64,000 nt of DNA from Haladaptatus caseinilyticus (GTDB lineage: Archaea > Halobacteriota > Halobacteria > Halobacteriales > Haladaptataceae), in assembly GCF_026248685.1 (NCBI RefSeq), contig NZ_CP111036.1, positions 2,480,001-2,544,000 on the forward strand. The letters run 5' to 3'. Made by a program: the position numbers and the translations under genes. Of this stretch, positions 1-64,000 are shown piece after piece. Below the pieces are notes generated by a model, which worked only from the letters and a program-made list of their open reading frames with translations, searched no databases and was not told where the DNA came from. The stretch's first letter is position 1. Each line of letters starts with the position of its first letter.

Positions 1-360
1 ATCACCCTTGTCGAAGAGGTTCGCGGTGATGAAGTCGGCCTTGAAGTACAGAACGCTGGCCACCGCGACTGCGACCACGCCGGCGAAGAGCAGGCCGGTC
101 AACCACGCACCTCGAACGTCTCGCTCGTCCTCGTATCGGGACATGTACCGCGGGATTCCCTGCCCGAACCCGACGAGTGCGAACGTAACCCCCAACGACA
201 TCGTCGTGAGCGCGATGTTCACTTCGCCGAATGCGGCCGTCGATAGACTCCGCCCGAGGACGATCCGTTCGAGTAGTTTCGCAACGGAGGCGATGGCGGC
301 ACCGACGAACACGAGACTCGCACTCGAAAGGAGGTTCCGAAGCTCTCGTTGCTCACCCAT
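1..360 (-). CDS. Polysaccharide flippase, MOP/Wzx family (partial)
   Basis: The N-terminal 120 residues of a membrane protein are visible; the 3' end lies beyond the window. The protein starts MGEQRELRN, then a hydrophobic helix (about residues 10-25), an amphipathic stretch ending in GEVNIALTTMSLGVTFALVGFGQG (two segments of a helix), then a loop with RYMSRYEDERD and a third helix. This is the usual start of an oligosaccharide flippase that moves lipid-linked glycans across the membrane for S-layer glycosylation or capsule. The start lies 3 nt after the stop of the AlkP-type hydrolase, so the two are very likely one operon with coupled translation. Family assignment rests on topology and the G-F-G-Q-G-I-P-R-Y pattern, not on a search. 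Confidence 0.75.
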   Translation of the reverse strand, partial: MGEQRELRNLLSSASLVFVGAAIASVAKLLERIVLGRSLSTAAFGEVNIALTTMSLGVTFALVGFGQGIPRYMSRYEDERDVRGAWLTGLLFAGVVAVAVASVLYFKADFITANLFDKGD

Positions 361-363
361 GAT

Positions 364-2010
364 TTAGAGATAGCCGAGGTCTTCGAGTCTCGATTCGACC
401 TGTCCTTCGGTGCCCACGTTCCCATCCGTGCCGAACTCAACGTCGGTGTATGCTTTCGTTTCTATCGCGCCGGCCAGCAATCCATCCGGAACCGCTCCGG
501 TCATTTGTTCGGGAACGGGAAGGCCTGCCGCCGCCATAGCGATCGGTGCGACGTCCGAGAGCGAGAGTTCGGCGAGGGTCGCGGTTTCGTCGAAGCTCGG
601 CCCGGCGCCGATGAACACACCGTCCGGTTTGTGATTGTACTCCTCGACCGGGAGGAACCGCTCGCCGACGAGGCTCGGGAGGACGAGATGGTTCATTTCC
701 GTCGGCATGAATACGACGTCCGGTCCGCTCTTCGGATCGGAACCCGAGGAGACAGCCTCGGCCCGTTTCACGAACTCGAACGCCGGTTTTCCATCCGGGG
801 TTCTGACTTCCGAGAGGATTTCGATGAGTTCGGACCGAACATTCTCGTACTCCGATTCGGGAACCACGCCCTCGGGGTCGCGCCCTTCGAGATTGATGCG
901 AACGCCGAGCTCGCCCAGTGCGCGACAGTACGCCTTCGAACCACGCCAATCGACGGTTTGATCCGCGACTGCGATCACGTTCTGCGGAACTGCTCGTTTC
1001 AGTGCGGAACCCAATCCGAACCGTTGTGCGGTCGTGTACACTTTGCCGGGCGTGATTCCGACTGCGCTGAGTCCTGTCACGCCCTTCGTCAACGCGGTCC
1101 GTGTGAGAGTTCGGTCCGACTCGGAGTCGTCACGTGCCTCCGGTTCGACGAGCGAATCCTTCACCGTCGCTAACCCGGTTCCGTGGTCGTCGCCGTTTGC
1201 GGCGGCCTCGACGAACCCGTGTTCTCGAAGTATCTCGTTGACGAATATTTTGTAGCCATCCGTGATACCCATTCCGTGGTCGGAACAGACGACGACGTTC
1301 GCGTCCGGTGCGGTTTTTAAGACGGTTCCGACGAGCTCGTCGGCCGTACGATACACTCTGCGGAACGCGGTTGGGTCGTCGAAGTTGTGGAAGACAGCAT
1401 CGGTCTTTTGTACTTGAACGACGGCCACGCGCCAGTCCCAGTTCTCGAGGAGATACTTGGCCGCGCGTGCGCGTAGCCCGATCGCATGGACGTATCCATC
1501 GAGCTTTTCCGATTTATTGCTCGACATCTCGCCTTTGGAGTAGATGCTGTACTCCTCGCCGAGGGCGTCCGACAGTTCGTCTCGGATGGTCTCCGGGTAG
1601 CCATCGGCGTCCTCAGGTGCGAGGTAGCCCGGAACGAGCGCCCCCGTAAGCGGTTCTGCAGGGTGTGTGACCGGGACGTTGAGGACGATCGACGGTTCGT
1701 CTATTGCCGTCAGGTAGTTCCAAAGGGCGGGTGCGGCCACGTCGTTGCGGGTGATGATGCTGGCCTCGTCGGGATAGGAGTTCGTGTAATCGAAAAAACC
1801 GAACGCGTTGTGTTGCGTCGGGTCGCTTCCCGTGTACATCGAGGGCCATGCGCTTCCGGTCCATGGGGGATGCGTCGAACGAAGCGGTGCGTCGATGCCA
1901 TCGGAGCGAAGTCGAGAGAAGTTTGGTAGCTCCGCGTCGAACTCGTCCAAGTACTCGAAGTCGAGTGCATCGAACCCGAGAACGACGGTTCGTGGAACGT
2001 CGGAACTCAT
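364..2010 (-). CDS. Alkaline phosphatase superfamily hydrolase (type I phosphodiesterase-like)
   Basis: A 548-residue protein without signal peptide. It shows the metal-site aspartate of the AlkP fold near the N-terminus (VLGFDALD, about residues 10-17), a nucleophile region WPSMYTG near residue 55, the metal motif CSDHGMG near residue 243 and a late histidine in NHKPDG near residue 467. The family hydrolyses phosphodiesters or sulfate esters on lipids, nucleotides or glycans; the substrate cannot be read from sequence. Haloarchaea often place such genes in glycan loci, and here a flippase follows 3 nt downstream, which suggests a role in glycan or lipid-carrier metabolism. Confidence 0.8.
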   Translation of the reverse strand: MSSDVPRTVVLGFDALDFEYLDEFDAELPNFSRLRSDGIDAPLRSTHPPWTGSAWPSMYTGSDPTQHNAFGFFDYTNSYPDEASIITRNDVAAPALWNYLTAIDEPSIVLNVPVTHPAEPLTGALVPGYLAPEDADGYPETIRDELSDALGEEYSIYSKGEMSSNKSEKLDGYVHAIGLRARAAKYLLENWDWRVAVVQVQKTDAVFHNFDDPTAFRRVYRTADELVGTVLKTAPDANVVVCSDHGMGITDGYKIFVNEILREHGFVEAAANGDDHGTGLATVKDSLVEPEARDDSESDRTLTRTALTKGVTGLSAVGITPGKVYTTAQRFGLGSALKRAVPQNVIAVADQTVDWRGSKAYCRALGELGVRINLEGRDPEGVVPESEYENVRSELIEILSEVRTPDGKPAFEFVKRAEAVSSGSDPKSGPDVVFMPTEMNHLVLPSLVGERFLPVEEYNHKPDGVFIGAGPSFDETATLAELSLSDVAPIAMAAAGLPVPEQMTGAVPDGLLAGAIETKAYTDVEFGTDGNVGTEGQVESRLEDLGYL

Positions 2011-2366
2011 CGACCGTTCCCCGGAAGCGAACCGACGGTCGCTAGTTTCCCCTCAATGCGTTCCGTGACACCGAGTATTGGCGTTTCGACGCCGAAATCG
2101 AGTCCGGGTCGTCTACCAGTAGTCCCGTCTTTCATTCCGTTAAAACGCCCTCTCCGAGATACTTTGTTATACTCCGTCGTTAGCTCTCGGTAGTGTTCGC
2201 TTACCACAGGTCGTCTTCCCTTGACGTGGGGGACGTGACTCGATAGCTCATACTCCCCGGAAGCCATCGGAATATACATCCCAGTAACGTGTTCGTAGGG
2301 ACGGGGTAACGACCGCAAACCTCCGAGAGATGGGCCGTTATTGTGACGTTGTGTCATGCTGTGCAC
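2007..2366 (-). other. Weak open frame upstream of the AlkP gene
   Basis: An open frame of 119 codons ends in an ATGA overlap with the AlkP start, which is how coupled genes often look. However, the translated product is rich in Arg, Gly and His, poor in Asp and Glu, and has no recognisable domain, unlike every clear gene around it. I treat it as leader or intergenic DNA that happens to be open, not as a confident gene. The rest of the 2011-2501 interval holds only AT-rich promoter DNA (a TATAAA-like run near 2431). Confidence 0.2.
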
Positions 2367-2470
2367 CGGGCTGTGGTCTGTTTCTCAGATGCCGCTGTAT
2401 CGGCAGCTGCACCCCTCTACAGGGGCAACTTATAAATTGTTAGTCCGACATTGAACGAAAATCGCTACCC

Positions 2471-2476
2471 TTATAG
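2471..2476 (+). promoter_or_regulatory. TATA box for leaderless beta-helix gene
   Basis: TTATAG sits 26-31 nt before the ATG at 2502. With the usual archaeal TATA-to-start distance, transcription would begin at or next to the start codon, giving a leaderless mRNA. This supports the chosen start. Confidence 0.5.
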
Positions 2477-2501
2477 GTCACCAACCTCACGTTGAACCTG
2501 C

Positions 2502-3386
2502 ATGGCACGCGACTACGAGAACGACAAGACACACAACGGATCGTTACTCAATCGACGTTCGTATCTGAAGCTGGCTGGCTCCGCGATTGCCGCAACCGGT
2601 GCCGCGGGCGTGAGCACCGTTGCAGGAGCGAAGGAGTACGAGACGATTACCGTCTCGGCTGGCGAGCACAAGGCCATCTCCGTCGGCGATGGGCAGACGT
2701 ACGAAAACAAGCTCATCGACGTAACTGCAGAGGGGGCCGGTGTCGCGTTCACGACGAGTGGAAGCGGCTGGACGATTCGAAACGTCGGTATCAAGGGACA
2801 GCACAGCGGTGAGAGCTTCATCATGATGCCCGGCGTCGAGTCCAAGGATGGCGAGGGGCTCATCGAAAACGTTTATATGGGCGACGGTATCAAGGCGAAA
2901 GAAAGCGGTGGCGGTGTCTGGGTGAACGCCAATCTGCCGCACCAGGGCGTCATCAACATCAAGCGAATGCATCTCGCTAACGCTGTCAACAACGGTCTGT
3001 ACGCGTCAGGCCCCGGCAGTCAGGGTGCCTACGGTATCACGAACGTGGAAGATTCGTACTTCCGTTCGAACAACATCGCGAACATCCGAATGAACGCGAA
3101 AGGCGACCGAACCCCGTACGTCAAAAACACCGTGGTGGAAGTCGACGACAGTACGCCCCCGTGCGGTGAGAACTGTTCGAGCCCCGGCGCGGTCAACAAC
3201 CGAGGCGTCTGGTCGTGGTACGGTACGACGGAAGTCATCAACTCCGACATCCAGGGTGGATTCGCTACCACGAAGGGTGGCGAAGTCGAGACCAAGAACA
3301 CTCGAACTGGGGAACAAGCGAAGATGAAGCCCCCGAAAGCCGTTCCGATGTCCGCCGAAGAGGCTGCGAAGGGCGGAAAGCGATAA
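2502..3386 (+). CDS. Tat-exported right-handed beta-helix protein
   Basis: A 294-residue protein. NRRSYLKLAG near residues 18-27 is a twin-arginine signal followed by an Ala-rich hydrophobic stretch and an AGA cleavage area, so it is exported folded. The mature part carries short repeats with conserved Asn/Gly turns (WTIRNVGIKG, NNGLYASG, DSYFRSNNIANIR, NTVVEVDD), typical of parallel beta-helix (pectate-lyase-like) folds. Two cysteines in CGENC may form a disulfide. No catalytic residues can be named. It resembles the middle of the larger Tat beta-helix protein at 41481-43475 (shared NNGLY...NNNI pattern, same order), so the two are probably paralogues acting at the cell surface. A promoter and a T-rich terminator flank it: it is monocistronic. 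Confidence 0.8.
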   Translation: MARDYENDKTHNGSLLNRRSYLKLAGSAIAATGAAGVSTVAGAKEYETITVSAGEHKAISVGDGQTYENKLIDVTAEGAGVAFTTSGSGWTIRNVGIKGQHSGESFIMMPGVESKDGEGLIENVYMGDGIKAKESGGGVWVNANLPHQGVINIKRMHLANAVNNGLYASGPGSQGAYGITNVEDSYFRSNNIANIRMNAKGDRTPYVKNTVVEVDDSTPPCGENCSSPGAVNNRGVWSWYGTTEVINSDIQGGFATTKGGEVETKNTRTGEQAKMKPPKAVPMSAEEAAKGGKR

Positions 3387-3416
3387 CTGATTCGACTCGT
3401 CCGAACGTTTCTGACC

Positions 3417-3441
3417 TCCCTTTTTCGTTTATCCCTTTTTA
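3417..3441 (+). terminator. T-tract terminator after beta-helix gene
   Basis: Two runs of five T, at 3421-3425 and 3436-3440, follow the stop codon by about 35-55 nt. Archaeal RNA polymerase terminates at such T-tracts. Confidence 0.5.
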
Positions 3442-3975
3442 GATATCGATACCGACCCGGTGACGGAAAAGGTGTCTCATGGTGAACTGCTACGAGAATG
3501 ATTCGAACGAGCGATGGCTTTTCAACAACAGCCCGTCTCGGAAGTCGAATCCTACGGCGAAACCACCCATTTCTCTCCGGTAAGCCGTCATTGACGGATG
3601 ACATCGCCACCCCCTCAGTCATGAACTGATTCGAGGAGTGGCTATTCGACTATTTTTCGACTGCAGATGGTTGTTTCACTCGCGTTTCGATGTCAACTAC
3701 CGCTCGAATAAATCAAATATTGCTATACCAATTTCATCTGTTCGGTGCCCACCAAGAATTCGTCGAAACGGACCGAGATATCATGACACGAAAAAGTCAG
3801 GGTGATGCACTGCGCTGTTCGGGTCCGATAGTTCGAGACGTCGAACTCGAACCTACTATTTGGGGAGTGCGACCGATTGCTGCGAGTCAAAGCAGAGAAG
3901 GGGAAACTGAAAGAAAGTACGACATCGGTTTCGAAATCCGTCGCTATCGCGTATCTACCCGAATCGCTGCAACCG
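3442..3975. other. Intergenic stretch with no supported gene
   Basis: About 530 nt between two genes. Several frames are open but none gives an acidic, domain-like product, and the codon pattern is not maintained. A short translated segment around 3510-3590 (MAFQQQPVSEVESYGET) reads protein-like and then hits a stop, so a decayed gene remnant is possible but unproven. Confidence 0.4.
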
Positions 3976-4893
3976 TTATTCCAGACTCGACTGAATCGAT
4001 TCCGCTACCGCGTCCATCGCCTCATCCGCAGTCGAAACCATATCCGTGAGACTCAAAAATCCGTGCGCCATCCCGGGATAGTGGTTGTGTCGCACTTGCA
4101 CATCAGCCTCCGCAAGGCGGTCGGCGTAAGCGATCCCCTCATCGCGGAGCGGGTCGTAGCCACAGGTGACGACAGTCGCGGGTGGAAGTCCCGAGAGGTC
4201 ACTCGCGCGAAGCGGCGACGCGAACGGATTCGCACCATCGACGGGACTTCGGAGGTAGTGGTCCCAGAACCATTCCATGTCCGCCCGACTAAGGAGCGGA
4301 CCATCCCCGTTTTCGACGTAGGAGTCGGTATCGAACGCGTGATTCGTGATTGGATATAGCAGACACTGATGTGCGAGCGACGGGCCATCGAACTCGTGCG
4401 CGCGAAGTGCGGTAACCGCCGCGAGGTTGCCGCCTGCACTCGTGCCCGCAACGCCCAGTCTACTCGGGTCACCGCCGAACGAATCGGCGTGACTTTCGAC
4501 CCATTCGAGCGCGGCAAACGCGTCGTCTACGCCAGCAGGGAACGGATGTTCCGGTGCGAGTCGATAATCGACCGAGACGACGACACAGTTCGCTCGGTTC
4601 GCCAGTTCTCGACACACCCCGTCGATGGAGTCGAGCGTTCCGAGTACCCACCCGCCGCCGTGATAGAACACGACGACTGGGGCTTCCTGCACGTCGGGTC
4701 GATACACGCGAATCGGAATATCTCCCCTCGGTCCGGTTATCGACAGGTTACGGACGAAATGTATCCCCTCTCGCTCGTCCGCGGTAAACACGTCGTCCTC
4801 GATTCTGCGGGCACTTTCGATGGACATCGCGTGCCACGGGGGAACGCCCATCCCCTCTATCTTCTCGATGGCGTCGGCCATTTCGTCGTCCAT
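3976..4893 (-). CDS. Alpha/beta hydrolase (hormone-sensitive lipase/acetyl esterase family)
   Basis: A 305-residue cytoplasmic esterase. It has the HSL oxyanion motif HGGGW near residue 79, the nucleophile elbow GTSAGG near residue 150, the acid in GYDPLRDEG near residue 246 and the catalytic histidine in GMAHGF near residue 276, in the correct order and spacing for the family. The physiological ester is unknown; family members prefer short acyl chains. The gene is divergent from the Bat-like regulator at 4991, leaving about 100 nt for two promoters, so that regulator could control it. Confidence 0.9.
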   Translation of the reverse strand: MDDEMADAIEKIEGMGVPPWHAMSIESARRIEDDVFTADEREGIHFVRNLSITGPRGDIPIRVYRPDVQEAPVVVFYHGGGWVLGTLDSIDGVCRELANRANCVVVSVDYRLAPEHPFPAGVDDAFAALEWVESHADSFGGDPSRLGVAGTSAGGNLAAVTALRAHEFDGPSLAHQCLLYPITNHAFDTDSYVENGDGPLLSRADMEWFWDHYLRSPVDGANPFASPLRASDLSGLPPATVVTCGYDPLRDEGIAYADRLAEADVQVRHNHYPGMAHGFLSLTDMVSTADEAMDAVAESIQSSLE

Positions 4894-4990
4894 ATCAACT
4901 CCTGGATGGCTGGCGTGTTATACTTTCAGCAATCTGTGACGGAATGACGTAGCCGTAGCATGTATCACCCTTGCTGACTTCTGAATTCAT

Positions 4991-5653
4991 ATGAGTACTA
5001 TTGCGGAGGTGGAGATACCGGCTCAAGAATTCGCGTTGAGAAAGACGTTGGAACAGGTTCCGGACGCCGAATTCGATGTCGTTCGCGTCGCTGCTCACGA
5101 CTCGAAGCATGTGTTACCTTACATCTGGGCGACTGCGGACGATTTCGATGCGTTGAACGATGCGCTCGAAAACGATCCGAGTGTCGATGAACTCAGGATA
5201 CTCGAAGACCTGGGTGATGAGCGTCTCTACCGAATGAACTGGGTGGATCAGATTCGCGTCGTCATTCATATCCTCATCGAGGAGGAAGCGACGATACTGA
5301 ACCTCCGCGGGAAAGAAAACCGCTGGCGACTTCGGATTCTCTTTCCTACCCGGGACGCCCTGTCCGCGACCTATGAGTTCTGCGAGGAGTCGGGGCTTTC
5401 ACTCGACGTCCGCAACATCTACGAAATGAGCGAGACACGCCACGGACTGTTCGGTCTGACTGAAGAACAACATGAAACGTTGTTGATGGCGCTCGAAGCG
5501 GGGTATTACGACGTTCCGCGGGATGCAACTGCGGATGACCTCTCCGACAATTTGAACATTTCACACCAAGCGATTTCGGAGCGACTCCGACGCGGTCATC
5601 GAAGCCTCGTTAAAAACGCGCTCGCGGTCGGTCCTGGCGACGGGAAGGAATGA
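4991..5653 (+). CDS. Bat-type HTH transcriptional regulator
   Basis: A 220-residue DNA-binding protein. The C-terminal 55 residues form the HTH_10 (bacterio-opsin activator) domain: LTEEQHETLLMALEAGYYDVPRD, here best recognised by the AGYYDVPR core near residue 165, then the ATADDLSDNLNISHQAISERL helix-turn-helix and the closing RRGHRSLVKN. The N-terminal 150 residues match the beta-rich sensor-like domain that usually precedes HTH_10. It is transcribed divergently from the esterase at 3976-4893, a common arrangement for a local regulator. Ligand unknown. Confidence 0.85.
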   Translation: MSTIAEVEIPAQEFALRKTLEQVPDAEFDVVRVAAHDSKHVLPYIWATADDFDALNDALENDPSVDELRILEDLGDERLYRMNWVDQIRVVIHILIEEEATILNLRGKENRWRLRILFPTRDALSATYEFCEESGLSLDVRNIYEMSETRHGLFGLTEEQHETLLMALEAGYYDVPRDATADDLSDNLNISHQAISERLRRGHRSLVKNALAVGPGDGKE

Positions 5654-5755
5654 CGGCCACTATTCGCTGCTCTCGCTGGTAGCGACGCTCACCAACGCTT
5701 TCGGTTGTTTCTGAGGCCGTATCGTGTTCCGTTCCGAATTCCGTGACATCGGATT

Positions 5756-6031
5756 TTACGACTGTGCTCTGTGTGGGTGGATACTCGCCGCCGCCGCAAC
5801 ATCCTCACCGTCGATTTGGTTACCACCGGTGAACTCACGGTAATCGAATGTGGCGTATCCGAGTCGGAACAGTTCGAAATCGCCCAATGACTCGTCAGTT
5901 TCGTGCTGTGGGGTTCCGTACAGCGTCTCGTCGGGATCTCCCGGATCGGTGACTTCGTGCTGTGGAGCGCCGTACAGATGATGGTCGTCGTCCGAGTTAC
6001 GTACCGGGCTGGACACCGAATGTGGCGTCAT
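5756..6031 (-). CDS. Small protein with two LYGxPQHE repeats
   Basis: A 91-residue protein of unknown function. The start at 6031 (MTPHSVSS) is chosen because the longer frame runs into the upstream coding region and its extra residues are Arg-rich and atypical. Its centre has a tandem repeat, LYGAPQHEVTD then LYGTPQHETDE, about 16 residues apart, followed by a short more ordered segment (FELFRLGYATFDYREF). There is no signal peptide or membrane helix. It lies about 100 nt downstream of the coiled-coil gene on the same strand, so it is probably co-transcribed with it. I do not recognise the family. Confidence 0.6.
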   Translation of the reverse strand: MTPHSVSSPVRNSDDDHHLYGAPQHEVTDPGDPDETLYGTPQHETDESLGDFELFRLGYATFDYREFTGGNQIDGEDVAAAASIHPHRAQS

Positions 6032-6132
6032 GGCTTGTTTTCCTCGTGTAATACCAAGCGTATCCGAGGTCAGGTCATTCGTGCCTGCACCCGCAAGTGT
6101 ATAAAAAGGGGTTCGTTCTCGGCGACGATCGT

Positions 6133-7671
6133 TTAGTTTCCGCCGAAGACGGAGCCGAGTTGGTCGCGCCACTCACGGAACTCGACCAGTTCGTTTTCGA
6201 TATCCGAGATATCCGATTGCAGTTTTTCGATTTCGTTCAAATCGTCTTCGACATCGGCGATATCCGACCGAAGCGTGCTGATTTTCGTGCTCAACTGTGA
6301 TTCGGTTTCCGACATCGAATCGGAAACATCGGAGACGGTTTTCGAGAGTTCATCGATGTCTTCGATACTCTCAGAGAGGTCCTCGATTTCCGCTTCGAGG
6401 TCGTTCACGCTGTCGAAGTCATCGCGCAGGTCCTCGATTTCGTCGTCCAATGCGGACGCTTCCTGTGTGTTCGTGGCGACGAGGTCTTCTAAGTCGTCGA
6501 GTTGTGTTTCGAGCGATCCGAGGTTTTCGCCAAGGTCGTTTACGTCATCAAACTCTCCATCGAGGTCATCGAGGTCCGATTCGAGGTCGGCAACGCGTGC
6601 GCGGACTTGCGCGCCTTCGTCTTTTACCATATCGATGTCGTCGTTCATCGTTTCTACTTCACCACGGAGGGATTCCACTTCGCCTTCGAACCCGTCGATG
6701 ATCGACTGAGCCGTGCCGTTATCATCGATGAACTCTTCGAGCGCCTCGGTGTACGCGAAGAGGTCATCCACGCGGGACTGGAGATGGCGGATACGGACGT
6801 TCGTGCTTTCGGGTGTATCGAGATCGAGTTCCTGTTGAATGAGTTTGAGGTCGGCATCGTTCACCTCGCCAGCACGGATCTCGTCGGCCAACGCCGCCGC
6901 GACGCTTCCGGGACGCGGTGGTGATGCTGGTTGCATTTTCTCCACGGTGTCGTCCTCTTCGGGAGGTTCGAGAATATCGTCATCCGGTTCGTCGAGGACA
7001 TCGTCGGTCGGTTCGAGAGATGTATCGGACGGGTCGTCGAGTATTTCCCCCTCCGAGTCAGCGGTCGTAGATTCCGCAAATGGCTCATCCGGGTTATTCG
7101 ATGGTGAGTCGTCCGCGGTCTCTGCAAGCGGGTCGTTAGTATCTGCGAGTGAGTCTGCCGTCTTCCCATTTTCATCCAGTCCGGGAAGGCCACTGTCACC
7201 GGCGATAACGTCGCGAACGACCTGACTGCTATCCTCCGAGACGATATCCGTGATGGTGTGTTCTTCTATCTGGCCCTCCGTCTCGTCACTTGCATCGGTT
7301 GCTACGGGGGCGACCTCTTTGATCGTCGGTTCGATGAGGAACGACTCGGCGTCCTGCCAGTCCGAGAGACGAATTCCGTAAACGGTGGTCAACTCCTCGT
7401 TGGGTTCGAGCGTGCGATCGAACTGAACGCGGTGGTCTTTGTACGCGGTCCAGTTTTCGTTCTCGTATTCGGGATGGAAACCGACGTTATCCATCGGGAA
7501 ATCCTCCGGAATTCGGTCGGTTATTCGGACGGTCATCGCTTCGTCACAATCAGAACGAACCTCGAATCGGATTGCAGGAACTGCAAACTCATCGCCGTCG
7601 AACGATTTCTCGATCGTGACACCGTGTTCGGAACTCGTTATTACTTCATTTCCGTTCCTGAAATCACTCAT
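6133..7671 (-). CDS. Long acidic coiled-coil protein
   Basis: A 512-residue cytoplasmic-type protein. Residues 1-115 look like a compact beta-rich domain (VTIEKSFDGDEFAVPAIRF...). Residues 130-250 are an unstructured Asp/Glu/Ser/Thr/Pro linker. Residues 260-320 form a helical segment (LADEIRAGEV, LKLIQQELDL, IRHLQSRVDDL). Residues 320-495 are an almost uninterrupted heptad coiled coil. The ATG at 7671 is preferred over one 15 nt upstream because a TATA box lies 21-28 nt before 7671 and would be too close to the other. The architecture suggests a scaffold or filament; I do not recognise a named family. The small repeat protein follows downstream. Confidence 0.8.
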   Translation of the reverse strand: MSDFRNGNEVITSSEHGVTIEKSFDGDEFAVPAIRFEVRSDCDEAMTVRITDRIPEDFPMDNVGFHPEYENENWTAYKDHRVQFDRTLEPNEELTTVYGIRLSDWQDAESFLIEPTIKEVAPVATDASDETEGQIEEHTITDIVSEDSSQVVRDVIAGDSGLPGLDENGKTADSLADTNDPLAETADDSPSNNPDEPFAESTTADSEGEILDDPSDTSLEPTDDVLDEPDDDILEPPEEDDTVEKMQPASPPRPGSVAAALADEIRAGEVNDADLKLIQQELDLDTPESTNVRIRHLQSRVDDLFAYTEALEEFIDDNGTAQSIIDGFEGEVESLRGEVETMNDDIDMVKDEGAQVRARVADLESDLDDLDGEFDDVNDLGENLGSLETQLDDLEDLVATNTQEASALDDEIEDLRDDFDSVNDLEAEIEDLSESIEDIDELSKTVSDVSDSMSETESQLSTKISTLRSDIADVEDDLNEIEKLQSDISDIENELVEFREWRDQLGSVFGGN

Positions 7672-7691
7672 ACAGTTCACATCCAAGAAAG

Positions 7692-7699
7692 GATATATA
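7692..7699 (-). promoter_or_regulatory. TATA box of coiled-coil gene
   Basis: TTATATAT on the minus strand lies 21-28 nt upstream of the ATG at 7671, giving a leaderless or nearly leaderless transcript. This decides between the two candidate starts. Confidence 0.55.
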
Positions 7700-7852
7700 A
7701 AACATGCGCCGATATCCTCGTCGAATAATTATCATAATTTTGTACTATATGAGGGTGAAACAGGGTCCAAAGGCGTTGTCTCGGATAAAAAAGAGGTCGT
7801 ATATGCAATCCGATTCTATTTCAGGGACGACGTTCCGGTAATACCTCTCATT

Positions 7853-8701
7853 TCATTCATCAGTGAGTAGATGAATACTGATTCCATCCGGGTCGGACAC
7901 TTCGAAGCCACGGTCGATTCGGTTCGTCGTGATGTCCCGCGCCGCAAGCCGCTCCCGTATCGCTCCCAATACGTCGCGATTCGGGACGAGCAGTTCGAAC
8001 CACTCCAACCCACATCCCTTGGCGGGTTCGGTTCGATGATTCCAGACGTTTAGCCCGATGTGATGGTGATAGTCGGCGGCGGCGAGAAAGAGCGCCGACG
8101 GCCCATACTCTTGTCGCACAGTTAAGCCAACCGTATCAGCGTAGAATTCGCGTGCAGAGGGTATGGACGACACTTCGAGATGGACGTGTCCAACCACCGT
8201 TCCTGCCGGAACAGTTTTTGCTCCCGACCGCTCCCTGCGGAGGTCGTCGGTGTCGAGCGGTAGTGTTTCCATCCGAACCCGACCGTTGTCATCGGTCGGC
8301 CACGCTTCGCGCTGACGGTCACAGTACACCTCGACGCCATTTCCTTCCGGATCGGATAGATACAGCGCCTCACTCACACGGTGGTCGGAGGCCCCGCTCA
8401 ACTCCCATTCGCTCTCGATACGAACGAGTGTATCCCCGAGTGCGCTTCGTGACGGAACGAGAAATGCCGTATGAAAGAGGCCCGTTTCGTTTTGCTTCCG
8501 TTTCGGCGCGTCCACGTCCTCCGCTAGTTCGAGTAACTGTTCACCCCCTGCGCCGAGAATGGCGTGGTCACCTGTTTTTCGTTGTAGTTCGAGGCCGACC
8601 ACGGTTTCGTAGAATTCGCTCGTTCGGTCGAGGTCGTTCACACGCAGGGCAACACGCCCGACAGTCATCCCGTCCGAAGATACCGGTTCCGAGTTGGTCA
8701 T
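7853..8701 (-). CDS. VOC superfamily protein with two glyoxalase-like domains
   Basis: A 282-residue protein with two vicinal-oxygen-chelate domains, about residues 12-140 and 165-280, the layout of extradiol (catechol 2,3) dioxygenases such as CatE. Domain 2 has GHVHLEV and YHHHIGLN, which carry the usual metal histidines. The usual third ligand, a Glu in a DPDGxxIEL motif, reads DPDGISIHL here, so it appears replaced by His. In domain 1 the first histidine position is Arg (GRVALRV), while GNGVEVYCD is kept. It may be a metal-dependent dioxygenase with altered ligands or an isomerase/binding protein. It stands alone. Confidence 0.8.
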   Translation of the reverse strand: MTNSEPVSSDGMTVGRVALRVNDLDRTSEFYETVVGLELQRKTGDHAILGAGGEQLLELAEDVDAPKRKQNETGLFHTAFLVPSRSALGDTLVRIESEWELSGASDHRVSEALYLSDPEGNGVEVYCDRQREAWPTDDNGRVRMETLPLDTDDLRRERSGAKTVPAGTVVGHVHLEVSSIPSAREFYADTVGLTVRQEYGPSALFLAAADYHHHIGLNVWNHRTEPAKGCGLEWFELLVPNRDVLGAIRERLAARDITTNRIDRGFEVSDPDGISIHLLTDE

Positions 8702-8794
8702 CGTTCGTCGGACTAGTCGTCGTAGCGAATGGTGTACTTTGCCCTCCCCTGTACGGGTGAACGCCCGCGATCCCCGACTGCAAACGTCCCAAAT

Positions 8795-9385
8795 TTACTC
8801 TTCGTCCGACTCGTCCCGGTCGTCCTCGTCTGTCCCCTCATGGGCGCCGTCGGAAATATCTTCGACTTCGATACTCACGGGTTCCGTCTCGGTCGCCTCG
8901 TCGTTCAGATGGCTGTCGAGATTGAACACGGTGTTGAGTTCTCCCTGCACCTGATCGACGATACTGCCGACGAGTTCGCTCGGCGCGATTGCGGTATACT
9001 CGTAAGGGTTGTTTCCGGCTCCGGCACTCTCGCGTTTCTCACGGCTAACCTTTGTTTCCTCGTGCAGTTCGGCCAACGATTCGCGGACCGTACTCGGATA
9101 CAGACCCGTCCCCTCGGCGATTTCCTCGCTCGTACTCCCCGGGTGTTTTCGAAGGTACACGTAAATCCGAGCGCGGGTTTCGGTATCGAGCACCCACGAA
9201 AGCAGATCGACGATCCCCTGGTCGAACCCTTCGACAGCCTTGTCGGCCTCCTCTCCGAGGCGTTTTCGTCCGCGCGACAGTGGCTTCTCATCGTTCGACT
9301 CTTCATCCCCACCCGTATCGACGGGTATCTCGTCACCAGCGTCGTCGGCGTCGTTTCGGTCGTTGTCGATGTCATCCCCAGACAT
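8795..9385 (-). CDS. Winged-helix transcriptional regulator next to gshA
   Basis: A 196-residue protein. Residues 1-45 are a very acidic disordered tail, residues 60-135 a winged helix (DTETRARIYVYLRKHPG, SEEIAEGTGLYPSTVRESLAEL, then a wing ending YEYTAI), and the C-terminus is again acidic. The domain resembles ArsR/TrmB-type archaeal regulators. It lies about 45 nt downstream of gshA on the same strand, so it may be in the gshA transcript and adjust thiol or translation genes; the target is inferred only from position. Confidence 0.8.
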   Translation of the reverse strand: MSGDDIDNDRNDADDAGDEIPVDTGGDEESNDEKPLSRGRKRLGEEADKAVEGFDQGIVDLLSWVLDTETRARIYVYLRKHPGSTSEEIAEGTGLYPSTVRESLAELHEETKVSREKRESAGAGNNPYEYTAIAPSELVGSIVDQVQGELNTVFNLDSHLNDEATETEPVSIEVEDISDGAHEGTDEDDRDESDEE

Positions 9386-9430
9386 GTCGTTCCCAGAAGG
9401 ACAAAAGTCAGTGTCGGGTAAAAAACTTGC

Positions 9431-10501
9431 TTACAGAAGAAGTGACTCGCAAAGCGCCTCGAATCCGTTTTCGGTGCGGATACGTCGTTGGCACTCCGAA
9501 CCGCTTTCGCCGTCGTAGAGGTCCCCGATACCGGAGATGCCAAGCCGGTCACATTCACGCTCGACGACTGCCCCGAGCGAGATTTCTCCCTCGCGGTCCC
9601 GACGGATGAACGAGGCCTCGTGACCGTACCGCATCGCGCGCCACTTGTTCTCGTCCAGTAGTTCCCGGCGGTGACGGTAGCCCGTTTCGCCGTCCTCGTA
9701 TCGTTCGACGAGATCCGTGATGAGTGCGTGGGTATACTCGACGAATGCTAACACTCGCTCCGGGTCGGCCTGCCCGTCCGGCGTTCGAACTTCGACGGTC
9801 CCATGTCCGGAGTGAGGACGTACGTCGTACCAGAGTTCACCACGGTCGTTTATCGACCCACATTCAACCATCATCCGCTCGAACTCCGAGAACTCCTCGA
9901 AGGAATCGAAATCGGTTGGCATTCCAGTGTTCGGGAGCCCCTCAAAAATCTTTGCGCGTGCGGATTGCAGTCCCGTGTCGTAACCGTCCCAGTACGGCGA
10001 ATTAACGGAGAGCGCCAACATTACGGGAAGATACCAACGGATTTCGTTCGCCACCCAAACCGCCGCGTCCGCGTCGTCAACGCCGACGTGAACGTGCAAC
10101 CCTGCGGTCGTGTTTCGGTGTTGTGGATACTGGATACGTTCGAGCTGCGCTCGATATCGCTCCTTCTCCGCGTGTTTCAGTTCTCGCCACTTCGCACCCG
10201 GGTGGAGACCTGCCGCGGCGATGCCAAATCCTTGCGACCCCGCGTGCTCAACGAGCGCTTCGCGGACCGCGCGAACGTCCTCTTCGACGTCCGCGAGCGT
10301 CGTCTTCGGAGTCTGCGTTTCGATGACGCATTTGAACAACTCGTGGTCGAGACGGTCTGTGAGGATTTTCGGAGGGTCGGTCTCGTAGACGAGTTCGTCA
10401 GTGCCTGCGGTTGGGACGCCTCGCTCATCGACGACGAAGAACTCCTCTTCGACGCCAAGGGTGCCCATTTCCGTGAAATTCTCGGCCGAACCCAAATCCA
10501 T
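9431..10501 (-). CDS. gshA: Glutamate-cysteine ligase (GCS2 family)
   Basis: A 356-residue ATP-dependent ligase that joins glutamate and cysteine into gamma-glutamylcysteine, the main low-molecular-weight thiol of haloarchaea, which normally lack glutathione. Diagnostic stretches are [11 protein letters not shown] near residue 14, [11 protein letters not shown] near residue 130 and [15 protein letters not shown] near residue 235, all typical of the carboxylate-amine ligase (GCS2) family. The gene follows flpA by about 50 nt on the same strand. A disulfide reductase at 34617-36008 and a glutaredoxin-thioredoxin reductase fusion at 54289-55620 could belong to the same thiol economy. Confidence 0.92.
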
Positions 10502-10552
10502 TTCTCGGAAATTAGCAACCGGACACGTAAATACTTCCGGAGACGGCGACCC

Positions 10553-11203
10553 CTACCGGGGAACTGCGACGACACCGAGATGGTCGGTGTGGAACGGTTC
10601 GAGCCGCCGTGTTTCCACGATTTCGTACTGTTCCCGGAGGGAGTCCTGTGCGTGGTCGAACACGGTCTCCGGGTCGCTCGCCACGTCCTCACTTCTGGCT
10701 TTCACCGCGAGAAGAAGTCGTCCATCGTCTTTGAGGAACTGTCGGTTCTCGCAGGCGACTCGTGCTTGCCCGCGAGTCGCCACGTCTTGAATGATGATAT
10801 CGACGTTTGCCTCGACGACGTGCGCGTAGGTCGCCGGTTTTCGGGCGTCTTTTAGCAGCGGGAAGAGGTTCTCGCGGGATTCCGCTACGTCGAGCAAGTC
10901 CCGGGTCGGCCGTGGCGCGAATTCGACCCCATAGGTCGCACCCGAGAAGTCGGCCACGTGGCTCACGGTCGTTCCGCTGGCCGCCCCGAGGTAAAGTACC
11001 GTCTCATCTCCCAACAGGCCGGTTTCCATGCCGTGTTCCATCATCGCGGCCAGTTTCGAGCGCCGGGCGTCCCAGCACCGCCAGCCACCGTCGGTTGGTT
11101 CGCCGTACACGGGCGACCCTCGCGTCGCGAGTCGGTTCTCACCGCCGAACTGTCTGCGCTCGACACCTGTTGGAAGGTCCGATTTGTGATCGTTATCACT
11201 CAT
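10553..11203 (-). CDS. flpA: Fibrillarin-like rRNA/tRNA 2'-O-methyltransferase
   Basis: A 216-residue SAM-dependent methyltransferase, the catalytic subunit of the archaeal box C/D RNP. The SAM-binding motif YLGAASGTTVSHVAD near residue 70 is the fibrillarin signature; YGVEFAPRP near residue 90 and DIIIQDVA near residue 134 follow in order. The N-terminal GVERRQFGGENRLATRG matches family members. Its ATG overlaps the end of nop5 by 4 nt (ATGA), so the two subunits of one RNP are made by coupled translation. Confidence 0.95.
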   Translation of the reverse strand: MSDNDHKSDLPTGVERRQFGGENRLATRGSPVYGEPTDGGWRCWDARRSKLAAMMEHGMETGLLGDETVLYLGAASGTTVSHVADFSGATYGVEFAPRPTRDLLDVAESRENLFPLLKDARKPATYAHVVEANVDIIIQDVATRGQARVACENRQFLKDDGRLLLAVKARSEDVASDPETVFDHAQDSLREQYEIVETRRLEPFHTDHLGVVAVPR

Positions 11204-12045
11204 TCGTCATCACCTCGTGACCGAATCGCCTCCATACGGCGGTCGAGTTCCTCCTTCAGTTCGGGGTTGTGCTCCCCCGAATAGTGGTCGATTCGAGCCG
11301 CGATGACGAGTTTGCCCGAAAGCGTGCGGGCCGCCGACCCGCGCTGGTCGTGAGCGGTGTTTCGGACGTACTCGTGCGTGTAGATGATTCCGTGTTTTGG
11401 CGAGGACGCATGCCCGCGGAGATGCGCGAACAGGGCGTTTTCCGCTCCGAGAACCTGCACCGTTCCGCCGGGCATCTTCGCAAGCGATTCGAGACCTCCC
11501 GCCAACGCGATGAGTCGTGCGGCGAGCACCGGTCCGGCGAGGTCTGCGAGGTTCGGTGCGACTGCGGGGGCTTGCCGCTCCACGAACGTTCGGAGGTCGT
11601 CACGTTCGTCCGCGAGATCCACGACGCGCTGAGCAAGCGATACCAATCGCTCTTCGACTGTTGTTTCCGGATCACTATCGGCGAGCGTTCGTGCATAGTC
11701 GATGCCAGTCCTCGCCTCTGGGTAGAGGGTACCGGCCCATTCAGCGACTCGTTCGGCGAGTTCGTTCGCCTCGGATTCGCAGTCGTCCATCGCACGAACC
11801 GCGTGAACGAGTTGGCGGTCGTCCGCCCGTTCGCGTTCCGTGACTGCCTCACGGGTTGCCCGAATGCTAGCTGTCCGTAATTTGGCGTAGTAGTCCGATT
11901 CGTCCGTAGCAAAGTCCACCTCGACGGCTTGCTGTGGCCAGTCGCTCGGTGTATCGGCATTCCCCTCCCGGATAGCTCGTGCGCCCGCATCTGCGTCATC
12001 CGGCGAGACGCCTGCAAACCACCCGTCGGCGTCTAATTCGGTCAT
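11200..12045 (-). CDS. nop5: Nop5/Nop56-type box C/D RNP scaffold protein
   Basis: A 281-residue protein that binds box C/D guide RNA with L7Ae and docks fibrillarin. The N-terminus is the fibrillarin-binding domain, residues 95-160 a helical coiled-coil, and residues 170-281 the Nop domain with SPKHGIIYTHEYVR and LSGKLVIAARIDHYSG. It is shorter than many Nop5 proteins because there is no Lys-rich C-terminal tail, common in halophiles. Directly coupled to flpA. Confidence 0.93.
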   Translation of the reverse strand: MTELDADGWFAGVSPDDADAGARAIREGNADTPSDWPQQAVEVDFATDESDYYAKLRTASIRATREAVTERERADDRQLVHAVRAMDDCESEANELAERVAEWAGTLYPEARTGIDYARTLADSDPETTVEERLVSLAQRVVDLADERDDLRTFVERQAPAVAPNLADLAGPVLAARLIALAGGLESLAKMPGGTVQVLGAENALFAHLRGHASSPKHGIIYTHEYVRNTAHDQRGSAARTLSGKLVIAARIDHYSGEHNPELKEELDRRMEAIRSRGDDE

Positions 12046-12323
12046 GCTCGTGGGTTGTTCGGCTTCTCGTTTAAACCTACGTTTCCGATGTCTTCCGTGA
12101 TTTTGAGATGCTGTTTCCCTCTGATCACACCGTGCACCGGGAGACCGGAGAACGAGCGAAACGGCTATTCGAGATCGGTTCGATGACCGAAACGGACCTG
12201 TTTCTCACATCGACATATCCAAAACGAAAGTCACTGTTCCAAAATCAAACCCGTCGAAAAGGCTCATCTAACGGCGCTCGCCCCGATGAAAGTCATTAAG
12301 ACCTGTCCCCAGAGTTGGCACCT

Positions 12324-13094
12324 ATGGCCGGTCTCTACGCGCATCCGGAGTACTACGAAATTGCCTTCGACTTCCGGGACGTGTCTGACGAAGTGGATTT
12401 CTTCGAAAACTGTATCGATCGATTTGGTGACGGAACGACCGATGTAGACTCGGTTTTTGAAATCGCCTGCGGGCCATCGCCGTACCTCATCGAACTCGAC
12501 GCTCGTGGATACGAATTCACAGGGCTCGATAACTCCTCCGAGATGATTTCCCACTCCATCGAAAAGGCTCGCAAATACGATATCGAGGCGACATTTCTGA
12601 AACGAGATATGGCCGACTTCTACCTCCCGGAACGAGTCGATTTCGCCTTTTGTGCGCTCGGATCGCTCTATCTCGATTCGAACGACGCACTTCGGACCCA
12701 CCTCGAATCCGTTGCGGATTCACTGACCCCTGGGTCACTGTATTGCATCGACGGCTCTATCGACTTTCCCGGCGGGACTTCTTCGACACACGAATGGGAG
12801 ACGACGCGTGGGGACACGACTGTCGAATTCGGTATCGAGCAGGAACCGACGAACGCGGCGGAACAGTTAGCCCGTCAGAGGATTACGACGAAAGTAGACG
12901 ATGGCGAAGAAATACACACCTTCCGCGAGGAGCACGAAATTAAGACCTTCGCACCACAAGAGTTCCGAATGATAGCCGAAGACAGTGATTTCGAACTCGT
13001 CGGCTGGTTCGATAGTTTCGACCTCTCGAAACCGGTTGCGAAGTGTAAACCAGGAACGCTCCATCGTCCGATGACGATCCTTCGGAGTCAGTAA
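12324..13094 (+). CDS. Class I SAM-dependent methyltransferase
   Basis: A 256-residue small-molecule methyltransferase. Motif I is VFEIACGPSPYLIEL near residue 48 and motif II FTGLDNSSEMI near residue 68; MADFYLPERVDFAFCALGSLY marks motifs III/IV, with its key part FAFCALG near residue 110. The ATG at 12324 is preferred over a TTG 9 nt upstream. The next gene, an O6-alkylguanine repair protein, overlaps its stop (TAATG), so they are one operon. The methyl acceptor is unknown. Confidence 0.85.
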   Translation: MAGLYAHPEYYEIAFDFRDVSDEVDFFENCIDRFGDGTTDVDSVFEIACGPSPYLIELDARGYEFTGLDNSSEMISHSIEKARKYDIEATFLKRDMADFYLPERVDFAFCALGSLYLDSNDALRTHLESVADSLTPGSLYCIDGSIDFPGGTSSTHEWETTRGDTTVEFGIEQEPTNAAEQLARQRITTKVDDGEEIHTFREEHEIKTFAPQEFRMIAEDSDFELVGWFDSFDLSKPVAKCKPGTLHRPMTILRSQ

Positions 13095-13483
13095 TGCACA
13101 CGGAACTCTGGGGTTGGGAGGTCGAAATCGATGAGTCGCTCGTCTCGGCCTCGCCCGACGAAATCAGCGAACAGATCGCCGAATACGCCGAGGGCGACCG
13201 CGAGGAGTTCGACCTCGACGTCGAGTTTCCGGAGTCGTTTACCGGACGAGTCATGGATGCGATGGCGGACGTACCGCGCGGCGAGACCCGAACGTACGGC
13301 GACATCGCCGGTACGCTCGACACCGCTGCGGTCGCCGTCGGTCAGGCCTGTGGCCGAAATCCGGTTCCGGTTATCGTCCCCTGTCATCGTGTCGTGGCGG
13401 CGAACGGGTTAGGTGGTTACTCCGGTGGCACCGACGACCGTTTGACGCTCAAAAAACGACTGCTCGATCTCGAATCGCGGTAA
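13094..13483 (+). CDS. ogt: Methylated-DNA--protein-cysteine methyltransferase
   Basis: A 129-residue repair protein that transfers the alkyl group of O6-alkylguanine to its own cysteine. The active-site motif VPCHRVV lies near residue 96, with the Asn-hinge/helix region GQACGRNPVPVI before it and the DNA-binding RTYGDIAG near residue 66. The N-terminal domain is only about 40 residues, shorter than E. coli Ogt. Its start overlaps the stop of the upstream methyltransferase by one base. Confidence 0.92.
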   Translation: MHTELWGWEVEIDESLVSASPDEISEQIAEYAEGDREEFDLDVEFPESFTGRVMDAMADVPRGETRTYGDIAGTLDTAAVAVGQACGRNPVPVIVPCHRVVAANGLGGYSGGTDDRLTLKKRLLDLESR

Positions 13484-13508
13484 CTACGCCGGGTTTGCTG
13501 TCGCGAAA

Positions 13509-13718
13509 TCACTCCACGACGACGCTTTTCACCCGTCCGGTGATACCCGATTCCAGTTCGACTTTGACGCCGCCAGGTTCGGTCTCCCCTTCGGAAAGGA
13601 TTTTGGCGATATCCCCCCGAAGCGGTTCGGCTTCATCGGCGTTCTCGGCGTTCGTCTGCTCGATTTCGACGGTCATTCCTCGACGCAATTCCTCTCGTGT
13701 TGGTCGCTCTGCAGACAT
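13509..13718 (-). CDS. YwbE family protein (DUF2196)
   Basis: A 69-residue protein of the YwbE family: TREELRRGMTVEI at the start and the EPGGVKVELESGITGRVK pattern (its key part is SGITGRVK) at the end form the small beta-barrel typical of the family. Function is unknown. It is convergent with ogt. The 280 nt upstream to 13997 hold AT-rich DNA with no gene I can support. Confidence 0.85.
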   Translation of the reverse strand: MSAERPTREELRRGMTVEIEQTNAENADEAEPLRGDIAKILSEGETEPGGVKVELESGITGRVKSVVVE

Positions 13719-13997
13719 ACGTCGGCCTACATCACTCTGTGCAAAGAGAGTAGTGGCCTCGATCAGATGAATTTTAGACGAAAATACCCGAATAGATACT
13801 ACTCCACCGATACTTGTCGGTATACTGTCTCAACCGGGAAGAGAATCCAGCCGACAATAGTGGCTCCTGTCTATGCCATGTCATATCTTACCAATATATT
13901 TAATTCGCGGTCAAAAATACTATATCAAAGAACCTCGTAACAGAAATCGCGGCGCCATCATCCCCCCCTTCCCTCTGACATCGACCGTCGAGCGACG

Positions 13998-14165
13998 CTA
14001 TTCGAACTTCTCGAACGGCTGTTCACAGCCGTTACAGAAGTGCATCGACCGGCACAACGACGGCCCTTTTGGATGCTCGCGGTGCGTATCGGTCGAACCA
14101 CAGTACGGACACTCCGCGCCCTTGTCCTCGCCGCTTGTCGTTACGCTCGGGTCGAGTCGTCTCAT
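13998..14165 (-). CDS. Stand-alone zinc-ribbon half of PaaD
   Basis: A 55-residue protein, too short for most gene callers. It has a CPYCGS knuckle at residues 19-24 and a CNGCEQPFEKF knuckle at residues 44-54, with the conserved GPSLCRSMHFC between them. In bacterial PaaD this zinc-ribbon block is the C-terminal end of the same polypeptide as the DUF59 domain; here it is a separate protein. Its ATG overlaps the stop of paaD by 4 nt (ATGA), so the two halves are translated together and probably act as one unit in maturing or supporting the PaaABC epoxidase. Confidence 0.88.
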   Translation of the reverse strand: MRRLDPSVTTSGEDKGAECPYCGSTDTHREHPKGPSLCRSMHFCNGCEQPFEKFE

Positions 14166-14590
14166 ATGCTCAGTCCGAACTCCCGCAGGTCATCTTTGCC
14201 CTGCTCGGTGACCATTTCGATGGACCACGGCGGACTCCAGACGAGTTCGAGATCAGCATCCTCGACACCCTCGACGCCCGCAACCGCGTCCTCGATTTCC
14301 TCTGTCAGCATTTTCCGCGCCGGGCACCCGGTGTACGTGAGGGTCATAACGACCGTCGCCGTGTCTCCCTTGACCTCGACCCCATAGATCAGGCCTAAAT
14401 CGACGATACTGATCGGCATCTCCGGATCTTCGATGTCGTAAAGGGCGTCCCAGATTCTTTTTTCGAGTCCGGTTGCTTCCTCGCCGGTTGCGGGTAGCTC
14501 GTCGGGCGACTGCCCCCGCTTCGAATAGTCGGTGTACGCGCAAGCCGTCGGTTCCGACTCGATATCGTATTTTTGTGGTTCGTTACTCAT
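14162..14590 (-). CDS. paaD: PaaD-type DUF59 (MIP18) protein of the phenylacetyl-CoA epoxidase operon
   Basis: A 142-residue protein. After a disordered tail, residues 45-140 are a DUF59 domain: IWDALYDIEDPEMPISIVDLGL is the signature (core DPEMPISIVDLGLIYG near residue 57) and YTGCPARKM near residue 87 carries the conserved cysteine. DUF59 proteins help insert iron or Fe-S clusters; PaaD is needed for active PaaABC. It lacks the C-terminal zinc ribbon, which is encoded by the next gene. Fourth gene of the operon, 27 nt after paaC. Confidence 0.9.
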   Translation of the reverse strand: MSNEPQKYDIESEPTACAYTDYSKRGQSPDELPATGEEATGLEKRIWDALYDIEDPEMPISIVDLGLIYGVEVKGDTATVVMTLTYTGCPARKMLTEEIEDAVAGVEGVEDADLELVWSPPWSIEMVTEQGKDDLREFGLSI

Positions 14591-14617
14591 GTTGTGCTCC
14601 AGTGGTTGCGTAGATCT

Positions 14618-15460
14618 TTACTCCTCGTCGGGGTCCGGCATGATCCGGTGGGCTTCATTTCGTCCGAGTTCACGGTACGACCGCGTCATCTCGTCGTGCA
14701 AATCGTCCCAGTCGTCGGTATGGCTCCCGTCCCGTCCGAGGTCCTCGGGGAGTAGTTGGTTCGGATTGCCGTTCTGGATTTCATCCGCTACGCTAATGCC
14801 CAACGACGCGAGGAACGGAACGACGGTGTCGAGCCACTGTTCGCGCATCGACTCCAGCGATTCGGTTCGGATACCGAGGTCGTCGATGTCCGTACTCGCA
14901 TCGCCATTCTCGAACAGCGTCAAGGCATACGGGAACAGTCGGTCAACTGCCGCCTGCACGCGGTCCCTCCCGTCGTCGTCGCTCGCTAGTCGTTCGAGCC
15001 AGTTCTGGGCGTGTTCGAGGTGGTAGTTCTCTTCGCTGCGGATTTTCGCGACACGGTCCGCGATTCGCGGGTAACTCGTATCTTCGAGCGCCTCGAGTCG
15101 AAGTTGTTCGGCCACATCGTAGAGGTATCCGCGAACGATGGCGTCGGCCCAGTCGCCCGACTCGAACGGGAGTTCCACGAGCGTCGAGTGTCGGAAGTCG
15201 CTCGGGTCGCGCTCGAAGATGAGTTCGGACTCCGTGTAGCCGAAATCCTGCAAGAGGTCGTACCAGAGTCGGGCGTGGCCCAGTTCGTCCTGCGCGATGT
15301 TCGAGATGGCGAGATCGGATTCGAGCGTCGGCGCGCGAACCTGCCATTCGGTGTACCGTTCCGCGAGGACGAGTTCGTCGTCCGCGAGGCGGTAGAGCAA
15401 CGATTCGACCGCGGCCTGCTCCTCGTCGCTTAGTTCGTCCGGTCCGGCAAGTGCTGACAT
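14618..15460 (-). CDS. paaC: Phenylacetyl-CoA epoxidase structural subunit PaaC
   Basis: A 280-residue ferritin-like helical protein. AQDELGHARLWYDLL near residue 56 and EENYHLEHAQNWLERL near residue 143 are the two helices that in PaaA hold iron. PaaC of E. coli (about 248 residues) is the non-catalytic partner of PaaA in the (PaaAC) core. Its start overlaps the stop of paaB (TAATG), fitting an equimolar complex. Confidence 0.93.
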   Translation of the reverse strand: MSALAGPDELSDEEQAAVESLLYRLADDELVLAERYTEWQVRAPTLESDLAISNIAQDELGHARLWYDLLQDFGYTESELIFERDPSDFRHSTLVELPFESGDWADAIVRGYLYDVAEQLRLEALEDTSYPRIADRVAKIRSEENYHLEHAQNWLERLASDDDGRDRVQAAVDRLFPYALTLFENGDASTDIDDLGIRTESLESMREQWLDTVVPFLASLGISVADEIQNGNPNQLLPEDLGRDGSHTDDWDDLHDEMTRSYRELGRNEAHRIMPDPDEE

Positions 15461-15780
15461 TATGCCTCACCCCGCTGGCGGTCAGCCTCTTCCTGCTCTG
15501 CCTCCGAATCCTCGATTTCCTCCGCGAAACTGGTGTCGATACGGTTGTACGCCATCACCCAGCGATAGGATTTGTCCGTCGTGCCGCCGAAAGCGGTTTC
15601 GTCGGCATCGACTTCGGCGATTTCGTCCTTCGGAACGACCCAGATACTGTTCGTCGGTTTGCGTCGTCCGTGCTGAATTTGGGCGAACATGAGCGCCATG
15701 TCGCGGTCCGGCGCGTGAACGTTTCCGCAGTGGGTGTGGTACTTACCTGCCTCGTCCTGCCGAAATACTTCCCAGATCAT
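15460..15780 (-). CDS. paaB: Phenylacetyl-CoA epoxidase subunit PaaB
   Basis: A 106-residue subunit that bridges the PaaAC heterodimers. The start MIWEVFRQDEAGKYHTHCG is typical of PaaB, and HAPDRDMALMFAQIQHGRR followed by NSIWVVPKDEI matches the family core. The start at 15780 is chosen because the longer frame enters paaA. One base separates it from the paaA stop. Confidence 0.93.
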   Translation of the reverse strand: MIWEVFRQDEAGKYHTHCGNVHAPDRDMALMFAQIQHGRRKPTNSIWVVPKDEIAEVDADETAFGGTTDKSYRWVMAYNRIDTSFAEEIEDSEAEQEEADRQRGEA

Positions 15781-15781
15781 C

Positions 15782-16729
15782 TTAATCAGCTGCCACCGGC
15801 GTGTTCGAACTGCCCGTTTCCCAGTCGTCCAGTACGTCACGAACCCATTCGACCGCGTCCTGTGCGTTCTTGCGGCCGTTTATCTGCCCGACACCGGGTT
15901 CGTAGCTGTTCTTCGCGATCTGGAAGAACTCGTCCCAGTCGAGGTCATCTTCACGAACCTTGTACGTGCCCGTTTCCTCGTCATGCTCGATTCGGGGTTC
16001 GTCCGGAATCTCCAATCCGTACTTTTTCGCCTTCGGGATGTAGGCGTTGAGGAACGCGTTTCGAAGGTCGTCGTTCGACATCGTTTTCAACCCGACGTTG
16101 GCGGAAAAGTCGTGATGGGTACTTTTGTCGTTTGTCGGTCCGAAGAACTGGATGATACGTGGCCACCACTCTTCGAAGGCGTCCTGCATGAGTTCCTGCT
16201 CCTTTTTCGATCCCATCGCCAGTTCGCGCATGATATCCTCGCCGTGTTTGACGTGGAATCCTTCCTCGAAACACACCTTGTCCATCGCGTGTGCGTAGGG
16301 TTCCCAACTCGTCCGCTTCAGAGTCGCCTGCCGGCGCATCGCTGCGCCGTCCACGAAGAACGCGATCATCGGGGTCTCCCACCACTTCTCCATCTTGTAG
16401 TGGAAACAGTTCAGGAACTTGCCTTCGCCGTTCGCTAACTCGTCGAGCATCTGCTCACGGGTTTTGATACCGAGCGACTCCGCGGCCCGGTAGAGCAACT
16501 GACCGTGGCCGATTTCGTCCTGTACCTTTGCACTGCATGCCAACTTGCGGTCGAGACTCGGCGCTTGTCGGATGAACGGCCGTTCGAGGTACGCTCCCAT
16601 GATTTCAGAGTTCGCGTGGAACTGAATCATGCGGGTTGCGGCTTTGCGGTACTCCTTCGGCATTTCGTCCTTGGGACTGAACTGCCGGGGACCCGCCCGC
16701 TCTTTGACGGTGTCTAAGTCCATATTCAT
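15782..16729 (-). CDS. paaA: Phenylacetyl-CoA epoxidase catalytic subunit PaaA
   Basis: A 315-residue di-iron oxygenase subunit (E. coli PaaA is about 309) that epoxidises the aromatic ring of phenylacetyl-CoA with O2. Iron ligands are visible in FHANSEIMG near residue 53, DEIGHG near residue 91 (E-x-x-H) and CFEEGFHVKHGED near residue 151. First gene of paaABCD-zinc ribbon. An alternative start lies two codons in. The promoter is shared with the divergent regulator at 16808. No paaE reductase follows. Confidence 0.95.
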   Translation of the reverse strand: MNMDLDTVKERAGPRQFSPKDEMPKEYRKAATRMIQFHANSEIMGAYLERPFIRQAPSLDRKLACSAKVQDEIGHGQLLYRAAESLGIKTREQMLDELANGEGKFLNCFHYKMEKWWETPMIAFFVDGAAMRRQATLKRTSWEPYAHAMDKVCFEEGFHVKHGEDIMRELAMGSKKEQELMQDAFEEWWPRIIQFFGPTNDKSTHHDFSANVGLKTMSNDDLRNAFLNAYIPKAKKYGLEIPDEPRIEHDEETGTYKVREDDLDWDEFFQIAKNSYEPGVGQINGRKNAQDAVEWVRDVLDDWETGSSNTPVAAD

Positions 16730-16739
16730 ACCTTATATT

Positions 16740-16784
16740 CCCCGTCCCATACCATTTCACCCGCTCATAGACGGGGTTTAAATA
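16740..16784. promoter_or_regulatory. Bidirectional paa promoter with inverted repeat
   Basis: TTTAAATA at 16777-16784 lies 24-31 nt before the regulator ATG at 16808 and, read on the other strand, would start paaA mRNA near 16752 with a leader of about 23 nt. CCCCGTC at 16740-16746 and GACGGGG at 16770-16776 form an inverted repeat across the predicted paaA start site, a plausible operator or leader hairpin. Confidence 0.5.
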
Positions 16785-16807
16785 CTCTGCATACAAACAA
16801 GCCTCTA

Positions 16808-17449
16808 ATGATCGATGAGTGTCTCGTCGTCGAGTTCGCCGTCACCGGGGACGATTGTCCACTCGCCGAGGCATCGAGAACGACGGGTGTTCATATCGAC
16901 TGTCAACCCCCACAGCATCGAGACGACGGATACGCCCTCCTGCGATTCAGTGCCTCCGATAAAAGCGATGGTCTCGTGGAAGTTCTCGACGGAGATGACC
17001 GAATCAGATACCTTCACGTTTCGACGACTGACGGTCGGCAAAATTTCAGATGTCTTTCGAAACATCCCTGTGTCGTCCACGAACTGACCGATGTAGGGTT
17101 CATGGCTGAATCGCTTCGCTACCGCGATGGTAGCGCGACGTTCACCGGTGCAGTCGTCGGCCACGATGTGCTACAGGGTGTTCTCGAAGCTGCAGGGGAG
17201 ACTGTCGGGATGCAGCTAAAGCGCGTCCATCAACTCGGTTCCGAGGACGAAACGGTGGTTGCCCAGCAATGGGACGTCACGCCGGCACAAGAACGCGCCC
17301 TCCGAACCGCGTCCGAGATGGGATACTTCGGCGTCCCTCGCGAGACGACTGCGAGTGAAGTCGCCGACGAGCTCGGCATCAGTAAGTCGGCATTTTTGGA
17401 ACGAATTCATCGTGCTGAGCGGTCGCTGTTTACACAGATGTTTGCCTGA
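16808..17449 (+). CDS. Bat-type HTH regulator, probable paa operon regulator
   Basis: A 213-residue regulator. The C-terminal domain is HTH_10: TPAQERALRTASEMGYFGVPRE near residue 162 (core EMGYFGVPRE) and ASEVADELGISKSAFLERIHRAERS. The N-terminal 150 residues are the beta-rich effector-like domain seen before HTH_10. It is transcribed away from paaA with a shared promoter, the usual place for a pathway-specific regulator; control of paaABCD by phenylacetyl-CoA or a related signal is an inference. Confidence 0.85.
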   Translation: MIDECLVVEFAVTGDDCPLAEASRTTGVHIDCQPPQHRDDGYALLRFSASDKSDGLVEVLDGDDRIRYLHVSTTDGRQNFRCLSKHPCVVHELTDVGFMAESLRYRDGSATFTGAVVGHDVLQGVLEAAGETVGMQLKRVHQLGSEDETVVAQQWDVTPAQERALRTASEMGYFGVPRETTASEVADELGISKSAFLERIHRAERSLFTQMFA

Positions 17450-17550
17450 CCGGTCGTTACCGTCCAGTTGCGGACGAGTCGGATATACCAAAACGAACTA
17501 CATAGCGCTACGGAAGATTATTGTTAACCGACATTCTCGAATTCAATATC

Positions 17551-17748
17551 GTGGTCTTTACGGATATCCCTCCACATCCCGAAATAACACTCCTCGTTCT
17601 CGGTTACTCGGCTGTCGCACAAGCACAGTATCTTCCGGATGGCCTCTCAGTAATGGGGTACGTGCTTGGATTTTTTCTTCTCGTTTTGATCCCGATTCTC
17701 GTAGTAGACACTCCCGATTCGATTTCACCGACCAATAGGACAAAATAG
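17551..17748 (+). CDS. Small hydrophobic protein
   Basis: About 65 residues from a GTG start, reaching a stop just before the YqeC gene. The second half is a clear membrane helix (MGYVLGFFLLVLIPILVV) and the first half has a weaker one around LLVLGYSAVAQ. An alternative TTG start lies 30 nt upstream. No family recognised; the existence of the gene rests on its hydrophobic pattern only. Confidence 0.4.
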   Translation: MVFTDIPPHPEITLLVLGYSAVAQAQYLPDGLSVMGYVLGFFLLVLIPILVVDTPDSISPTNRTK

Positions 17749-17769
17749 CTCACGCTCGCAATTGGACAT

Positions 17770-18501
17770 ATGGACCTCGTGGGGGCACTCGCAGCCGACT
17801 CGAACCTCATCTGTGTCGTCGGCGCGGGTGGAAAAAAATCGACACTGTATGCGCTGGCGCAGCGTATCGACCACGCAGTCGTCACTGCGACGGTTCGAAT
17901 CCCCATCTTCGACGAGCAGGTCGCGGACGTGTTCGTCACCGAAACTCCAGAGGATGCGCTCGAATCGGTCGAAGAGTGGCCCGTTGGTGTCGTGCCGGAA
18001 CAGGAACGTTTCGATCGTTATCGAGGTTACGACCCGGAAACGGTGGCGGAACTAGCCGACTCCGACGCCGATGTCGACTCGATTCTCGTCAAAGCTGACG
18101 GTGCTCGAACTCGATTGCTGAAAGCCCCGAAAGAGCAAGAGCCACAGCTCCCGTCGAACGCGGACGTCGTAGTTCCGATTGCGAGTGCTCGCGCAGTCGG
18201 CAAACCGCTGACTGATGAGTTCGTCCATCGGCCCGAACGAGTCTCGAAACTAACCGAACTGCAGATGGGTGAAGAAATCCACGCATCGGACGTTGCCGCA
18301 GTGCTGGCGAGCGAACACGGAGGTTTGAAGGACGTTCCCGATGGCGCGACTGCGATTCCGGTCGTGAACATGGTGGACGACGATCGACTGGAGAACGTCG
18401 GAAGGGAAATCGCAGAGCAGGTGCTGTCGGAGACGGACGTCCCTCGTGTCGTGCTCACGAAGATGACGGCTCGGAATCCTGTGGTAGCAGTAGTCAAATG
18501 A
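17770..18501 (+). CDS. YqeC-type selenium/molybdenum hydroxylase accessory protein
   Basis: A 243-residue protein of the YqeC family. It has the P-loop-like GAGGKKSTLYALA near residue 18, VTATVRIPIFD near residue 38, LVKADGARTRLLKAP near residue 107 and TGxPL-like region VGKPLTDEFVHRP near residue 140, all in family order. YqeC is linked in bacteria to selenium-dependent molybdenum hydroxylases; its exact reaction is not established. Here it lies near mobA, an AOR homologue and formate dehydrogenase, which supports a role in Mo/W enzyme maturation. No selenocysteine signal is seen. Confidence 0.8.
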   Translation: MDLVGALAADSNLICVVGAGGKKSTLYALAQRIDHAVVTATVRIPIFDEQVADVFVTETPEDALESVEEWPVGVVPEQERFDRYRGYDPETVAELADSDADVDSILVKADGARTRLLKAPKEQEPQLPSNADVVVPIASARAVGKPLTDEFVHRPERVSKLTELQMGEEIHASDVAAVLASEHGGLKDVPDGATAIPVVNMVDDDRLENVGREIAEQVLSETDVPRVVLTKMTARNPVVAVVK

Positions 18502-18626
18502 ATTACGAACAGGCGGCACCAACGATGGACGATTTACGGCGTGAAGCGATGTACCGCGCTCCCGCGAGTCGCCTCACTGCAACGGTTATCGCATGGCGGC
18601 GATGGCCGCGTCTTCAGTTATATAAT

Positions 18627-19241
18627 TCAGGGACGAAACCGTTGACTTGCGGCGTCGAACTCCCGGCGAGTGTTGATATTTTCGAACGATTCGAGCGACC
18701 CATGCTCGCGTAGGTCCTCCGCGTCGACCACTCGATAGTCGAGTTCGAACAACGGCTCGATGATTTTTCGTTCGTCTTGCTCGAGCGCGATATCGCAGGC
18801 TTCGACCATCACGTTCGGTTGGTAGACTGCGTGTGTCGTCTGAAACCATCCGTCTTCGAGTTGGGGCACCGCGGCTTCGTAACCGTGCGCCGTTTCGAAC
18901 AGGTAGCTCACCAGTTCGGAATCGACGAACGGCATGTCGCAAGCGACGACGAACGCGTATTCGGCGTCGCAGGCCGCGAGTCCGCTTCGGATTCCCGCCA
19001 TCGGCCCTCGATCGGGGTCACGGTCGATGGCGAACGTAATCGGCTGGGCGTAGTCGCGCATCGCATCGACAATCGATTCGCGCTGATCCTCCCGACAATT
19101 GATGACGAGATCGTCGATGACACCCTCGATTCTGTCCGCGACTCGGCGGAGCATCGGAACGCCAGCGAGGTCGGCAACCGCTTTGTCTTTCTCGCCAAAC
19201 CGCGTCGAACGACCCCCCGCAAGAATGACTGCTGCTGGCAT
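18627..19241 (-). CDS. mobA: Molybdenum cofactor guanylyltransferase
   Basis: A 204-residue nucleotidyltransferase that attaches GMP to molybdopterin to make the bis-MGD cofactor used by formate dehydrogenases. The signature ILAGGRSTRFGEKDKAV near residue 6 binds GTP; VVACDMPFVD near residue 98 is the metal-binding aspartate region and RGPMAGIRSGL near residue 79 is also conserved. Convergent with yqeC and divergent from the AOR gene. It fits with the formate dehydrogenase at 21074-24361. Confidence 0.92.
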   Translation of the reverse strand: MPAAVILAGGRSTRFGEKDKAVADLAGVPMLRRVADRIEGVIDDLVINCREDQRESIVDAMRDYAQPITFAIDRDPDRGPMAGIRSGLAACDAEYAFVVACDMPFVDSELVSYLFETAHGYEAAVPQLEDGWFQTTHAVYQPNVMVEACDIALEQDERKIIEPLFELDYRVVDAEDLREHGSLESFENINTRREFDAASQRFRP

Positions 19242-19319
19242 CGTCCGACCCTATGGACTCGGTCGGTAAGAGCCTATGGCCGCGAGTGTTTTTGCCATTC
19301 GCTCCGTCCGTTCTAGCGA

Positions 19320-21077
19320 ATGGCTCTCGCCGACAGGCTTCTCCGTATCGACCTTTCGACTCAAAATATCGAGAGCGAAAAGATCCCCGAATCGTGGTTG
19401 GAACGATTTATCGGGGGAAAAGGACTGTCCGCCCGATACCTCTATCGAGAGCTCGAACCGGGAATCGACCCGCTGGGTCCCGAAAACGTACTGTTGTTCA
19501 TGCTCGGCCCACTGACCGGTAAGACACCCGGCGAATCACGGCACGCTATCGTGACTAAATCGCCACTTACCGGAACGTTCCTCGACTCCTACACTGGCGG
19601 TTCCGTTCCGGAATCCCTCGACCGAGCACTTTCCGACCATCTCGGCGTTCTGATTACTGGAACATCCCCCGACCCCGTTACGCTCCGAATCGAGGACGAC
19701 GATGCGACGATCGAGTCGGCGACGGACCTATGGGGCGGGACGGTTACGGAAACGTGTTCAGCCTTCGACCACCCGACCGCCTGCATCGGGCCCGCCGGTG
19801 AACGACTCGTTCGATATGCGACCATCGCATCCGATGGGGGCGACCACCACGCTGCCCGTGGCGGCGTGGGTGCGGTTATGGGATCGAAAAACCTCAAGGC
19901 GGTCGTCGCCGACGGTGAGGAGTCGGGGCAAGGTACGGCAACCGCTGAAGCCGAGGCTCGCTATCGCTCGACCGATATCGGAAACTGGCAGGCCACGAGC
20001 GAGACCGTCGAGACGATAGATTTCGCGAACGAAGTCGGCGTCCTCCCGACGAGGGGGTGGCAAGAAGGCTCGTTCGAGGGTGCAGATAACATTGGAATCG
20101 AGTCTATTCGTGAGGCTGCCGTCGGGCGTGAACGTCCCGATGCTGCTGTGTCCGGTGGCTTCCGAGTCGAGAGTGACGAAGGCGAAACGGTTCCGCGGGG
20201 TGCAACGTCGATCTCGCTCGGTGCCGGTCTTGGCATCGACGATTTCGATGCGGTGGCGGTTCTCGGCTCCGCTTGCGACGATCTCGGTATCGATCTCATC
20301 AGCGCGGGCAACGCGATCGCGTGGACGATTCGTGCTGCCGAGGACGGACTGCTGGTGCGAGATATCGAGTTCGGTGACGTCGAATCGGCACGTGGTCTAC
20401 TGGACGAAATCGCTCATCGTTCGTCACCGCTCGGTGACGTACTCGCGGAAGGTATCGATCGGGCGGTGAGGAAATACGGCGGCGACGAACTCATCCCGAC
20501 AGTAAAAGGGATGGATTTACCGACCTATGACCCCAGACGTTCGCCGTCGATGTCGCTGGCCTACGCGACCAGCGACCGCGGTGCGTGCCACCGTCGGGCG
20601 CGTCCGGTTCTCGAAGAGGTGTTTGCCACGGAAGAATGGAGTGATCGCCGCCGCGCGGCGGCGGTCGTCGCTGAGCAGAACCTCCGGTCGTTTCTCTGGT
20701 GTCTCGTCGTGGACGATTTCGCGGGTGAAGCACTGTGGAAGGACGGTGACCAGGAGTGGCTGCGGGTACTCGGTATCGAGCGCTCTCGCGACGAGCTCCT
20801 TCGAATCGGCGAACGGGTGTGGACGCTGACGCGACTGTTCAACGTTCGGGAAGGGCTTTCGCGTGAAGACGACGCACTGCCGTCAGCACTCAAAAACCCG
20901 GTTTGCGATGGCTCGAACGAGGGGACACGGATCGATTCCGCGGAGTTCGATCGATTGCTATCCGTGTACTATGACATTCGTGATTGGGACGCGAGAGGCC
21001 GTCCGATCGCATCTCTGCTCTCCCGTCTCGACCTGAACGACGTGGTCGACCGACAAACACCGGTCGGAAACGACTAG
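19320..21077 (+). CDS. Aldehyde ferredoxin oxidoreductase homologue lacking Fe-S ligands
   Basis: A 585-residue AOR-family protein, close to the usual length. The N-terminal domain (LRIDLSTQNIE; FIGGKGLSARYLY) and pterin-site residues (RGGVGAVMGSKNLKAVVA near residue 183; YATSDRGACHRRA near residue 425) are kept, so a tungsto- or molybdopterin may still bind. The CxxCxxxC motif that holds the [4Fe-4S] cluster, expected near residue 275, is missing: the aligned stretch reads RPDAAVSGGFRVE. Only the distant fourth cysteine (FLWCLVVDD) may be present. Without the cluster, normal electron transfer to ferredoxin is doubtful. Its 3' end overlaps fdh by 4 nt convergently. Confidence 0.85.
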   Translation: MALADRLLRIDLSTQNIESEKIPESWLERFIGGKGLSARYLYRELEPGIDPLGPENVLLFMLGPLTGKTPGESRHAIVTKSPLTGTFLDSYTGGSVPESLDRALSDHLGVLITGTSPDPVTLRIEDDDATIESATDLWGGTVTETCSAFDHPTACIGPAGERLVRYATIASDGGDHHAARGGVGAVMGSKNLKAVVADGEESGQGTATAEAEARYRSTDIGNWQATSETVETIDFANEVGVLPTRGWQEGSFEGADNIGIESIREAAVGRERPDAAVSGGFRVESDEGETVPRGATSISLGAGLGIDDFDAVAVLGSACDDLGIDLISAGNAIAWTIRAAEDGLLVRDIEFGDVESARGLLDEIAHRSSPLGDVLAEGIDRAVRKYGGDELIPTVKGMDLPTYDPRRSPSMSLAYATSDRGACHRRARPVLEEVFATEEWSDRRRAAAVVAEQNLRSFLWCLVVDDFAGEALWKDGDQEWLRVLGIERSRDELLRIGERVWTLTRLFNVREGLSREDDALPSALKNPVCDGSNEGTRIDSAEFDRLLSVYYDIRDWDARGRPIASLLSRLDLNDVVDRQTPVGND

Positions 21078-24000
21078 TCGTCGCCCGTCGTTTCGTCTTC
21101 AGGCCGCCCTTCGACCGCTCCGGTCGGCGGTTCGACGGGAAGTGGTTCCTCGTCCGGGTTCGGTCCGAGGGGTTGGATTCGAACGCTCGTAACCTTGTAC
21201 TCCGGAATGTACGATGTCGGGTCGAGTTCGTGCTGTGTGAGTTCGTTGATCGCACCGTGGGCGAAGTGCATCGGGATGAAGACGACACCGGGGTCGGAGG
21301 TTTCCTCGACGTTCGCCTTCGTTACGATGTCGCCGCGACGGGAGGTGACGCGGACGTATTCGCCATCCGTCACGCCGAGTTGGTCGGCCATCTCCGGATG
21401 AACCGTGACGAAGCTCTCGGGGACGTGGTCCATCAGTACGTTCACCCGGCGAGTCATCGTCCCGGTGTGCCAGTGGTAGAGCACGCGTCCGGAGGTGAGC
21501 ATCAGCGGGTACTCCTCGTCGGGAAGTTCGACCGGACCAGCGTAATCCGCGGGAACGAACCGAGCTTTTCCGTCGTCGAAGTTGAACTCCTCCTCGTAGA
21601 GGTACGGCGTACCGGGGTCGGATTCGTCCTCGCACGGCCACTGCAACCCGTCCGGGGTCGATTCGAGGCGGTCGTACGTGACCCCCCCGTAAATCGGCAC
21701 GAGGTCGTTGATTTCGGCCATCACTTCCGCCGGACCGTCGTAGTCCCAGTCGAAGCCAAACCGTCCGGCGAGGTCGGAAAGGATTTCCAAATCTGGTTTT
21801 GCCTCGCCGGGTGGCGAGACTGCCGGTCGGACGCGCTGAATACGACGCTCCGTGTTCGTGAAGGTGCCATGCTTTTCCGCGGCGGAGGCGGCGGGGAGCA
21901 CCACGTCGGCGAACTCCGCGGTTTCCGTGAGGAAGATGTCCTGTACGGCGAGGAAATCTAACTCTTCGATTGCCTTTTCGGCCCCGCGAATATCGGGCTC
22001 CGAGAGGACGGGATTTTCGCCCATGATGAACATCCCCTTGATGTGGCCCTCCTTCATGGCCTCGTACTGTTCGGGCAGTCGAAGGCCGGTTTCGTCCGGC
22101 GGGCGAACGCCCCACGACTCCTCGAACTTGTCCAGAATCGCGTCGTCGGTGAGGTCCTGATATCCCGGGAGGGTGTGCGGTGCCGGTCCCATGTCGCCGC
22201 CCCCACCTTGGACGTTGTTCTGGCCGCGGAAGGGCGACAGCCCTGCCCGCGGCTTGCCGAGGTTGCCGGTTACGAGCGCGAGGTTCGTGATAGCGAGGAC
22301 GTTTCTCGTCCCGTGGGCGTGCTGGGTCATCCCCATCGCCCAGCCGAAAATGCAGGTGTCTGCCTTCGCAATCGTCTCCGCGGCGTGCGTCAATTCGTCC
22401 GCCGAGACGTCGGTTAACTCTTCGACTTTTTTGGGAGTGAACGGTTCGACCTTCTCCTTCAGCTGATCGAAGTGCTTGGTGTTCTCCTCGATGAACTCCT
22501 CGTCGTGGAGGTCGGTATCGATGATGTGACGAACCATGCCGTTCAGCCACGCGATGTCCTCGCCGGGTTTCGTCCGAGTGTACTGAGTCGCATGCCCAGC
22601 CAGTCCGATTTTGCGCGGGTCGAACACGAACAGGTCGGCACCGTCGCGAACGTTCTGCTTGATTCGCGTTGCGAGCACGGGATGGCTCTCGGTCGTGTTC
22701 GACCCAGTGATGAGATAACAGTCGGCCTTCCCGATGTCCTCATTGATTCGGTTCGTCATCGCGCCGTAGCCGACGGTTTGTTGGAGTCCGGCCACCGTCG
22801 AGGAATGACAGAGACGGGCGCAGTTGTCCACGTGTTTCGTGTGAAGTACTTGCCGGGCGAACTTCTGGGCGAGGTAGTTCTCCTCGTTCGTGCATTTCGA
22901 CGAGGAGGTGACGGCAACCGCGTCGTCGCCGTTCTCCTCCCGGATTCGGGACAGCTCCTCGTGTATTCTGTCCAGCGCTTCATCCCACGTCGCTTCGCGG
23001 AACTCGTCTCCCTCGCGGATGAGCGGCGTTTTCAGGCGATTCTGACTGTTGACGAAATCGTACCCGAACTTGCCTTTTACGCAGGTCGAAAAGTCGTTCG
23101 CAGGCGTAGCGTCCTCGTCCGCGGGACGAACCCCCAACACTTCGCCGTCCTTTCCGTACAGATCGAACCGACACCCGACGGCGCAGTAGTTACAGGTGGT
23201 TTCGGCTTTCGTGACCCGGGAGAGACGGGCATCGCTCACGACCCCCGCAATGTCGAACATCTGACCGACGTTCATCGTACTCGCGGCGGTTTCTTCGGCG
23301 ACGTGTTCGAACTCGGCTAATGCCCCGTCCGTCATCCGTTCTGTCGCGTCCCGTGCTTTTGCTCGTGCCTTCGCCATGAATCGGGCGACGCCGGATTTCT
23401 CCTCGACCTCGCGCTCGCCGGGCACGTTTCGGTTCGGCGCATCGGAGGTGTCTGCGGTTTCCGCGTGCTCGCTCTCGATGGATTTCCCGATCGAGTTCTT
23501 CTGGGTAAAGCCCGGAATCGGGAGCGTCGCGGAATCCGTCAGTCCCTGTTCGACCAGCGAACCGGTCGGGCACACCGTCGCGCAGTGACCGCAGGAAACA
23601 CAGGTCGAGTCCCGCATCGTTTCTGCATCGCTCTGGAAACCGATTCGGGTGTCCGCTCCCTGTCCCTCGATTCGGAGGACGCCCTCGACCTGCACATCGT
23701 TGCAGGCTTCCACACAGCGGTTACAGAGGATGCATTTGTTGCGGTCAATTTGGATGGCCGAGGAAGTATCGTCTATCGGTTCGTACTCGTCGCGGTCTTC
23801 CAGCACGCCGTACCGCGGTTCCTCCACGTCGTTGTCGATTGATGCGTCTTGCAGTTCACACCGCCCGTTCTGCCCACAGGTCGTACACCGTAAATTGTGA
23901 TTCGACAGCACCAGATCGAGGTTGACGTCCCGTGCTTCCGTTGCTGACTCGGCGTCGGTTCGAATCGATAGGCCGTCCTCCGCGGGGAAGCTACAGGATG

Positions 24001-24361
24001 GAACGAGTCCGTGTTCGTCGGTTTCGACCATGCAGGTCCGACATTCCGACCGCGGACCGATGTTTTCACCCTGTTCGGTATCGCGGTCGTAGTAACAAAG
24101 CGCCGGGACATATTCCTCCGTTTCGACCGCCTCGATGGCGTCGATGAGGGTTGCTCCCGGCGGCACGGCGATGGGATGACCATCGACCGTGACGTTGTTC
24201 ATTCCGTCGCTCTCCACGCCGACCTCGGGGTCGTTTGCGGTGCCGGTGACGAAATCCTCGGTCAGCGGCGTACTCGGTCGCGGGTCGTCGATTTCCGGAA
24301 CGCCGGGTTGTGGCGATGCCGGAGCGGTGTCTTCGATTCCTGATTGTTCGTCTGAACTCAT
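21074..24361 (-). CDS. Formate dehydrogenase alpha subunit with NuoG-like Fe-S N-terminus
   Basis: A 1095-residue Mo/W enzyme that would oxidise formate to CO2. Domains in order: disordered tail (1-50), [2Fe-2S] ferredoxin domain with CRTC (about 107), the His-Cys3 site HNLRCTTCGQNGRC (about 153), two [4Fe-4S] motifs CILCNRCVEAC and CVSCGHCATVC, a linker, CNYCAVGCRF (about 392) opening the molybdopterin domain, the Mo ligand in DNCARLCHSSTVAGL (Cys, not Sec), and the C-terminal MGD-binding domain. This is the cytoplasmic FdsA/FdhF type. It overlaps the downstream NuoF-like gene's end by 4 nt (that gene's stop partner is upstream in transcription: 24358-25914), forming an operon. Confidence 0.92.
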   Translation of the reverse strand: MSSDEQSGIEDTAPASPQPGVPEIDDPRPSTPLTEDFVTGTANDPEVGVESDGMNNVTVDGHPIAVPPGATLIDAIEAVETEEYVPALCYYDRDTEQGENIGPRSECRTCMVETDEHGLVPSCSFPAEDGLSIRTDAESATEARDVNLDLVLSNHNLRCTTCGQNGRCELQDASIDNDVEEPRYGVLEDRDEYEPIDDTSSAIQIDRNKCILCNRCVEACNDVQVEGVLRIEGQGADTRIGFQSDAETMRDSTCVSCGHCATVCPTGSLVEQGLTDSATLPIPGFTQKNSIGKSIESEHAETADTSDAPNRNVPGEREVEEKSGVARFMAKARAKARDATERMTDGALAEFEHVAEETAASTMNVGQMFDIAGVVSDARLSRVTKAETTCNYCAVGCRFDLYGKDGEVLGVRPADEDATPANDFSTCVKGKFGYDFVNSQNRLKTPLIREGDEFREATWDEALDRIHEELSRIREENGDDAVAVTSSSKCTNEENYLAQKFARQVLHTKHVDNCARLCHSSTVAGLQQTVGYGAMTNRINEDIGKADCYLITGSNTTESHPVLATRIKQNVRDGADLFVFDPRKIGLAGHATQYTRTKPGEDIAWLNGMVRHIIDTDLHDEEFIEENTKHFDQLKEKVEPFTPKKVEELTDVSADELTHAAETIAKADTCIFGWAMGMTQHAHGTRNVLAITNLALVTGNLGKPRAGLSPFRGQNNVQGGGGDMGPAPHTLPGYQDLTDDAILDKFEESWGVRPPDETGLRLPEQYEAMKEGHIKGMFIMGENPVLSEPDIRGAEKAIEELDFLAVQDIFLTETAEFADVVLPAASAAEKHGTFTNTERRIQRVRPAVSPPGEAKPDLEILSDLAGRFGFDWDYDGPAEVMAEINDLVPIYGGVTYDRLESTPDGLQWPCEDESDPGTPYLYEEEFNFDDGKARFVPADYAGPVELPDEEYPLMLTSGRVLYHWHTGTMTRRVNVLMDHVPESFVTVHPEMADQLGVTDGEYVRVTSRRGDIVTKANVEETSDPGVVFIPMHFAHGAINELTQHELDPTSYIPEYKVTSVRIQPLGPNPDEEPLPVEPPTGAVEGRPEDETTGDD

Positions 24362-25914
24362 GATTTGATCTCCTCACACGCACCGCTCGGGCATCGTCCC
24401 TCCGCGTGTGCGTGAAACTCCGGTTCGAATTCGTCCATCGCGGTCGTTACGGGGCGGGATGCGGACCGACCGAAATAACAGATGCTCGACTCACGCATCG
24501 TCCGGGCGAGTTCACGGAGCGCGTCGTCCGCGAACTCGCCAGAATACACCTCGCGAAGCATCGACGTCAGCTGCTTCGACCCCTCTCGACAGGGGACACA
24601 GCGTCCGCAGTTCTCGTCCTCGGCGAACTTCGCACGCCTTCCCGCGGTTGCAACCGCACACCGAGATCGGTTCAGTAGTTCGACCACGCCATCGGTGCCG
24701 AGGTGTGCACCCGCAAGCGCGGGCGCGTTCGCCGAGTGGTCGAGGGTCGAGGTAAGGCCGCCGAACTGCCCTCCGACGCAGGCCATCTTGAAGCTTCCAT
24801 CCTCCGAAACTGCATCCCGGACGACAGCAAGCGACCCTCCGGTCGGCAGTTCGAGCGTCGCAGGCTCAGCCACGTCGCCGGTGACGGTGACGAGTCTAGT
24901 TCCGGGGTCGGCATCGTCGGCATCGAACTCGTCAGGAAACGAGAGAAACCGACGAACCTGTGTGAACGTTCTGGGCGTATGAACGATGGTCGGTCGCCCG
25001 TACAACCCGTGCTGCGCTGGTGTCGGTGGTCTGAGTCTCGCCTCCAATCGGTCGTTGCCTTCCAGCGCTTCGAGCGCCATCGTCGGTTCGGACCCGATGT
25101 ACTGGCTCGGCGACGCGAACACCTGTATCGCTACGTTCTCGGCGGCGGTCGTGTTCCGAAACGCCTGGATCGTATCTCGAACGTGCTGTCGGAGTCCGAC
25201 CGAAGACTCCGGACAGTAGACGACGATATCCTCTGCACCAACGACATGTGCGACCGTCGTCGCGCCGTCGAGCACCGAAATCGGATCGCCTTCCAACAGG
25301 AGCCTGTCGGTCCGGTTTCGACCGTCGATTTCACCCGCATTGATCACGACCACGGGGTCGCCATCGGTTTTCCGGGCGGTTCTCCATTCTTCGGTGATCG
25401 GTTCGTCCATCCGGACGTCGCCTCGGCCTCGTCCAAGCAACCCGACCCGCTCGACCGCAGAAACGATTTTTTCGGGGTCGTCTCGCCCGTTCTCGGCGAC
25501 GAGTGTCTCCTCGTCCGAAACGCGCGTTGGGTCGGTCCAGCCACAGCGTGCTAGGACGTTTCGCCGACCGACCGACAGTGTTCCTTCGTCCGGCACTGGA
25601 AAGTCGGCTTGACCGGCCTCGTGTGAGACGACAGCGTCCGCCCCCGATTCAGGGATGCTCCCTGATTCAAGTTCCGCCACGAGGGGTCGAACCTGCTCCG
25701 GCGTGCAGTTCGAGTGAATAGCAGTCGTCCCTTCTTTCGTAACCGAAACGAGCGGTTCGAGTGCGTCGATTCCTGTTGGACCGACACCGACAACAGATAT
25801 CGTATCCGCTTCGTCGCGCGCACTATCGAGTACGCGGGCGAGACGTTCTCCTCCAACCCCACCAGAAACGCGAAGAACCGGGGAGTCAGAAACGGTTTCC
25901 TCAGCAGTTCCCAT
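24358..25914 (-). CDS. NuoF/FdsB-like beta subunit of formate dehydrogenase
   Basis: A 518-residue flavoprotein-type subunit, first gene of the operon and overlapping the alpha subunit by 4 nt. The C-terminus has the NuoF [4Fe-4S] motif ENCGRCVPCREGSKQL near residue 430 and SICYFGRSASRPV near residue 480; the SLBB-like domain precedes it. The FMN/NADH-binding region is degenerate: NuoF's GRGGAGFP reads GRGRGDVRM, and the acidic ADESEPG motif reads AGEIDGRN, while DRLLLEGDP is kept. It probably relays electrons between the alpha subunit and an acceptor, but direct NAD use is uncertain. Confidence 0.85.
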   Translation of the reverse strand: MGTAEETVSDSPVLRVSGGVGGERLARVLDSARDEADTISVVGVGPTGIDALEPLVSVTKEGTTAIHSNCTPEQVRPLVAELESGSIPESGADAVVSHEAGQADFPVPDEGTLSVGRRNVLARCGWTDPTRVSDEETLVAENGRDDPEKIVSAVERVGLLGRGRGDVRMDEPITEEWRTARKTDGDPVVVINAGEIDGRNRTDRLLLEGDPISVLDGATTVAHVVGAEDIVVYCPESSVGLRQHVRDTIQAFRNTTAAENVAIQVFASPSQYIGSEPTMALEALEGNDRLEARLRPPTPAQHGLYGRPTIVHTPRTFTQVRRFLSFPDEFDADDADPGTRLVTVTGDVAEPATLELPTGGSLAVVRDAVSEDGSFKMACVGGQFGGLTSTLDHSANAPALAGAHLGTDGVVELLNRSRCAVATAGRRAKFAEDENCGRCVPCREGSKQLTSMLREVYSGEFADDALRELARTMRESSICYFGRSASRPVTTAMDEFEPEFHAHAEGRCPSGACEEIKS

Positions 25915-25974
25915 CTGGTAGTAACTGGCACATCAGAGCGATAAAAGGTTGTGACCAATTCGTTGATAAATAGA

Positions 25975-26079
25975 TCAGAACGGCGGGTTGAGCTCCGTGT
26001 TTTTCCGCTTTCGACGAACGAACACGAACACGGACGCGAGGAGCGCTGCCACGAGAACGAAAATCAACTGTCGTTTCAC
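25975..26079 (-). CDS. 34-residue single-pass membrane protein
   Basis: A very small gene with a GTG start 6 nt after the stop of the hotdog gene. The product begins KRQL, then one clear membrane helix (IFVLVAALLASVFVFV), then a basic RRKRK cluster that would keep the C-terminus inside. It follows the hotdog thioesterase closely enough to share its mRNA. No family can be assigned to so short a protein. Confidence 0.5.
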   Translation of the reverse strand: MKRQLIFVLVAALLASVFVFVRRKRKNTELNPPF

Positions 26080-26085
26080 GCGTTG

Positions 26086-26469
26086 TCACCCGGTTTTGTA
26101 GACACCGCGGGCCTCCGCGATGTGCTCGCCGTCTTCATCGTACACGCTGACATCGACGGTTCCGACGTCGCTTCCGTTTCGAACTACGTCCGCCTCAGCG
26201 AAGAGGTCGCCCGTTCCGGCACTGAGGTAGTCGATTCGCATATCGATCGTGGGTACTGGCTGGTCGTTGAGCGAGACGAGTGCAGCGCCGCCGACCGTGT
26301 CCGCGAGCGTGAACGTGACGCCGCCGTGGGCCATGAGTTGGTCTTGATTCCACGACAGGTCCTTTCTCATCTCGACCGTTCCCTCCGCGTGTCCGTCTTC
26401 AGCTTCGGTCACTTCGACGCCGAGCAGGTCGGCAAAAGGCATCCCTTCGAAGAACGCTTCGATGTCCAT
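26086..26469 (-). CDS. PaaI-like hotdog thioesterase
   Basis: A 127-residue hotdog-fold acyl-CoA thioesterase. The signature HGGVTFTLADTVGGAAL near residue 48 is the PaaI/YbgC-type active-site helix; TIDMRIDYLSAG near residue 74 is the following strand. Such enzymes release CoA from dead-end acyl-CoAs. It is divergent from the PaaG-like isomerase at 26522 with about 50 nt between starts, and a second PaaI is at 44013, so both may serve phenylacetate catabolism. Confidence 0.88.
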   Translation of the reverse strand: MDIEAFFEGMPFADLLGVEVTEAEDGHAEGTVEMRKDLSWNQDQLMAHGGVTFTLADTVGGAALVSLNDQPVPTIDMRIDYLSAGTGDLFAEADVVRNGSDVGTVDVSVYDEDGEHIAEARGVYKTG

Positions 26470-26521
26470 ACCTCGACTGCACGTGGGGAGTAATTAAATG
26501 TGCATGCAGTGACCTCTCCGT

Positions 26522-27286
26522 ATGCACGTCTCCGACGACGACGGAATTCGAACGGTTACCTTCGACCGCCCCAACGTACGAAACGCATTCACACCGGAAG
26601 CCGCGGGCGAACTCGCCGAAATCCTGTCCGAGAGCGACCCCAAATCCATCGATGCGGTCGTGCTGACTGGAGAGGGAAAAGCGTTCAGCGCGGGTGGCGA
26701 CATCGAGTCGATGGCGGAGCGCGAGGAGAACGTCCGGGAGGCCTACGAACGGGTTCGCGACACGCTCTCACGAGTCGTTCACGAAGTGCTTTCCGCACCC
26801 GTCCCCGTCGTCGCGAAGGTCAACGGCGATGCGGTCGGTGCCGGAATGGCACTCGTCACGGCGTCGGATTTCGCATATGCCGCCGAATCCGCCCGATTCG
26901 CGGCCTCGTTCATCAACGTCGGTCTGATTCCAGATATGGGGGGGACGTTCCTGCTCCCGCGACTCGTCGGTTTGCGCACGGCCAAGGAACTCGCGTTCAC
27001 TGGGGAGTTGATTTCGGCCGAGGAAGCGGCCGAGTTGGACGTCATCAACGAAGCCGTTCCCGACGAACAGCTCGACGTTCGGGTAGAAGAACTGACCGAC
27101 ACGCTAGCGAAACAGCCGACCCATACCATCGCACTCGGCAAGCAAGCTCTGCACGAAAACCTCGGAAAGGATTGGCGCGAAGCACTCGACTACGAGACGA
27201 TGGTTCAGTCACAGGCCTACGACATGCCCGCTCACAGAGAAGGTGTCTCTGCGTTCCTCGAAGGACGGAAGCCCGAATTCGAGTGA
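26522..27286 (+). CDS. Crotonase-family isomerase, PaaG-like (epoxide-to-oxepin)
   Basis: A 254-residue crotonase. The oxyanion loop is FSAGGDIESM near residue 58 and the second oxyanion segment is GDAVGAGMAL near residue 101. The active-site stretch NVGLIPDMGGTFLLPRLVG near residue 138 has Asp where hydratases have Glu/Pro-Gly and matches PaaG (GLIPDSGGTWLLP), which turns the ring epoxide into oxepin-CoA. It is not next to paaABCD but is the best candidate for that step in the window. It could also be another enoyl-CoA isomerase. Confidence 0.82.
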   Translation: MHVSDDDGIRTVTFDRPNVRNAFTPEAAGELAEILSESDPKSIDAVVLTGEGKAFSAGGDIESMAEREENVREAYERVRDTLSRVVHEVLSAPVPVVAKVNGDAVGAGMALVTASDFAYAAESARFAASFINVGLIPDMGGTFLLPRLVGLRTAKELAFTGELISAEEAAELDVINEAVPDEQLDVRVEELTDTLAKQPTHTIALGKQALHENLGKDWREALDYETMVQSQAYDMPAHREGVSAFLEGRKPEFE

Positions 27287-27464
27287 GCGAACTTCGAATC
27301 GCCCTGGTGTGAAAAATCGAACGCCGTGATATCTTTTTGAAAGTTAAATTTCATTTTCACCCGAGCATGCTGTCGAACACTGCACTCATAAACAATATTT
27401 CGATCTATGAAATTCCCGACCTGACGTTGTCCAGATGGAATCCCTCCACACGTTCACTGGATAG

Positions 27465-27707
27465 TGGAGGTCGTTCGGGAAGTCGTTCGCTCACGCCGCT
27501 CGTTCGACTGAGGGAGGGAAGTTCGAAGCAACAAACGACGTCCACGAACGACAGTACACCGCAATCGGGTTTTACATCGATCGAGAAGGACGACATGTCC
27601 GCCGATTCGAATCGGCCGTCGGCGAATACGATGCGGCAGGTTCATCGATTCCTGTAATTCGAGAAAGGGAAAGAGTTCAAACGTCACACCGATATAACCG
27701 CCCATGA
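27465..27707 (+). pseudogene. Possible gene remnant
   Basis: An open stretch of 80 codons after an in-frame TAG, without a proper start codon. Its translation reads like a haloarchaeal protein in the middle (YTAIGFYIDREGRHVRRF, then ESAVGEYDAAGSSIPVIR), but upstream frames are broken. I read it as the tail of a decayed gene. The interval 27287-27464 is AT-rich and shows nothing else. Confidence 0.3.
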
Positions 27708-27717
27708 ACGCGGGATA

Positions 27718-27999
27718 TCAGTCTCTGATAAGATACCACATAACAAGGGTGCTAACGAGAAGAGCGCCTCCAAAAACTGGGCTGTTATCCATACCAAAGA
27801 GGGGCGGACTCGGACTTCGATAGATGTTCAATGCACTCTGAAATATGACTACTACAAATATAATCGTGAGAAGTGCATATATCGCATTGACTATGTACGC
27901 GTACCATTTGGTAGAATCCAAATATCCCTTCAGCAGCGGCTCAGTACCCTCCTGATCCCGGTGAACCAGTGGGTCACGAAGTGAACTACTCTTTCCCAT
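27718..27999 (-). CDS. Small two-helix membrane protein
   Basis: A 93-residue protein with a polar N-terminus (GKSSSLRDPLVHRDQEG) and two membrane helices, about residues 33-56 (YAYIVNAIYALLTIIFVVVIF) - a long helix of which LLTIIFVVVIF is the core - and 74-90 (FGGALLVSTLVMWYLI). No family recognised. It sits downstream of the GH26 gene on the same strand at the edge of the glycan island. Confidence 0.65.
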   Translation of the reverse strand: MGKSSSLRDPLVHRDQEGTEPLLKGYLDSTKWYAYIVNAIYALLTIIFVVVIFQSALNIYRSPSPPLFGMDNSPVFGGALLVSTLVMWYLIRD

Positions 28000-28127
28000 G
28001 GCAGTATGATACGTCGCCCACAGGTATAAACATATATCGTGTATTTGTCCTGAATTAATCTCTACACGGCATTGATAATCGAACTACTGTCTCTGGATAC
28101 GGTAACTACGTACAATGTCGTTCGAAA

Positions 28128-29144
28128 TTAGAACTTTCCCAGAAACTGTTCATCCGTCAAGATACGCGGGGCCGCTCCGCCAAGTGGATTCAGTTCCGTC
28201 GTAACAAGGGTTCTGTACGCGGGATACGTCGAACACGTAGACCCGTCTACCGTCACTGTCTTCGTGCCGTTTTTACCGTCGAACACTGCCCAATCAGTAT
28301 TTTTATCCATATTGAACCAACTTATCAAATTCACGTCAGTGGAAGCGATGTAGCGGCCGAACTCCGTTATCCAGGCGTTCTTCTCGCTCGCTCGATACCT
28401 GCCACGATAGCACGAACTGCTGGCGAGCTCGGGAAACGCGATCGGATTGTCGGCTAACCGTTTCATCCGGTCGAGCATCGGATCATAGATTTCCGATGGA
28501 GACTTCCATTCGGACCATTTCTGGCTGTCACCCCAATTGTACCCGTCGATACCGATCCAATCGACGTATTCGTCCCCTGGATAAAACGATTCAGCGGGGT
28601 AGGCCAGTCGGTCTTCACAGTTCACCGACCACATCCACTGTATGTGTTCGCCTATCATCACCGTCTCGGCGAAGATTTCACGGAGATGGCGCCACATCCG
28701 CACATAATCGCTGGGTGTTATACGACCGTCCCGAGCGCTCCACGGATACCAATCTCCGTTCATTTCGTGTGCTGGCCGGAAGAACAACCTGCGCTCGTGC
28801 CCTTCAGGGGGCTCAAAAATCCACGATTCTAACAGTGATGCGAATCTCGAAATCTGTTCGTCGTACATTCCACGTGCGATCTGCTGCGTGATGAGTTCGT
28901 TGGACTCCGTTTCCGTCCGCGGTTCCCACGTCACTAGCGGAACGTGACTGTGATTCCATGTGCGGGTCATCCAACTATCGACGAACGCCTCGACCCGGTT
29001 CGGGTCGGAGAGCCCTGAAATGAACAACGTAACGACGGTGGGTCGCGTGCCCAACCAAGTCTCGAACCGGTCGAGTGACGTCAAATCTTCTGTTCGATCA
29101 CCGGGGAAAACTCCAAGAAGTACATTTTTTCTTTTGGCAGGCAT
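28128..29144 (-). CDS. Glycoside hydrolase family 26-like enzyme
   Basis: A 338-residue TIM-barrel glycosidase. GH26 markers are RPAHEMNGDWYPW (general acid Glu, about residue 126), WMWSVN, YPGDEYVDWIGIDGYNWG and the nucleophile Glu in IAFPELASSS, in family order. GH26 members cut beta-mannans or mixed-linkage glucans. The ATG at 29144 is chosen because an ATATAC element lies about 27 nt upstream; the longer frame adds 22 atypical residues. No signal peptide is seen, which is odd for a polysaccharide hydrolase. It is divergent from a GT2 synthase. Confidence 0.85.
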   Translation of the reverse strand: MPAKRKNVLLGVFPGDRTEDLTSLDRFETWLGTRPTVVTLFISGLSDPNRVEAFVDSWMTRTWNHSHVPLVTWEPRTETESNELITQQIARGMYDEQISRFASLLESWIFEPPEGHERRLFFRPAHEMNGDWYPWSARDGRITPSDYVRMWRHLREIFAETVMIGEHIQWMWSVNCEDRLAYPAESFYPGDEYVDWIGIDGYNWGDSQKWSEWKSPSEIYDPMLDRMKRLADNPIAFPELASSSCYRGRYRASEKNAWITEFGRYIASTDVNLISWFNMDKNTDWAVFDGKNGTKTVTVDGSTCSTYPAYRTLVTTELNPLGGAAPRILTDEQFLGKF

Positions 29145-29375
29145 GTTCTCGTCGGTGTTGTAGTGACGGTATATTCGTCTCTCGGTTCGTCTCGGGGAAC
29201 CGTGGATCAAACGATACGTCGGGGTCGCTGATATGAGTTGCTCCGGTGCACGGTACGGTCGGACCTATTTTAGCGGTGAGTTGCTAGAATTACTGTCTTC
29301 TATAGTCTCATTGATAATAGCACACATACGATAACGGACTATATGTTTATTGGCTAATCGGTTGTTCGACAGACG

Positions 29376-30518
29376 ATGGTACAAATCGGGTCTCTCATCG
29401 GATATATTGTTTTTTGGCCGATACTTATTTTATTTGCACTTACTACCTCATTTTGGATCTATGAAATCGTTTTCCTCGCTAGAGACTGGAAAAAGAAGGA
29501 AATAGAGCATGGACTGGATCAAATACAAGTTCGGATACTGACCATCGGATCGGAAGGTGTCGTCCAAAACACGGTCGATTCCATACCTGACGAACTTACC
29601 GAGAGGATCGTCGTTGCGGAAAAGGAGATGACGATATCAGGTGCTGACGTACACGTCGTTCCTTCCGACTTCTCGTGTAATGCACGATACAAAGCGAGAG
29701 CCGTCGAATGGGCCAGACGGCACGTTCCCTGTGAGAAAGAATACGTGCTGTATCTCGATGAGGACACTATCGCTACGGGGTTGGAGGGAATCCCTGATGC
29801 GGACATCGTCCAGTATTCCGAACATCCCGTCCGAACCGACTCGTACCTCGCGTATCTCTGTGAAATATTCCGCCAGGGATTCCAAATCGAGCAACGGGCG
29901 TTCAGTAAGCTCTCGATTCCACTCTATGCGTGGGGAGGCGGTCTCGCCGTGAGAAAGGAACTCGAAGACGAGATCACGTGGAATTTCGAATCGATGATCG
30001 AAGATACCCGGTTTACCTGGATTGCGATCCATTATCGGGATGCGTCGTTTTGTCTCGCAAAATCACACCTCTACAATCAGGCGCCGCCGTCGGTCGGAAA
30101 TATGATCCGTCAACGACGACGTTGGGCATCAGGTACCCGCGAACAGCTCAGTCTTCTTCCGAATCGATATCGAATACTGTTCGTCGCTCGAAATGCGAGT
30201 TGGGGTGCATCACCGCTGATACCGTTGCTCCTGCTCAATTCTCTGTTCTTTCAGGGAATCACTCCGACGTCGTTCATCTATCGATTCGGATCGATCGTTC
30301 TCTCGTCGTTCCTGGCGGTTTGGAGCTTGCTCGGTATTTATTACTACGATGCAAATGTGAAAGATTCGATCCTTCTCATCCTCCTCGGACCCGTTCTGAG
30401 CTCGTTGCACTCCGTCGGGGCGCTCTGGGGATTTTTCTCTCCGGTCAAGCAGTTCAACGTTACCGAAAAAGTCGATCCGAGCTCCGAAAAGATCTCGGAG
30501 CTCGCCTCCGACGACTAG
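29376..30518 (+). CDS. Family 2 glycosyltransferase, membrane polysaccharide synthase type
   Basis: A 380-residue membrane enzyme. A membrane helix (residues 5-32) is followed by a GT-A domain with YLDEDT (D-x-D-like metal site, about residue 130), GGGLAVRKEL near residue 195 and the acceptor/processive motif QRRRW near residue 248, then about three membrane helices (residues 285-365). This is the cellulose/chitin/hyaluronan-synthase plan, nearest in feel to Egghead-like GT2 proteins. It would extend a surface glycan and feed it across the membrane. TATATG-TTTAT lies about 27-36 nt before the start, so it is its own unit. Confidence 0.88.
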   Translation: MVQIGSLIGYIVFWPILILFALTTSFWIYEIVFLARDWKKKEIEHGLDQIQVRILTIGSEGVVQNTVDSIPDELTERIVVAEKEMTISGADVHVVPSDFSCNARYKARAVEWARRHVPCEKEYVLYLDEDTIATGLEGIPDADIVQYSEHPVRTDSYLAYLCEIFRQGFQIEQRAFSKLSIPLYAWGGGLAVRKELEDEITWNFESMIEDTRFTWIAIHYRDASFCLAKSHLYNQAPPSVGNMIRQRRRWASGTREQLSLLPNRYRILFVARNASWGASPLIPLLLLNSLFFQGITPTSFIYRFGSIVLSSFLAVWSLLGIYYYDANVKDSILLILLGPVLSSLHSVGALWGFFSPVKQFNVTEKVDPSSEKISELASDD

Positions 30519-30557
30519 GTGCGTTACTATCGAACCAGCAGTCCGATTCGAATCCGA

Positions 30558-30746
30558 TCATCCGATGAATGACAACTTCTCCCACAACGCCGCAGCGACT
30601 ACGGCAATAAAGATACTGATAGTTACTACCGCTAAAATTCGTCGGATCCCGAGGTGGTATATGGTACTGAGAATTAACACCGCATACACAGCAACGGCGG
30701 TGATGATACCAGCAACCAATCCCTCGTACGATTTCCTACTTTCCAT
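30558..30746 (-). CDS. Small two-helix membrane protein
   Basis: A 62-residue protein starting MESRKSYEG, with two membrane helices (LVAGIITAVAVYAVLILST and ILAVVTISIFIAVVAAAL). The start is placed at the internal ATG because the longer frame adds Arg-rich residues without hydrophobic pattern. Its stop is 40 nt beyond the convergent GT2 stop. No family recognised. Confidence 0.6.
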   Translation of the reverse strand: MESRKSYEGLVAGIITAVAVYAVLILSTIYHLGIRRILAVVTISIFIAVVAAALWEKLSFIG

Positions 30747-30895
30747 CGATAGACATTCGACTAATCTATTAGCTCGCCATCTTCGTACCGCTCCGGTGAA
30801 CATGCGAGTTACCACGGTATCCTACATATTCGTTTCGGCTGTTTGGCAGGTTCGCTCCGTAAAACACGACCCGTTCGTGGAGTTGTGAGGTGTAG

Positions 30896-32401
30896 TTATA
30901 TCAGTCGTGCCGACCACGAAATTTCGACGTTGTCGGTTCCCTGTGGCGGTGGAGATGAGAACCGTACTTCCAGAGCTTCGTACGCGTAATCGCCATTCAA
31001 ATCCGCGGGAGAGATGCTTATCGGGCCCGCTTCTTTCGCAGCGTCGTTCACCGGTGACGCCCAGGCAAGGATGTTCTGTCGCCACGGGTTTTCCGCCAAC
31101 TGGTGTGACGAAATCGTGAACGTCTTGGTCGCCCCGTCCCCGCTAAACGTCGTGCTTGCAAAAGTTTGCGTGTTATAGCCGTTCACACGGAACGGAATCG
31201 TCGATGGGTCCCGGTTGCCGATCAATTCTTGAACATTCCCGTAGCCAGTGCAGAACGCAATGTTGTTTACCTTAGACCCGTTCGCCTCCGAGTATCCATG
31301 CCGCTGTGTCGATGAACCTTGATTGTCCGCAAAGGTGCTGAAGAAAATATAATTGTCTTGGGAATTGGTGAGCTGTATTCCATCGTAGGTTCCCGCGTTT
31401 GCCGTACTGTTGTTGAATGCGTAACTTCCTTCGAAGAAAATTCGCGTCGCATTTCGAAGGAGTGCTCCGTTTCTCGTATTTGTATCCAAGAAGGTACCAT
31501 AGAACCAGCAATCGTTTGCACCGTCGACCAAGAGACCGTTCGTGTTGTCGAACGTGTGGAGATGTTGGCAGACGTGACCTGAACCCTGTACTCGCATTCC
31601 TTGAGCAGCGTTTTCGTGGAAATAACAGTTATAGAGTGAGAGATCGTAACAGACGTTCGTATTTAATCCATGTGAGTTCGCAAAGCCTTGGTCGATGTTC
31701 TGCAATATGGGCTCGTAGAGCTTATCGGTCCCTCCTTCGAACTGAATACCTGCTCCGGCAGTATCTCGAATAATGAGGTTGAACAGCTTCGGTCGCCAGT
31801 TGTACCCCGTGATTCGGATGCCGAACCCACTGGTGTTGTTGGCTTTGTTACCGTCTATGTAGAGGTTCGATATTTCACACTCCAGTTCGTTGGCAGGTAT
31901 CTGAATCACGTCGTCGTTTGTTCCGTTCGAAAGGCGGAGTATCGTCGCTTGATTTCCCGCCCCGACTAGTCGAACCCCTTGTCGCATTACGAGCGGTTCG
32001 GAGATGGTGTAGACACCAGGTGACAGCTGGACTGTTCCCCCACCAGCCGCTGCATCGATTTCTGCCTGAATGTCGGTCGATGTGGGTGCATAATTGATGC
32101 CGTTCAGTTCAGTCGTAGTAACCGATTCGAATCTCGGTTCCTCACCGGTCGTCTCGACCTCGACCCACTCTTGCCCCGTTCCGATGAAAACTTGGCCCGT
32201 ATCGAGAGCGAAAAATTTGGCGTTCTTTTTCGGACGATATTCGTCGAGGTTCTCCAAATCGTCCCGTATTTCGGTGGCGTATCGTCCGTTCCCCCCTTGT
32301 TGATTTTTAGATTCGCCCCCGCATTCGCCCTCTGTATTCCGATTCTGATAGAACGGGATGCCTGCAACGCCGCTTGCTTTGAGGAAATTTCTTCTCTCCA
32401 T
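30896..32401 (-). CDS. Right-handed beta-helix protein with Tat-like start (pectate lyase/epimerase-like)
   Basis: A 501-residue protein. MERRNFLKASG is a twin-arginine motif but the hydrophobic part after it is short, so export needs checking. Residues 100-420 are a parallel beta-helix: GGGTVQLSPGVYTISEPLVM is the classic first coil (core VQLSPGVYTI), followed by GIRITGYNW, GAGIQFEGG, GMRVQGSG, GLLVDGAND and similar coils. The C-terminal 80 residues are a separate beta domain. Such proteins are lyases, epimerases or tailspike-like glycan binders. Together with GT2 and GH26 it suggests surface-glycan editing. Confidence 0.82.
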   Translation of the reverse strand: MERRNFLKASGVAGIPFYQNRNTEGECGGESKNQQGGNGRYATEIRDDLENLDEYRPKKNAKFFALDTGQVFIGTGQEWVEVETTGEEPRFESVTTTELNGINYAPTSTDIQAEIDAAAGGGTVQLSPGVYTISEPLVMRQGVRLVGAGNQATILRLSNGTNDDVIQIPANELECEISNLYIDGNKANNTSGFGIRITGYNWRPKLFNLIIRDTAGAGIQFEGGTDKLYEPILQNIDQGFANSHGLNTNVCYDLSLYNCYFHENAAQGMRVQGSGHVCQHLHTFDNTNGLLVDGANDCWFYGTFLDTNTRNGALLRNATRIFFEGSYAFNNSTANAGTYDGIQLTNSQDNYIFFSTFADNQGSSTQRHGYSEANGSKVNNIAFCTGYGNVQELIGNRDPSTIPFRVNGYNTQTFASTTFSGDGATKTFTISSHQLAENPWRQNILAWASPVNDAAKEAGPISISPADLNGDYAYEALEVRFSSPPPQGTDNVEISWSARLI

Positions 32402-32485
32402 GGAATATACGATTTAATTTGTAATCAATAAATCTTTGTAATATATTTGTGAAGATGTGTCTACATCCTTAGTTCGAAACCCTCT

Positions 32486-32506
32486 CCTCGCCGTCGGAAG
32501 GCGGGG
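32486..32506. repeat. GC-rich hairpin in AT-rich intergenic DNA
   Basis: CCTCGCC and GGCGGGG pair as a 7-bp stem (one G-T) around a 7-nt loop. It resembles the terminal hairpins of IS200/IS605-type haloarchaeal elements, but no transposase remains nearby. Could be a solo end or a terminator of the beta-helix neighbour's opposite side. Confidence 0.3.
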
Positions 32507-32628
32507 CTACGGCTTACATAACCAAACGACTACGAAATATTGTTCATCCTAGCCGACGGATATACGATGAGGAACTGATTTTTCGACCGACGCTCCAGGC
32601 CGTAGACTCTACCGTTGGAGATGCAATC

Positions 32629-33033
32629 TCAAACTTCCGAGAGATGAACGTGAATCACTCGGTTGCAATCTTCCTCTCCACAGACGGCACAATTGCCGTT
32701 CTCCTCGCTATCGTAGGCATCCGCGAGCGCGGTAGCGTCTTCCGCATCCAAACCGGCAGTCGCAAGTATCACGCGCTCCCCGGCGTGGCCGAGTTCGTAG
32801 CCACCGTCACTCTCTCGAACGAATCGTTCACGGAGTTCCGTGAGATGGTAGTTGAAACGACCGGTGTCCCGGATTCCAACCCGCTCTCTGAGCTCAGAAA
32901 ACGCGAGCGGTTCCTCCGCCGTCGCCAGTTCGCGGAGGATCGCGATTCGATGTTCACTTGCGAGCGTTCCGAGCGCATCGACTGCCGCGTCAGCGATTTC
33001 ATCGTCTATTCCGGCCGAATCCGTTGGAGGCAT
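32629..33033 (-). CDS. ArsR-like winged-helix regulator with C-terminal zinc-binding tail
   Basis: A 134-residue protein starting MPPTDSAG. Residues 15-90 form a winged helix (LASEHRIAILRELATAE, FSELRERVGIRDTGRFNYHLTEL with key part FNYHLTEL). The C-terminus has CAVCGEEDC plus H-x-H, a likely small metal site. The longer frame adds 15 residues before this ATG, but the TATA-like AT run near 33080 would then be too close. Divergent from the gene at 33142. Confidence 0.75.
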   Translation of the reverse strand: MPPTDSAGIDDEIADAAVDALGTLASEHRIAILRELATAEEPLAFSELRERVGIRDTGRFNYHLTELRERFVRESDGGYELGHAGERVILATAGLDAEDATALADAYDSEENGNCAVCGEEDCNRVIHVHLSEV

Positions 33034-33141
33034 GTGTGCCCATCCGGTAGTCTCCGTGACATACTTTTTGGAAATCATTAAAAAATATACAGAAAGATGT
33101 TTCGCGGAAACGATTTTTCAGCCCTCTCCGAACCCCGAGAC

Positions 33142-33840
33142 ATGGTTGGTGCAGATGTCGAATTTCGGTTCGAATCGTGCGAAGACGAAGAACAGTTCGT
33201 CCGGGAATATCTCACCGGCGCGTGGCCTCGCTTCGAAGCGAGCGGATTCTGGGAGGCCGGTTGGTTCTGGGCGTATCGACAGTTCGCCAAATACGAATCG
33301 GGGCCGGACTACGGGTTGGTTCGAATCATCTTCGAGGGCGACCCGGATGCACTCATCGAAAGCGAGACCGACCACTGGAATCGATTCGACGGCCTCGAAT
33401 CGTGGACGCTTCGCCGGTACGAGGAAACCGACGAAGGGTATGGAAGCCTACTCGAACAACAGCGGGATGCGAAAGGCGAAGTCGGCGATGAGTGGGAGTG
33501 TCGCCTGAAACCACTTACGGCGCGGTTCGCGCTCTCGTATCTCCGTGAGTTCGACGAGGAACTACCAGCCGTCGCCGAGCAAACCGACGAAAATCACCCC
33601 GGAATCGGTTTCTGGACGATGTATCACGATGCCATGGTTCAGTGTGGCTACGACTGGTACGGCGAAACCGAGGCCTGTCAAAAGGGGATGAAAAACCGGT
33701 TGAAATCGCTCGCCAGCTACCAGGGTGCTGATGCGGCCCGCGAGGAGTACGACCGCCTGCTCGCAGAGTGGGAGGCGTATGAAGACGAATTAGAGACGTG
33801 GCTCGAAGAAAACCCGACTGGTGAGGCATCGGAGCCGTAG
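33142..33840 (+). CDS. Hypothetical acidic protein
   Basis: About 232 residues, very acidic and rich in Trp and Tyr (FWEAGWFWAYRQFAKYE, FWTMYHDAMVQCGYDWYG). No signal, membrane helix or known motif. The end is a Glu-rich helix (EYDRLLAEWEAYEDELETW). A start 45 nt upstream (33097) is possible. Codon use and acidity match neighbours, so the gene is real; function unknown. Divergent from the winged-helix regulator, which may control it. Confidence 0.7.
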   Translation: MVGADVEFRFESCEDEEQFVREYLTGAWPRFEASGFWEAGWFWAYRQFAKYESGPDYGLVRIIFEGDPDALIESETDHWNRFDGLESWTLRRYEETDEGYGSLLEQQRDAKGEVGDEWECRLKPLTARFALSYLREFDEELPAVAEQTDENHPGIGFWTMYHDAMVQCGYDWYGETEACQKGMKNRLKSLASYQGADAAREEYDRLLAEWEAYEDELETWLEENPTGEASEP

Positions 33841-33917
33841 CGACTATCGACCACGTCTCGTTTCGAGGGTATCGAGCGATTTAACGGAGTGGAATACGTG
33901 TGTATGATTCGAATCCA

Positions 33918-34595
33918 ATGGTCACAGATTTACTCGCGACGACGCTCGTCGTTCTGGCGACGGGGGTCGGTGTCGCGTTCACGTACTTCGGGTACTCCTT
34001 CGTGACGCGACTCACGTCATTGGTCGGCGGACTTGGCGGGGCTCTGGCAGGCAGCTTCGTCGCGCGAACCCTCGTCGCACCCCCGGTCGGCGTCGCCTCG
34101 CCCGATGTGATGCTCGTCTCGCTTGTCGGCGCCATCGTCGGAAGCCTCATCGGCAGTCAGGTCGCCCGCGCCACGCAACAATTTGCTATCGTCGCACTCT
34201 GTTTCGCACTCGCGTCCGCGGTCACGTACTCGATGCTGGGGCATCCCAGCATCCTGCACTCGATATCCCTCCCATCGTTCGGTTCCGGGATAGTTGACCC
34301 CCTCATCGGGTCAGTGGTCGTCGGTGGAATCACCGGCGTTCTCGTCTGGCAGTTCTATCTCCCGTTCCTGACCGTCGTGACGAGTCTCCTGGGTGCGAGT
34401 ATCCTGCAACAAATCGTACGTCACTGGAGCGGGTTGCTTCCGGTCTTCCACTCGGAGATGTGGACGAGTCTCGGAACGAGCCACGTTCTTTGGTTCCTTC
34501 TCGTCGGGACCGGAATCGTGTCTCAGTACCGTCGGTACCGCCATCGAAAATCGGTCCTGCGAATCGTACGACCCATCCGACGACGACTGAGTTGA
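33918..34595 (+). CDS. Multi-pass membrane protein (TMEM198/DUF4203-like)
   Basis: About 225 residues with seven or so hydrophobic segments, several Gly-rich (LVGGLGGALAGSFVA; LVGAIVGSLIGSQVA), which is the glycine-zipper look of TMEM198/DUF4203 proteins. The C-terminus is basic (QYRRYRHRKSVLRIVRPIRRR), placing it inside. A GTG start 18 nt upstream is an alternative. Function unknown. Confidence 0.7.
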   Translation: MVTDLLATTLVVLATGVGVAFTYFGYSFVTRLTSLVGGLGGALAGSFVARTLVAPPVGVASPDVMLVSLVGAIVGSLIGSQVARATQQFAIVALCFALASAVTYSMLGHPSILHSISLPSFGSGIVDPLIGSVVVGGITGVLVWQFYLPFLTVVTSLLGASILQQIVRHWSGLLPVFHSEMWTSLGTSHVLWFLLVGTGIVSQYRRYRHRKSVLRIVRPIRRRLS

Positions 34596-34616
34596 TTTCC
34601 TTCGCCCGTTCGTCCG

Positions 34617-36008
34617 CTACGGGTTTTCGACCGAATCGGTTCGATTCACGTCTTCGAACGCTTTCAGCACCACCTTGCTCAACGTCGGATGGATGTGAAT
34701 CGTGTCGGTCACGTCGCTGATGGTTCCCGACCCACTCGCCAGCGAGAGCAGGACCTCGTGAATCAGGGTCGAGGCATCCGGACCGATGATGTGACAGCCG
34801 AGGATCGTCCCCTCATCAGGAGCGGCGAGCACCTTCACGAACCCGTCTTGCTCTTTCAGCGCCTTACCCATCACCGTGTCAGCATAGGCGCACCGACCGA
34901 CGACGTATTTACGCCCGTCACCTCGAAGTTCCGCTTCCGTCCTTCCCGTCCCTGCGACTTGTGGCGATGTGAAGACGGCGTGACCCATACTCGAATAATC
35001 GACGGCTTCTCGTTCGCCGTCGAGCGCGTTCGTTTCGATATACTTTGCTTCCCTATCCGCGGCATGTTTGAACTGATAGTTGCCCGCGATGTCGCCCTGT
35101 GCCCAGACGTTTTCCGCACTCGTCTCCAGATATTCGTTCGTCTTCACGAACCCACGATCGTCGACGTCGATTCCAGCCGCCTCGGGGTCGAGCGAGTCGG
35201 TGTTCGGACGTCGTCCTGCCGCGACGAGGAGGGCGTCACCAGTGACCGAAATTTCCCGACCGTCTTTGTCCTCCGCCGTCACCGTGATCTCTTCGCCGTT
35301 TCGCGACACCGTGGTCGCCTCGTGGCCGGTGTAAACCCTGTGGCGGCGGCGGGCGATTTCGGTGAACGTCGCCGCGACTTCGCGGTCTTCGTTCGAGAGA
35401 AGCAAGTCGCTCCGTCCGACGATAGCGACCGACGTACCGAGCGCTTCGTAGAAATACCCCAACTCCGCGGCGATATAGCCGCCGCCGATGATGACCATCC
35501 GTTCGGGTTGGGAATCGAGTCGGAGTGCGTCCGCGCTCGTGAGATAATCCACTGCGTCCAGTCCATCGACCGGTGGAACGACCGGCTGCGCTCCGGCGGC
35601 GACGACGACTTTCCCCCCACTGACACGCTCGCCGCTTCCGACTTCCAACGTTCGCTCGTCGACGAACCGCGCCTCCTCTCGGTAGAGCGTGATGTTGTCG
35701 TGATCTCGGTCGGTTTGCTCCATCCGTTCCGACTTTCCATCGACCGTCTCCGTAACCTCGTGCACGATTCCCTCGAAATCGATTTCGCCGACATCACCCT
35801 CGATTCCGAATTCGTCAGCTCGCGCTATCGTCTCCGCGATATCGGCACGATGAATCAGCGTTTTCGACGGGTTACATCCCCTGTTGACACAGGTCCCCCC
35901 GATGGGGCCCCGCTCGATGAGTGCCACATCCAACCCCCGTTCCGCGGCGGCGAGCGCGACCTTGTTTCCCGTTCCTCCACCGATGACAACGACGTCGAAG
36001 TCCCCCAC
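34617..36008 (-). CDS. Pyridine nucleotide-disulfide oxidoreductase
   Basis: A 463-residue flavoenzyme of the lipoamide dehydrogenase/mycothione reductase/mercuric reductase family. FAD site VVIGGGTGNKVAL near residue 8, redox pair in GGTCVNRGCNPSK near residue 37, NAD(P) site VIIGGGYIAAELG near residue 174, and second FAD site VWAQGDIAG near residue 307. The C-terminal catalytic motif reads HIHPTLSKVV; the Glu that normally pairs with His is Lys here. Haloarchaea reduce bis-gamma-glutamylcystine with an enzyme of this family, so with gshA in the window that is a good candidate, but lipoamide or other disulfides are possible. Confidence 0.85.
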   Translation of the reverse strand: MGDFDVVVIGGGTGNKVALAAAERGLDVALIERGPIGGTCVNRGCNPSKTLIHRADIAETIARADEFGIEGDVGEIDFEGIVHEVTETVDGKSERMEQTDRDHDNITLYREEARFVDERTLEVGSGERVSGGKVVVAAGAQPVVPPVDGLDAVDYLTSADALRLDSQPERMVIIGGGYIAAELGYFYEALGTSVAIVGRSDLLLSNEDREVAATFTEIARRRHRVYTGHEATTVSRNGEEITVTAEDKDGREISVTGDALLVAAGRRPNTDSLDPEAAGIDVDDRGFVKTNEYLETSAENVWAQGDIAGNYQFKHAADREAKYIETNALDGEREAVDYSSMGHAVFTSPQVAGTGRTEAELRGDGRKYVVGRCAYADTVMGKALKEQDGFVKVLAAPDEGTILGCHIIGPDASTLIHEVLLSLASGSGTISDVTDTIHIHPTLSKVVLKAFEDVNRTDSVENP

Positions 36009-36061
36009 GTTCAGTCACCACTGCCGGTACGACAGGAAACGACAAGTAACTCGTGACCGAC

Positions 36062-36520
36062 TCAGAGGAGTTTGTCGCCGCGAACGGCTACTTCGACGGT
36101 CTCGACGGTCTTTCCGTCGAAATCGACCGCCGTGAGGGTCGATTTCCCCACCGGGAAGAAAATCGACTTTTTCGTCTGTCCGCTCTGCACCGTCGCCGTA
36201 TCGAACTCCGTTCCGCTGGAGCTAATCACGGTCAGCCCCCGAACGCCGGATTCCGTTGTCGCAGTCGAGGTAAAGCTGACGCTCGCGACGACGCGTCCGC
36301 TCGCCCACGGTTCGCTGACGGATACTTTTTTGAAGATTTCGGAGTCAGCGAGTCCGGTAACGCTCACCTTCGGGCCGAGTGTCACACACCCGCTCAAACT
36401 GGCGATGCCGAGTCCAGCAGCGCTCCCGAGCAGGGTTCGACGGGAAGTACGAAGTGACCTCGTTCCGCCCGTTCTTCCTCCCTCCGCCCTCCCTTCGTCC
36501 ATCCTCTCTTTCCCTGTCAT
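36062..36520 (-). CDS. Tat-exported lipoprotein
   Basis: A 152-residue protein. SRRTLLGSAAG near residue 30 is a twin-arginine motif and LSGC near residue 43 a lipobox, so it is probably lipid-anchored outside the cell. The mature part (about 108 residues) is one small beta-rich domain with no known motif. Its ATG overlaps the stop of the membrane protein by 4 nt (ATGA), which fixes the start and makes this the third gene of a DUF4177-membrane protein-lipoprotein operon. Confidence 0.8.
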   Translation of the reverse strand: MTGKERMDEGRAEGGRTGGTRSLRTSRRTLLGSAAGLGIASLSGCVTLGPKVSVTGLADSEIFKKVSVSEPWASGRVVASVSFTSTATTESGVRGLTVISSSGTEFDTATVQSGQTKKSIFFPVGKSTLTAVDFDGKTVETVEVAVRGDKLL

Positions 36521-37533
36521 CGTTGTGAGTCCCGCAGGATCAACGGGCCGATTGCCAGCGTTCGTTTTGCGACCGTGGCGATACGAAGGATGTACGAGAC
36601 GAGGAGCATGAACGGAACGAGAGTCACGGTGAACGCCCCGGAAACGACCCAGAGGATGTCCGTGACGCCGAGCGTCGTTCCCGTGAACGTTCCACTTCCG
36701 ACGAAGGCGAGCATCGCTCCCGCAACGAAGAGTGCCGGAATCGCAGCGTAGAGGATCAACTGCGAGAGGTCGATGAGTGCCCACTGGAAGTAGAGCGTCT
36801 TGATGTGCTCTCGTGCCGGGCCGAACATCGATAGCGAGGTTTTCAGCCGTTCGAACTTCCGATGTTGCTCGTCGTCGAGGCTGTCGGAATACTCGTCCCG
36901 CATCCGCTCGACGTGGAAGATCTTCCACGAGTAGTTGAAATCGAGCGCCGCGAACAGAACGTTGAACGTCCCGAACGTCGCCCCGTCGAGTTGGTCCTTG
37001 ACCGTATCCGCGTTTCCGGTGAGGCTGTCGATGAACTCGTCTAGCTCCTCGCATAACTCGTCGATTTCGCTGACAGAGTCACGGAGCTCGTTCGCTCTGG
37101 TCTCCGTCGCGTCGATTATCTTCTTGAGGAACGTCGATGGGTCGGACGGCGTCGTGTGGCCGAGCATTTCCCCGACGAAGTTCCGAAAGTCCATCGCGTC
37201 GCTCATTCGTTGGCGCTGATCCCCGAGTGGTCCGTTCTCCTGCGAGATGACCAGTTGGCTGATCGTGACGACCAGCGTCGTCCCAGTGATGTTCGCCCCG
37301 ATCATTGTCGAGAACATCGTCTCGATAGTGTCCGCCTTCGCGATTTCGGCCTTCAAGGGCGGATAGAGCACCGCTCCAGCGACGATGAACGAGGCGAAAA
37401 AGATGAACGCGATGACGCCCGTTACGACGAGGCGGCGTGCACCGAGCAGTATCCAGAGTTTGATTCGACTCTCACCGGCACGCTCACGCATTGTGTTCGC
37501 AGTGCTTATCTTTCCGTTGTTCCCATCACTCAT
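36517..37533 (-). CDS. Membrane protein with large coiled-coil loop
   Basis: A 338-residue protein. A helix pair near residues 30-105 (VVTGVIAFIFFASFIVAGAVLY contains the first, core FIFFASFIVAGAVL; MIGANITGTTLVVTISQLV the second) is followed by a polar domain of about 150 residues with heptads (ELRDSVSEIDELCEELDEFI contains the core), and two C-terminal helices (residues 255-330). Start at 37533 gives an 8-nt overlap with the DUF4177 gene. No family recognised; topology suggests a sensor or mechanosensitive-like protein. Confidence 0.75.
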   Translation of the reverse strand: MSDGNNGKISTANTMRERAGESRIKLWILLGARRLVVTGVIAFIFFASFIVAGAVLYPPLKAEIAKADTIETMFSTMIGANITGTTLVVTISQLVISQENGPLGDQRQRMSDAMDFRNFVGEMLGHTTPSDPSTFLKKIIDATETRANELRDSVSEIDELCEELDEFIDSLTGNADTVKDQLDGATFGTFNVLFAALDFNYSWKIFHVERMRDEYSDSLDDEQHRKFERLKTSLSMFGPAREHIKTLYFQWALIDLSQLILYAAIPALFVAGAMLAFVGSGTFTGTTLGVTDILWVVSGAFTVTLVPFMLLVSYILRIATVAKRTLAIGPLILRDSQR

Positions 37534-37741
37534 CTTCGTCTTCGTCCTCCCACCAACTCGGCCGTTTGAAAACGAGATACTTCGTTCCGCCACCGACGTA
37601 GTCGATGGTCTCGACGAGTTCCCACCCGTCTTCTCCGAGTTCGTTCAGGTCGTTGACGGGGTCTATCGACTCCTTCTTCGTACTTCCGCGGGGAGGTCTG
37701 ATCGTCTTGTACTCCCACCGGTCCCCGGTTTGCGATTGCAT
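37526..37741 (-). CDS. DUF4177 domain protein
   Basis: A 71-residue protein of the DUF4177 family: WEYKTIRPPRG at the start, LNELGEDGWELVETI in the middle (the conserved LNxLGxxGWELV) and YLVFKRP near the end. The C-terminus is Asp/Glu only. Function unknown; the family is small, soluble and widespread. First gene of the three-gene operon. Confidence 0.88.
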   Translation of the reverse strand: MQSQTGDRWEYKTIRPPRGSTKKESIDPVNDLNELGEDGWELVETIDYVGGGTKYLVFKRPSWWEDEDEDE

Positions 37742-37882
37742 CGTCTCTCAGTTACGCGGTTCGAGCGAACGAGGAAGATTGTTGTGGCCCGGACGGGAAG
37801 CTTCGTTTCGCAAGCGAATTGGAAAATAGATGACTTCTGATGAACAGGTTCGTGGCGCCTGTTTTCGCTCGCGGTGATCGGT

Positions 37883-38791
37883 TCAATCGTCCTGTTGTTT
37901 GCGGACGACCTCGACGCAACTATCGCCTTCGCCGTCGTCGGATACCATCTCGAACACTGCGGATTGGGGGTCTTTCACGATATACCCGAGGAGGCTTCCG
38001 AACCCGTTGTGTTCTGGGTGCAGTCCCAGACCGCTTCCGGCGCCGACAAGTCCGGGCGGTTCCCTGTCGAGCGTTCGCCGCCACCAATCGGTATCGAAGA
38101 AGAGCGCGGAAATCTCCATATGCTTCACGTCGTGCGTAAAGCAATAACCACCGGATTGAAGCAGTGGCCAGAGATGTTCGAGACAGGTTTCGGCGGATTC
38201 CCGGAGTCCCACGTCCAAGAACACGAGAACGCAAGGTTCTTCGAAGGAGGGCATCGACTGGTCGAAGTAACCCTTGTGGAACGTACAGACCGAGATGTCG
38301 CCATACCGTGCGATGTTTTCTTGCACCTCCTCTATCGGGGCGCCCCACGCGTCTTCGTCGTACGTGTGAACTTGCTCCGATTTGACGAGGACGTGTTCCC
38401 GGTCAACCTCGTTCGGTTCCGGCATTCCCTCGAACGAATCGAAGACTTCCAGCGGTCGATTGCAGAGTCCGGCGACGAGCGAGAGGTTCGCGGTACTCCC
38501 GCCTTTGTAACAGCCACATTCGACCAGGCTTCCCTCCTCGCTGCGGGGAATCGTCAGAACCTTCGTGGCGATGACGAGATGTTCCAAGAACGTCGAACCG
38601 GTCTGTATCTTCACGTTGTTTCGTGCCATCTTCGCGGCCAAGACGAGCTTATCGACCAATCCCACACCGTACTCCGAACCCGTTTCGGTCCGAAAATATT
38701 CCGCGAGGACGACCGGCATACTCGCCGCCAACAGCGCGAACCGATACAGTCGAGCGATTGATGCCACCGCGTTCCGTGTGTTGTGTCCCAT
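37883..38791 (-). CDS. TylF/MycF-type macrocin O-methyltransferase family protein
   Basis: A 302-residue SAM-dependent methyltransferase. VECGCYKGGSTANLSLV near residue 90 is the SAM-binding motif, VFDSFEGMPEPN near residue 115 the second motif with the typical SFEGxP, and VFLDVGLRESAETCLEHLWP near residue 188 the metal/catalytic part (core FLDVGL). The N-terminus is hydrophobic and may anchor it. TylF enzymes methylate sugar hydroxyls in antibiotics and cell-surface glycans; with the nearby GNAT protein, glycan decoration is likely here. Confidence 0.88.
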   Translation of the reverse strand: MGHNTRNAVASIARLYRFALLAASMPVVLAEYFRTETGSEYGVGLVDKLVLAAKMARNNVKIQTGSTFLEHLVIATKVLTIPRSEEGSLVECGCYKGGSTANLSLVAGLCNRPLEVFDSFEGMPEPNEVDREHVLVKSEQVHTYDEDAWGAPIEEVQENIARYGDISVCTFHKGYFDQSMPSFEEPCVLVFLDVGLRESAETCLEHLWPLLQSGGYCFTHDVKHMEISALFFDTDWWRRTLDREPPGLVGAGSGLGLHPEHNGFGSLLGYIVKDPQSAVFEMVSDDGEGDSCVEVVRKQQDD

Positions 38792-38856
38792 CTATGGGCT
38801 GCATTTTCCGTCTCGGGCTTTTGTTATGGGCATCCGGAGAGACGAGTAAGGGGTTC

Positions 38857-40008
38857 CTATGCGGTGTCGCGCTCGCCAAATCCGACGTACCAGTTCGACC
38901 GTTGACTTAGCCGTTTGCCACCGACGGACCAACCGTCGCAGTTCAGCGGGAGCGCCACGAGACGACAGTCGAAGTTCGAAAACCACGACAGGGGCGGCGT
39001 CGTGTCGCCGACGAACCCGAACTGAGTCAGCAGTTCGTGTGGGATATTCCCTTTCGCGACCGAAAGAAGGTCCGAGTCGGCGTAATCGTCTATAATGCGC
39101 TCGAAGAGTCGAGAGAGCGCACGGTTTCTCGCCTCGCTTCGAACCAGTGGAACGATATCCGCGAGTTGGGTCACGGTTACCCCATCGGACGTGGTTCGCG
39201 TTCGCACGACGACGCCGGCAACTGGTTCGTCGTTTCGAGTGGCCACGTAGGTAGTTCGCTCCCAGGCAGGACTCGCAAACCGCCATTGGTAGAACGTCTC
39301 GTCGCGGAGGGCGTGAACGGTGCCTGGTGGATTTCCTCGGTACAGGTCGGTTAGAACCGACTCGCGGATGCCGACGTGTCGAGTAATCGAATACGATCCG
39401 GAGCGTTTCGTCCCGGAGCGACGTATCCCGTGGAGACCGCTCGCAAGCGGTCTACTAAGGTCGAGAAGGTTCGAGTGAACTCCCTTCTCGCTAGCGAACA
39501 ACGCCGACGGGTCGTGAATCCGATAATACGTCTCCCGTTCGCCGACGATTTGCCAGCCGAGTTTGAGATATCCGGGCCTCGAACGCTGGTTCGGGAAGTT
39601 AAAAAAGAACGCCGGCTCGCCGTCCTCGTAATAATCGATCGCGTGCCGGGTCATCCGGGTAAACAACCCTTGGCGACGGTGTTCGGGATGGACCATGGTA
39701 TCTGCGGGTTGGAGGGCAAGTGTCGTCTCGGAGCCGACCCGCATTTGGAAGGCGAGAAACGGCCGCGCACCGACGATCTTTCCATCGTTTTCCACGACGA
39801 ACACGGGGACGTGATCGACGTAAGGGTTGTCCACGTATTTCCACCGAAACCATCGTTCGTTTCGGTGTCGCCGGAAGACGGCGTTGTCGAGCGAAAGAAA
39901 TCCCGACAGATCGCTCTCGTCGTACCATCGGACGGTGTACTCGTTTCCGGCAGTTCGATTTAGTACGGACATCGCGTCACGAACACTGGATTCCGTAGTT
40001 TCGTACAT
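38857..40008 (-). CDS. GNAT family N-acetyltransferase
   Basis: A 383-residue two-domain acyltransferase. The N-terminal GNAT core has WFRWKYVDNP near residue 52 and the acetyl-CoA loop HPEHRRQGLFTRM near residue 106; FFNFPNQRSRPGYLKLGW contains the usual (core RSRPGYLKLGW). A second, weaker GNAT-like half follows. The start at 40008 is used because upstream sequence overlaps the next gene's surroundings and is atypical. This architecture is common in polysaccharide loci, where such enzymes acylate sugars. The winged-helix gene at 40044 lies just upstream on the same strand. Confidence 0.82.
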   Translation of the reverse strand: MYETTESSVRDAMSVLNRTAGNEYTVRWYDESDLSGFLSLDNAVFRRHRNERWFRWKYVDNPYVDHVPVFVVENDGKIVGARPFLAFQMRVGSETTLALQPADTMVHPEHRRQGLFTRMTRHAIDYYEDGEPAFFFNFPNQRSRPGYLKLGWQIVGERETYYRIHDPSALFASEKGVHSNLLDLSRPLASGLHGIRRSGTKRSGSYSITRHVGIRESVLTDLYRGNPPGTVHALRDETFYQWRFASPAWERTTYVATRNDEPVAGVVVRTRTTSDGVTVTQLADIVPLVRSEARNRALSRLFERIIDDYADSDLLSVAKGNIPHELLTQFGFVGDTTPPLSWFSNFDCRLVALPLNCDGWSVGGKRLSQRSNWYVGFGERDTA

Positions 40009-40043
40009 AGTTATGTGGTGGAGAAACGCGCCGTTGGACGACG

Positions 40044-40316
40044 TTACTGTATCTGTGAAAATCCACCGTCGATGGAATGGAGTTCGATCTCGGTGGGATC
40101 GCAACAGCGGTACGTGCTCTGTTCGTCTCGGACGAAATCACGCTCTCGTAGCACGCGAAGGGCGCTGTAGAGTTCCAGATACTGCATCCCCAGTACCTCG
40201 TGTAGTTCTTCTATCGTCGCTCCGTTGGCGACATGTAGATAGAGGTATACCAGCTTCGTCCGGGGTGAAGGAAGATTCACGAGAGGGCCGAATCCGGCGT
40301 CGTGTCCGATCATCAA
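40044..40316 (-). CDS. Small winged-helix protein
   Basis: A 90-residue protein: SPRTKLVYLYLHVANGATIEELHEVLGMQ carries the helix-turn-helix (core ATIEELHEVL), LYSALRVLRERDFVRDE the recognition helix and wing. ArsR/MarR-like size. It precedes the GNAT gene by 35 nt and may be co-transcribed; a regulator of the glycan genes is plausible. Confidence 0.75.
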   Translation of the reverse strand: MMIGHDAGFGPLVNLPSPRTKLVYLYLHVANGATIEELHEVLGMQYLELYSALRVLRERDFVRDEQSTYRCCDPTEIELHSIDGGFSQIQ

Positions 40317-40464
40317 TTGGCGTATCCTCCCGCACCGTTCCTTGTTATACGTTGCCTGAATACCGGGGATAGCAGTACTTATTCCGCACTTTCGAATCGT
40401 TCCGGAGTTACAACGAGTAGCAACGGACCAAAACAGTGGGAACGCGATTTTCGGTCGTTCGGTG

Positions 40465-41340
40465 CTACAGTCCCAGGAACTCCTCCGCGTTCTCCCAAAG
40501 GATCTTTCGCTGAACCTCGTCCGAGAAATCGAGGTCTTCGAACTGGTTCAGCCATTTCTTCGGTCGAATCATCGGATAGTCGGTACCGAACATCACCTTG
40601 TCTTGGAGGAGCGTCTTCGCGTAATGAAGCACCTGGTTGTCGATGTATTTCGGTAACCAGCCCGAAAGATCCATGTAAACGTTTCCTTTCTGCTGGCAGA
40701 TGGCCAGTTGTTCCTGTTCCCACGGGAAGGCAGGATGAGCGAGAAGGATCTGCAGGTCGGGATGTTCGGCGGCAACGTCGTCGATGAGCATCGGATTTCC
40801 GTACTTGATTTTCAGACCGCGTCCGCCGGGCGCGCCAGCACCGAGTGTCGAGTTACCGCCGTGGAAAACGACGGGAACGCCGAGGTCCTCGATGGTGGAA
40901 AAGAGTTCGGCGTGTTCGGGGTCGCTCGGGTCGAATCCCTGTGCGATCTGTTGGAATTTGAACCCGGAGAGGTCGAGGTCGTTGACGACTCGCTCTGCTT
41001 CTTCGACGCAGTCGTCTTTCAGTGGGTCAACACTGCCGAATCCGATGAAAAAGTCGTCGTACTCGTCGCGGATTTCGGCGACGTAGTCGTTCGGAACCGG
41101 TGGGTTACCAGTGTTGGTTTCGGCGTCCCAGCCGAGCAAAATCGTTCTCCCGATTCCGGCCTCGCGGTACTCCTCGACGAACGAATCGTACGTGTCCGTT
41201 TCCATCTTCGCGCCGAACTTGCTCGCGGCATCTTCCATCATCTGCCCGCCCGCGTCCTCCAGAAACTCCTTCGTCGGCTGGTGAGCATGGGTGTCGATGA
41301 TTCGTGGCTCGTCCTCATCGGCGAGGATGTCGATTGGCAT
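40465..41340 (-). CDS. Amidohydrolase-2 family TIM-barrel hydrolase
   Basis: A 291-residue metal-dependent hydrolase/decarboxylase. Ligands: HxH in IDTHAHQP near residue 16, a His in VVFHGG near residue 137, a His in LLAHPAFPW near residue 196, and the late Asp in MFGTDYPM near residue 252, the pattern of ACMSD/gamma-resorcylate decarboxylase-type proteins. The start at 41340 has a TTTTTAAT element about 27 nt upstream, supporting a leaderless mRNA. Substrate unknown; family members often act on carboxylated aromatic-ring products. Confidence 0.88.
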   Translation of the reverse strand: MPIDILADEDEPRIIDTHAHQPTKEFLEDAGGQMMEDAASKFGAKMETDTYDSFVEEYREAGIGRTILLGWDAETNTGNPPVPNDYVAEIRDEYDDFFIGFGSVDPLKDDCVEEAERVVNDLDLSGFKFQQIAQGFDPSDPEHAELFSTIEDLGVPVVFHGGNSTLGAGAPGGRGLKIKYGNPMLIDDVAAEHPDLQILLAHPAFPWEQEQLAICQQKGNVYMDLSGWLPKYIDNQVLHYAKTLLQDKVMFGTDYPMIRPKKWLNQFEDLDFSDEVQRKILWENAEEFLGL

Positions 41341-41450
41341 ACGTGACCGTTCTCGCATCGACATTAAAAAGATAGGCGACCCGGCTTCGCACCGATCATA
41401 AAAACCACCATCGTGAAAATTAATTTTGGTAAATTATATATGAACTTATT

Positions 41451-41458
41451 TTATAAAT
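41451..41458 (+). promoter_or_regulatory. TATA box of large beta-helix gene
   Basis: TTATAAAT lies 23-30 nt before the ATG at 41481 and is followed by AAAATGG. It supports that start over one 12 nt upstream. Confidence 0.5.
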
Positions 41459-41480
41459 AAAATGGTGCATGGTAGATACT

Positions 41481-43475
41481 ATGCCCGAGACCACTGAAAA
41501 CCCGACTCCCGACCCACCTACGTTCGACCGGCGGTCCTATCTAAAACTGGCGAGTTGCTCACTCATGGGCGGTACAACACTCGGCACCGCCACGTCCACG
41601 GCGTCAAGTGCGCAAAGCGGGACCGGTGACGATACGACGACACAAGCCGTGGGCTCCGACGATTTCCAGTTCGACACCGTGTACAACGTCGTCGACGACC
41701 TCGGAATGGACCCGACCGGGGAGGAACCCATCGACGGAATTCTGGACGAAAACATCCGGAGCAATACCAAACTGGAGTTTCCACAGGGGGAGTTTCGGGT
41801 CACCGACTTCACCTTCGATTTCGGCAACGGACTCCACGATTTCGGGATGGTTGGCGTCGAACCCGGGGCGACGATAGTTCTCGATACTACCGACGACGTG
41901 ACACCGAGTTCGGGTGCGGCGTGGCTATCCCTCGGCGGAAAGGATTCGTACAACCTCCTTTATGAAGGTCTGAGACACGATGTCGGCGGCGCGTCGGAAG
42001 CGCCGAGGATGCAACTCATCGTCGACGACGGTCTACTCGTCCGAGACGTCCTTCATCGCGGAACTCACGACGGGTCACAAGGGCCGTTTCTCTTCGGGGT
42101 TCGAACGTCATCCGGAAGCGGCCTGATAAAGGATCTCCACGCACCCGACGGTGCACCCGACGGGAGCGGTGCGGTCGGAACGTTCGTCGAGATGAACACG
42201 ACCGGCGAACTGGAGTTCCGGAACTGTCAACTCGAGGGGTTCCCGAACAACGGACTATACCAGTCGAAACGGAGCACCGGACCCGTCCGCGTTATCGGCG
42301 GGCAGTACCGGAACAACAACATCTCGAACGTCCGTCTCGTCGGCGCGGGAAGCGAGGTTCGGGGATGTTGCGTGACCGTGGATACACCCCACTCCGATGA
42401 TTCGTTTCCCACGAACATGCGCGGAATCTGGCTGTTCGCGCACGACGCCATCGTCAGGAATTGCGATGTGAGTCTCACCGCGGAGACGGTCAGCGACGGT
42501 GCCATCGTCGTCGCCGGAAGCGGGACGACGCAGATACGTGACACACACATCGAAATCGATACCGACGACACCGCGGCGATGTACGCGGTTTCTCCGGATG
42601 CCACACCAGCGCCGATTCGATGTATAAACGTGCAAGTGACGGGGGACGCCGCACATACGTCCGGTGGCTATCCCGGAAGCGCCGCACTTCGTGCCTACGG
42701 CCGCCCGGACTCCGTGTTCAAATCCTGCTGCATCGAACAAACCGGAACGGGCCGTGATGGAGTCTTGTTACAGTACTGTGACGGGAGCCGCATCGTAGAT
42801 AGCACGTTCGACGTGACCGACGACCGCGTCGTCCTCGACAACTCCAGCAACGTCATCCGTCGGCGAAACAAATCGGGAACGTCCTGTCAACCGCCGTCCT
42901 GTTCGTACTCCCCCACGACGCTGGTCGATGGGTTCGAGAATGGCACGCTCGCGGAGTACACGTTCGACCGCAGTGAGTCGGGTGCACGCGTGGTTTCGTC
43001 GCCGACCGAACGGGGAACGAACGCCCTCGAAATCGGTGACACGAGCACGGAACTAATCAGCACCACGGGGCTGCCGACGTACCCGGAAGCAGGTGACTCG
43101 TTCAACTACTGGATCCGTGGCGACGGCGCGGCGGACAGCAACCTCTCGTACGGCGTGCAGGGGCACGATGACCGCTACTTCGTCCGCGTCGACATCGCCA
43201 ACGACGACCTCATCCTGTTCAGATATGAGGACGAAACCGCACACCGACTCGACTCGGACTCGACTGGATACGGCCTTTCTCAAGGGTCGTGGTACGAACT
43301 CGTCGTTGATTGGAGCACGGACGGCAACCACATGGTGACACTCCGTGACGTCGACGGGGTTCGCATCGCTCGCGTTTCGGCGACCGATTCGACGTGGACG
43401 GACGGCGGCGTTGGCTACGATGCATACCTCGGGTGCGGTGAGCGCATCTACGTAGACAGCGTCGGAATCAGGTGA
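41481..43475 (+). CDS. Tat-exported beta-helix protein with C-terminal jelly-roll domain
   Basis: A 664-residue secreted protein. DRRSYLKLASC near residue 17 is a twin-arginine signal. Residues 65-470 are a right-handed beta-helix (FRVTDFTFDFGNGL, NNGLYQSKRS, GGQYRNNNISNVRLVG, CCVTVDTP, NCDVSLTAETV, and so on) with many paired Cys (GCCV, SCCIEQ), and residues 490-664 a LamG/concanavalin-like jelly roll (LVDGFENG, YWIRGDGAAD, LRDVDGVRIARV, ending CGERIYVDSVGIR). The helix part resembles the protein at 2502. The jelly roll suggests carbohydrate binding, so a surface or secreted glycan-acting protein is likely. Confidence 0.85.
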   Translation: MPETTENPTPDPPTFDRRSYLKLASCSLMGGTTLGTATSTASSAQSGTGDDTTTQAVGSDDFQFDTVYNVVDDLGMDPTGEEPIDGILDENIRSNTKLEFPQGEFRVTDFTFDFGNGLHDFGMVGVEPGATIVLDTTDDVTPSSGAAWLSLGGKDSYNLLYEGLRHDVGGASEAPRMQLIVDDGLLVRDVLHRGTHDGSQGPFLFGVRTSSGSGLIKDLHAPDGAPDGSGAVGTFVEMNTTGELEFRNCQLEGFPNNGLYQSKRSTGPVRVIGGQYRNNNISNVRLVGAGSEVRGCCVTVDTPHSDDSFPTNMRGIWLFAHDAIVRNCDVSLTAETVSDGAIVVAGSGTTQIRDTHIEIDTDDTAAMYAVSPDATPAPIRCINVQVTGDAAHTSGGYPGSAALRAYGRPDSVFKSCCIEQTGTGRDGVLLQYCDGSRIVDSTFDVTDDRVVLDNSSNVIRRRNKSGTSCQPPSCSYSPTTLVDGFENGTLAEYTFDRSESGARVVSSPTERGTNALEIGDTSTELISTTGLPTYPEAGDSFNYWIRGDGAADSNLSYGVQGHDDRYFVRVDIANDDLILFRYEDETAHRLDSDSTGYGLSQGSWYELVVDWSTDGNHMVTLRDVDGVRIARVSATDSTWTDGGVGYDAYLGCGERIYVDSVGIR

Positions 43476-43499
43476 TCGCAGAAAGGGGACGGATCGACG

Positions 43500-43961
43500 T
43501 TATTCGCGGCGTTTGATGAGGAACTTCATGTCGCCCTCGAAGACGATGGTATCCTCCTGATTGGTCATCGTCGTGTCGATAACGACGAGGCCGGAGTCCT
43601 CCCTGCTGGAGAGTTCCTTCGTTTCGATGACTTCCATATCGAGCGAGATGCTGTCGTCCATTTTGACTGGCGCGGGGATGTCCATATAGTTCATGCCGAG
43701 GAACGCGAGAACGGTGCGCTCCAGGAAGCCACAGCGGTAGACGAAACCGGTTGCCAGTGAGAACGTCATCGGTCCGTGAGCGACGCGCTCGCCGAAGTAT
43801 TCGTCTTCGGCGTAATGCTTGTTGGTATGAAGCTCCGTCCAGTCGCCCGTGAACGCCGAGTGCATGACGAAGTCGTACTCGGTCACGGTTCGACCGACGC
43901 TTTCGAACGTCTGCCCTTCCTCGAAGTCCTCGAAGTAGTGCGGTTCGTAGCTGTATGCCAT
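43500..43961 (-). CDS. MaoC-family dehydratase
   Basis: A 153-residue hotdog-fold (R)-specific enoyl-CoA hydratase. FTGDWTELHTNKHYAED near residue 41 has the Asp/His catalytic pair (typical D-x4-H), and GERVAHGPMTFSLATGF near residue 60 the second conserved block. The long frame upstream overlaps the divergent PaaI gene, so the start at 43961 is used; a TTATATTC TATA element precedes it. In this phenylacetate cluster it may supply the hydratase half of PaaZ; general acyl-CoA hydration is the alternative. Confidence 0.88.
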   Translation of the reverse strand: MAYSYEPHYFEDFEEGQTFESVGRTVTEYDFVMHSAFTGDWTELHTNKHYAEDEYFGERVAHGPMTFSLATGFVYRCGFLERTVLAFLGMNYMDIPAPVKMDDSISLDMEVIETKELSSREDSGLVVIDTTMTNQEDTIVFEGDMKFLIKRRE

Positions 43962-44012
43962 GTCGTCACCGACTCGGCTAGAATATAAGTAACTACTGCA
44001 CTGATGCGATTT

Positions 44013-44405
44013 ATGGCGAAAATCCCCACCGAACGCCGCGAGAAGATCGCAAACGACCCGTTCTGTGCCACCCTCGGAATCGAACTCACGACCCTCGAAT
44101 CCGGCCGTGCGAGAACCGAACTGAGCATCTCCGACGACCTCCTGAACTTTCATGGGACGCCTCACGGCGGCGTCATCTACTCGCTCGCGGACGTTGCCTT
44201 CGCGGCGGCGTCCAACTCGGACGGGGACACGGCGCTCGCGCTAGAGACGAACATGTCGTATCTCGACGCGGCGGAGGTCGGTGAAACGCTCGTCGCAGTC
44301 GCCGAACGGGAGGACGAAACGCGGCGAACCGCCTCGTATCGGGTGGACGTGACTGCCGACGGTGAAAACATCGCTATTTTCCGTGGTCGAGTGTACAAAC
44401 CGTAA
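44013..44405 (+). CDS. paaI: PaaI-type hotdog thioesterase
   Basis: A 130-residue hotdog thioesterase. FHGTPHGGVIYSLADVAFAAASN near residue 47 (core GGVIYSLADVAFA) is the PaaI active-site helix with its Asp, and TNMSYLDAAEVGE follows. PaaI removes stalled phenylacetyl- or hydroxyphenylacetyl-CoA. AATATAAG lies 24-31 nt before this ATG, supporting it over one 9 nt upstream. Between the MaoC and PaaK genes. Confidence 0.9.
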   Translation: MAKIPTERREKIANDPFCATLGIELTTLESGRARTELSISDDLLNFHGTPHGGVIYSLADVAFAAASNSDGDTALALETNMSYLDAAEVGETLVAVAEREDETRRTASYRVDVTADGENIAIFRGRVYKP

Positions 44406-44472
44406 CCCCGGAAGGCCGACATCAACGCTGCGGAAACGGTCAGCGACCGACGTTTACTCTTCGGTTTCCCCG

Positions 44473-45762
44473 TTACTCGCGGTGGTCGTACACGCGCTTT
44501 ACTTTGCCAACTTCGGTTCGTTCGATAGCGCCCGGTTCGACCACTTCGAGTTCGTCGGGTTTCACGTCCAATACTTCGCCGAGTCGGGCCTGAATCTCCT
44601 CGCGGAGTTCGTCACGTGAGGCCTCGAACTGCTCGTGATACTCGACCGTGATCTTCATTCGGTCCAGATTTCCGTCCCGTGTCAGGTCGATTCGGTAGTG
44701 CGGTGCGACGGCATCCAAATCGATCATGACCTCCTCGATTTGGCTCGGGTAGACGTTGACACCGCGAACGATGAGCAGGTCGTCCGCCCGACCGGTGACG
44801 TTGCCCATCCGAACCATGGTTCTGCCGCACCCACACGTCTCGTAGTTCAGGCTGGTCATGTCGCCGGTTCGATAGCGTAGCACTGGGAGGGCTTCCTTCG
44901 TCAAACTCGTGATGACGAGTTCGCCCTCCTCGCCCTCCGGAAGCGGTTCGCCCGTATGCGGATCCACGACTTCCGGATAGAAGTGGTCCTCCCAGATATG
45001 CAAGCCGTCCTGTACGTCGGCGCATTCGATGGAGACTCCCGGACCGATGATCTCCGAGAGACCGTACACGTCCACCGCGGTCACGTCGAGTGCGTCTTCG
45101 ATTTCCTCGCGCATCGGGTCGGTGAACGGTTCAGCGCCGATGACGACCGTCGAGAGCGGGAGATCTCGCGGGTCGATTCCGCGCTCTTCTGCGGCCTCCG
45201 CGAGATAAAGACAGTAGGACGGTGTACAGGAGAGTACGTCGCTCTCCAAATCCTGAAGCATATCGATCTGGCGGGTGGTGTTTCCTCCCCCGACCGGAAT
45301 GACACAGGCACCGAGTTCCTGAACTCCATCGTGAAACCCGAGACCGCCGGTGAACAGACCATAGCCGTAGGCGTTTTGGACGACGTGTTCCGATTTGACG
45401 CCCGCCGCAGCGAGCGACCGGGCCATCACTTCGCGCCAGACGCCGAGGTCGTCTTCCGTGTACGAGACGATTTTCGGTTTTCCGGTCGTTCCCGACGAGG
45501 CGTGAATCCGCTGGATTTCCTCACGCGGAACCGCGAACATCCCATCCGGGTAATTGTCGCGGAAATCTTCTTTCGTCGTGAACGGAAGTTTCGAGACGTC
45601 TTCGACACGTTCGATATCTTCGGGCGAGACCCCTGCCTCGTCCAGCGTGTTTCGGTAGAATGAGACGTTGTCGTAGGCGTGTGCGACCGTTTCGGCGAGT
45701 CGCTCGTTCTGCAGTTCCCGTAGCTCATCGCGTGACGCCGATTCGGTGTCACTGTATACCAT
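44473..45762 (-). CDS. paaK: Phenylacetate-CoA ligase
   Basis: A 429-residue AMP-forming ligase that activates phenylacetate with ATP and CoA, the entry step of the pathway. Motifs: P-loop HASSGTTGKPKIV near residue 87, VDVYGLSEIIGPGVSIEC near residue 233 (aromatic-pocket region), RYRTGDMTSL near residue 302 and the C-terminal RGVNVYPSQIEEV near residue 338. Length is normal (E. coli PaaK about 437). Own promoter; convergent with paaI. Confidence 0.95.
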   Translation of the reverse strand: MVYSDTESASRDELRELQNERLAETVAHAYDNVSFYRNTLDEAGVSPEDIERVEDVSKLPFTTKEDFRDNYPDGMFAVPREEIQRIHASSGTTGKPKIVSYTEDDLGVWREVMARSLAAAGVKSEHVVQNAYGYGLFTGGLGFHDGVQELGACVIPVGGGNTTRQIDMLQDLESDVLSCTPSYCLYLAEAAEERGIDPRDLPLSTVVIGAEPFTDPMREEIEDALDVTAVDVYGLSEIIGPGVSIECADVQDGLHIWEDHFYPEVVDPHTGEPLPEGEEGELVITSLTKEALPVLRYRTGDMTSLNYETCGCGRTMVRMGNVTGRADDLLIVRGVNVYPSQIEEVMIDLDAVAPHYRIDLTRDGNLDRMKITVEYHEQFEASRDELREEIQARLGEVLDVKPDELEVVEPGAIERTEVGKVKRVYDHRE

Positions 45763-45850
45763 GCTGGTCGGTGCTTCGAAGAGCGACGGGAAAACTGTTT
45801 CTCGATTTCCGGCTGAACATTTATTTTGCTTGACGTTGCATGCCGATGCG

Positions 45851-46273
45851 ATGATAACTGTCTCGGAACGACTTTTGTGGGGTCGTCAGGAGGGGAGAGT
45901 GCGCCACTGGTCGGTTTTCGTCGGAGGATTCGCTGGTGTCGTTTTCGCGCTTCTCTTCGTGATACTGTTCGGAACCGGTTCCGGTGCACGTCTCGCCTAC
46001 GACCTGTTGCTTCCCGCCGCACTCTTTTATGCGCCGCCCATCATTTCCGCTCTGAGCGCGTTCCGGGGCGGTGGCCTCCTGGTTAGCCTCGCAGTCGGCG
46101 TGGTTCCCTCGATTTCGTTCGGGGTCGTGACATTCATTCGGCAGATAACAGGTGCTTCGTCCGGCGACGTATGGCTCCCGGTGCTCGTACTCGCGTTCGG
46201 ATCACTGGGTCTCATCGGGTCGGTCGTGGGATTTCTGGCCGGTCGCGGTGTTTTGCGGTTCGTCGAGGGATGA
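45851..46273 (+). CDS. Four-helix membrane protein
   Basis: A 140-residue protein with about four membrane helices (WSVFVGGFAGVVFALLFVI with core GVVFALLFVI; LLLPAALFYAPPIIS; GLLVSLAVGVVPSISFGVV; LVLAFGSLGLIGSVVGFLAG). TTTATTTTG lies about 27-33 nt before the ATG. No family recognised. It stands between paaK and the thiolase but shows no sign of a pathway role; a transporter is too large for it. Confidence 0.65.
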   Translation: MITVSERLLWGRQEGRVRHWSVFVGGFAGVVFALLFVILFGTGSGARLAYDLLLPAALFYAPPIISALSAFRGGGLLVSLAVGVVPSISFGVVTFIRQITGASSGDVWLPVLVLAFGSLGLIGSVVGFLAGRGVLRFVEG

Positions 46274-46357
46274 TTTCTCGAACGGTCATGCCCCGATTCC
46301 CGGCAACGTGGACCGAGTGACGGCAGTTATTTTTCCTCTCACCTACGAGTTCGAGTC

Positions 46358-47536
46358 ATGCGAGACGCCTACTTGGTCGGTGCGGCCCAGACGGATTTCG
46401 GGTCGTTCCCCGACGAAAGTTATCGGTCGCTCTTTCGGACTGCCTTCGAGGCGGCCTGCGACAGCGTTCCGGCGGGTATCGATCCGGACGACGTAGACGA
46501 GGCGTTCGTCGGCACGCTCGGTGTCGGCGGGCGACAACTCGGTCTCTCCGGACCAGCAGTGACGGAACACGTCGGACTCGATGGTATCCCCTGTACCCGC
46601 GTCGAGAACGCCTGTGCTGCGAGCGGATTCGCGGGGAGACACGCGGTTCAAGCCGTGAAAAGTGGAATGGCGGACGTAGCTCTCGCGGGAGGCGTCGAAA
46701 TCATGACCGATACGTCGAGCGACGCGACGAAATATTGGCTCGGCGTTTCGGGCGAAACCGAGTGGGAACGCCTCTCCGGAACGACCTTCGCGGGTGTCTA
46801 CGCCCAGATGGCCGACGCACACATGGCGGAGTACGGAACGACCAGCGAACATCTCTCGCGTGTGGCGGTGAAAAACCACTCGAACGGTGCGAAAAATCCC
46901 CATGCCCACCTCGGCTTCGAATGCTCGCTGGAGGACGCTCAGAACGCACCAGTCGTCGCAGACCCGTTGACGCTCTATCACTGCTGCCCCACGACCGACG
47001 GCGCGGCCTGTGCCCTCGTCGTCAGCGAGGACATCGTCGACGAGTACACTGACGATCCGATTCGAATTGCGGGCGTCGGCGCGGCCAGCGACCGAGTTGG
47101 CCTGTTCCAGCGCGAAACGTACACCTCGGTTCCGGCTTCCCGGAACGCGGGCGAACAGGCCTACGAGATGGCCGGAATCACGCCCGAAGACATCGATTTC
47201 GCGGAAGTTCACGACTGCTTCGCGATCGCTGAACTGCTGGCGTACGAGGATCTCGGCTTCTGTGAACCCGGCGAGGCCGGCGAACTCGTCGAATCAGGCG
47301 CAACCGAACTCGGCGGTGAACGCCCCGTCAACACCTCCGGTGGGTTGAAATCGAAAGGACATCCGATCGGCGCGACTGGTGCAGGACAACTGGTCGAAGC
47401 CTACAAGCAACTCTCCGGCAAAGCCGGCAACCGACAGGTCGAGGATGCGATTCGCGGTCTCACGCACAACGTCGGCGGCAGTGGCGGGGCGGCGGTCGTC
47501 CACGTGCTCGAACGGGAACGGGAGGTGGACGCATGA
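46358..47536 (+). CDS. SCP2-type thiolase (probable 3-oxoacyl-CoA thiolase)
   Basis: A 392-residue thiolase. The nucleophile Cys lies in ENACAASGFAGR near residue 86, HDCF near residue 286 and the catalytic GHPIGATGAGQ near residue 330. It is the SCP2/archaeal subtype. It overlaps the next gene by 4 nt. In this cluster it could cleave 3-oxoadipyl-CoA and 3-oxo-5,6-dehydrosuberyl-CoA (PaaJ role); SCP2 thiolases also work with DUF35 partners, and the partner here is fused to a DUF35 domain. Confidence 0.88.
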   Translation: MRDAYLVGAAQTDFGSFPDESYRSLFRTAFEAACDSVPAGIDPDDVDEAFVGTLGVGGRQLGLSGPAVTEHVGLDGIPCTRVENACAASGFAGRHAVQAVKSGMADVALAGGVEIMTDTSSDATKYWLGVSGETEWERLSGTTFAGVYAQMADAHMAEYGTTSEHLSRVAVKNHSNGAKNPHAHLGFECSLEDAQNAPVVADPLTLYHCCPTTDGAACALVVSEDIVDEYTDDPIRIAGVGAASDRVGLFQRETYTSVPASRNAGEQAYEMAGITPEDIDFAEVHDCFAIAELLAYEDLGFCEPGEAGELVESGATELGGERPVNTSGGLKSKGHPIGATGAGQLVEAYKQLSGKAGNRQVEDAIRGLTHNVGGSGGAAVVHVLEREREVDA

Positions 47537-48963
47537 CGAACCCGAACGCAGATGCGAACATTACCGCGGTTGGGGCCTACGCACCCCGCTTCAGGATATC
47601 GGCGGACGAGTTCCGCGACGCGTGGGGACAGTTCCACGCCGCCGGAGTCAACGAAAAGGCTGTGCCTGAAGCCGACGAGGACGCCCTGACGATGGCGTAC
47701 GAGGCGGGAACACGGGCGCTCGATGCCGCCGGAAATCCCGACATTTCGTTCCTCGCGTTCGCTTCGACTACGCCGCCGATGGAAGAGGAGGACCTGACCG
47801 CTCGACTCGGTGGCATGCTTGGCGTGTCGGAGACGGCGACTCGTCACGTCTTTACGGGAAGCACTCGCGCCGGAACCAGAGCACTCGTGGCCGGACTGTC
47901 CGCTGGCCCGTGGGACGACGGTGTCGGTTTGGTCGTTGCCGCGGATCGTCCACGGGGAGAACCGGATTCCCCGGAAGAGCACGGCGCAGGTGCGGGGGCA
48001 GCGGCGTTCGTCCTCGACGACGGCGGTCCCGCCAGCATCGTACAGCAGGCCGAGTACGCGAGCGAGTTCCCCGGAACACGTTTCAGAGGGACCGGTGAGG
48101 AAACCCTCGACGGACTCGGCGTCACGGGCTACGACCGACAGGCCTTCTCCGAAACGCTCGCCGGTGCGGTCGAACAACTCGGCTTCGAGGGCGAAGAGAT
48201 GGACGTTGCTTGCATCCAAGCACCGGACGGAAAGTTGCCGTATCGCGCGGCGGGGTCGCTCGGCGTCGGAACCGAGGTGATTCAAGCGGGTGCGCTCGTC
48301 CACGAACTCGGCGATACGGGCGCGGCAAGCGTTCCACTGAGTTTGGCGAACGCCTTCGCTGACGGCCACGAACGAATCCTTGTGGCCTCATTCGGAAGCG
48401 GCGCGGGTGCGGACGCCCTGCTGATCGAAGCAGGGGACGTACCGACTTCGGTGGCGCTCGGTGGCGACACCCACATCAGCTACGCCGACTATCTCCGAAA
48501 GCGCGGTGAACTCACCTCCGGGCCGCCAAGCGGCGGCGGTGCCTACGTCAGCGTTCCCTCGTGGCGGCGCACCTTGGACCAGCGACACCGACTGCTCGCC
48601 GGACGATGTTCCGAATGCGGCGCACTGAACTTCCCACCGGAGGGTGCGTGCAGCGGGTGTAAGTCGCTCGTCGAGTACGACGAGGTTCGATTGACCGGCA
48701 CGGGAACTATCGAAGCCGTGACGACGATTTCGCAAGGCGGTGCCCCACCGGAGTTCGCGGAGCAGCAGTCAAAATCAGGCGACTTCGACGTAGCTATCGT
48801 CGCGCTTGATGGACCGGATGGGAGCACCGCAAGCGCCCCTGCACAAGTGACTGGTGCTACGACCGGAACGCTCGAAATCGGAGATTCGGTGGAGACGACG
48901 ATGCGAAAGATCTACACGCAGGAAGGCGTGACGAGGTACGGGTTCAAAATTCGACCCCGGTAG
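47533..48963 (+). CDS. HMG-CoA synthase-like protein fused to a DUF35 zinc-ribbon/OB-fold domain
   Basis: A 476-residue two-domain protein. Residues 1-330 are thiolase-fold, HMG-CoA synthase-like; the catalytic Cys-x-AGT motif reads STRAGTRAL near residue 115, so Cys is replaced by Thr. Residues 345-476 are a DUF35 domain: rubredoxin-like CSECGALNFPPEGACSGC then an OB fold. In archaea, thiolase, HMG-CoA synthase and DUF35 form one complex; here HMGCS-like and DUF35 are fused and the HMGCS part may be only structural. ATGA overlap with the thiolase indicates a stable pair. Confidence 0.85.
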   Translation: MTNPNADANITAVGAYAPRFRISADEFRDAWGQFHAAGVNEKAVPEADEDALTMAYEAGTRALDAAGNPDISFLAFASTTPPMEEEDLTARLGGMLGVSETATRHVFTGSTRAGTRALVAGLSAGPWDDGVGLVVAADRPRGEPDSPEEHGAGAGAAAFVLDDGGPASIVQQAEYASEFPGTRFRGTGEETLDGLGVTGYDRQAFSETLAGAVEQLGFEGEEMDVACIQAPDGKLPYRAAGSLGVGTEVIQAGALVHELGDTGAASVPLSLANAFADGHERILVASFGSGAGADALLIEAGDVPTSVALGGDTHISYADYLRKRGELTSGPPSGGGAYVSVPSWRRTLDQRHRLLAGRCSECGALNFPPEGACSGCKSLVEYDEVRLTGTGTIEAVTTISQGGAPPEFAEQQSKSGDFDVAIVALDGPDGSTASAPAQVTGATTGTLEIGDSVETTMRKIYTQEGVTRYGFKIRPR

Positions 48964-49060
48964 TCGAATGGTACATCGGGCTAACACACTGCACTGGTGG
49001 CGGTTCAAGCGTCGGCCGGTCAACTGAAGCCCGAAGGAAAGAACTGTCTTCCCGAAACCG

Positions 49061-49648
49061 TCACTGCTCGGTATACGTGCGTTCGAGGTCACGTTTTACT
49101 TCGGTCCATTCGTCCTCCAGAATGCTAAAATAGACCGTATCACGGGGGCCTTGATGGGTTTGCAGATGATTCCGAAGCGTCCCTTCTTCAGTTGCACCGA
49201 TACGTTCGATGGCGTCTCTGGAGCGCTAGTTCCGTGAATCGGTCTTTAGCTCGACCTGGACGCAGTCCCACTCTTCGAAGGCGTGGGTGAGCATGCGGTA
49301 TTTTGCCTCGGTGTTCGCCGGGGTACGCTGTTGACTGGGTGTGAGCCACGTCCATCCGATTTCGACGCGTCGATGCTCCGGGACGATATTCCCGAATCGT
49401 GTCGAACCAATCGCTTTACCTGTCTCCTGCAAGACCGTCGCAAACGGGAGTGCGGTTTGCCTCTCTTCGGCGTCGAGCGCCGCGTCGACGAATTCTCGTC
49501 TCGCCTCCGGAGATGATCGGTCTTCGGGGAACCAGCGGAAGATCTTCGAATGCGCACCCGCCGTTTAGAGGTCTTCGAGATGGTCGTCGATCGACAGTGG
49601 CTCCAATCGAATGTAATCGCCGTGGAGCTGAATCGATTCGATAATCAT
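49061..49648 (-). pseudogene. Broken GNAT (RimJ/RimL-like) acetyltransferase
   Basis: Reading from ATG 49648 to the stop at 49061 gives one continuous frame of 195 codons apart from two internal stops: TAA at 49565-49567 (codon 28) and TAG at 49226-49228 (codon 141). Around them the protein is a normal GNAT: HLEDL*TAGAHSKIFRWFPED, then IGSTRFGNIVPEHRRVEIGWT, then TDSRN*RSRDAIERIGA. The last motif usually has Gln or Glu between Asn and Arg. No frameshift is needed, so the decay is recent. Both stops are one C-to-T change from Gln codons. Confidence 0.85.
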
Positions 49649-50030
49649 GAACGCTGAATCTGGAATTTATCCCTACGGAAATATTTTCATCGAGAGATCA
49701 GTAAACCGTCAGGAAACTGCTCGTAATTATTCAAGTAACTGCTGTTTCGATATCGCCTGCCGGTTCCGGTATGGATGTCGCTCCGATCATAGCCTCGAAA
49801 GAATTTTTGTCTCGTGTACCCCTACCCGAGACGATTAAGCGATTTGTCGGTTACGGTAAAAGCTTTCTGTAAACGGTTGTGGCATCGATATGTTCGGACG
49901 GTTTGCCAAATTTCACGCACGATGAACCTTCAGAATGTAGAATTCGGTATTCTTCTGGGTCGAAGAGGGTCGTTCGATGTATCACATAGACTGGAAATCA
50001 TTTGCATCGACGGCCGGGGGTTGTCGCGTA
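49649..50030. other. Intergenic DNA without a supported gene
   Basis: About 380 nt between two pseudogenes. It is AT-richer than its surroundings; short open frames here have no haloarchaeal protein character. I see no repeat or RNA gene. Confidence 0.4.
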
Positions 50031-50852
50031 ATGGATTATTCAACTGATGTAACGGCTACCGGGAAAGAACTTCCACCCGTCGGACTCGGCACGTGGAAAA
50101 ACGACGACCCGGAAAACTGTGCGGAGACGGTTCGAACCGCGCTCGAACTCGGTTACTGACACATCGACACGGCGGCCATCTACGGCAACGAGTCGGCGGT
50201 CGGTGACGGAATCGCTCGCGCCGACGTTCCGCGCGAAGATATCGTCGTCGCGACGAAAGTGTGGCACGACAGTCTCGGCTACGAGGCCACTATCGAAAGC
50301 GCACACGAAAGCTGTGACCGTCTCGGAATCGACACCATCGACCTCCTGTACGTCCACTGGCCCTGTTTCAGTTACGACCCCGAAGAAACGCTCCCCGCGT
50401 TCGACCACCTCCGCGACGAGGGCGTCGTTCGACACGTCGGCGTGAGCAACTTCGAACCCGAACATATCGGTGAGGCGCGCGACGTCATCGACGCGCCACT
50501 CGTCGCGAATCAAGTCGAAATGCATCCACTCCTCCAGCAGAGCGAACTGCGAGAGTACTGTGCGAGTCACGGTATTCGCCTCGTTGCGTACTCGCCGCTG
50601 ATCCACGGCGAAGTGTTCGACGTACCTGCGATTCGGGCGGTGGCGAAGAGGCACGGCGTGAGCGAATCACAGGTTTCGCTCGCGTGGCTTCAGGAGAAGG
50701 GTGTCACTGCGATACCGAAAGCGAGCGGTGAGAGACACCTCGCGGACAACCTCGCCAGTTTGACTCTCGACCTGTCCGACAAAGACATCGCACGAATCGA
50801 CGCCATCGAAGAACGAAAACGAATCAGCAAAACGGACTGGACGCCGTGGTAA
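50031..50852 (+). pseudogene. Aldo/keto reductase interrupted by a UGA codon
   Basis: A 273-codon frame from ATG 50031 encodes an aldo/keto reductase but has TGA at 50157-50159 (codon 43). The context LELGY*HIDTAAIYGNE matches the family's GYRHIDTA, so TGA stands for an Arg CGA. The catalytic Asp, Tyr, Lys (VATKVW) and His (YVHWP) are all intact after the stop, and the rest of the protein is undamaged to KTDWTPW. A downstream ATG at 50259 would lose Asp, Tyr and Lys. A sequencing error cannot be excluded. Confidence 0.85.
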
Positions 50853-50889
50853 TGAGTCGTCTCGCGAACCCCCGCAATCCAGCCGCGTA

Positions 50890-50903
50890 GAAAAACGTTT
50901 TTC
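50890..50903. promoter_or_regulatory. AT-rich palindrome at the paaH promoter
   Basis: GAAAAACGTTTTTC, a perfect 14-bp palindrome, lies 26-39 nt before the paaH ATG, where BRE/TATA is expected. A related GAGAAACAGTTTTC lies 28-41 nt before paaK on the minus strand. It may be a core promoter variant or an operator. Confidence 0.35.
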
Positions 50904-50928
50904 GTGCGCCCCCACGCCTCTTCTGACG

Positions 50929-51828
50929 ATGAAAGTTGGCGTACTCGGAGCAGGGACGATGGGGCACGGAATCGCACAGGTTACGGCCATGGCAGGTCAC
51001 GAGGTAACCTTGCGTGATATCGAACGGGAGTTCGTGGACAATGGCATCGAAAGCATCGCAGCGAACCTGCAGGGTGGCGTCGAACGTGACAAGCTAACCG
51101 CGGCCGAAAAGGAAGCAACCCTCGACAGAATTTCCGGCACCACCGACCTCGAAGCCGCAGTCGGTGACGCTGACATGGTCGTCGAGGCGGTGCCGGAGGA
51201 GATGGATATCAAGCGAAAGACGTTCGCCGACGTGGAGGCGCTCGTTTCCGACGACACCATCATCGCATCGAACACCTCCTCGCTGTCGTTGACCGAAATC
51301 GCCAGCGCCCTTTCCGAACCGACACGAGCAATCGGACTCCACTTTTTCAATCCGGTTCACATCATGAAGCTCGTGGAAATCGTCGTTCCCGAACAGGCAG
51401 ACCGCGAAACGGTCGACTTCGCTGACGAATTCGTCGAGGGTATCGATAAGGTCGGCGTCGAAGTCCGGGACTCACCAGGTTTCGCCTCTTCGCGTCTCGG
51501 CGTCGCGTTGGGCGTCGAAGCCGTTCGAATGCTGCAAGAAGGCGTCGCCAGCCCTCGCGACATCGACGCCGCGATGGAACTCGGTTACAACCATCCGATG
51601 GGACCCATCGAACTCGGCGACGTGGTCGGGTTGGACGTTCGGTTGGACATCCTCGAACACCTCCGCGAGGAACTCGGCGAACGGTTCCGTCCGCCACAGA
51701 TTCTTCGTCGGAAAGTCCGGGCCGGAAAGCTCGGCAAGAAGACCGGTGAAGGATTCTACGTTTGGGAGGACGGCGAAATAGTGGGTGTTTCAGGCGAGTA
51801 TGATGGAAACGAGGGTGACGACGAATGA
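50929..51828 (+). CDS. paaH: 3-hydroxyacyl-CoA dehydrogenase (PaaH-like)
   Basis: A 299-residue NAD-dependent dehydrogenase. Rossmann motif VGVLGAGTMGHGIAQ at the start, catalytic His in GLHFFNPVHIMKLVEIV near residue 138 (core HFFNPVH), Glu-containing NHPMGPIELGD near residue 222, and C-terminal KLGKKTGEGFYVW. In phenylacetate catabolism this step oxidises 3-hydroxyadipyl-CoA. It overlaps the enoyl-CoA hydratase by 4 nt, forming a two-gene operon. Confidence 0.92.
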   Translation: MKVGVLGAGTMGHGIAQVTAMAGHEVTLRDIEREFVDNGIESIAANLQGGVERDKLTAAEKEATLDRISGTTDLEAAVGDADMVVEAVPEEMDIKRKTFADVEALVSDDTIIASNTSSLSLTEIASALSEPTRAIGLHFFNPVHIMKLVEIVVPEQADRETVDFADEFVEGIDKVGVEVRDSPGFASSRLGVALGVEAVRMLQEGVASPRDIDAAMELGYNHPMGPIELGDVVGLDVRLDILEHLREELGERFRPPQILRRKVRAGKLGKKTGEGFYVWEDGEIVGVSGEYDGNEGDDE

Positions 51829-52664
51829 GCGGCGAAAGCAATGCAAACGGCGACGCGCCCGGCAGTCCCGAACAGGTCGCAAGCGAATGCGAGACGGTCG
51901 ATACGACCGTCGAGGAGTACGTCGCCACCGTCACGCTGAACCGTCCGGACGCGCGAAACGCACTGAATGCACAACTGCGCGCCGAACTGAAGGACGTTCT
52001 CGATTCCGTCGAAGCATCCCCCGACGTTCGCGTCGTCGTCCTTACCGGTGCGAGCGAGGCCAAAGCCTTCGTCGCCGGAGCGGACGTGAAGGAACTACGC
52101 CAGCGCGACGCGATGGAGCAGCGAGACGCCAGCAAACGTCCACGGGTGTACGAGTACGTGGACGACCTCGAAAAACCGGTTATCGGCGCGCTCAATGGTC
52201 ACGCCCTCGGTGGAGGGTGCGAACTCGCCCAAGCCTGCGACGTGCGCATCGCGCACGAACGAGCCAAACTCGGACAACCGGAAATCAACCTCGGCATCAT
52301 GCCGGGCGGCGGCGGAACCCAGCGTCTCACTCGACTGGTAGGGGAGGGACAGGCCATGCGACTCGTCCTCTCCGGCGAAATCATCGACGCGGAGGAAGCT
52401 CACGATATCGGCCTCGTAGACGAAGTGTGCTCGGACGAAGCGTTCGAAGGCCGCGTTTACGAACTCGCGGGGCGGATGGCGGACAAGAGTCCGAAGGCGC
52501 TCGAATTGGCCAAAAAGGCCGTCAAGGCAAGTAGTCGAATGGATTTGGAGAGCGGAATAGAGTACGAAGCCGAACTGTTCGCGCTGTTGTTCGCCTCCGA
52601 GGACAAAAACGAAGGAATCGACGCCTTCCTCGAAGACCGCGACCCGGAGTGGGGAAGCCAGTAA
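51825..52664 (+). CDS. Enoyl-CoA hydratase (PaaF-like)
   Basis: A 279-residue crotonase with an acidic 25-residue N-terminal extension. Oxyanion loop FVAGADVKEL near residue 86; both catalytic Glu are present, in GGGCELAQACD near residue 128 and QPEINLGIMPGGGGTQ near residue 146, so it is a true hydratase, unlike the PaaG-like protein at 26522. It would hydrate 2,3-dehydroadipyl-CoA for PaaH. Its start overlaps paaH (ATGA). Confidence 0.9.
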   Translation: MSGESNANGDAPGSPEQVASECETVDTTVEEYVATVTLNRPDARNALNAQLRAELKDVLDSVEASPDVRVVVLTGASEAKAFVAGADVKELRQRDAMEQRDASKRPRVYEYVDDLEKPVIGALNGHALGGGCELAQACDVRIAHERAKLGQPEINLGIMPGGGGTQRLTRLVGEGQAMRLVLSGEIIDAEEAHDIGLVDEVCSDEAFEGRVYELAGRMADKSPKALELAKKAVKASSRMDLESGIEYEAELFALLFASEDKNEGIDAFLEDRDPEWGSQ

Positions 52665-53026
52665 CTCACGAGGCTCGAAACGGGGATTTCAGGGTCATCG
52701 AGTGCGATACGCGAACGAACACTATCGAGTGATCGGATATGGTGGTGTTGAAAACATCGCTCGACTTCGTCAGTCGTCGTTCGTGGTTTCGTTTGAATGT
52801 GGGATGCGGTCAGTACTGACCGCACCTGTCAGAGACACATTGCAGTACCGACTGCCTGCGACAGTGCTGTTACTATCGTCAGGCGTTTCTGGAATGTGAC
52901 CAACGGAATATATGTCTTTGGTTAACAATTCGGAAGCATCGATTCATCGATTTTCGGATAGCACATTACTCCCATCGGTGAGAAGCGAACGCAACACTTA
53001 GGCGCGTTTACCGGGCAGTTGTTCGT
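52665..53026. promoter_or_regulatory. Intergenic region with a perfect 20-bp palindrome
   Basis: About 360 nt without a supported gene. At 52805-52824 the half-site TGCGGTCAGT is followed directly by its exact reverse complement, with no spacer. A 20-bp perfect dyad is unlikely by chance and looks like a dimer-binding site. It is about 200 nt before the MBL gene at 53027, too far for a core promoter, and 140 nt after paaF. Confidence 0.5.
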
Positions 53027-53863
53027 ATGGCGATTCACAGCGACTGGGGAGACTGGCTCCCCCGTGCAGTCGAGGACGCGTCACCGGACGGTGTTGCCAT
53101 CTGGTATCTGGGATGTAACGGGTTCATTCTGAAAGGACACGGCGGAACGACCGTGTTCATCGACCCGTACCTCGGAACCGGTGACCCACCGCGAACCGTC
53201 CGAATGGTTCCGATCCCGTTCGACCCCGAAGACGTGACCGAAGCCGGTGCAGTGCTGGCGACGCACGAACACACCGACCACGTTCATGGTCCAAGTCAGG
53301 CACCGATTCTCGAAAACACGAATGCGACGTTGTACGCACCCGACGACAGCCTCACCGTTGCACGTGAGGACGAACGCTGGACGGACGAATGGGACGTTTC
53401 GGACGACCAGTTCGCAGCGATCTCGGACGGAGACACTTTCGAAGTCGGTGAGTTCACCGTTCACGTCGAACCGGCGAACGACCCCGATTCCACGCATCCC
53501 GTTTCGTACGTCATCGAACACGAAGCGGGAACCTTCTTCCACGGCGGAGACACGAAACCTGGGGACGAGCTCGAATCCATCGGCGAGAAGTACGATATCG
53601 ACCTCGGTGTACTGGCGTTCGGTTCCGTCGGGCGAATCCCGGACAAACAAACCCGTGAGCCAAAGCGAACGAAATGGTACAGCGACGAGAACGAAACCAT
53701 CACTGCCGCGAACGCACTGCAACTCGACCGTCTTCTCCCGAGCCATTGGGACATGTGGAAAGGGCTTACAGCGGACCCGACCGCGCTGTACGAACACAGC
53801 CGGAGCTACGACTATCCGATATCGCTCGAAATCGTAGAAGTCGGTGACCGAACTGAGCTTTAG
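53027..53863 (+). CDS. MBL-fold metallo-hydrolase (UlaG-like)
   Basis: A 278-residue metallo-beta-lactamase-fold enzyme. The dinuclear site is THEHTDHVHGP near residue 78, with further ligands in FHGGDTKPG near residue 171 and a late His in LLPSHWDMW near residue 239. The N-terminus (WYLGCNGFILKGHGGTTVFIDPYL, core FIDPYLGTG) matches UlaG-type lactonases and related phosphodiesterases. Substrate unknown. Its 3' end overlaps the next gene convergently by 4 nt. Confidence 0.88.
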   Translation: MAIHSDWGDWLPRAVEDASPDGVAIWYLGCNGFILKGHGGTTVFIDPYLGTGDPPRTVRMVPIPFDPEDVTEAGAVLATHEHTDHVHGPSQAPILENTNATLYAPDDSLTVAREDERWTDEWDVSDDQFAAISDGDTFEVGEFTVHVEPANDPDSTHPVSYVIEHEAGTFFHGGDTKPGDELESIGEKYDIDLGVLAFGSVGRIPDKQTREPKRTKWYSDENETITAANALQLDRLLPSHWDMWKGLTADPTALYEHSRSYDYPISLEIVEVGDRTEL

Positions 53864-54156
53864 TGCGAGTGGCCGGTTGCCTGTTCGAAGGTGATACCGA
53901 GTCGCTCTTCGAACAGGTCTCGTGCCTTTTCTTCGATGGCGACGACTTCCTCGTCCGGTTCGCCCTGGGTGTGGTGAACCGCGGCGTGTGCCTGCTGAAC
54001 GAACGAGACGAGCGCCATGTCGCCGACGACCGTTTCGCGCGATTCGTCCTCCTCGCGGAGGAGGTCGATGAGTCCCGGCGGGAGTTCGAGTTCGTCGCTA
54101 CCGTCCGGTCCTTCGATGGTGTACGTCGTGGTCTCAACGTCGTCTGCGTCTGCCAT
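53860..54156 (-). CDS. Small acidic protein (DUF7545-like)
   Basis: A 98-residue haloarchaeal protein starting MADADDVETT. It has ELELPPGLIDLLREEDESRE and DMALVSFVQQAHAAVHH (His-rich helix), then an acidic amphipathic helix. The longer frame adds 26 residues that look non-coding. It resembles a conserved haloarchaeal family of unknown function (I believe DUF7545, from memory). Confidence 0.75.
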   Translation of the reverse strand: MADADDVETTTYTIEGPDGSDELELPPGLIDLLREEDESRETVVGDMALVSFVQQAHAAVHHTQGEPDEEVVAIEEKARDLFEERLGITFEQATGHSH

Positions 54157-54288
54157 ACAGTCGCTTTCGTCGTCAAGCGTTAAGGGTCTGTGGTTACCGT
54201 CCGCATTGACAGCCCTCGATTCCGTACGTCCCATACACGGAGAGAGGAGAACAAAAGCAGTCTAAATCCGCAGGTTCAATCGGTCACC

Positions 54289-55620
54289 TCAGTCGTCGGA
54301 GACCGCCGCTCCCTCTTGGGTGGCGGCGGTCTCACCGAGGTCGGCGGTTTCCAGATAATCGTCGGCGTCGAGTGCGGCCTTACAGCCCATCCCCGCGGCC
54401 GTCACAGCCTGTTGGTAGTGGAAGTCAACCACGTCGCCCGCGCCGAAGATGCCGGCCACGTCGGTTTTCGTCTGTCCACCACCTTTGCCTCCGAGGGTGC
54501 GGATGTAGCCCTCCTCGTCCAATTCCACGTCCGTGTCTTCGAGGTAGCCCGTGTTCGGTGTGTGGCCAATGGCGAGGAAGACGGCCCCAACGTCGAAGTC
54601 GAACTCCTCCGTTTCCGGATCGTCGAGTTTCTGTGACGGTTTCCCCGCCGGATTGGTGACCATCGTGACGTGATCGACGCCGTCTTCCGGCGTTCCATGA
54701 ATCTCCGTCACCTCGGTGTTTTTCATGATCTCGATTTCGCCCGCATCGACTTTTTCCTGCACGCGGTCCTGCCAATACTGTTCCGCGCGGAACTCTTCGC
54801 GCCGGTGAACCAGATAGACTTTCTCCGCGAACTTCGTGAGGAAGGACGCTTCTTCGAACGCGGCGTCACCGCCGCCGATGACGACCATCTCCTCGTCGCG
54901 GAAGAACGCGCCGTCACAGGTTGCGCAGGTCGAAACACCGTAGCCCATCAGATCGTCCTCGCCCGGAATCGAGAGGGTTCGAGCGCTCGCGCCGCTGGCC
55001 GCGATGAGCGCGTCGGTCGTGTACACGTCGCCGTTCGAGAGTTCGACACGGAACGGGCGGGACGTGTCGTCTACGTCCTCGATGATGCCCGTCTTCACTT
55101 CGGCACCGAACCGCTCGGCCTGCTCCTGCATGTTGTTGATGAGTTCCGGACCGCTGATTCCGTCGGGGAACCCGGGGTAGTTCTCCACATCGGTCGTGAG
55201 CGTCAGTTGCCCCCCCGGTTCGTCGCCTTGGAGGATGAGCGGGTCGTTGTTCCCGCGTGCGGCGTAGATTGCTGCGGTCAATCCCGCGATACCGCTTCCG
55301 GAGACGATGAGCGTCCGGTGTTCGGGGTCGGCCGTTTCGCCGCCATCCGAGGCCGCGATACCAAGCCTTTCGTCGAGTTCACCAGTCTCTTCCAGTGCGC
55401 TCGTCTCGTCCCAGCCACCGATGAGTTCGTCGTCGATGAACACCTCCGGTGCTGTCTTTCGTCCGTCAGCACGCTCGACCATCTCGGAGAACAGTTCATC
55501 ATCACCTGTCACGTTGTACGTCTCGTACTCGATTCCTTTCTCGTCGAAGAGGTCCTTCGCTTTGTCACAGTAGGGGCAGTTCTCCTTCGTGTAAATCTCG
55601 ACGTGGGGATGTTCGCTCAT
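54289..55620 (-). CDS. Glutaredoxin-thioredoxin reductase fusion
   Basis: A 443-residue fusion. Residues 1-85 are a glutaredoxin: NCPYCDKAKDLFDEKGIEYE with the CPYC active site (residues 15-18) and the conserved TAPEVFIDDELIGGWD. Residues 100-430 are a low-molecular-weight thioredoxin reductase: FAD site GSGIAGLTAAIYA (Ile where Pro is usual), redox CATC near residue 233, NADPH site GGGDAAFEEASFL, and C-terminal FAD motif GIFGAGDV. The fusion would pass NADPH electrons to the attached glutaredoxin, perhaps reducing gamma-glutamylcysteine-linked disulfides. Confidence 0.92.
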   Translation of the reverse strand: MSEHPHVEIYTKENCPYCDKAKDLFDEKGIEYETYNVTGDDELFSEMVERADGRKTAPEVFIDDELIGGWDETSALEETGELDERLGIAASDGGETADPEHRTLIVSGSGIAGLTAAIYAARGNNDPLILQGDEPGGQLTLTTDVENYPGFPDGISGPELINNMQEQAERFGAEVKTGIIEDVDDTSRPFRVELSNGDVYTTDALIAASGASARTLSIPGEDDLMGYGVSTCATCDGAFFRDEEMVVIGGGDAAFEEASFLTKFAEKVYLVHRREEFRAEQYWQDRVQEKVDAGEIEIMKNTEVTEIHGTPEDGVDHVTMVTNPAGKPSQKLDDPETEEFDFDVGAVFLAIGHTPNTGYLEDTDVELDEEGYIRTLGGKGGGQTKTDVAGIFGAGDVVDFHYQQAVTAAGMGCKAALDADDYLETADLGETAATQEGAAVSDD

Positions 55621-55773
55621 GGTGCAATATCACAGTTCGCGGTGTATTTAGCTTGCGCTGTCTCCCGTCATTTCCGCTTTCGACAGTCGCGTGCGTCTCT
55701 TTGCTAAAACGGGTCAGACGACCGTTGGAAACGCCTCGAAGGTCTTACCTTCCCCCTGTGCTAGAACTTTTAC

Positions 55774-56058
55774 ATGGGTGCAGATATCGTCGAAAAGACG
55801 GACCGATACGAACGTCTCCTCTCGGAGGCGCTCGATGCGGCCGAAATCGCTCCCGCAACCGATACGCCGATGGGCGAGGCCGCGGTTGACTGTCGGGAGA
55901 TGGCACGGTCGTATCTCGAAGACGGACGACATTTTCGCGACGACGACGACCTCGTAAACGCACTCGCGTCGTTTTCGTATGGACATGCATGGCTCGACGC
56001 GGGGGCGAGAATCGGTCTCTTCGACGTCCCCCGTGAAGGACATCTCTTCACCATATAG
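55774..56058 (+). CDS. DUF357 family protein
   Basis: A 94-residue archaeal helical protein of the DUF357 family: KTDRYERLLSEALDAAEI at the start, CREMARSYLEDGRHF and the conserved ALASFSYGHAWLDAGARIGLF (core SYGHAWLDAG) at the end. The family is archaea-specific and of unknown function. Leaves about 45 nt to the winged-helix gene. Confidence 0.9.
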   Translation: MGADIVEKTDRYERLLSEALDAAEIAPATDTPMGEAAVDCREMARSYLEDGRHFRDDDDLVNALASFSYGHAWLDAGARIGLFDVPREGHLFTI

Positions 56059-56102
56059 TTGGGCGATGCTCTTACGTGTCCGTGGTGTGTCGGTTGGCGA
56101 TA

Positions 56103-56378
56103 ATGGAGGGCGTCCTGTGGTACGTACTCACCGGTACGCGTGGCGGAGCCAATCGTGTCCGCCTGCTTCGCACGCTGGATGAGCGTCCGCGGAACGCCAA
56201 TCAACTGGCCGACGACCTGGATCTCGATTACAAAACGGTTCGCCATCACCTCGATGTACTGATGGACAACGGGGTAATCGAGAACAGCGGGGACGACTAC
56301 GGTGCAGTGTACCTGATTACGGGACAAACGCGACAACATTGGGACACCGTCGAGGAAATCATCGGGAAAGTGGAGTAA
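56103..56378 (+). CDS. ArsR-like winged-helix protein
   Basis: A 91-residue regulator starting MEGVLWYVLTGTRGG. Residues 12-75 form a winged helix: RLLRTLDERPRNANQLADDLDLDYKTVRHHL (core ADDLDLDYKTVRHHL), wing GDDYGAVYLI. It ends HWDTVEEIIGKVE. A broken copy lies at 56872-56974. It is followed by the small membrane protein at 56435, a pairing often seen in haloarchaea. Confidence 0.85.
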   Translation: MEGVLWYVLTGTRGGANRVRLLRTLDERPRNANQLADDLDLDYKTVRHHLDVLMDNGVIENSGDDYGAVYLITGQTRQHWDTVEEIIGKVE

Positions 56379-56434
56379 AGTATGGCTGAATCTGGGAAAG
56401 CATATAACCGTCGCCGATCACAAGGGAGGAACAG

Positions 56435-56740
56435 ATGGGTCTCTGGATAGACGTTGCTCGAGTTTCGACGGCACTGAACGTGCTGTTACTTCTCGGGTTG
56501 AGTTACGTCTGGCTCCGGAACTACGTGCAGTTTCGCTCGAAACAGACGCTCGGGCTCTCGGTGTTCTCAGTGCTCCTGCTCGCGGAAAACGCGTTGGCGT
56601 TTTACGTCTACACGTGGGACCAGATCCGTACCGCCTGGTTCGCAACTGCAGTCCCACCTGTGGCGTGGCACGCGATGCTCGCGCTTCACGTGTTGGAGTT
56701 TTTCGCCCTGTCGTTTCTCCTCTGGGCGACGTGGGACTGA
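56435..56740 (+). CDS. Three-helix membrane protein
   Basis: A 101-residue protein with three membrane helices (VSTALNVLLLLGLSYVWL, LSVFSVLLLAENALAFYVY with core VFSVLLLAENAL, MLALHVLEFFALSFLLW). It follows the winged-helix gene by 56 nt and is probably co-transcribed. Function unknown; it may be the regulator's target or sensor partner. Confidence 0.75.
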   Translation: MGLWIDVARVSTALNVLLLLGLSYVWLRNYVQFRSKQTLGLSVFSVLLLAENALAFYVYTWDQIRTAWFATAVPPVAWHAMLALHVLEFFALSFLLWATWD

Positions 56741-56871
56741 TCCCCCAGTCCGTCCCAAATATCTGATGGTGACGGTATCAGTAGCTCATTATTAATACCG
56801 ATGTCCCGGTTCGCACGGTCCATATGAAACGATCGAGTCGGAACCCCAGGACTTCCGGGACGGGAAGTTCG

Positions 56872-56974
56872 GTGGACGGGATGCTTTGGTACGTGCTCTC
56901 CGGAAGTCGGGGTGGTGCCAGTCGTGCGCGAGTGGGAGACGGTCGAATCGATAATCGACGTAGTATCACGATAG
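56872..56974 (+). pseudogene. Internally deleted copy of the winged-helix gene
   Basis: The first part (VDGMLWYVLSGSRGGASR) copies the start of the 56103 gene. Immediately after, in another frame, comes VREWETVESIIDVV and a stop, which copies its end (HWDTVEEIIGKV). The whole helix-turn-helix between them is gone and the frames do not match. This is a deletion derivative of a duplicated regulator. Confidence 0.75.
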
Positions 56975-57075
56975 CTGTTCTCGGTTCGATTTACGACGAA
57001 ACATGGTCGAAATTCGAATGAATTTGGGTGAAAGTCCGGTAAATTTTCTTTTATATCTTCGCCCTTGGTCGTGGT

Positions 57076-57091
57076 GTGCGCCACAGCGCAC
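57076..57091 (+). promoter_or_regulatory. Hairpin at the start of the ferritin-like mRNA
   Basis: GTGCGC-CACA-GCGCAC forms a perfect 6-bp stem with a 4-nt loop. A TATA element (TTTTATATC, 57048-57056) puts the transcript start at about 57077, so this hairpin would be the very 5' end, 9 nt before the ATG. Confidence 0.4.
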
Positions 57092-57099
57092 GTCCAACC

Positions 57100-57828
57100 A
57101 TGCCAGATGATACGCAGGACGCAGTCGGTGATCTCGGAGCAACGGCGCGGAAACAACTCACGTCCCGTCGTGGTTTCCTCGCAGGTTCGGCGGCTGTCGG
57201 AGCTGTCGGTTTGACGGGAGCGAGCATCGTCGGTGCGGACGACCACGGCAACGATGGCGACCAAGACGGCGGCGGCAGCGGCGGAGACGGAGGAAATATG
57301 GAAGAAGACACTACAGACATCGATATCCTGAACTACGCGCTAACGCTCGAACACCTCGAAGCGACCTTCTATGCGAAGGGACTGGAGGACTTCAGCGACG
57401 ACGAACTCATGCAGGCAGAGCTCGGCTGTGAAATCTGTGACGAACAGCGGGCGAAGATACCGGAGCAGGTCCGCGTCGTCGGAGAACACGAAGCGGCCCA
57501 CGTCGATCAGATCACGAACGTGATCGAACAACTCGGCGGCGACCCCGTCCAAGAAGCTGATTACGACTTCGGCTACGAGACGCCCGCCCAATTCCTCAAA
57601 GTCGCCAAGGCACTCGAAAACACGGGTGTTGCGGCATACGCTGGTGCGGCCCCGTCCATCAAGAACGACGAAATCCTGTCGGCGGCACTTTCCATCCACA
57701 GCGTCGAAGCGCGCCACGCGGCGTCGTTCAATGCACTCAACGGTGTTTCGCCGTATCCGAACGCGTTCGACGAGGCGAAAACGATGGAGGAAGTCACGGA
57801 GATCGCCGGACAGTTCATCGTTCAGTAA
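57100..57828 (+). CDS. Tat-exported ferritin-like domain protein
   Basis: A 242-residue protein. SRRGFLAGSAAVGAVG near residue 22 is a twin-arginine signal; a Gly/Asp-rich linker (residues 45-68) follows. The mature part is a four-helix ferritin-like domain (PF13668 type) with iron-ligand candidates in LTLEHLEATFYAKGLEDF (core LEHLEATFY), VVGEHEAAHVDQI and HSVEARHAASFNAL. The role outside the cell (metal oxidation, stress) is unknown. A GTG start 24 nt upstream would place the hairpin inside the gene. Confidence 0.88.
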   Translation: MPDDTQDAVGDLGATARKQLTSRRGFLAGSAAVGAVGLTGASIVGADDHGNDGDQDGGGSGGDGGNMEEDTTDIDILNYALTLEHLEATFYAKGLEDFSDDELMQAELGCEICDEQRAKIPEQVRVVGEHEAAHVDQITNVIEQLGGDPVQEADYDFGYETPAQFLKVAKALENTGVAAYAGAAPSIKNDEILSAALSIHSVEARHAASFNALNGVSPYPNAFDEAKTMEEVTEIAGQFIVQ

Positions 57829-57871
57829 TGCCGGCTCAGTCCAGCCACTCGTTCAAACACGCTTTTTCGCG

Positions 57872-59071
57872 CTATCCCAGCACGCCGAACCCAGTCGCCG
57901 AACCGAAGTCGAACAGCACGTGAAGTGCGATACCGACGATGAGTGCGGGAATTGTCGTGTAAATCGATGCAACGATTGCTGCCTTCTTGTCGATAGCGAT
58001 GAGCGGGAAGAGCGCGTCGCCATCCTGACTGATCGCGTTTGCGGTCAGCGCCGAGAACGGGATCCCGCCCTCAGCGTACACGCTCGCCAGGACGATTTGC
58101 GGGCCACATCCGGGAATCAGTCCAATGAGTGCGCCAACGATAGGTGCCATCACGCCCACGCTAGTGGCGATCTCTCCGATGTTGATGTTGAACAGGAGGA
58201 CGGAGTACTCGTACAGCAGATATGCTGTCAGTACCCAGACGGTGACGAAACTCGTCTCCTGTGCGGCGTGAACGAGCGTCTCGTAGACGGTAGCAAACGT
58301 GTCACGGGCACGACCGACGTGGCCGTCGCCGAGGTAGTGGCGGCCGACGAAGTAGATATAGAACGACGTTGCCGTTCCCGTGACTCCGACGACCGTGAAC
58401 GCACCAGCGTAGGTGGGTCCGAGCGCTAGCGGAACGTCGGGTGCACCGGCGAGTAGATACACGACACCCAACACGAGTGCGATACCTGCAGCCACCCACC
58501 AAACGGCGTGAACTGCATGGCTGAGGGGCGTTAGAACGGACGATTCTCGCGCGGCGGACGTCTCACAGCTTGTGTCGTATTCGTGCGTCGGGTTGCCGCC
58601 ACGACTCGTGCTGACGACACCACCGTCGGTCGCCGTGTTGCTGATATTGGCTACCGCGTCGTCGATACGGCCGACGCCCATCCCGAAACGGTCGATGGCG
58701 TATCCCGAGATGATAGCGGTGGCGAAGGCGATACCGTACGCATAGAGTGCGGCTTCCGGTGCGAGTGCGAGGATGACGAACGCGGAGTCACCAGCCGTCG
58801 CGATGAGCGTGGCGACCACGGTTCCGAAACCGACCGTTCCGCGGACGTACAATGGCATCATGACGATCGCACCACCACATCCGGGCGTAAGACCCATAAG
58901 TGCGCCAAACAACGGTTGTAGCCTGTCGTTCTCCGAAAGTCGCTCGACCAATGCACCGCTGGTCCGATACTGGATGAGGCCAAACAAAAGCACGGTAATC
59001 GCGACGAATGCGCTCACTTGTACGTACCCATCACGGACCGACGCGAGAAAAACCTCGAATATCTCGTTCAT
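57872..59071 (-). CDS. Putative manganese transporter (ArsP_2 family)
   Basis: A 399-residue membrane protein with about 10 helices and two repeats that share a Gly-Pro-Cys motif: GLTPGCGGAIVMMPLYVRG near residue 60 and GLIPGCGPQIVLASVYAEGG near residue 305, each followed by a T-L-I-A/N-A-I plus GD pattern. A cytoplasmic polar loop (residues 145-180) joins them. This is the ArsP_2/putative manganese transporter family, thought to export Mn or related ions. A 20-bp dyad that looks like a DtxR-family operator lies just upstream. Confidence 0.85.
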   Translation of the reverse strand: MNEIFEVFLASVRDGYVQVSAFVAITVLLFGLIQYRTSGALVERLSENDRLQPLFGALMGLTPGCGGAIVMMPLYVRGTVGFGTVVATLIATAGDSAFVILALAPEAALYAYGIAFATAIISGYAIDRFGMGVGRIDDAVANISNTATDGGVVSTSRGGNPTHEYDTSCETSAARESSVLTPLSHAVHAVWWVAAGIALVLGVVYLLAGAPDVPLALGPTYAGAFTVVGVTGTATSFYIYFVGRHYLGDGHVGRARDTFATVYETLVHAAQETSFVTVWVLTAYLLYEYSVLLFNINIGEIATSVGVMAPIVGALIGLIPGCGPQIVLASVYAEGGIPFSALTANAISQDGDALFPLIAIDKKAAIVASIYTTIPALIVGIALHVLFDFGSATGFGVLG

Positions 59072-59104
59072 CGAATAGACGCCCCCTGGTAGGAGACGAC
59101 GATA

Positions 59105-59124
59105 GTTTTAGACATCTCTAAAAC
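59105..59124. promoter_or_regulatory. Dyad operator-like site before the manganese-type transporter
   Basis: GTTTTAGA and TCTAAAAC flank a 4-nt CATC spacer in perfect dyad. It starts 34 nt before the transporter ATG (59071), overlapping where BRE/TATA should be, and its TTTTAGA/TCTAAAA arms resemble metal-dependent DtxR/MntR boxes. It also lies about 140 nt before cspA. Confidence 0.6.
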
Positions 59125-59266
59125 AGAGTTTTGCAGTATGGAACTTATACCTTTCGGCGTAATAATCACCAGGAACCGTTCTGCGATCAGATTCGATAGA
59201 CGGGGATGCGATGGCTCCATTGGGGCCGCAATTCTTATCTTCGTCACTCCACTCTGTTCATTTGCA

Positions 59267-59461
59267 ATGGCGCAAGGTACGGTTACGTTCTTCAACGATA
59301 CGGGCGGTTACGGTTTTATCGAGACTGACGACGCGGACGACGACGTATTCTTCCACATGGAGGATATCGGTGGACCGGATTTAGAGGAAGGACAGGAGGT
59401 CGAATTCGACATCGAACAGGCGGATAAAGGCCCACGCGCGACGAACCTCCAACGACTCTAA
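59267..59461 (+). CDS. cspA: Cold-shock domain protein
   Basis: A 64-residue single-domain RNA/DNA-binding protein. It has the RNP1-like GGYGFIET near residue 12 and RNP2-like DVFFHMEDI near residue 27, then LEEGQEVEFDIEQADKGPRA. It is acidic like other haloarchaeal Csp. Upstream frame sequence is not coding-like. TTCTTATC lies about 27-35 nt before the ATG, so it is leaderless. Confidence 0.93.
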   Translation: MAQGTVTFFNDTGGYGFIETDDADDDVFFHMEDIGGPDLEEGQEVEFDIEQADKGPRATNLQRL

Positions 59462-59501
59462 AACGACCTGGGTGGTGGAGCAAGACGGATAGCGACCGCT
59501 C

Positions 59502-59530
59502 TTTTTCGCCTCTCCGCCAACAAGATTTTT
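59502..59530 (+). terminator. T-tracts after cspA
   Basis: Runs of five T at 59502-59506 and 59526-59530 follow the cspA stop by 40-70 nt. The second also lies at the promoter of the next gene. Confidence 0.4.
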
Positions 59531-59555
59531 CTTCCTACCGCTCGATATCCAGAGT

Positions 59556-59735
59556 ATGGTGGAAACGTACGTTCGATTGCTGTGTCCGGAATGCGGAAAA
59601 CACTGGGAGTCGAGTCCCGACGACTTACCGACCCCCGACAAGCAGTTCCACTGTCCGAACTGTCATGCCACACGACGAACGTCGGAATTTACGCGAACGG
59701 AGCGCGATTTGGAGACGCTCAAACAGCTTCAGTAA
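59556..59735 (+). CDS. Zinc-ribbon protein
   Basis: A 59-residue protein overlooked by size filters. CPECGKHW at residues 10-17 and CPNCHATRR at residues 33-41 are two CxxC knuckles of a zinc ribbon; the rest is an amphipathic helix (FTRTERDLETLKQLQ). It matches a conserved haloarchaeal small zinc-ribbon family (DUF7836 as I recall). Probably an RNA- or protein-binding factor. Confidence 0.85.
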   Translation: MVETYVRLLCPECGKHWESSPDDLPTPDKQFHCPNCHATRRTSEFTRTERDLETLKQLQ

Positions 59736-60035
59736 CGGTCCGGCGCGTTACGGACCCCGTACTATCACGAAAACGATCTTTTATCACGGTCTAGTAATTC
59801 GATGTAAGCGAACAGCTAGCAGATTTTCCAGCCTCGATGGGGCGGATATGCGTCGTTTCCATCGAACTTCGACTGGTATCCTCACCGTAATCGGTCATAA
59901 AACGACAGTAAATCGCTTCGGGTATCGCTGTTCGAATATGCTACCGAACGGAAACCAACGGAACGTTGAGTATACGGCGTGCTAACTGGACTCAAGATAA
60001 TAATATAACCCTGCAACTGTTAGTCACGTACGCTT
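59736..60035. other. Intergenic DNA without a supported gene
   Basis: About 300 nt. Arg/Ser-rich open frames here are not protein-like. The last 40 nt are AT-rich (AATAATATAACC) and are the probable promoter of the UPF0058 gene. Confidence 0.4.
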
Positions 60036-60272
60036 ATGAAGAAGCAGGAGCTCATCCACCTTCACGGCCTGCTTGCAGAGGTTGGCAATCATTTCGAGGA
60101 GAAAAACGGGAAACCGATTACATTGGACGAATACGAATCCCTCGGGGTACGACCAACGTCCATTCACAAATCGAAAACCGACCACAAAGCGGCTGTTTTT
60201 GCATTGTCCAGCGCGATAACGACTGAAATGCGTGCGACCGAACGCGAAGCGGTCGCACCACAAGCCGACTGA
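60036..60272 (+). CDS. UPF0058 family protein
   Basis: A 78-residue archaeal protein: MKKQELIHLHGLLAEV at the start, LDEYESLGVRPTSIHKSKTDHK in the middle (core GVRPTSIHKSKTDH) are the UPF0058 hallmarks. The family is restricted to archaea, function unknown. Monocistronic. Confidence 0.92.
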   Translation: MKKQELIHLHGLLAEVGNHFEEKNGKPITLDEYESLGVRPTSIHKSKTDHKAAVFALSSAITTEMRATEREAVAPQAD

Positions 60273-60474
60273 GCGACGAATCGCGGTCCCCGACGTTACT
60301 ATAGTGACAAGTGGCGACGCTGTTTTCCGCCCGATAGTCTCACGAAGGATGTACTATCATGGACAATATGTGGTTCTCAGACATGATAACAGCCTGTGGG
60401 ATTTAATACCGAATCTAACGAACTGTATACTACTGTGCTGGTGAAAATAATCCAAAAATAGGCAAAATACAAAC

Positions 60475-61074
60475 ATGAAAGAAAATGACACAGACGACCG
60501 TCGTTCGGACCGAGGTCAGGTCGGTATCGGAACGCTCATCGTGTTCATCGCGATGGTGCTGGTCGCCGCGATCGCGGCGGGCGTACTCATCAACACGGCG
60601 GGGTTCCTCCAATCGAAAGCCGAACAAACCGGTCAAGAAAGTAGCGTACAAGTGACCGACCACGTACATGTGGTTAGCACGATGGGGAACGTCACCTACG
60701 ATGCGGGCAACAATACGCACGAGGTGGATTACGTCAATCTCACCGTGATGAAAGGCTCCGGTGCAGGCGACATCAACCTGTCACAGGCTACCATCGAATG
60801 GCTCGGCCCGGACGGTGGACGAATCATGACGATGGGTTCGAATGCAACTGATACCCAGTTCGGTCTCGAAGCCATTCGGGACGAAGAGGGCTCCCTTCCC
60901 GTGCTCGTCAGTCAGAAGGACCGATTCAGAATCGTACTCAACACGACGGCGATGACGGGCGGTCTGCAGGAACGTGAGGAGTTCACGATCAAAATCGTCA
61001 CCTCCTCTGGTGCGATGACTTACCACCATAGCGTCCCCGAGACGCTCTCGGATGGTCACGCAATCGGGCTATAA
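60475..61074 (+). CDS. Archaellin (archaeal flagellin/type IV pilin-like)
   Basis: A 199-residue secreted filament subunit. The class III signal ends in DRG, cleaved before QVGIGTL, and is followed by the hydrophobic helix [22 protein letters not shown] and QSKAEQTGQ, the archaellin N-terminus. Several N-glycosylation sequons (NVT, NNT, NLT, NLS, NAT, NTT) suit haloarchaeal glycosylated archaella. No other arl genes are nearby, so it is a solitary copy, perhaps an adaptive second archaellin. Confidence 0.9.
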
Positions 61075-61107
61075 TACCCACATCTTGCCATTTATTTTCT
61101 CCGTCGG

Positions 61108-61908
61108 CTAGCGTCGCTTGTCGTGCCACGCTGGGAACGATTTTCGGACCTGCTCTACGCGTTTCGGGTCGATATCCCGGACGACCATATCCGGTTCGTC
61201 ACCCGTGCTCGCGAGCAGAGTCCCCCACGGGTCGTACACGGTGGAGCGTCCGATTAGGGTCGCATCGTCGTACGAGCCGGAACCGTTGATCGTAGCGAGG
61301 AAGCACTGATTCTCGATTGCCCGTGCGCGTGAAAGTATCTGCCAGTGCTCGACGCGGGGATACGGCCACGCACTCGGAACGAGCACGAGCGTCGCGCCCG
61401 CTTCGGCGATATCCCGGTAGAGTTCGGGAAAGCGTAGATCATAACAGGTCGCCATTCCCACAGTCACGCCCTCGAGCTCGACAATGCCGAGCGATTCGCC
61501 GGGGACGAGCATCTCCGCTTCGGCGGACTCGTAGCCGAATAGATGGTGTTTTCGATATACCGCCTGTCTGCGACCATCGCGGTCGAAGAAGACCGACGTG
61601 TTTGCAAGCCCTTCTTCAGCAGGTCGCTCGCCGTCCGTCAGCGATAGATCTTCGACGATGCTTCCCGCGAGAACTGCGATGTCGTGTTCGTCCGCGAGGT
61701 CGCTAATTTGTGTGAGCGTCGGCCCGTCGAGTGCCTCCGCGTTCCGTTGATAGGTGTCGAACGCGAAATAGCCGACGTTGAAAATTTCGGGGAGTGCAAC
61801 GAGGTCAGCGTCGTGCTCAGCCGCTGATTCGATGGCCGAAGCGGCGCGTCCGCGATTCGACTCGACGTCCCCGCCCTCGATAGCGATTTGTGCGAGTGCG
61901 AGTCTCAT
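61108..61908 (-). CDS. Carbon-nitrogen hydrolase (nitrilase superfamily)
   Basis: A 266-residue hydrolase with the Glu-Lys-Cys triad: Glu in ALPEIFNVGY near residue 40, Lys in VYRKHHLFGYE near residue 118 and Cys in MATCYDLRFPELYR near residue 153. The sequence is closest in pattern to omega-amidase/Nit2-type branches that open amides such as alpha-ketoglutaramate. The start overlaps the CoxG-like gene's stop by 4 nt. Confidence 0.9.
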   Translation of the reverse strand: MRLALAQIAIEGGDVESNRGRAASAIESAAEHDADLVALPEIFNVGYFAFDTYQRNAEALDGPTLTQISDLADEHDIAVLAGSIVEDLSLTDGERPAEEGLANTSVFFDRDGRRQAVYRKHHLFGYESAEAEMLVPGESLGIVELEGVTVGMATCYDLRFPELYRDIAEAGATLVLVPSAWPYPRVEHWQILSRARAIENQCFLATINGSGSYDDATLIGRSTVYDPWGTLLASTGDEPDMVVRDIDPKRVEQVRKSFPAWHDKRR

Positions 61909-62333
61909 GTTGTGACGCCAACCTCCTCTCGGAGGGCCTCTTCCAGGTTCGACAACTCCTCGTCGAGATGTTTTTTGAAATATCGCTCGATACCTGGAAC
62001 ACGACCCTCAACCACGAACCGATTGGCGAGACGACAGCCGTCTTCAGTCGATCGGATTTCGTGCTCACCAGTGACACGAAGTGCCGACGAGCGTCCGATG
62101 AATTTCACGTATCGTGGCTCCTCACGGGTGACGTCTTCCGTCTCCACCGGAATGGTTCGATTTACGAACGGGATTGGTAGTTTGATATGCCACGTCGCAC
62201 GATGACCTTCACCGGGGTCGTAATCGGCGACGACGCTTATTGCACTGGCTCTGCGCTTCGGGTCGGCGATGAACTCCCAAACGTCCTCGGGTGGAACTGG
62301 AAGTTCGAACGTCCGCTCTACCCGGACAGTCAT
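61905..62333 (-). CDS. SRPBCC/CoxG-family protein
   Basis: A 142-residue START/SRPBCC-fold protein: VERTFELPVPPEDVWEFIADP at the start (core PPEDVWEFIADP), then a beta-grip fold, ending in a long helix (IERYFKKHLDEELSNLEEALREE). This is the CoxG/polyketide cyclase-like family; a hydrophobic ligand is likely. No Cox dehydrogenase genes are near. First gene of a two-gene operon with the nitrilase (4-nt overlap). Confidence 0.85.
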   Translation of the reverse strand: MTVRVERTFELPVPPEDVWEFIADPKRRASAISVVADYDPGEGHRATWHIKLPIPFVNRTIPVETEDVTREEPRYVKFIGRSSALRVTGEHEIRSTEDGCRLANRFVVEGRVPGIERYFKKHLDEELSNLEEALREEVGVTT

Positions 62334-62371
62334 AGCTTAGAATTGGGCTGTGGTGGTAAAAAGCCAGCCAC

Positions 62372-62596
62372 TTAGCTCGGGCTGACTCTCCACGTTGTCG
62401 AACGGGCGCGCCCCCACTTCTCGATATCTACGTCGTCGGCCGTCTCGGCGAGCTTAGGGAGCCGAGACCCTACCTGTTTGGAGGAGAGACCGAGGTGTTT
62501 GGCGATATTTTTCGCGCGGAAGTAGCGCTCACCACCAGACACGCTTTCGCGTAGGAATTCGAGGATACGCCGTTCCTCGTCGCTGAACTCTGTCAT
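62372..62596 (-). CDS. Small winged-helix protein (DUF7123-like)
   Basis: A 74-residue protein starting MTEFSDEERRIL, with a winged helix: FRAKNIAKHLGLSSKQVGSRLPKL (core KHLGLSSKQVGSRL) and wing ending STTWRVS. Upstream frame sequence is atypical so the internal ATG is used. Resembles a conserved haloarchaeal family (DUF7123, from memory). DNA-binding role likely. Confidence 0.8.
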   Translation of the reverse strand: MTEFSDEERRILEFLRESVSGGERYFRAKNIAKHLGLSSKQVGSRLPKLAETADDVDIEKWGRARSTTWRVSPS

Positions 62597-62663
62597 CCTC
62601 ACTCCCCATACGCGCCAGACGACCTTAACCATTATCCTGTCCAGAACAAGTGCTAATTTCGCG

Positions 62664-62852
62664 TCAGTTCGGGTAGACGTGGCTCGCGGAGACCGCGAGG
62701 ATGCCGGCGATGACGGCGATGGCGAAGCCCCACGCCGCAGTTTCGGTTCCGGATGTGACGAACGTTAGCCCTGCTCCTGCGACTGCGACGAGCGTGAACA
62801 GCACGGAGAGACCAACCCCCATATCCGTCGAGACCGCCTGATTTCCTGCCAT
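62664..62852 (-). CDS. Small two-helix membrane protein (DUF7525-like)
   Basis: A 62-residue protein starting MAGNQAVSTDMG, with two membrane helices (VLFTLVAVAGAGLTFVT and WGFAIAVIAGILAVSASH). A conserved haloarchaeal small-membrane-protein type; the DUF number is from memory. Function unknown. Separate promoter DNA precedes it. Confidence 0.75.
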   Translation of the reverse strand: MAGNQAVSTDMGVGLSVLFTLVAVAGAGLTFVTSGTETAAWGFAIAVIAGILAVSASHVYPN

Positions 62853-62963
62853 GTGATCCACTTGCAACAGGACCAACTTAGTTCATTCTACTCGAATAAA
62901 GACCATTGTTTGACATATACTGGAGTCGGGAGTTTTTTGTCACCAGTTCGCCGGTACCCGAAT

Positions 62964-64000
62964 ATGGTCGTAGGTAAACTCAAGACGATGTTACCGCTCG
63001 GAAAGCGAGGGTTTATCGCCGTGATACTCATCGGCGCGCTCGTCGGTGCTGGCGTGCTCTCCGGTGTTCTCGGTGCACCTCGTGTCGCGGGCGTTGACAA
63101 CGAGTTCGGCAACGTAACGGACGAGCGGACGGAGATACGAACGGCGCTCGTCGTGGAAAACCCGAATCCCTTCGGCGTTCGAATCGGCAACACGTCGGTA
63201 GACTACACTGTCGAGATGAACGACGTAGCGATGGCGAGCGGCAATCGGTCGAACCTCGCGCTCGGCCGCGGCAACACGACGCTCGACTTCTCGACGGGGA
63301 TGCAAAATCGAAAGATACCGAAGTGGTGGACAACCCATATCCGAAACGACGAACGGACGACGCTTCGGATTCAGTCGAAGGTTCACTCGTCGCTCGTGGG
63401 GCGATCCGTGAACGTCCCGTACAGTCGGACCATCGAGACTGATATCATCAGCCAGTTCAATTCGACCGAGACGCGGCCGGTAAACGCGAGCGTACCGCTC
63501 GTTTCCGATCCGGTGCTCTACGTGAACGAGACGAGCGCCAGCTGGGGGTCCATGACGCGCGAGCGGACACCGATTCGGATGCAGATGCGGGTGTACAATC
63601 CGAAATCGCTCACGTATACGATTTCTGAAATCGGTTACGAGATGACGATGAACGGAATCGAAGTTGGAAGCGGGGAAACCGACCGGCCGTACACGATTCC
63701 TGCAAAGTCGGAGAAGAATATCGGCATGCGGACAGTTATCCGGAATAAGAAGCTCGACGAATGGTGGGTGAGCCACCTCAACAACGACCAGAAGACGGAC
63801 CTGAAAATCACGTTCTACGCGAACATCGAACTACCGTCGGGAGATACGGTTCGCGTCCCGCTCCGTCAGCTCACCTACGAGAAACGAATCGAGACACAAA
63901 TCTTCGAAAACGACTCTGCGGAGGGAGCCTTGGAGAGCGCGAACGATACTGCGGCACCGGAAACGACTCCGGAGTCAGGGACCGACGAAACGACCACGTC
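62964..64000 (+). CDS. LEA-2/WHy-domain membrane-anchored protein (3' end missing)
   Basis: The first 345 residues of a protein that runs off the window. One N-terminal helix (FIAVILIGALVGAGVLSGVL) would anchor it, with the rest outside. Two repeats of a LEA14/WHy-type beta-sandwich follow: VENPNPFGVRIGNTSVDYTV ... IPKWWTTHIRNDERTTLRI (about 60-145), and VYNPKSLTYTISEIGYEM ... LDEWWVSHLNNDQKTDLKI (about 200-285), then a Ser/Thr/Glu-rich tail. Likely a surface desiccation- or stress-related protein; function unproven. Confidence 0.85.
   Translation, partial: MVVGKLKTMLPLGKRGFIAVILIGALVGAGVLSGVLGAPRVAGVDNEFGNVTDERTEIRTALVVENPNPFGVRIGNTSVDYTVEMNDVAMASGNRSNLALGRGNTTLDFSTGMQNRKIPKWWTTHIRNDERTTLRIQSKVHSSLVGRSVNVPYSRTIETDIISQFNSTETRPVNASVPLVSDPVLYVNETSASWGSMTRERTPIRMQMRVYNPKSLTYTISEIGYEMTMNGIEVGSGETDRPYTIPAKSEKNIGMRTVIRNKKLDEWWVSHLNNDQKTDLKITFYANIELPSGDTVRVPLRQLTYEKRIETQIFENDSAEGALESANDTAAPETTPESGTDETTT

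Follow-up and report, generated by a model that had tools for sequence, protein, structure and literature searches.

In bacterial synthase-dependent systems, i.e., in the gene layout of the cellulose system (BcsA-BcsZ) and similar ones, a membrane-bound family 2 glycosyltransferase (GT2) with a QxxRW motif is encoded alongside a hydrolase of beta-glycans. Among the archaeal membrane GT2 enzymes, PcManGT from Pyrobaculum is reportedly an N-glycan/lipid mannosyltransferase, and we know of no hydrolase partner for it. As for hydrolases of family GH26, a 2024 paper delimits a haloarchaeal "clade I" of more than 100 proteins whose homology to beta-1,4-mannanases is very low, and the available portion of that paper reports neither a function nor a linkage to GT2 genes for it (PMC10963439). 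In bacteria, the wps-1 cluster of Actinoplanes missouriensis was described with the statement that no earlier Wzx/Wzy cluster with a GH26 enzyme had been characterised (PMC13390465).

The stretch of Haladaptatus caseinilyticus DNA analysed here (64,000 nucleotides, called the window in the following) carries a GT2 gene and a GH26 gene side by side, and the presence of such a neighbour pair in many haloarchaea suggests an undescribed archaeal sugar-polymer system. The relevant features of the window, with the evidence for each, are these:

27,287-32,635, no strand: inserted block of about 5.3-5.35 kb with low GC (empty site in the congeners G006, G007 and G008, and composition)
27,718-27,999, minus strand: small membrane protein of 93 aa, without significant family match (ORF list, Pfam)
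28,128-29,210, minus strand: GH26 glycoside hydrolase of a lichenase-like clade, without signal peptide (Pfam, profile, fold model, leader scan)
28,428-28,430, minus strand: codon of Glu261, predicted catalytic nucleophile, in PELASS (invariant in 33 sequences, aligned to CtLic26A)
28,764-28,766, minus strand: codon of Glu149, predicted catalytic acid/base, in HEMNGDWYPW (invariant in 33 sequences, aligned to CtLic26A)
29,376-30,518, plus strand: short membrane-embedded GT2 of 380 aa with a cellulose/hyaluronan-synthase-like fold (Pfam, motifs, model)
29,757-29,765, plus strand: DED motif (Asp128-Asp130) of the GT-A domain (invariant in 29 sequences)
30,111-30,125, plus strand: QRRRW motif (Gln246-Trp250), the QxxRW of processive GT2 enzymes (Q246, R247, R249 and W250 invariant in 29 sequences)
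30,558-30,815, minus strand: small membrane protein of 85 aa, not a conserved partner (search of relatives)
30,896-32,401, minus strand: Tat-type right-handed beta-helix protein of 501 aa, unlinked to GT2 or GH26 elsewhere (Pfam, genome search)

The five genes of the block (27,718-32,401) lie between an enoyl-CoA hydratase gene and an HTH gene. A previous sequence-only reading had placed a surface-glycan island at 28,128-32,401 in AT-richer DNA, and both its ORFs and the composition hold (49-53% G+C at 27-33 kb vs about 60% leftward), whereas its range stops just short of the fifth gene, that of the 93-aa protein, which sits inside the insertion. In three congeners (G006, G007 and G008) the flanks up to 27,286-27,290 and from 32,635-32,637 are contiguous save for about 150 bp, and the block is a genuine insertion relative to them. 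Neither the GT2 nor the GH26 was found in any of the eight congeners searched, and the system is therefore dispensable, which weighs against the synthase-plus-hydrolase reading set out below. Borders formed by an IS element were considered and rejected for want of convincing terminal repeats; an additional ORF at 27,337-27,657 has neither a Pfam nor a plasmid match, and scans for promoters and terminators gave signals no greater than those in shuffled sequences.

The same reading had likened these genes to alginate-like synthesis and editing systems, in which the beta-helix protein would serve as an epimerase or a lyase, a comparison drawn from this protein and the GT2 alone. The beta-helix itself is borne out by matches to PF13229 (1.7e-8) and PF12708 (4.6e-7), accompanied by a weak Tat signal, and these rhamnogalacturonase/epimerase-like matches, together with the position of the gene within the same inserted block, speak for that comparison. 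Against it, the protein also has a weak match to a phage minor tail protein family, neither a mannuronate pathway gene nor any other gene specific to alginate could be recognised in the block, and a lichenase is the nearest solved relative of the GH26. Relatives of the beta-helix protein occur in 109 of 384 genomes, mostly as short segments, and none of the places listed from that search lies near a GT2-GH26 pair, so that the co-occurrence of GT2 and beta-helix genes expected of an alginate-type system was not found; an alginate-like function is, in our view, hardly credible. What the beta-helix protein shares with other haloarchaeal proteins is mainly the segment of residues 43-103; these proteins are numerous, "hypothetical" and often plasmid-borne, and the observation takes in the locus G000:C6:495102-495557. 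The 85-aa membrane protein is nearly unique, with a single weak match among 58 relatives. A conserved five-gene system was accordingly rejected: neither the beta-helix protein nor the 85-aa protein is kept with the pair, and of the four genes covered by the searches only GT2 and GH26 recur.

The hydrolase belongs to GH26 by its match to PF02156 (E=1.3e-15, 58 bits, the curated cut-off being 20.2), in agreement with the divergent GH26 that had been noticed in the island. Its closest solved relative is the lichenase CtLic26A (Endoglucanase H) by single sequence, by profile (169 bits, vs 70 for mannanases and 30 for a beta-1,3-xylanase) and by predicted structure (pLDDT 91; fold search 9e-24, vs 1e-12 for mannanases), with mannanases and beta-1,3-xylanases well behind. 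The two proteins share the fold (TM 0.9 by target), the HExNGDWYPW and DGYNWG motifs and both catalytic glutamates (E149 and E261), which lie on a predicted TIM barrel, although their identity is only about 27%; on this likeness, the window enzyme is possibly a lichenase (EC 3.2.1.73) that would cleave beta-(1,3;1,4)-glucan. CtLic26A comes from a degrader of plant polysaccharides, not from a synthase locus. The start of the window gene is probably the ATG at 29,144 rather than the TTG at 29,210. In most GH26 relatives there is a Tat-like leader, in many cases accompanied by a lipobox, and these enzymes would act outside the cell, while the window protein has no signal peptide in any frame, a point that counts against a synthase working with a dedicated hydrolase; a signal peptide hidden in another frame was looked for and rejected. 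Six other loci (L084, L087, L089, L090, L092 and L093) share the leaderless form, and in five of them the GH26 gene abuts or overlaps a GT2 gene on the same strand (-58 to +5 bp). At L135:4959-8963, a GH26 domain and the C-terminal portion of an S8 subtilase form one protein of 1334 aa, whose gene lies 465 bp from a GT2 gene, and long open frames resembling this fusion are present in related genomes.

The GT2, described earlier as processive-type, bears this out in its predicted fold and in its motifs: it matches PF13632 (E=1.2e-11), its DED, ED and QRxRW motifs are kept in 29 relatives, and in the model (pLDDT 87.5) a GT-A domain is embedded with transmembrane and interface helices. Cellulose and hyaluronan synthases match the model at 1e-9, with TM-scores of only about 0.5-0.65. 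There is no close sequence likeness to BcsA with its PilZ domain, the profile match to BcsA being marginal (E=0.0016, over part of the protein) and PilZ absent, and the membrane helices are few in comparison with BcsA. This scarcity of helices, the minimal fold shared with the archaeal mannosyltransferase 6yv7 (PcManGT, rank 21 in the fold search) and the failure to find any close relative with a solved structure or an assay weigh against a synthase-plus-hydrolase pair. In a different account, the GT2 is non-processive and transfers just one sugar, onto a lipid carrier or a glycolipid, the GH26 then trimming the resulting glycan or an N-glycan. The minimal membrane fold favours it, as do the many short GT2 genes that stand alone and the appearance of PcManGT among the fold matches and as the best hit by sequence for the profile of the long GT2 (see below). 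Single transfers of this kind are reportedly carried out by PcManGT in Pyrobaculum and by the animal egghead enzyme; an egghead-like affiliation of the window GT2 was considered, and a literature search on it found nothing. The invariant QxxRW motif, the higher rank of polymerising synthases among the fold matches and the established fact that GH26 and GH16 members are typically endo-acting on polymers oppose this account, which we regard as unlikely. Under the reading favoured here, the GT2 would instead polymerise a chain and probably secrete it.

The pairing is not peculiar to the window. Of 392 genomes of the order, 127 have the short GT2 and 43 have this GH26, and 60 neighbourhoods were read: 20 with both genes close, 20 with the GT2 and no GH26, and 20 with the GH26 and no adjoining short GT2. 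A GT2 gene lies within 3 kb of 43 of the 48 clade GH26 genes examined (27 of the short type and 16 of a longer one), the first 20 loci having been chosen for the closeness of the pair and the third set not; thus, the two genes are kept together elsewhere. In that third set, a long GT2 is near 16 of 21 GH26 genes, mostly divergently placed; these long enzymes, mostly of 500-610 aa, count cellulose synthases, hyaluronan synthases and PcManGT among their relatives. All these neighbour counts cover GT2, GH26 and GH16 only and were obtained with a crude ORF caller. The background of PF13632 genes (38 in 13 genomes, about one per 1.3 Mb) gives an estimated chance expectation of some 0.6% of GH26 genes within 3 kb of a GT2. 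This linkage strongly disfavours a catabolic GH26 that degrades environmental polysaccharides and is near a GT2 by chance, an explanation we consider very improbable: haloarchaea with catabolic GH26 enzymes do exist, but the published ones are assigned to a separate clade (II), and their neighbours differ (PMC10963439). In bacterial plasmid relatives (the Arthrobacter group, Deinococcus and Acetoanaerobium), no GH26-GT2 linkage was seen in five annotated loci or among the ORFs of a sixth, and no report of the haloarchaeal pair was found in the open-access literature, subscription papers being outside the scope of that search.

Several of these neighbourhoods hold further genes. A UDP-glucose/GDP-mannose dehydrogenase gene adjoins the pair at L079:5553-6845 and L081:10193-11485, whose GH26 proteins are the nearest relatives of that of the window. 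On a Salinirubellus salinus plasmid (L227), the pair has a CBASS cyclase a few genes away. Near the long GT2 of the GH26 loci L117, L121, L122, L123 and L124 there is a DUF2334/polysaccharide-deacetylase-like gene, hinting at an N-acetylated polymer there. In the Halorubrum loci L109, L111, L146, L149 and similar ones, a short GT2 without hydrolase occupies a stable site by SMC-like and ScpA-like genes, so labelled by sequence appearance.

From the side of the GT2, the association is looser. When loci were collected solely by similarity to the GT2, five of the 79 named ones had GH26 and five had GH16, i.e., the GT2 often stands without either. In a GT2 tree of 107 sequences, built by a short search and with the window on a long branch, seven changes are required for the GH26 partner, with starred branches forcing at least six of these, and four for the GH16 partner; pairing has therefore been gained or lost several times. 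No such hydrolase is encoded within the loci covered for 77 of the 107 short GT2 genes, which indicates that the GT2 can work alone and weighs against a synthase-plus-hydrolase reading. In the GH26 tree, the type of GT2 is strongly clustered (seven changes vs a shuffled mean of 18.4, a value reached in 0 of 200 shuffles).

In other genomes, the same short GT2 is paired with a GH16 protein, lipoprotein-like and matching PF00722, whose best solved match, 2vy0, is an endo-beta-1,3-glucanase. Only one archaeal GH16 is stated to have been characterised, that of Pyrococcus furiosus, with laminarin, lichenan and barley glucan as the substrates it cleaves; Natronocalculus amylovorans AArc-St2, for its part, possesses a GH16 gene yet shows no growth with beta-glucan, lichenan or curdlan (PMC9726719). 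In the AArc-St2 locus (L150), a GH16 gene lies directly behind the short GT2, and we assume that it is the gene of that report; the lack of growth argues against a catabolic role of GH16 there and fits an action on the cell's own glycan. Since the nearest solved relative is a lichenase for the GH26 and an endo-beta-1,3-glucanase for the GH16 partner, the polymer would most likely be a beta-glucan with (1,3;1,4) linkages. A beta-mannan or glucomannan, with the GH26 as a mannanase, would leave the synthase and hydrolase roles intact and change the product. Beta-mannanases make up the majority of characterised GH26 enzymes, and Haloarcula hispanica is known to have a mannose-rich EPS (PMC5467301); lichenase wins by a wide margin in sequence, profile and fold, and the GH16 partner would be ill-suited to mannan, which makes this product decidedly unlikely.

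Taken together, we consider it fairly probable that GT2 and GH26 form a pair of synthase and dedicated hydrolase for a beta-linked glycan, leaving aside the exact polymer. The GT2 would be a membrane-embedded inverting glycosyltransferase that turns a nucleotide sugar into a beta-linked chain and probably exports it, and the GH26 a dedicated retaining endo-hydrolase that trims or releases this chain, acting outside the cell in the case of the relatives, the majority, with a Tat-like leader. More tentatively, and as a possibility rather than a probability, haloarchaea may make beta-(1,3;1,4)-glucan, or a close beta-glucan, with this minimal machine of GT2 and lichenase-like hydrolase; to our knowledge, both the mixed-linkage polymer and the two-component machine would be the first in the domain Archaea. 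The pairing points to a glycan pathway of the synthase type in a domain, Archaea, in which the synthesis of EPS and biofilm polymers is little known, gives a testable function to some haloarchaeal GH16 enzymes in strains without growth on beta-glucans, and involves a gene set small enough to be amenable to deletion tests.

Compared with the bacterial synthase-dependent systems, the haloarchaeal pair has in common the membrane GT2 with QxxRW and the beta-glycan hydrolase encoded alongside, and differs, besides in its archaeal host, in the hydrolase (GH26 or GH16 instead of GH8), in the missing PilZ domain of the window GT2 and in that no BcsB-like or outer-membrane export parts were seen among the conserved haloarchaeal neighbours. 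The (1,3;1,4)-beta-glucan synthases RiGT2 of Romboutsia and BgsA of Sinorhizobium, likened here by description, are also GT2 enzymes with QxxRW and may be alike in their mixed-linkage product, inferred in our case; unlike the window GT2, RiGT2 contains a PilZ domain (PMC10374906). PcManGT (PDB 6yv7) is likewise an archaeal membrane GT2, matching the long GT2 profile and, at a lower rank, the model of the short GT2. The wps-1 cluster resembles the locus in having a GH26, WpsE, within an exopolysaccharide cluster, and differs in being bacterial and of Wzx/Wzy type (PMC13390465). Finally, the window GH26 group, haloarchaeal and of low similarity to mannanases, is probably, judging from the published description, the GH26 clade I left unexplained there (>100 proteins), to which the linkage with GT2 now gives a testable function (PMC10963439).
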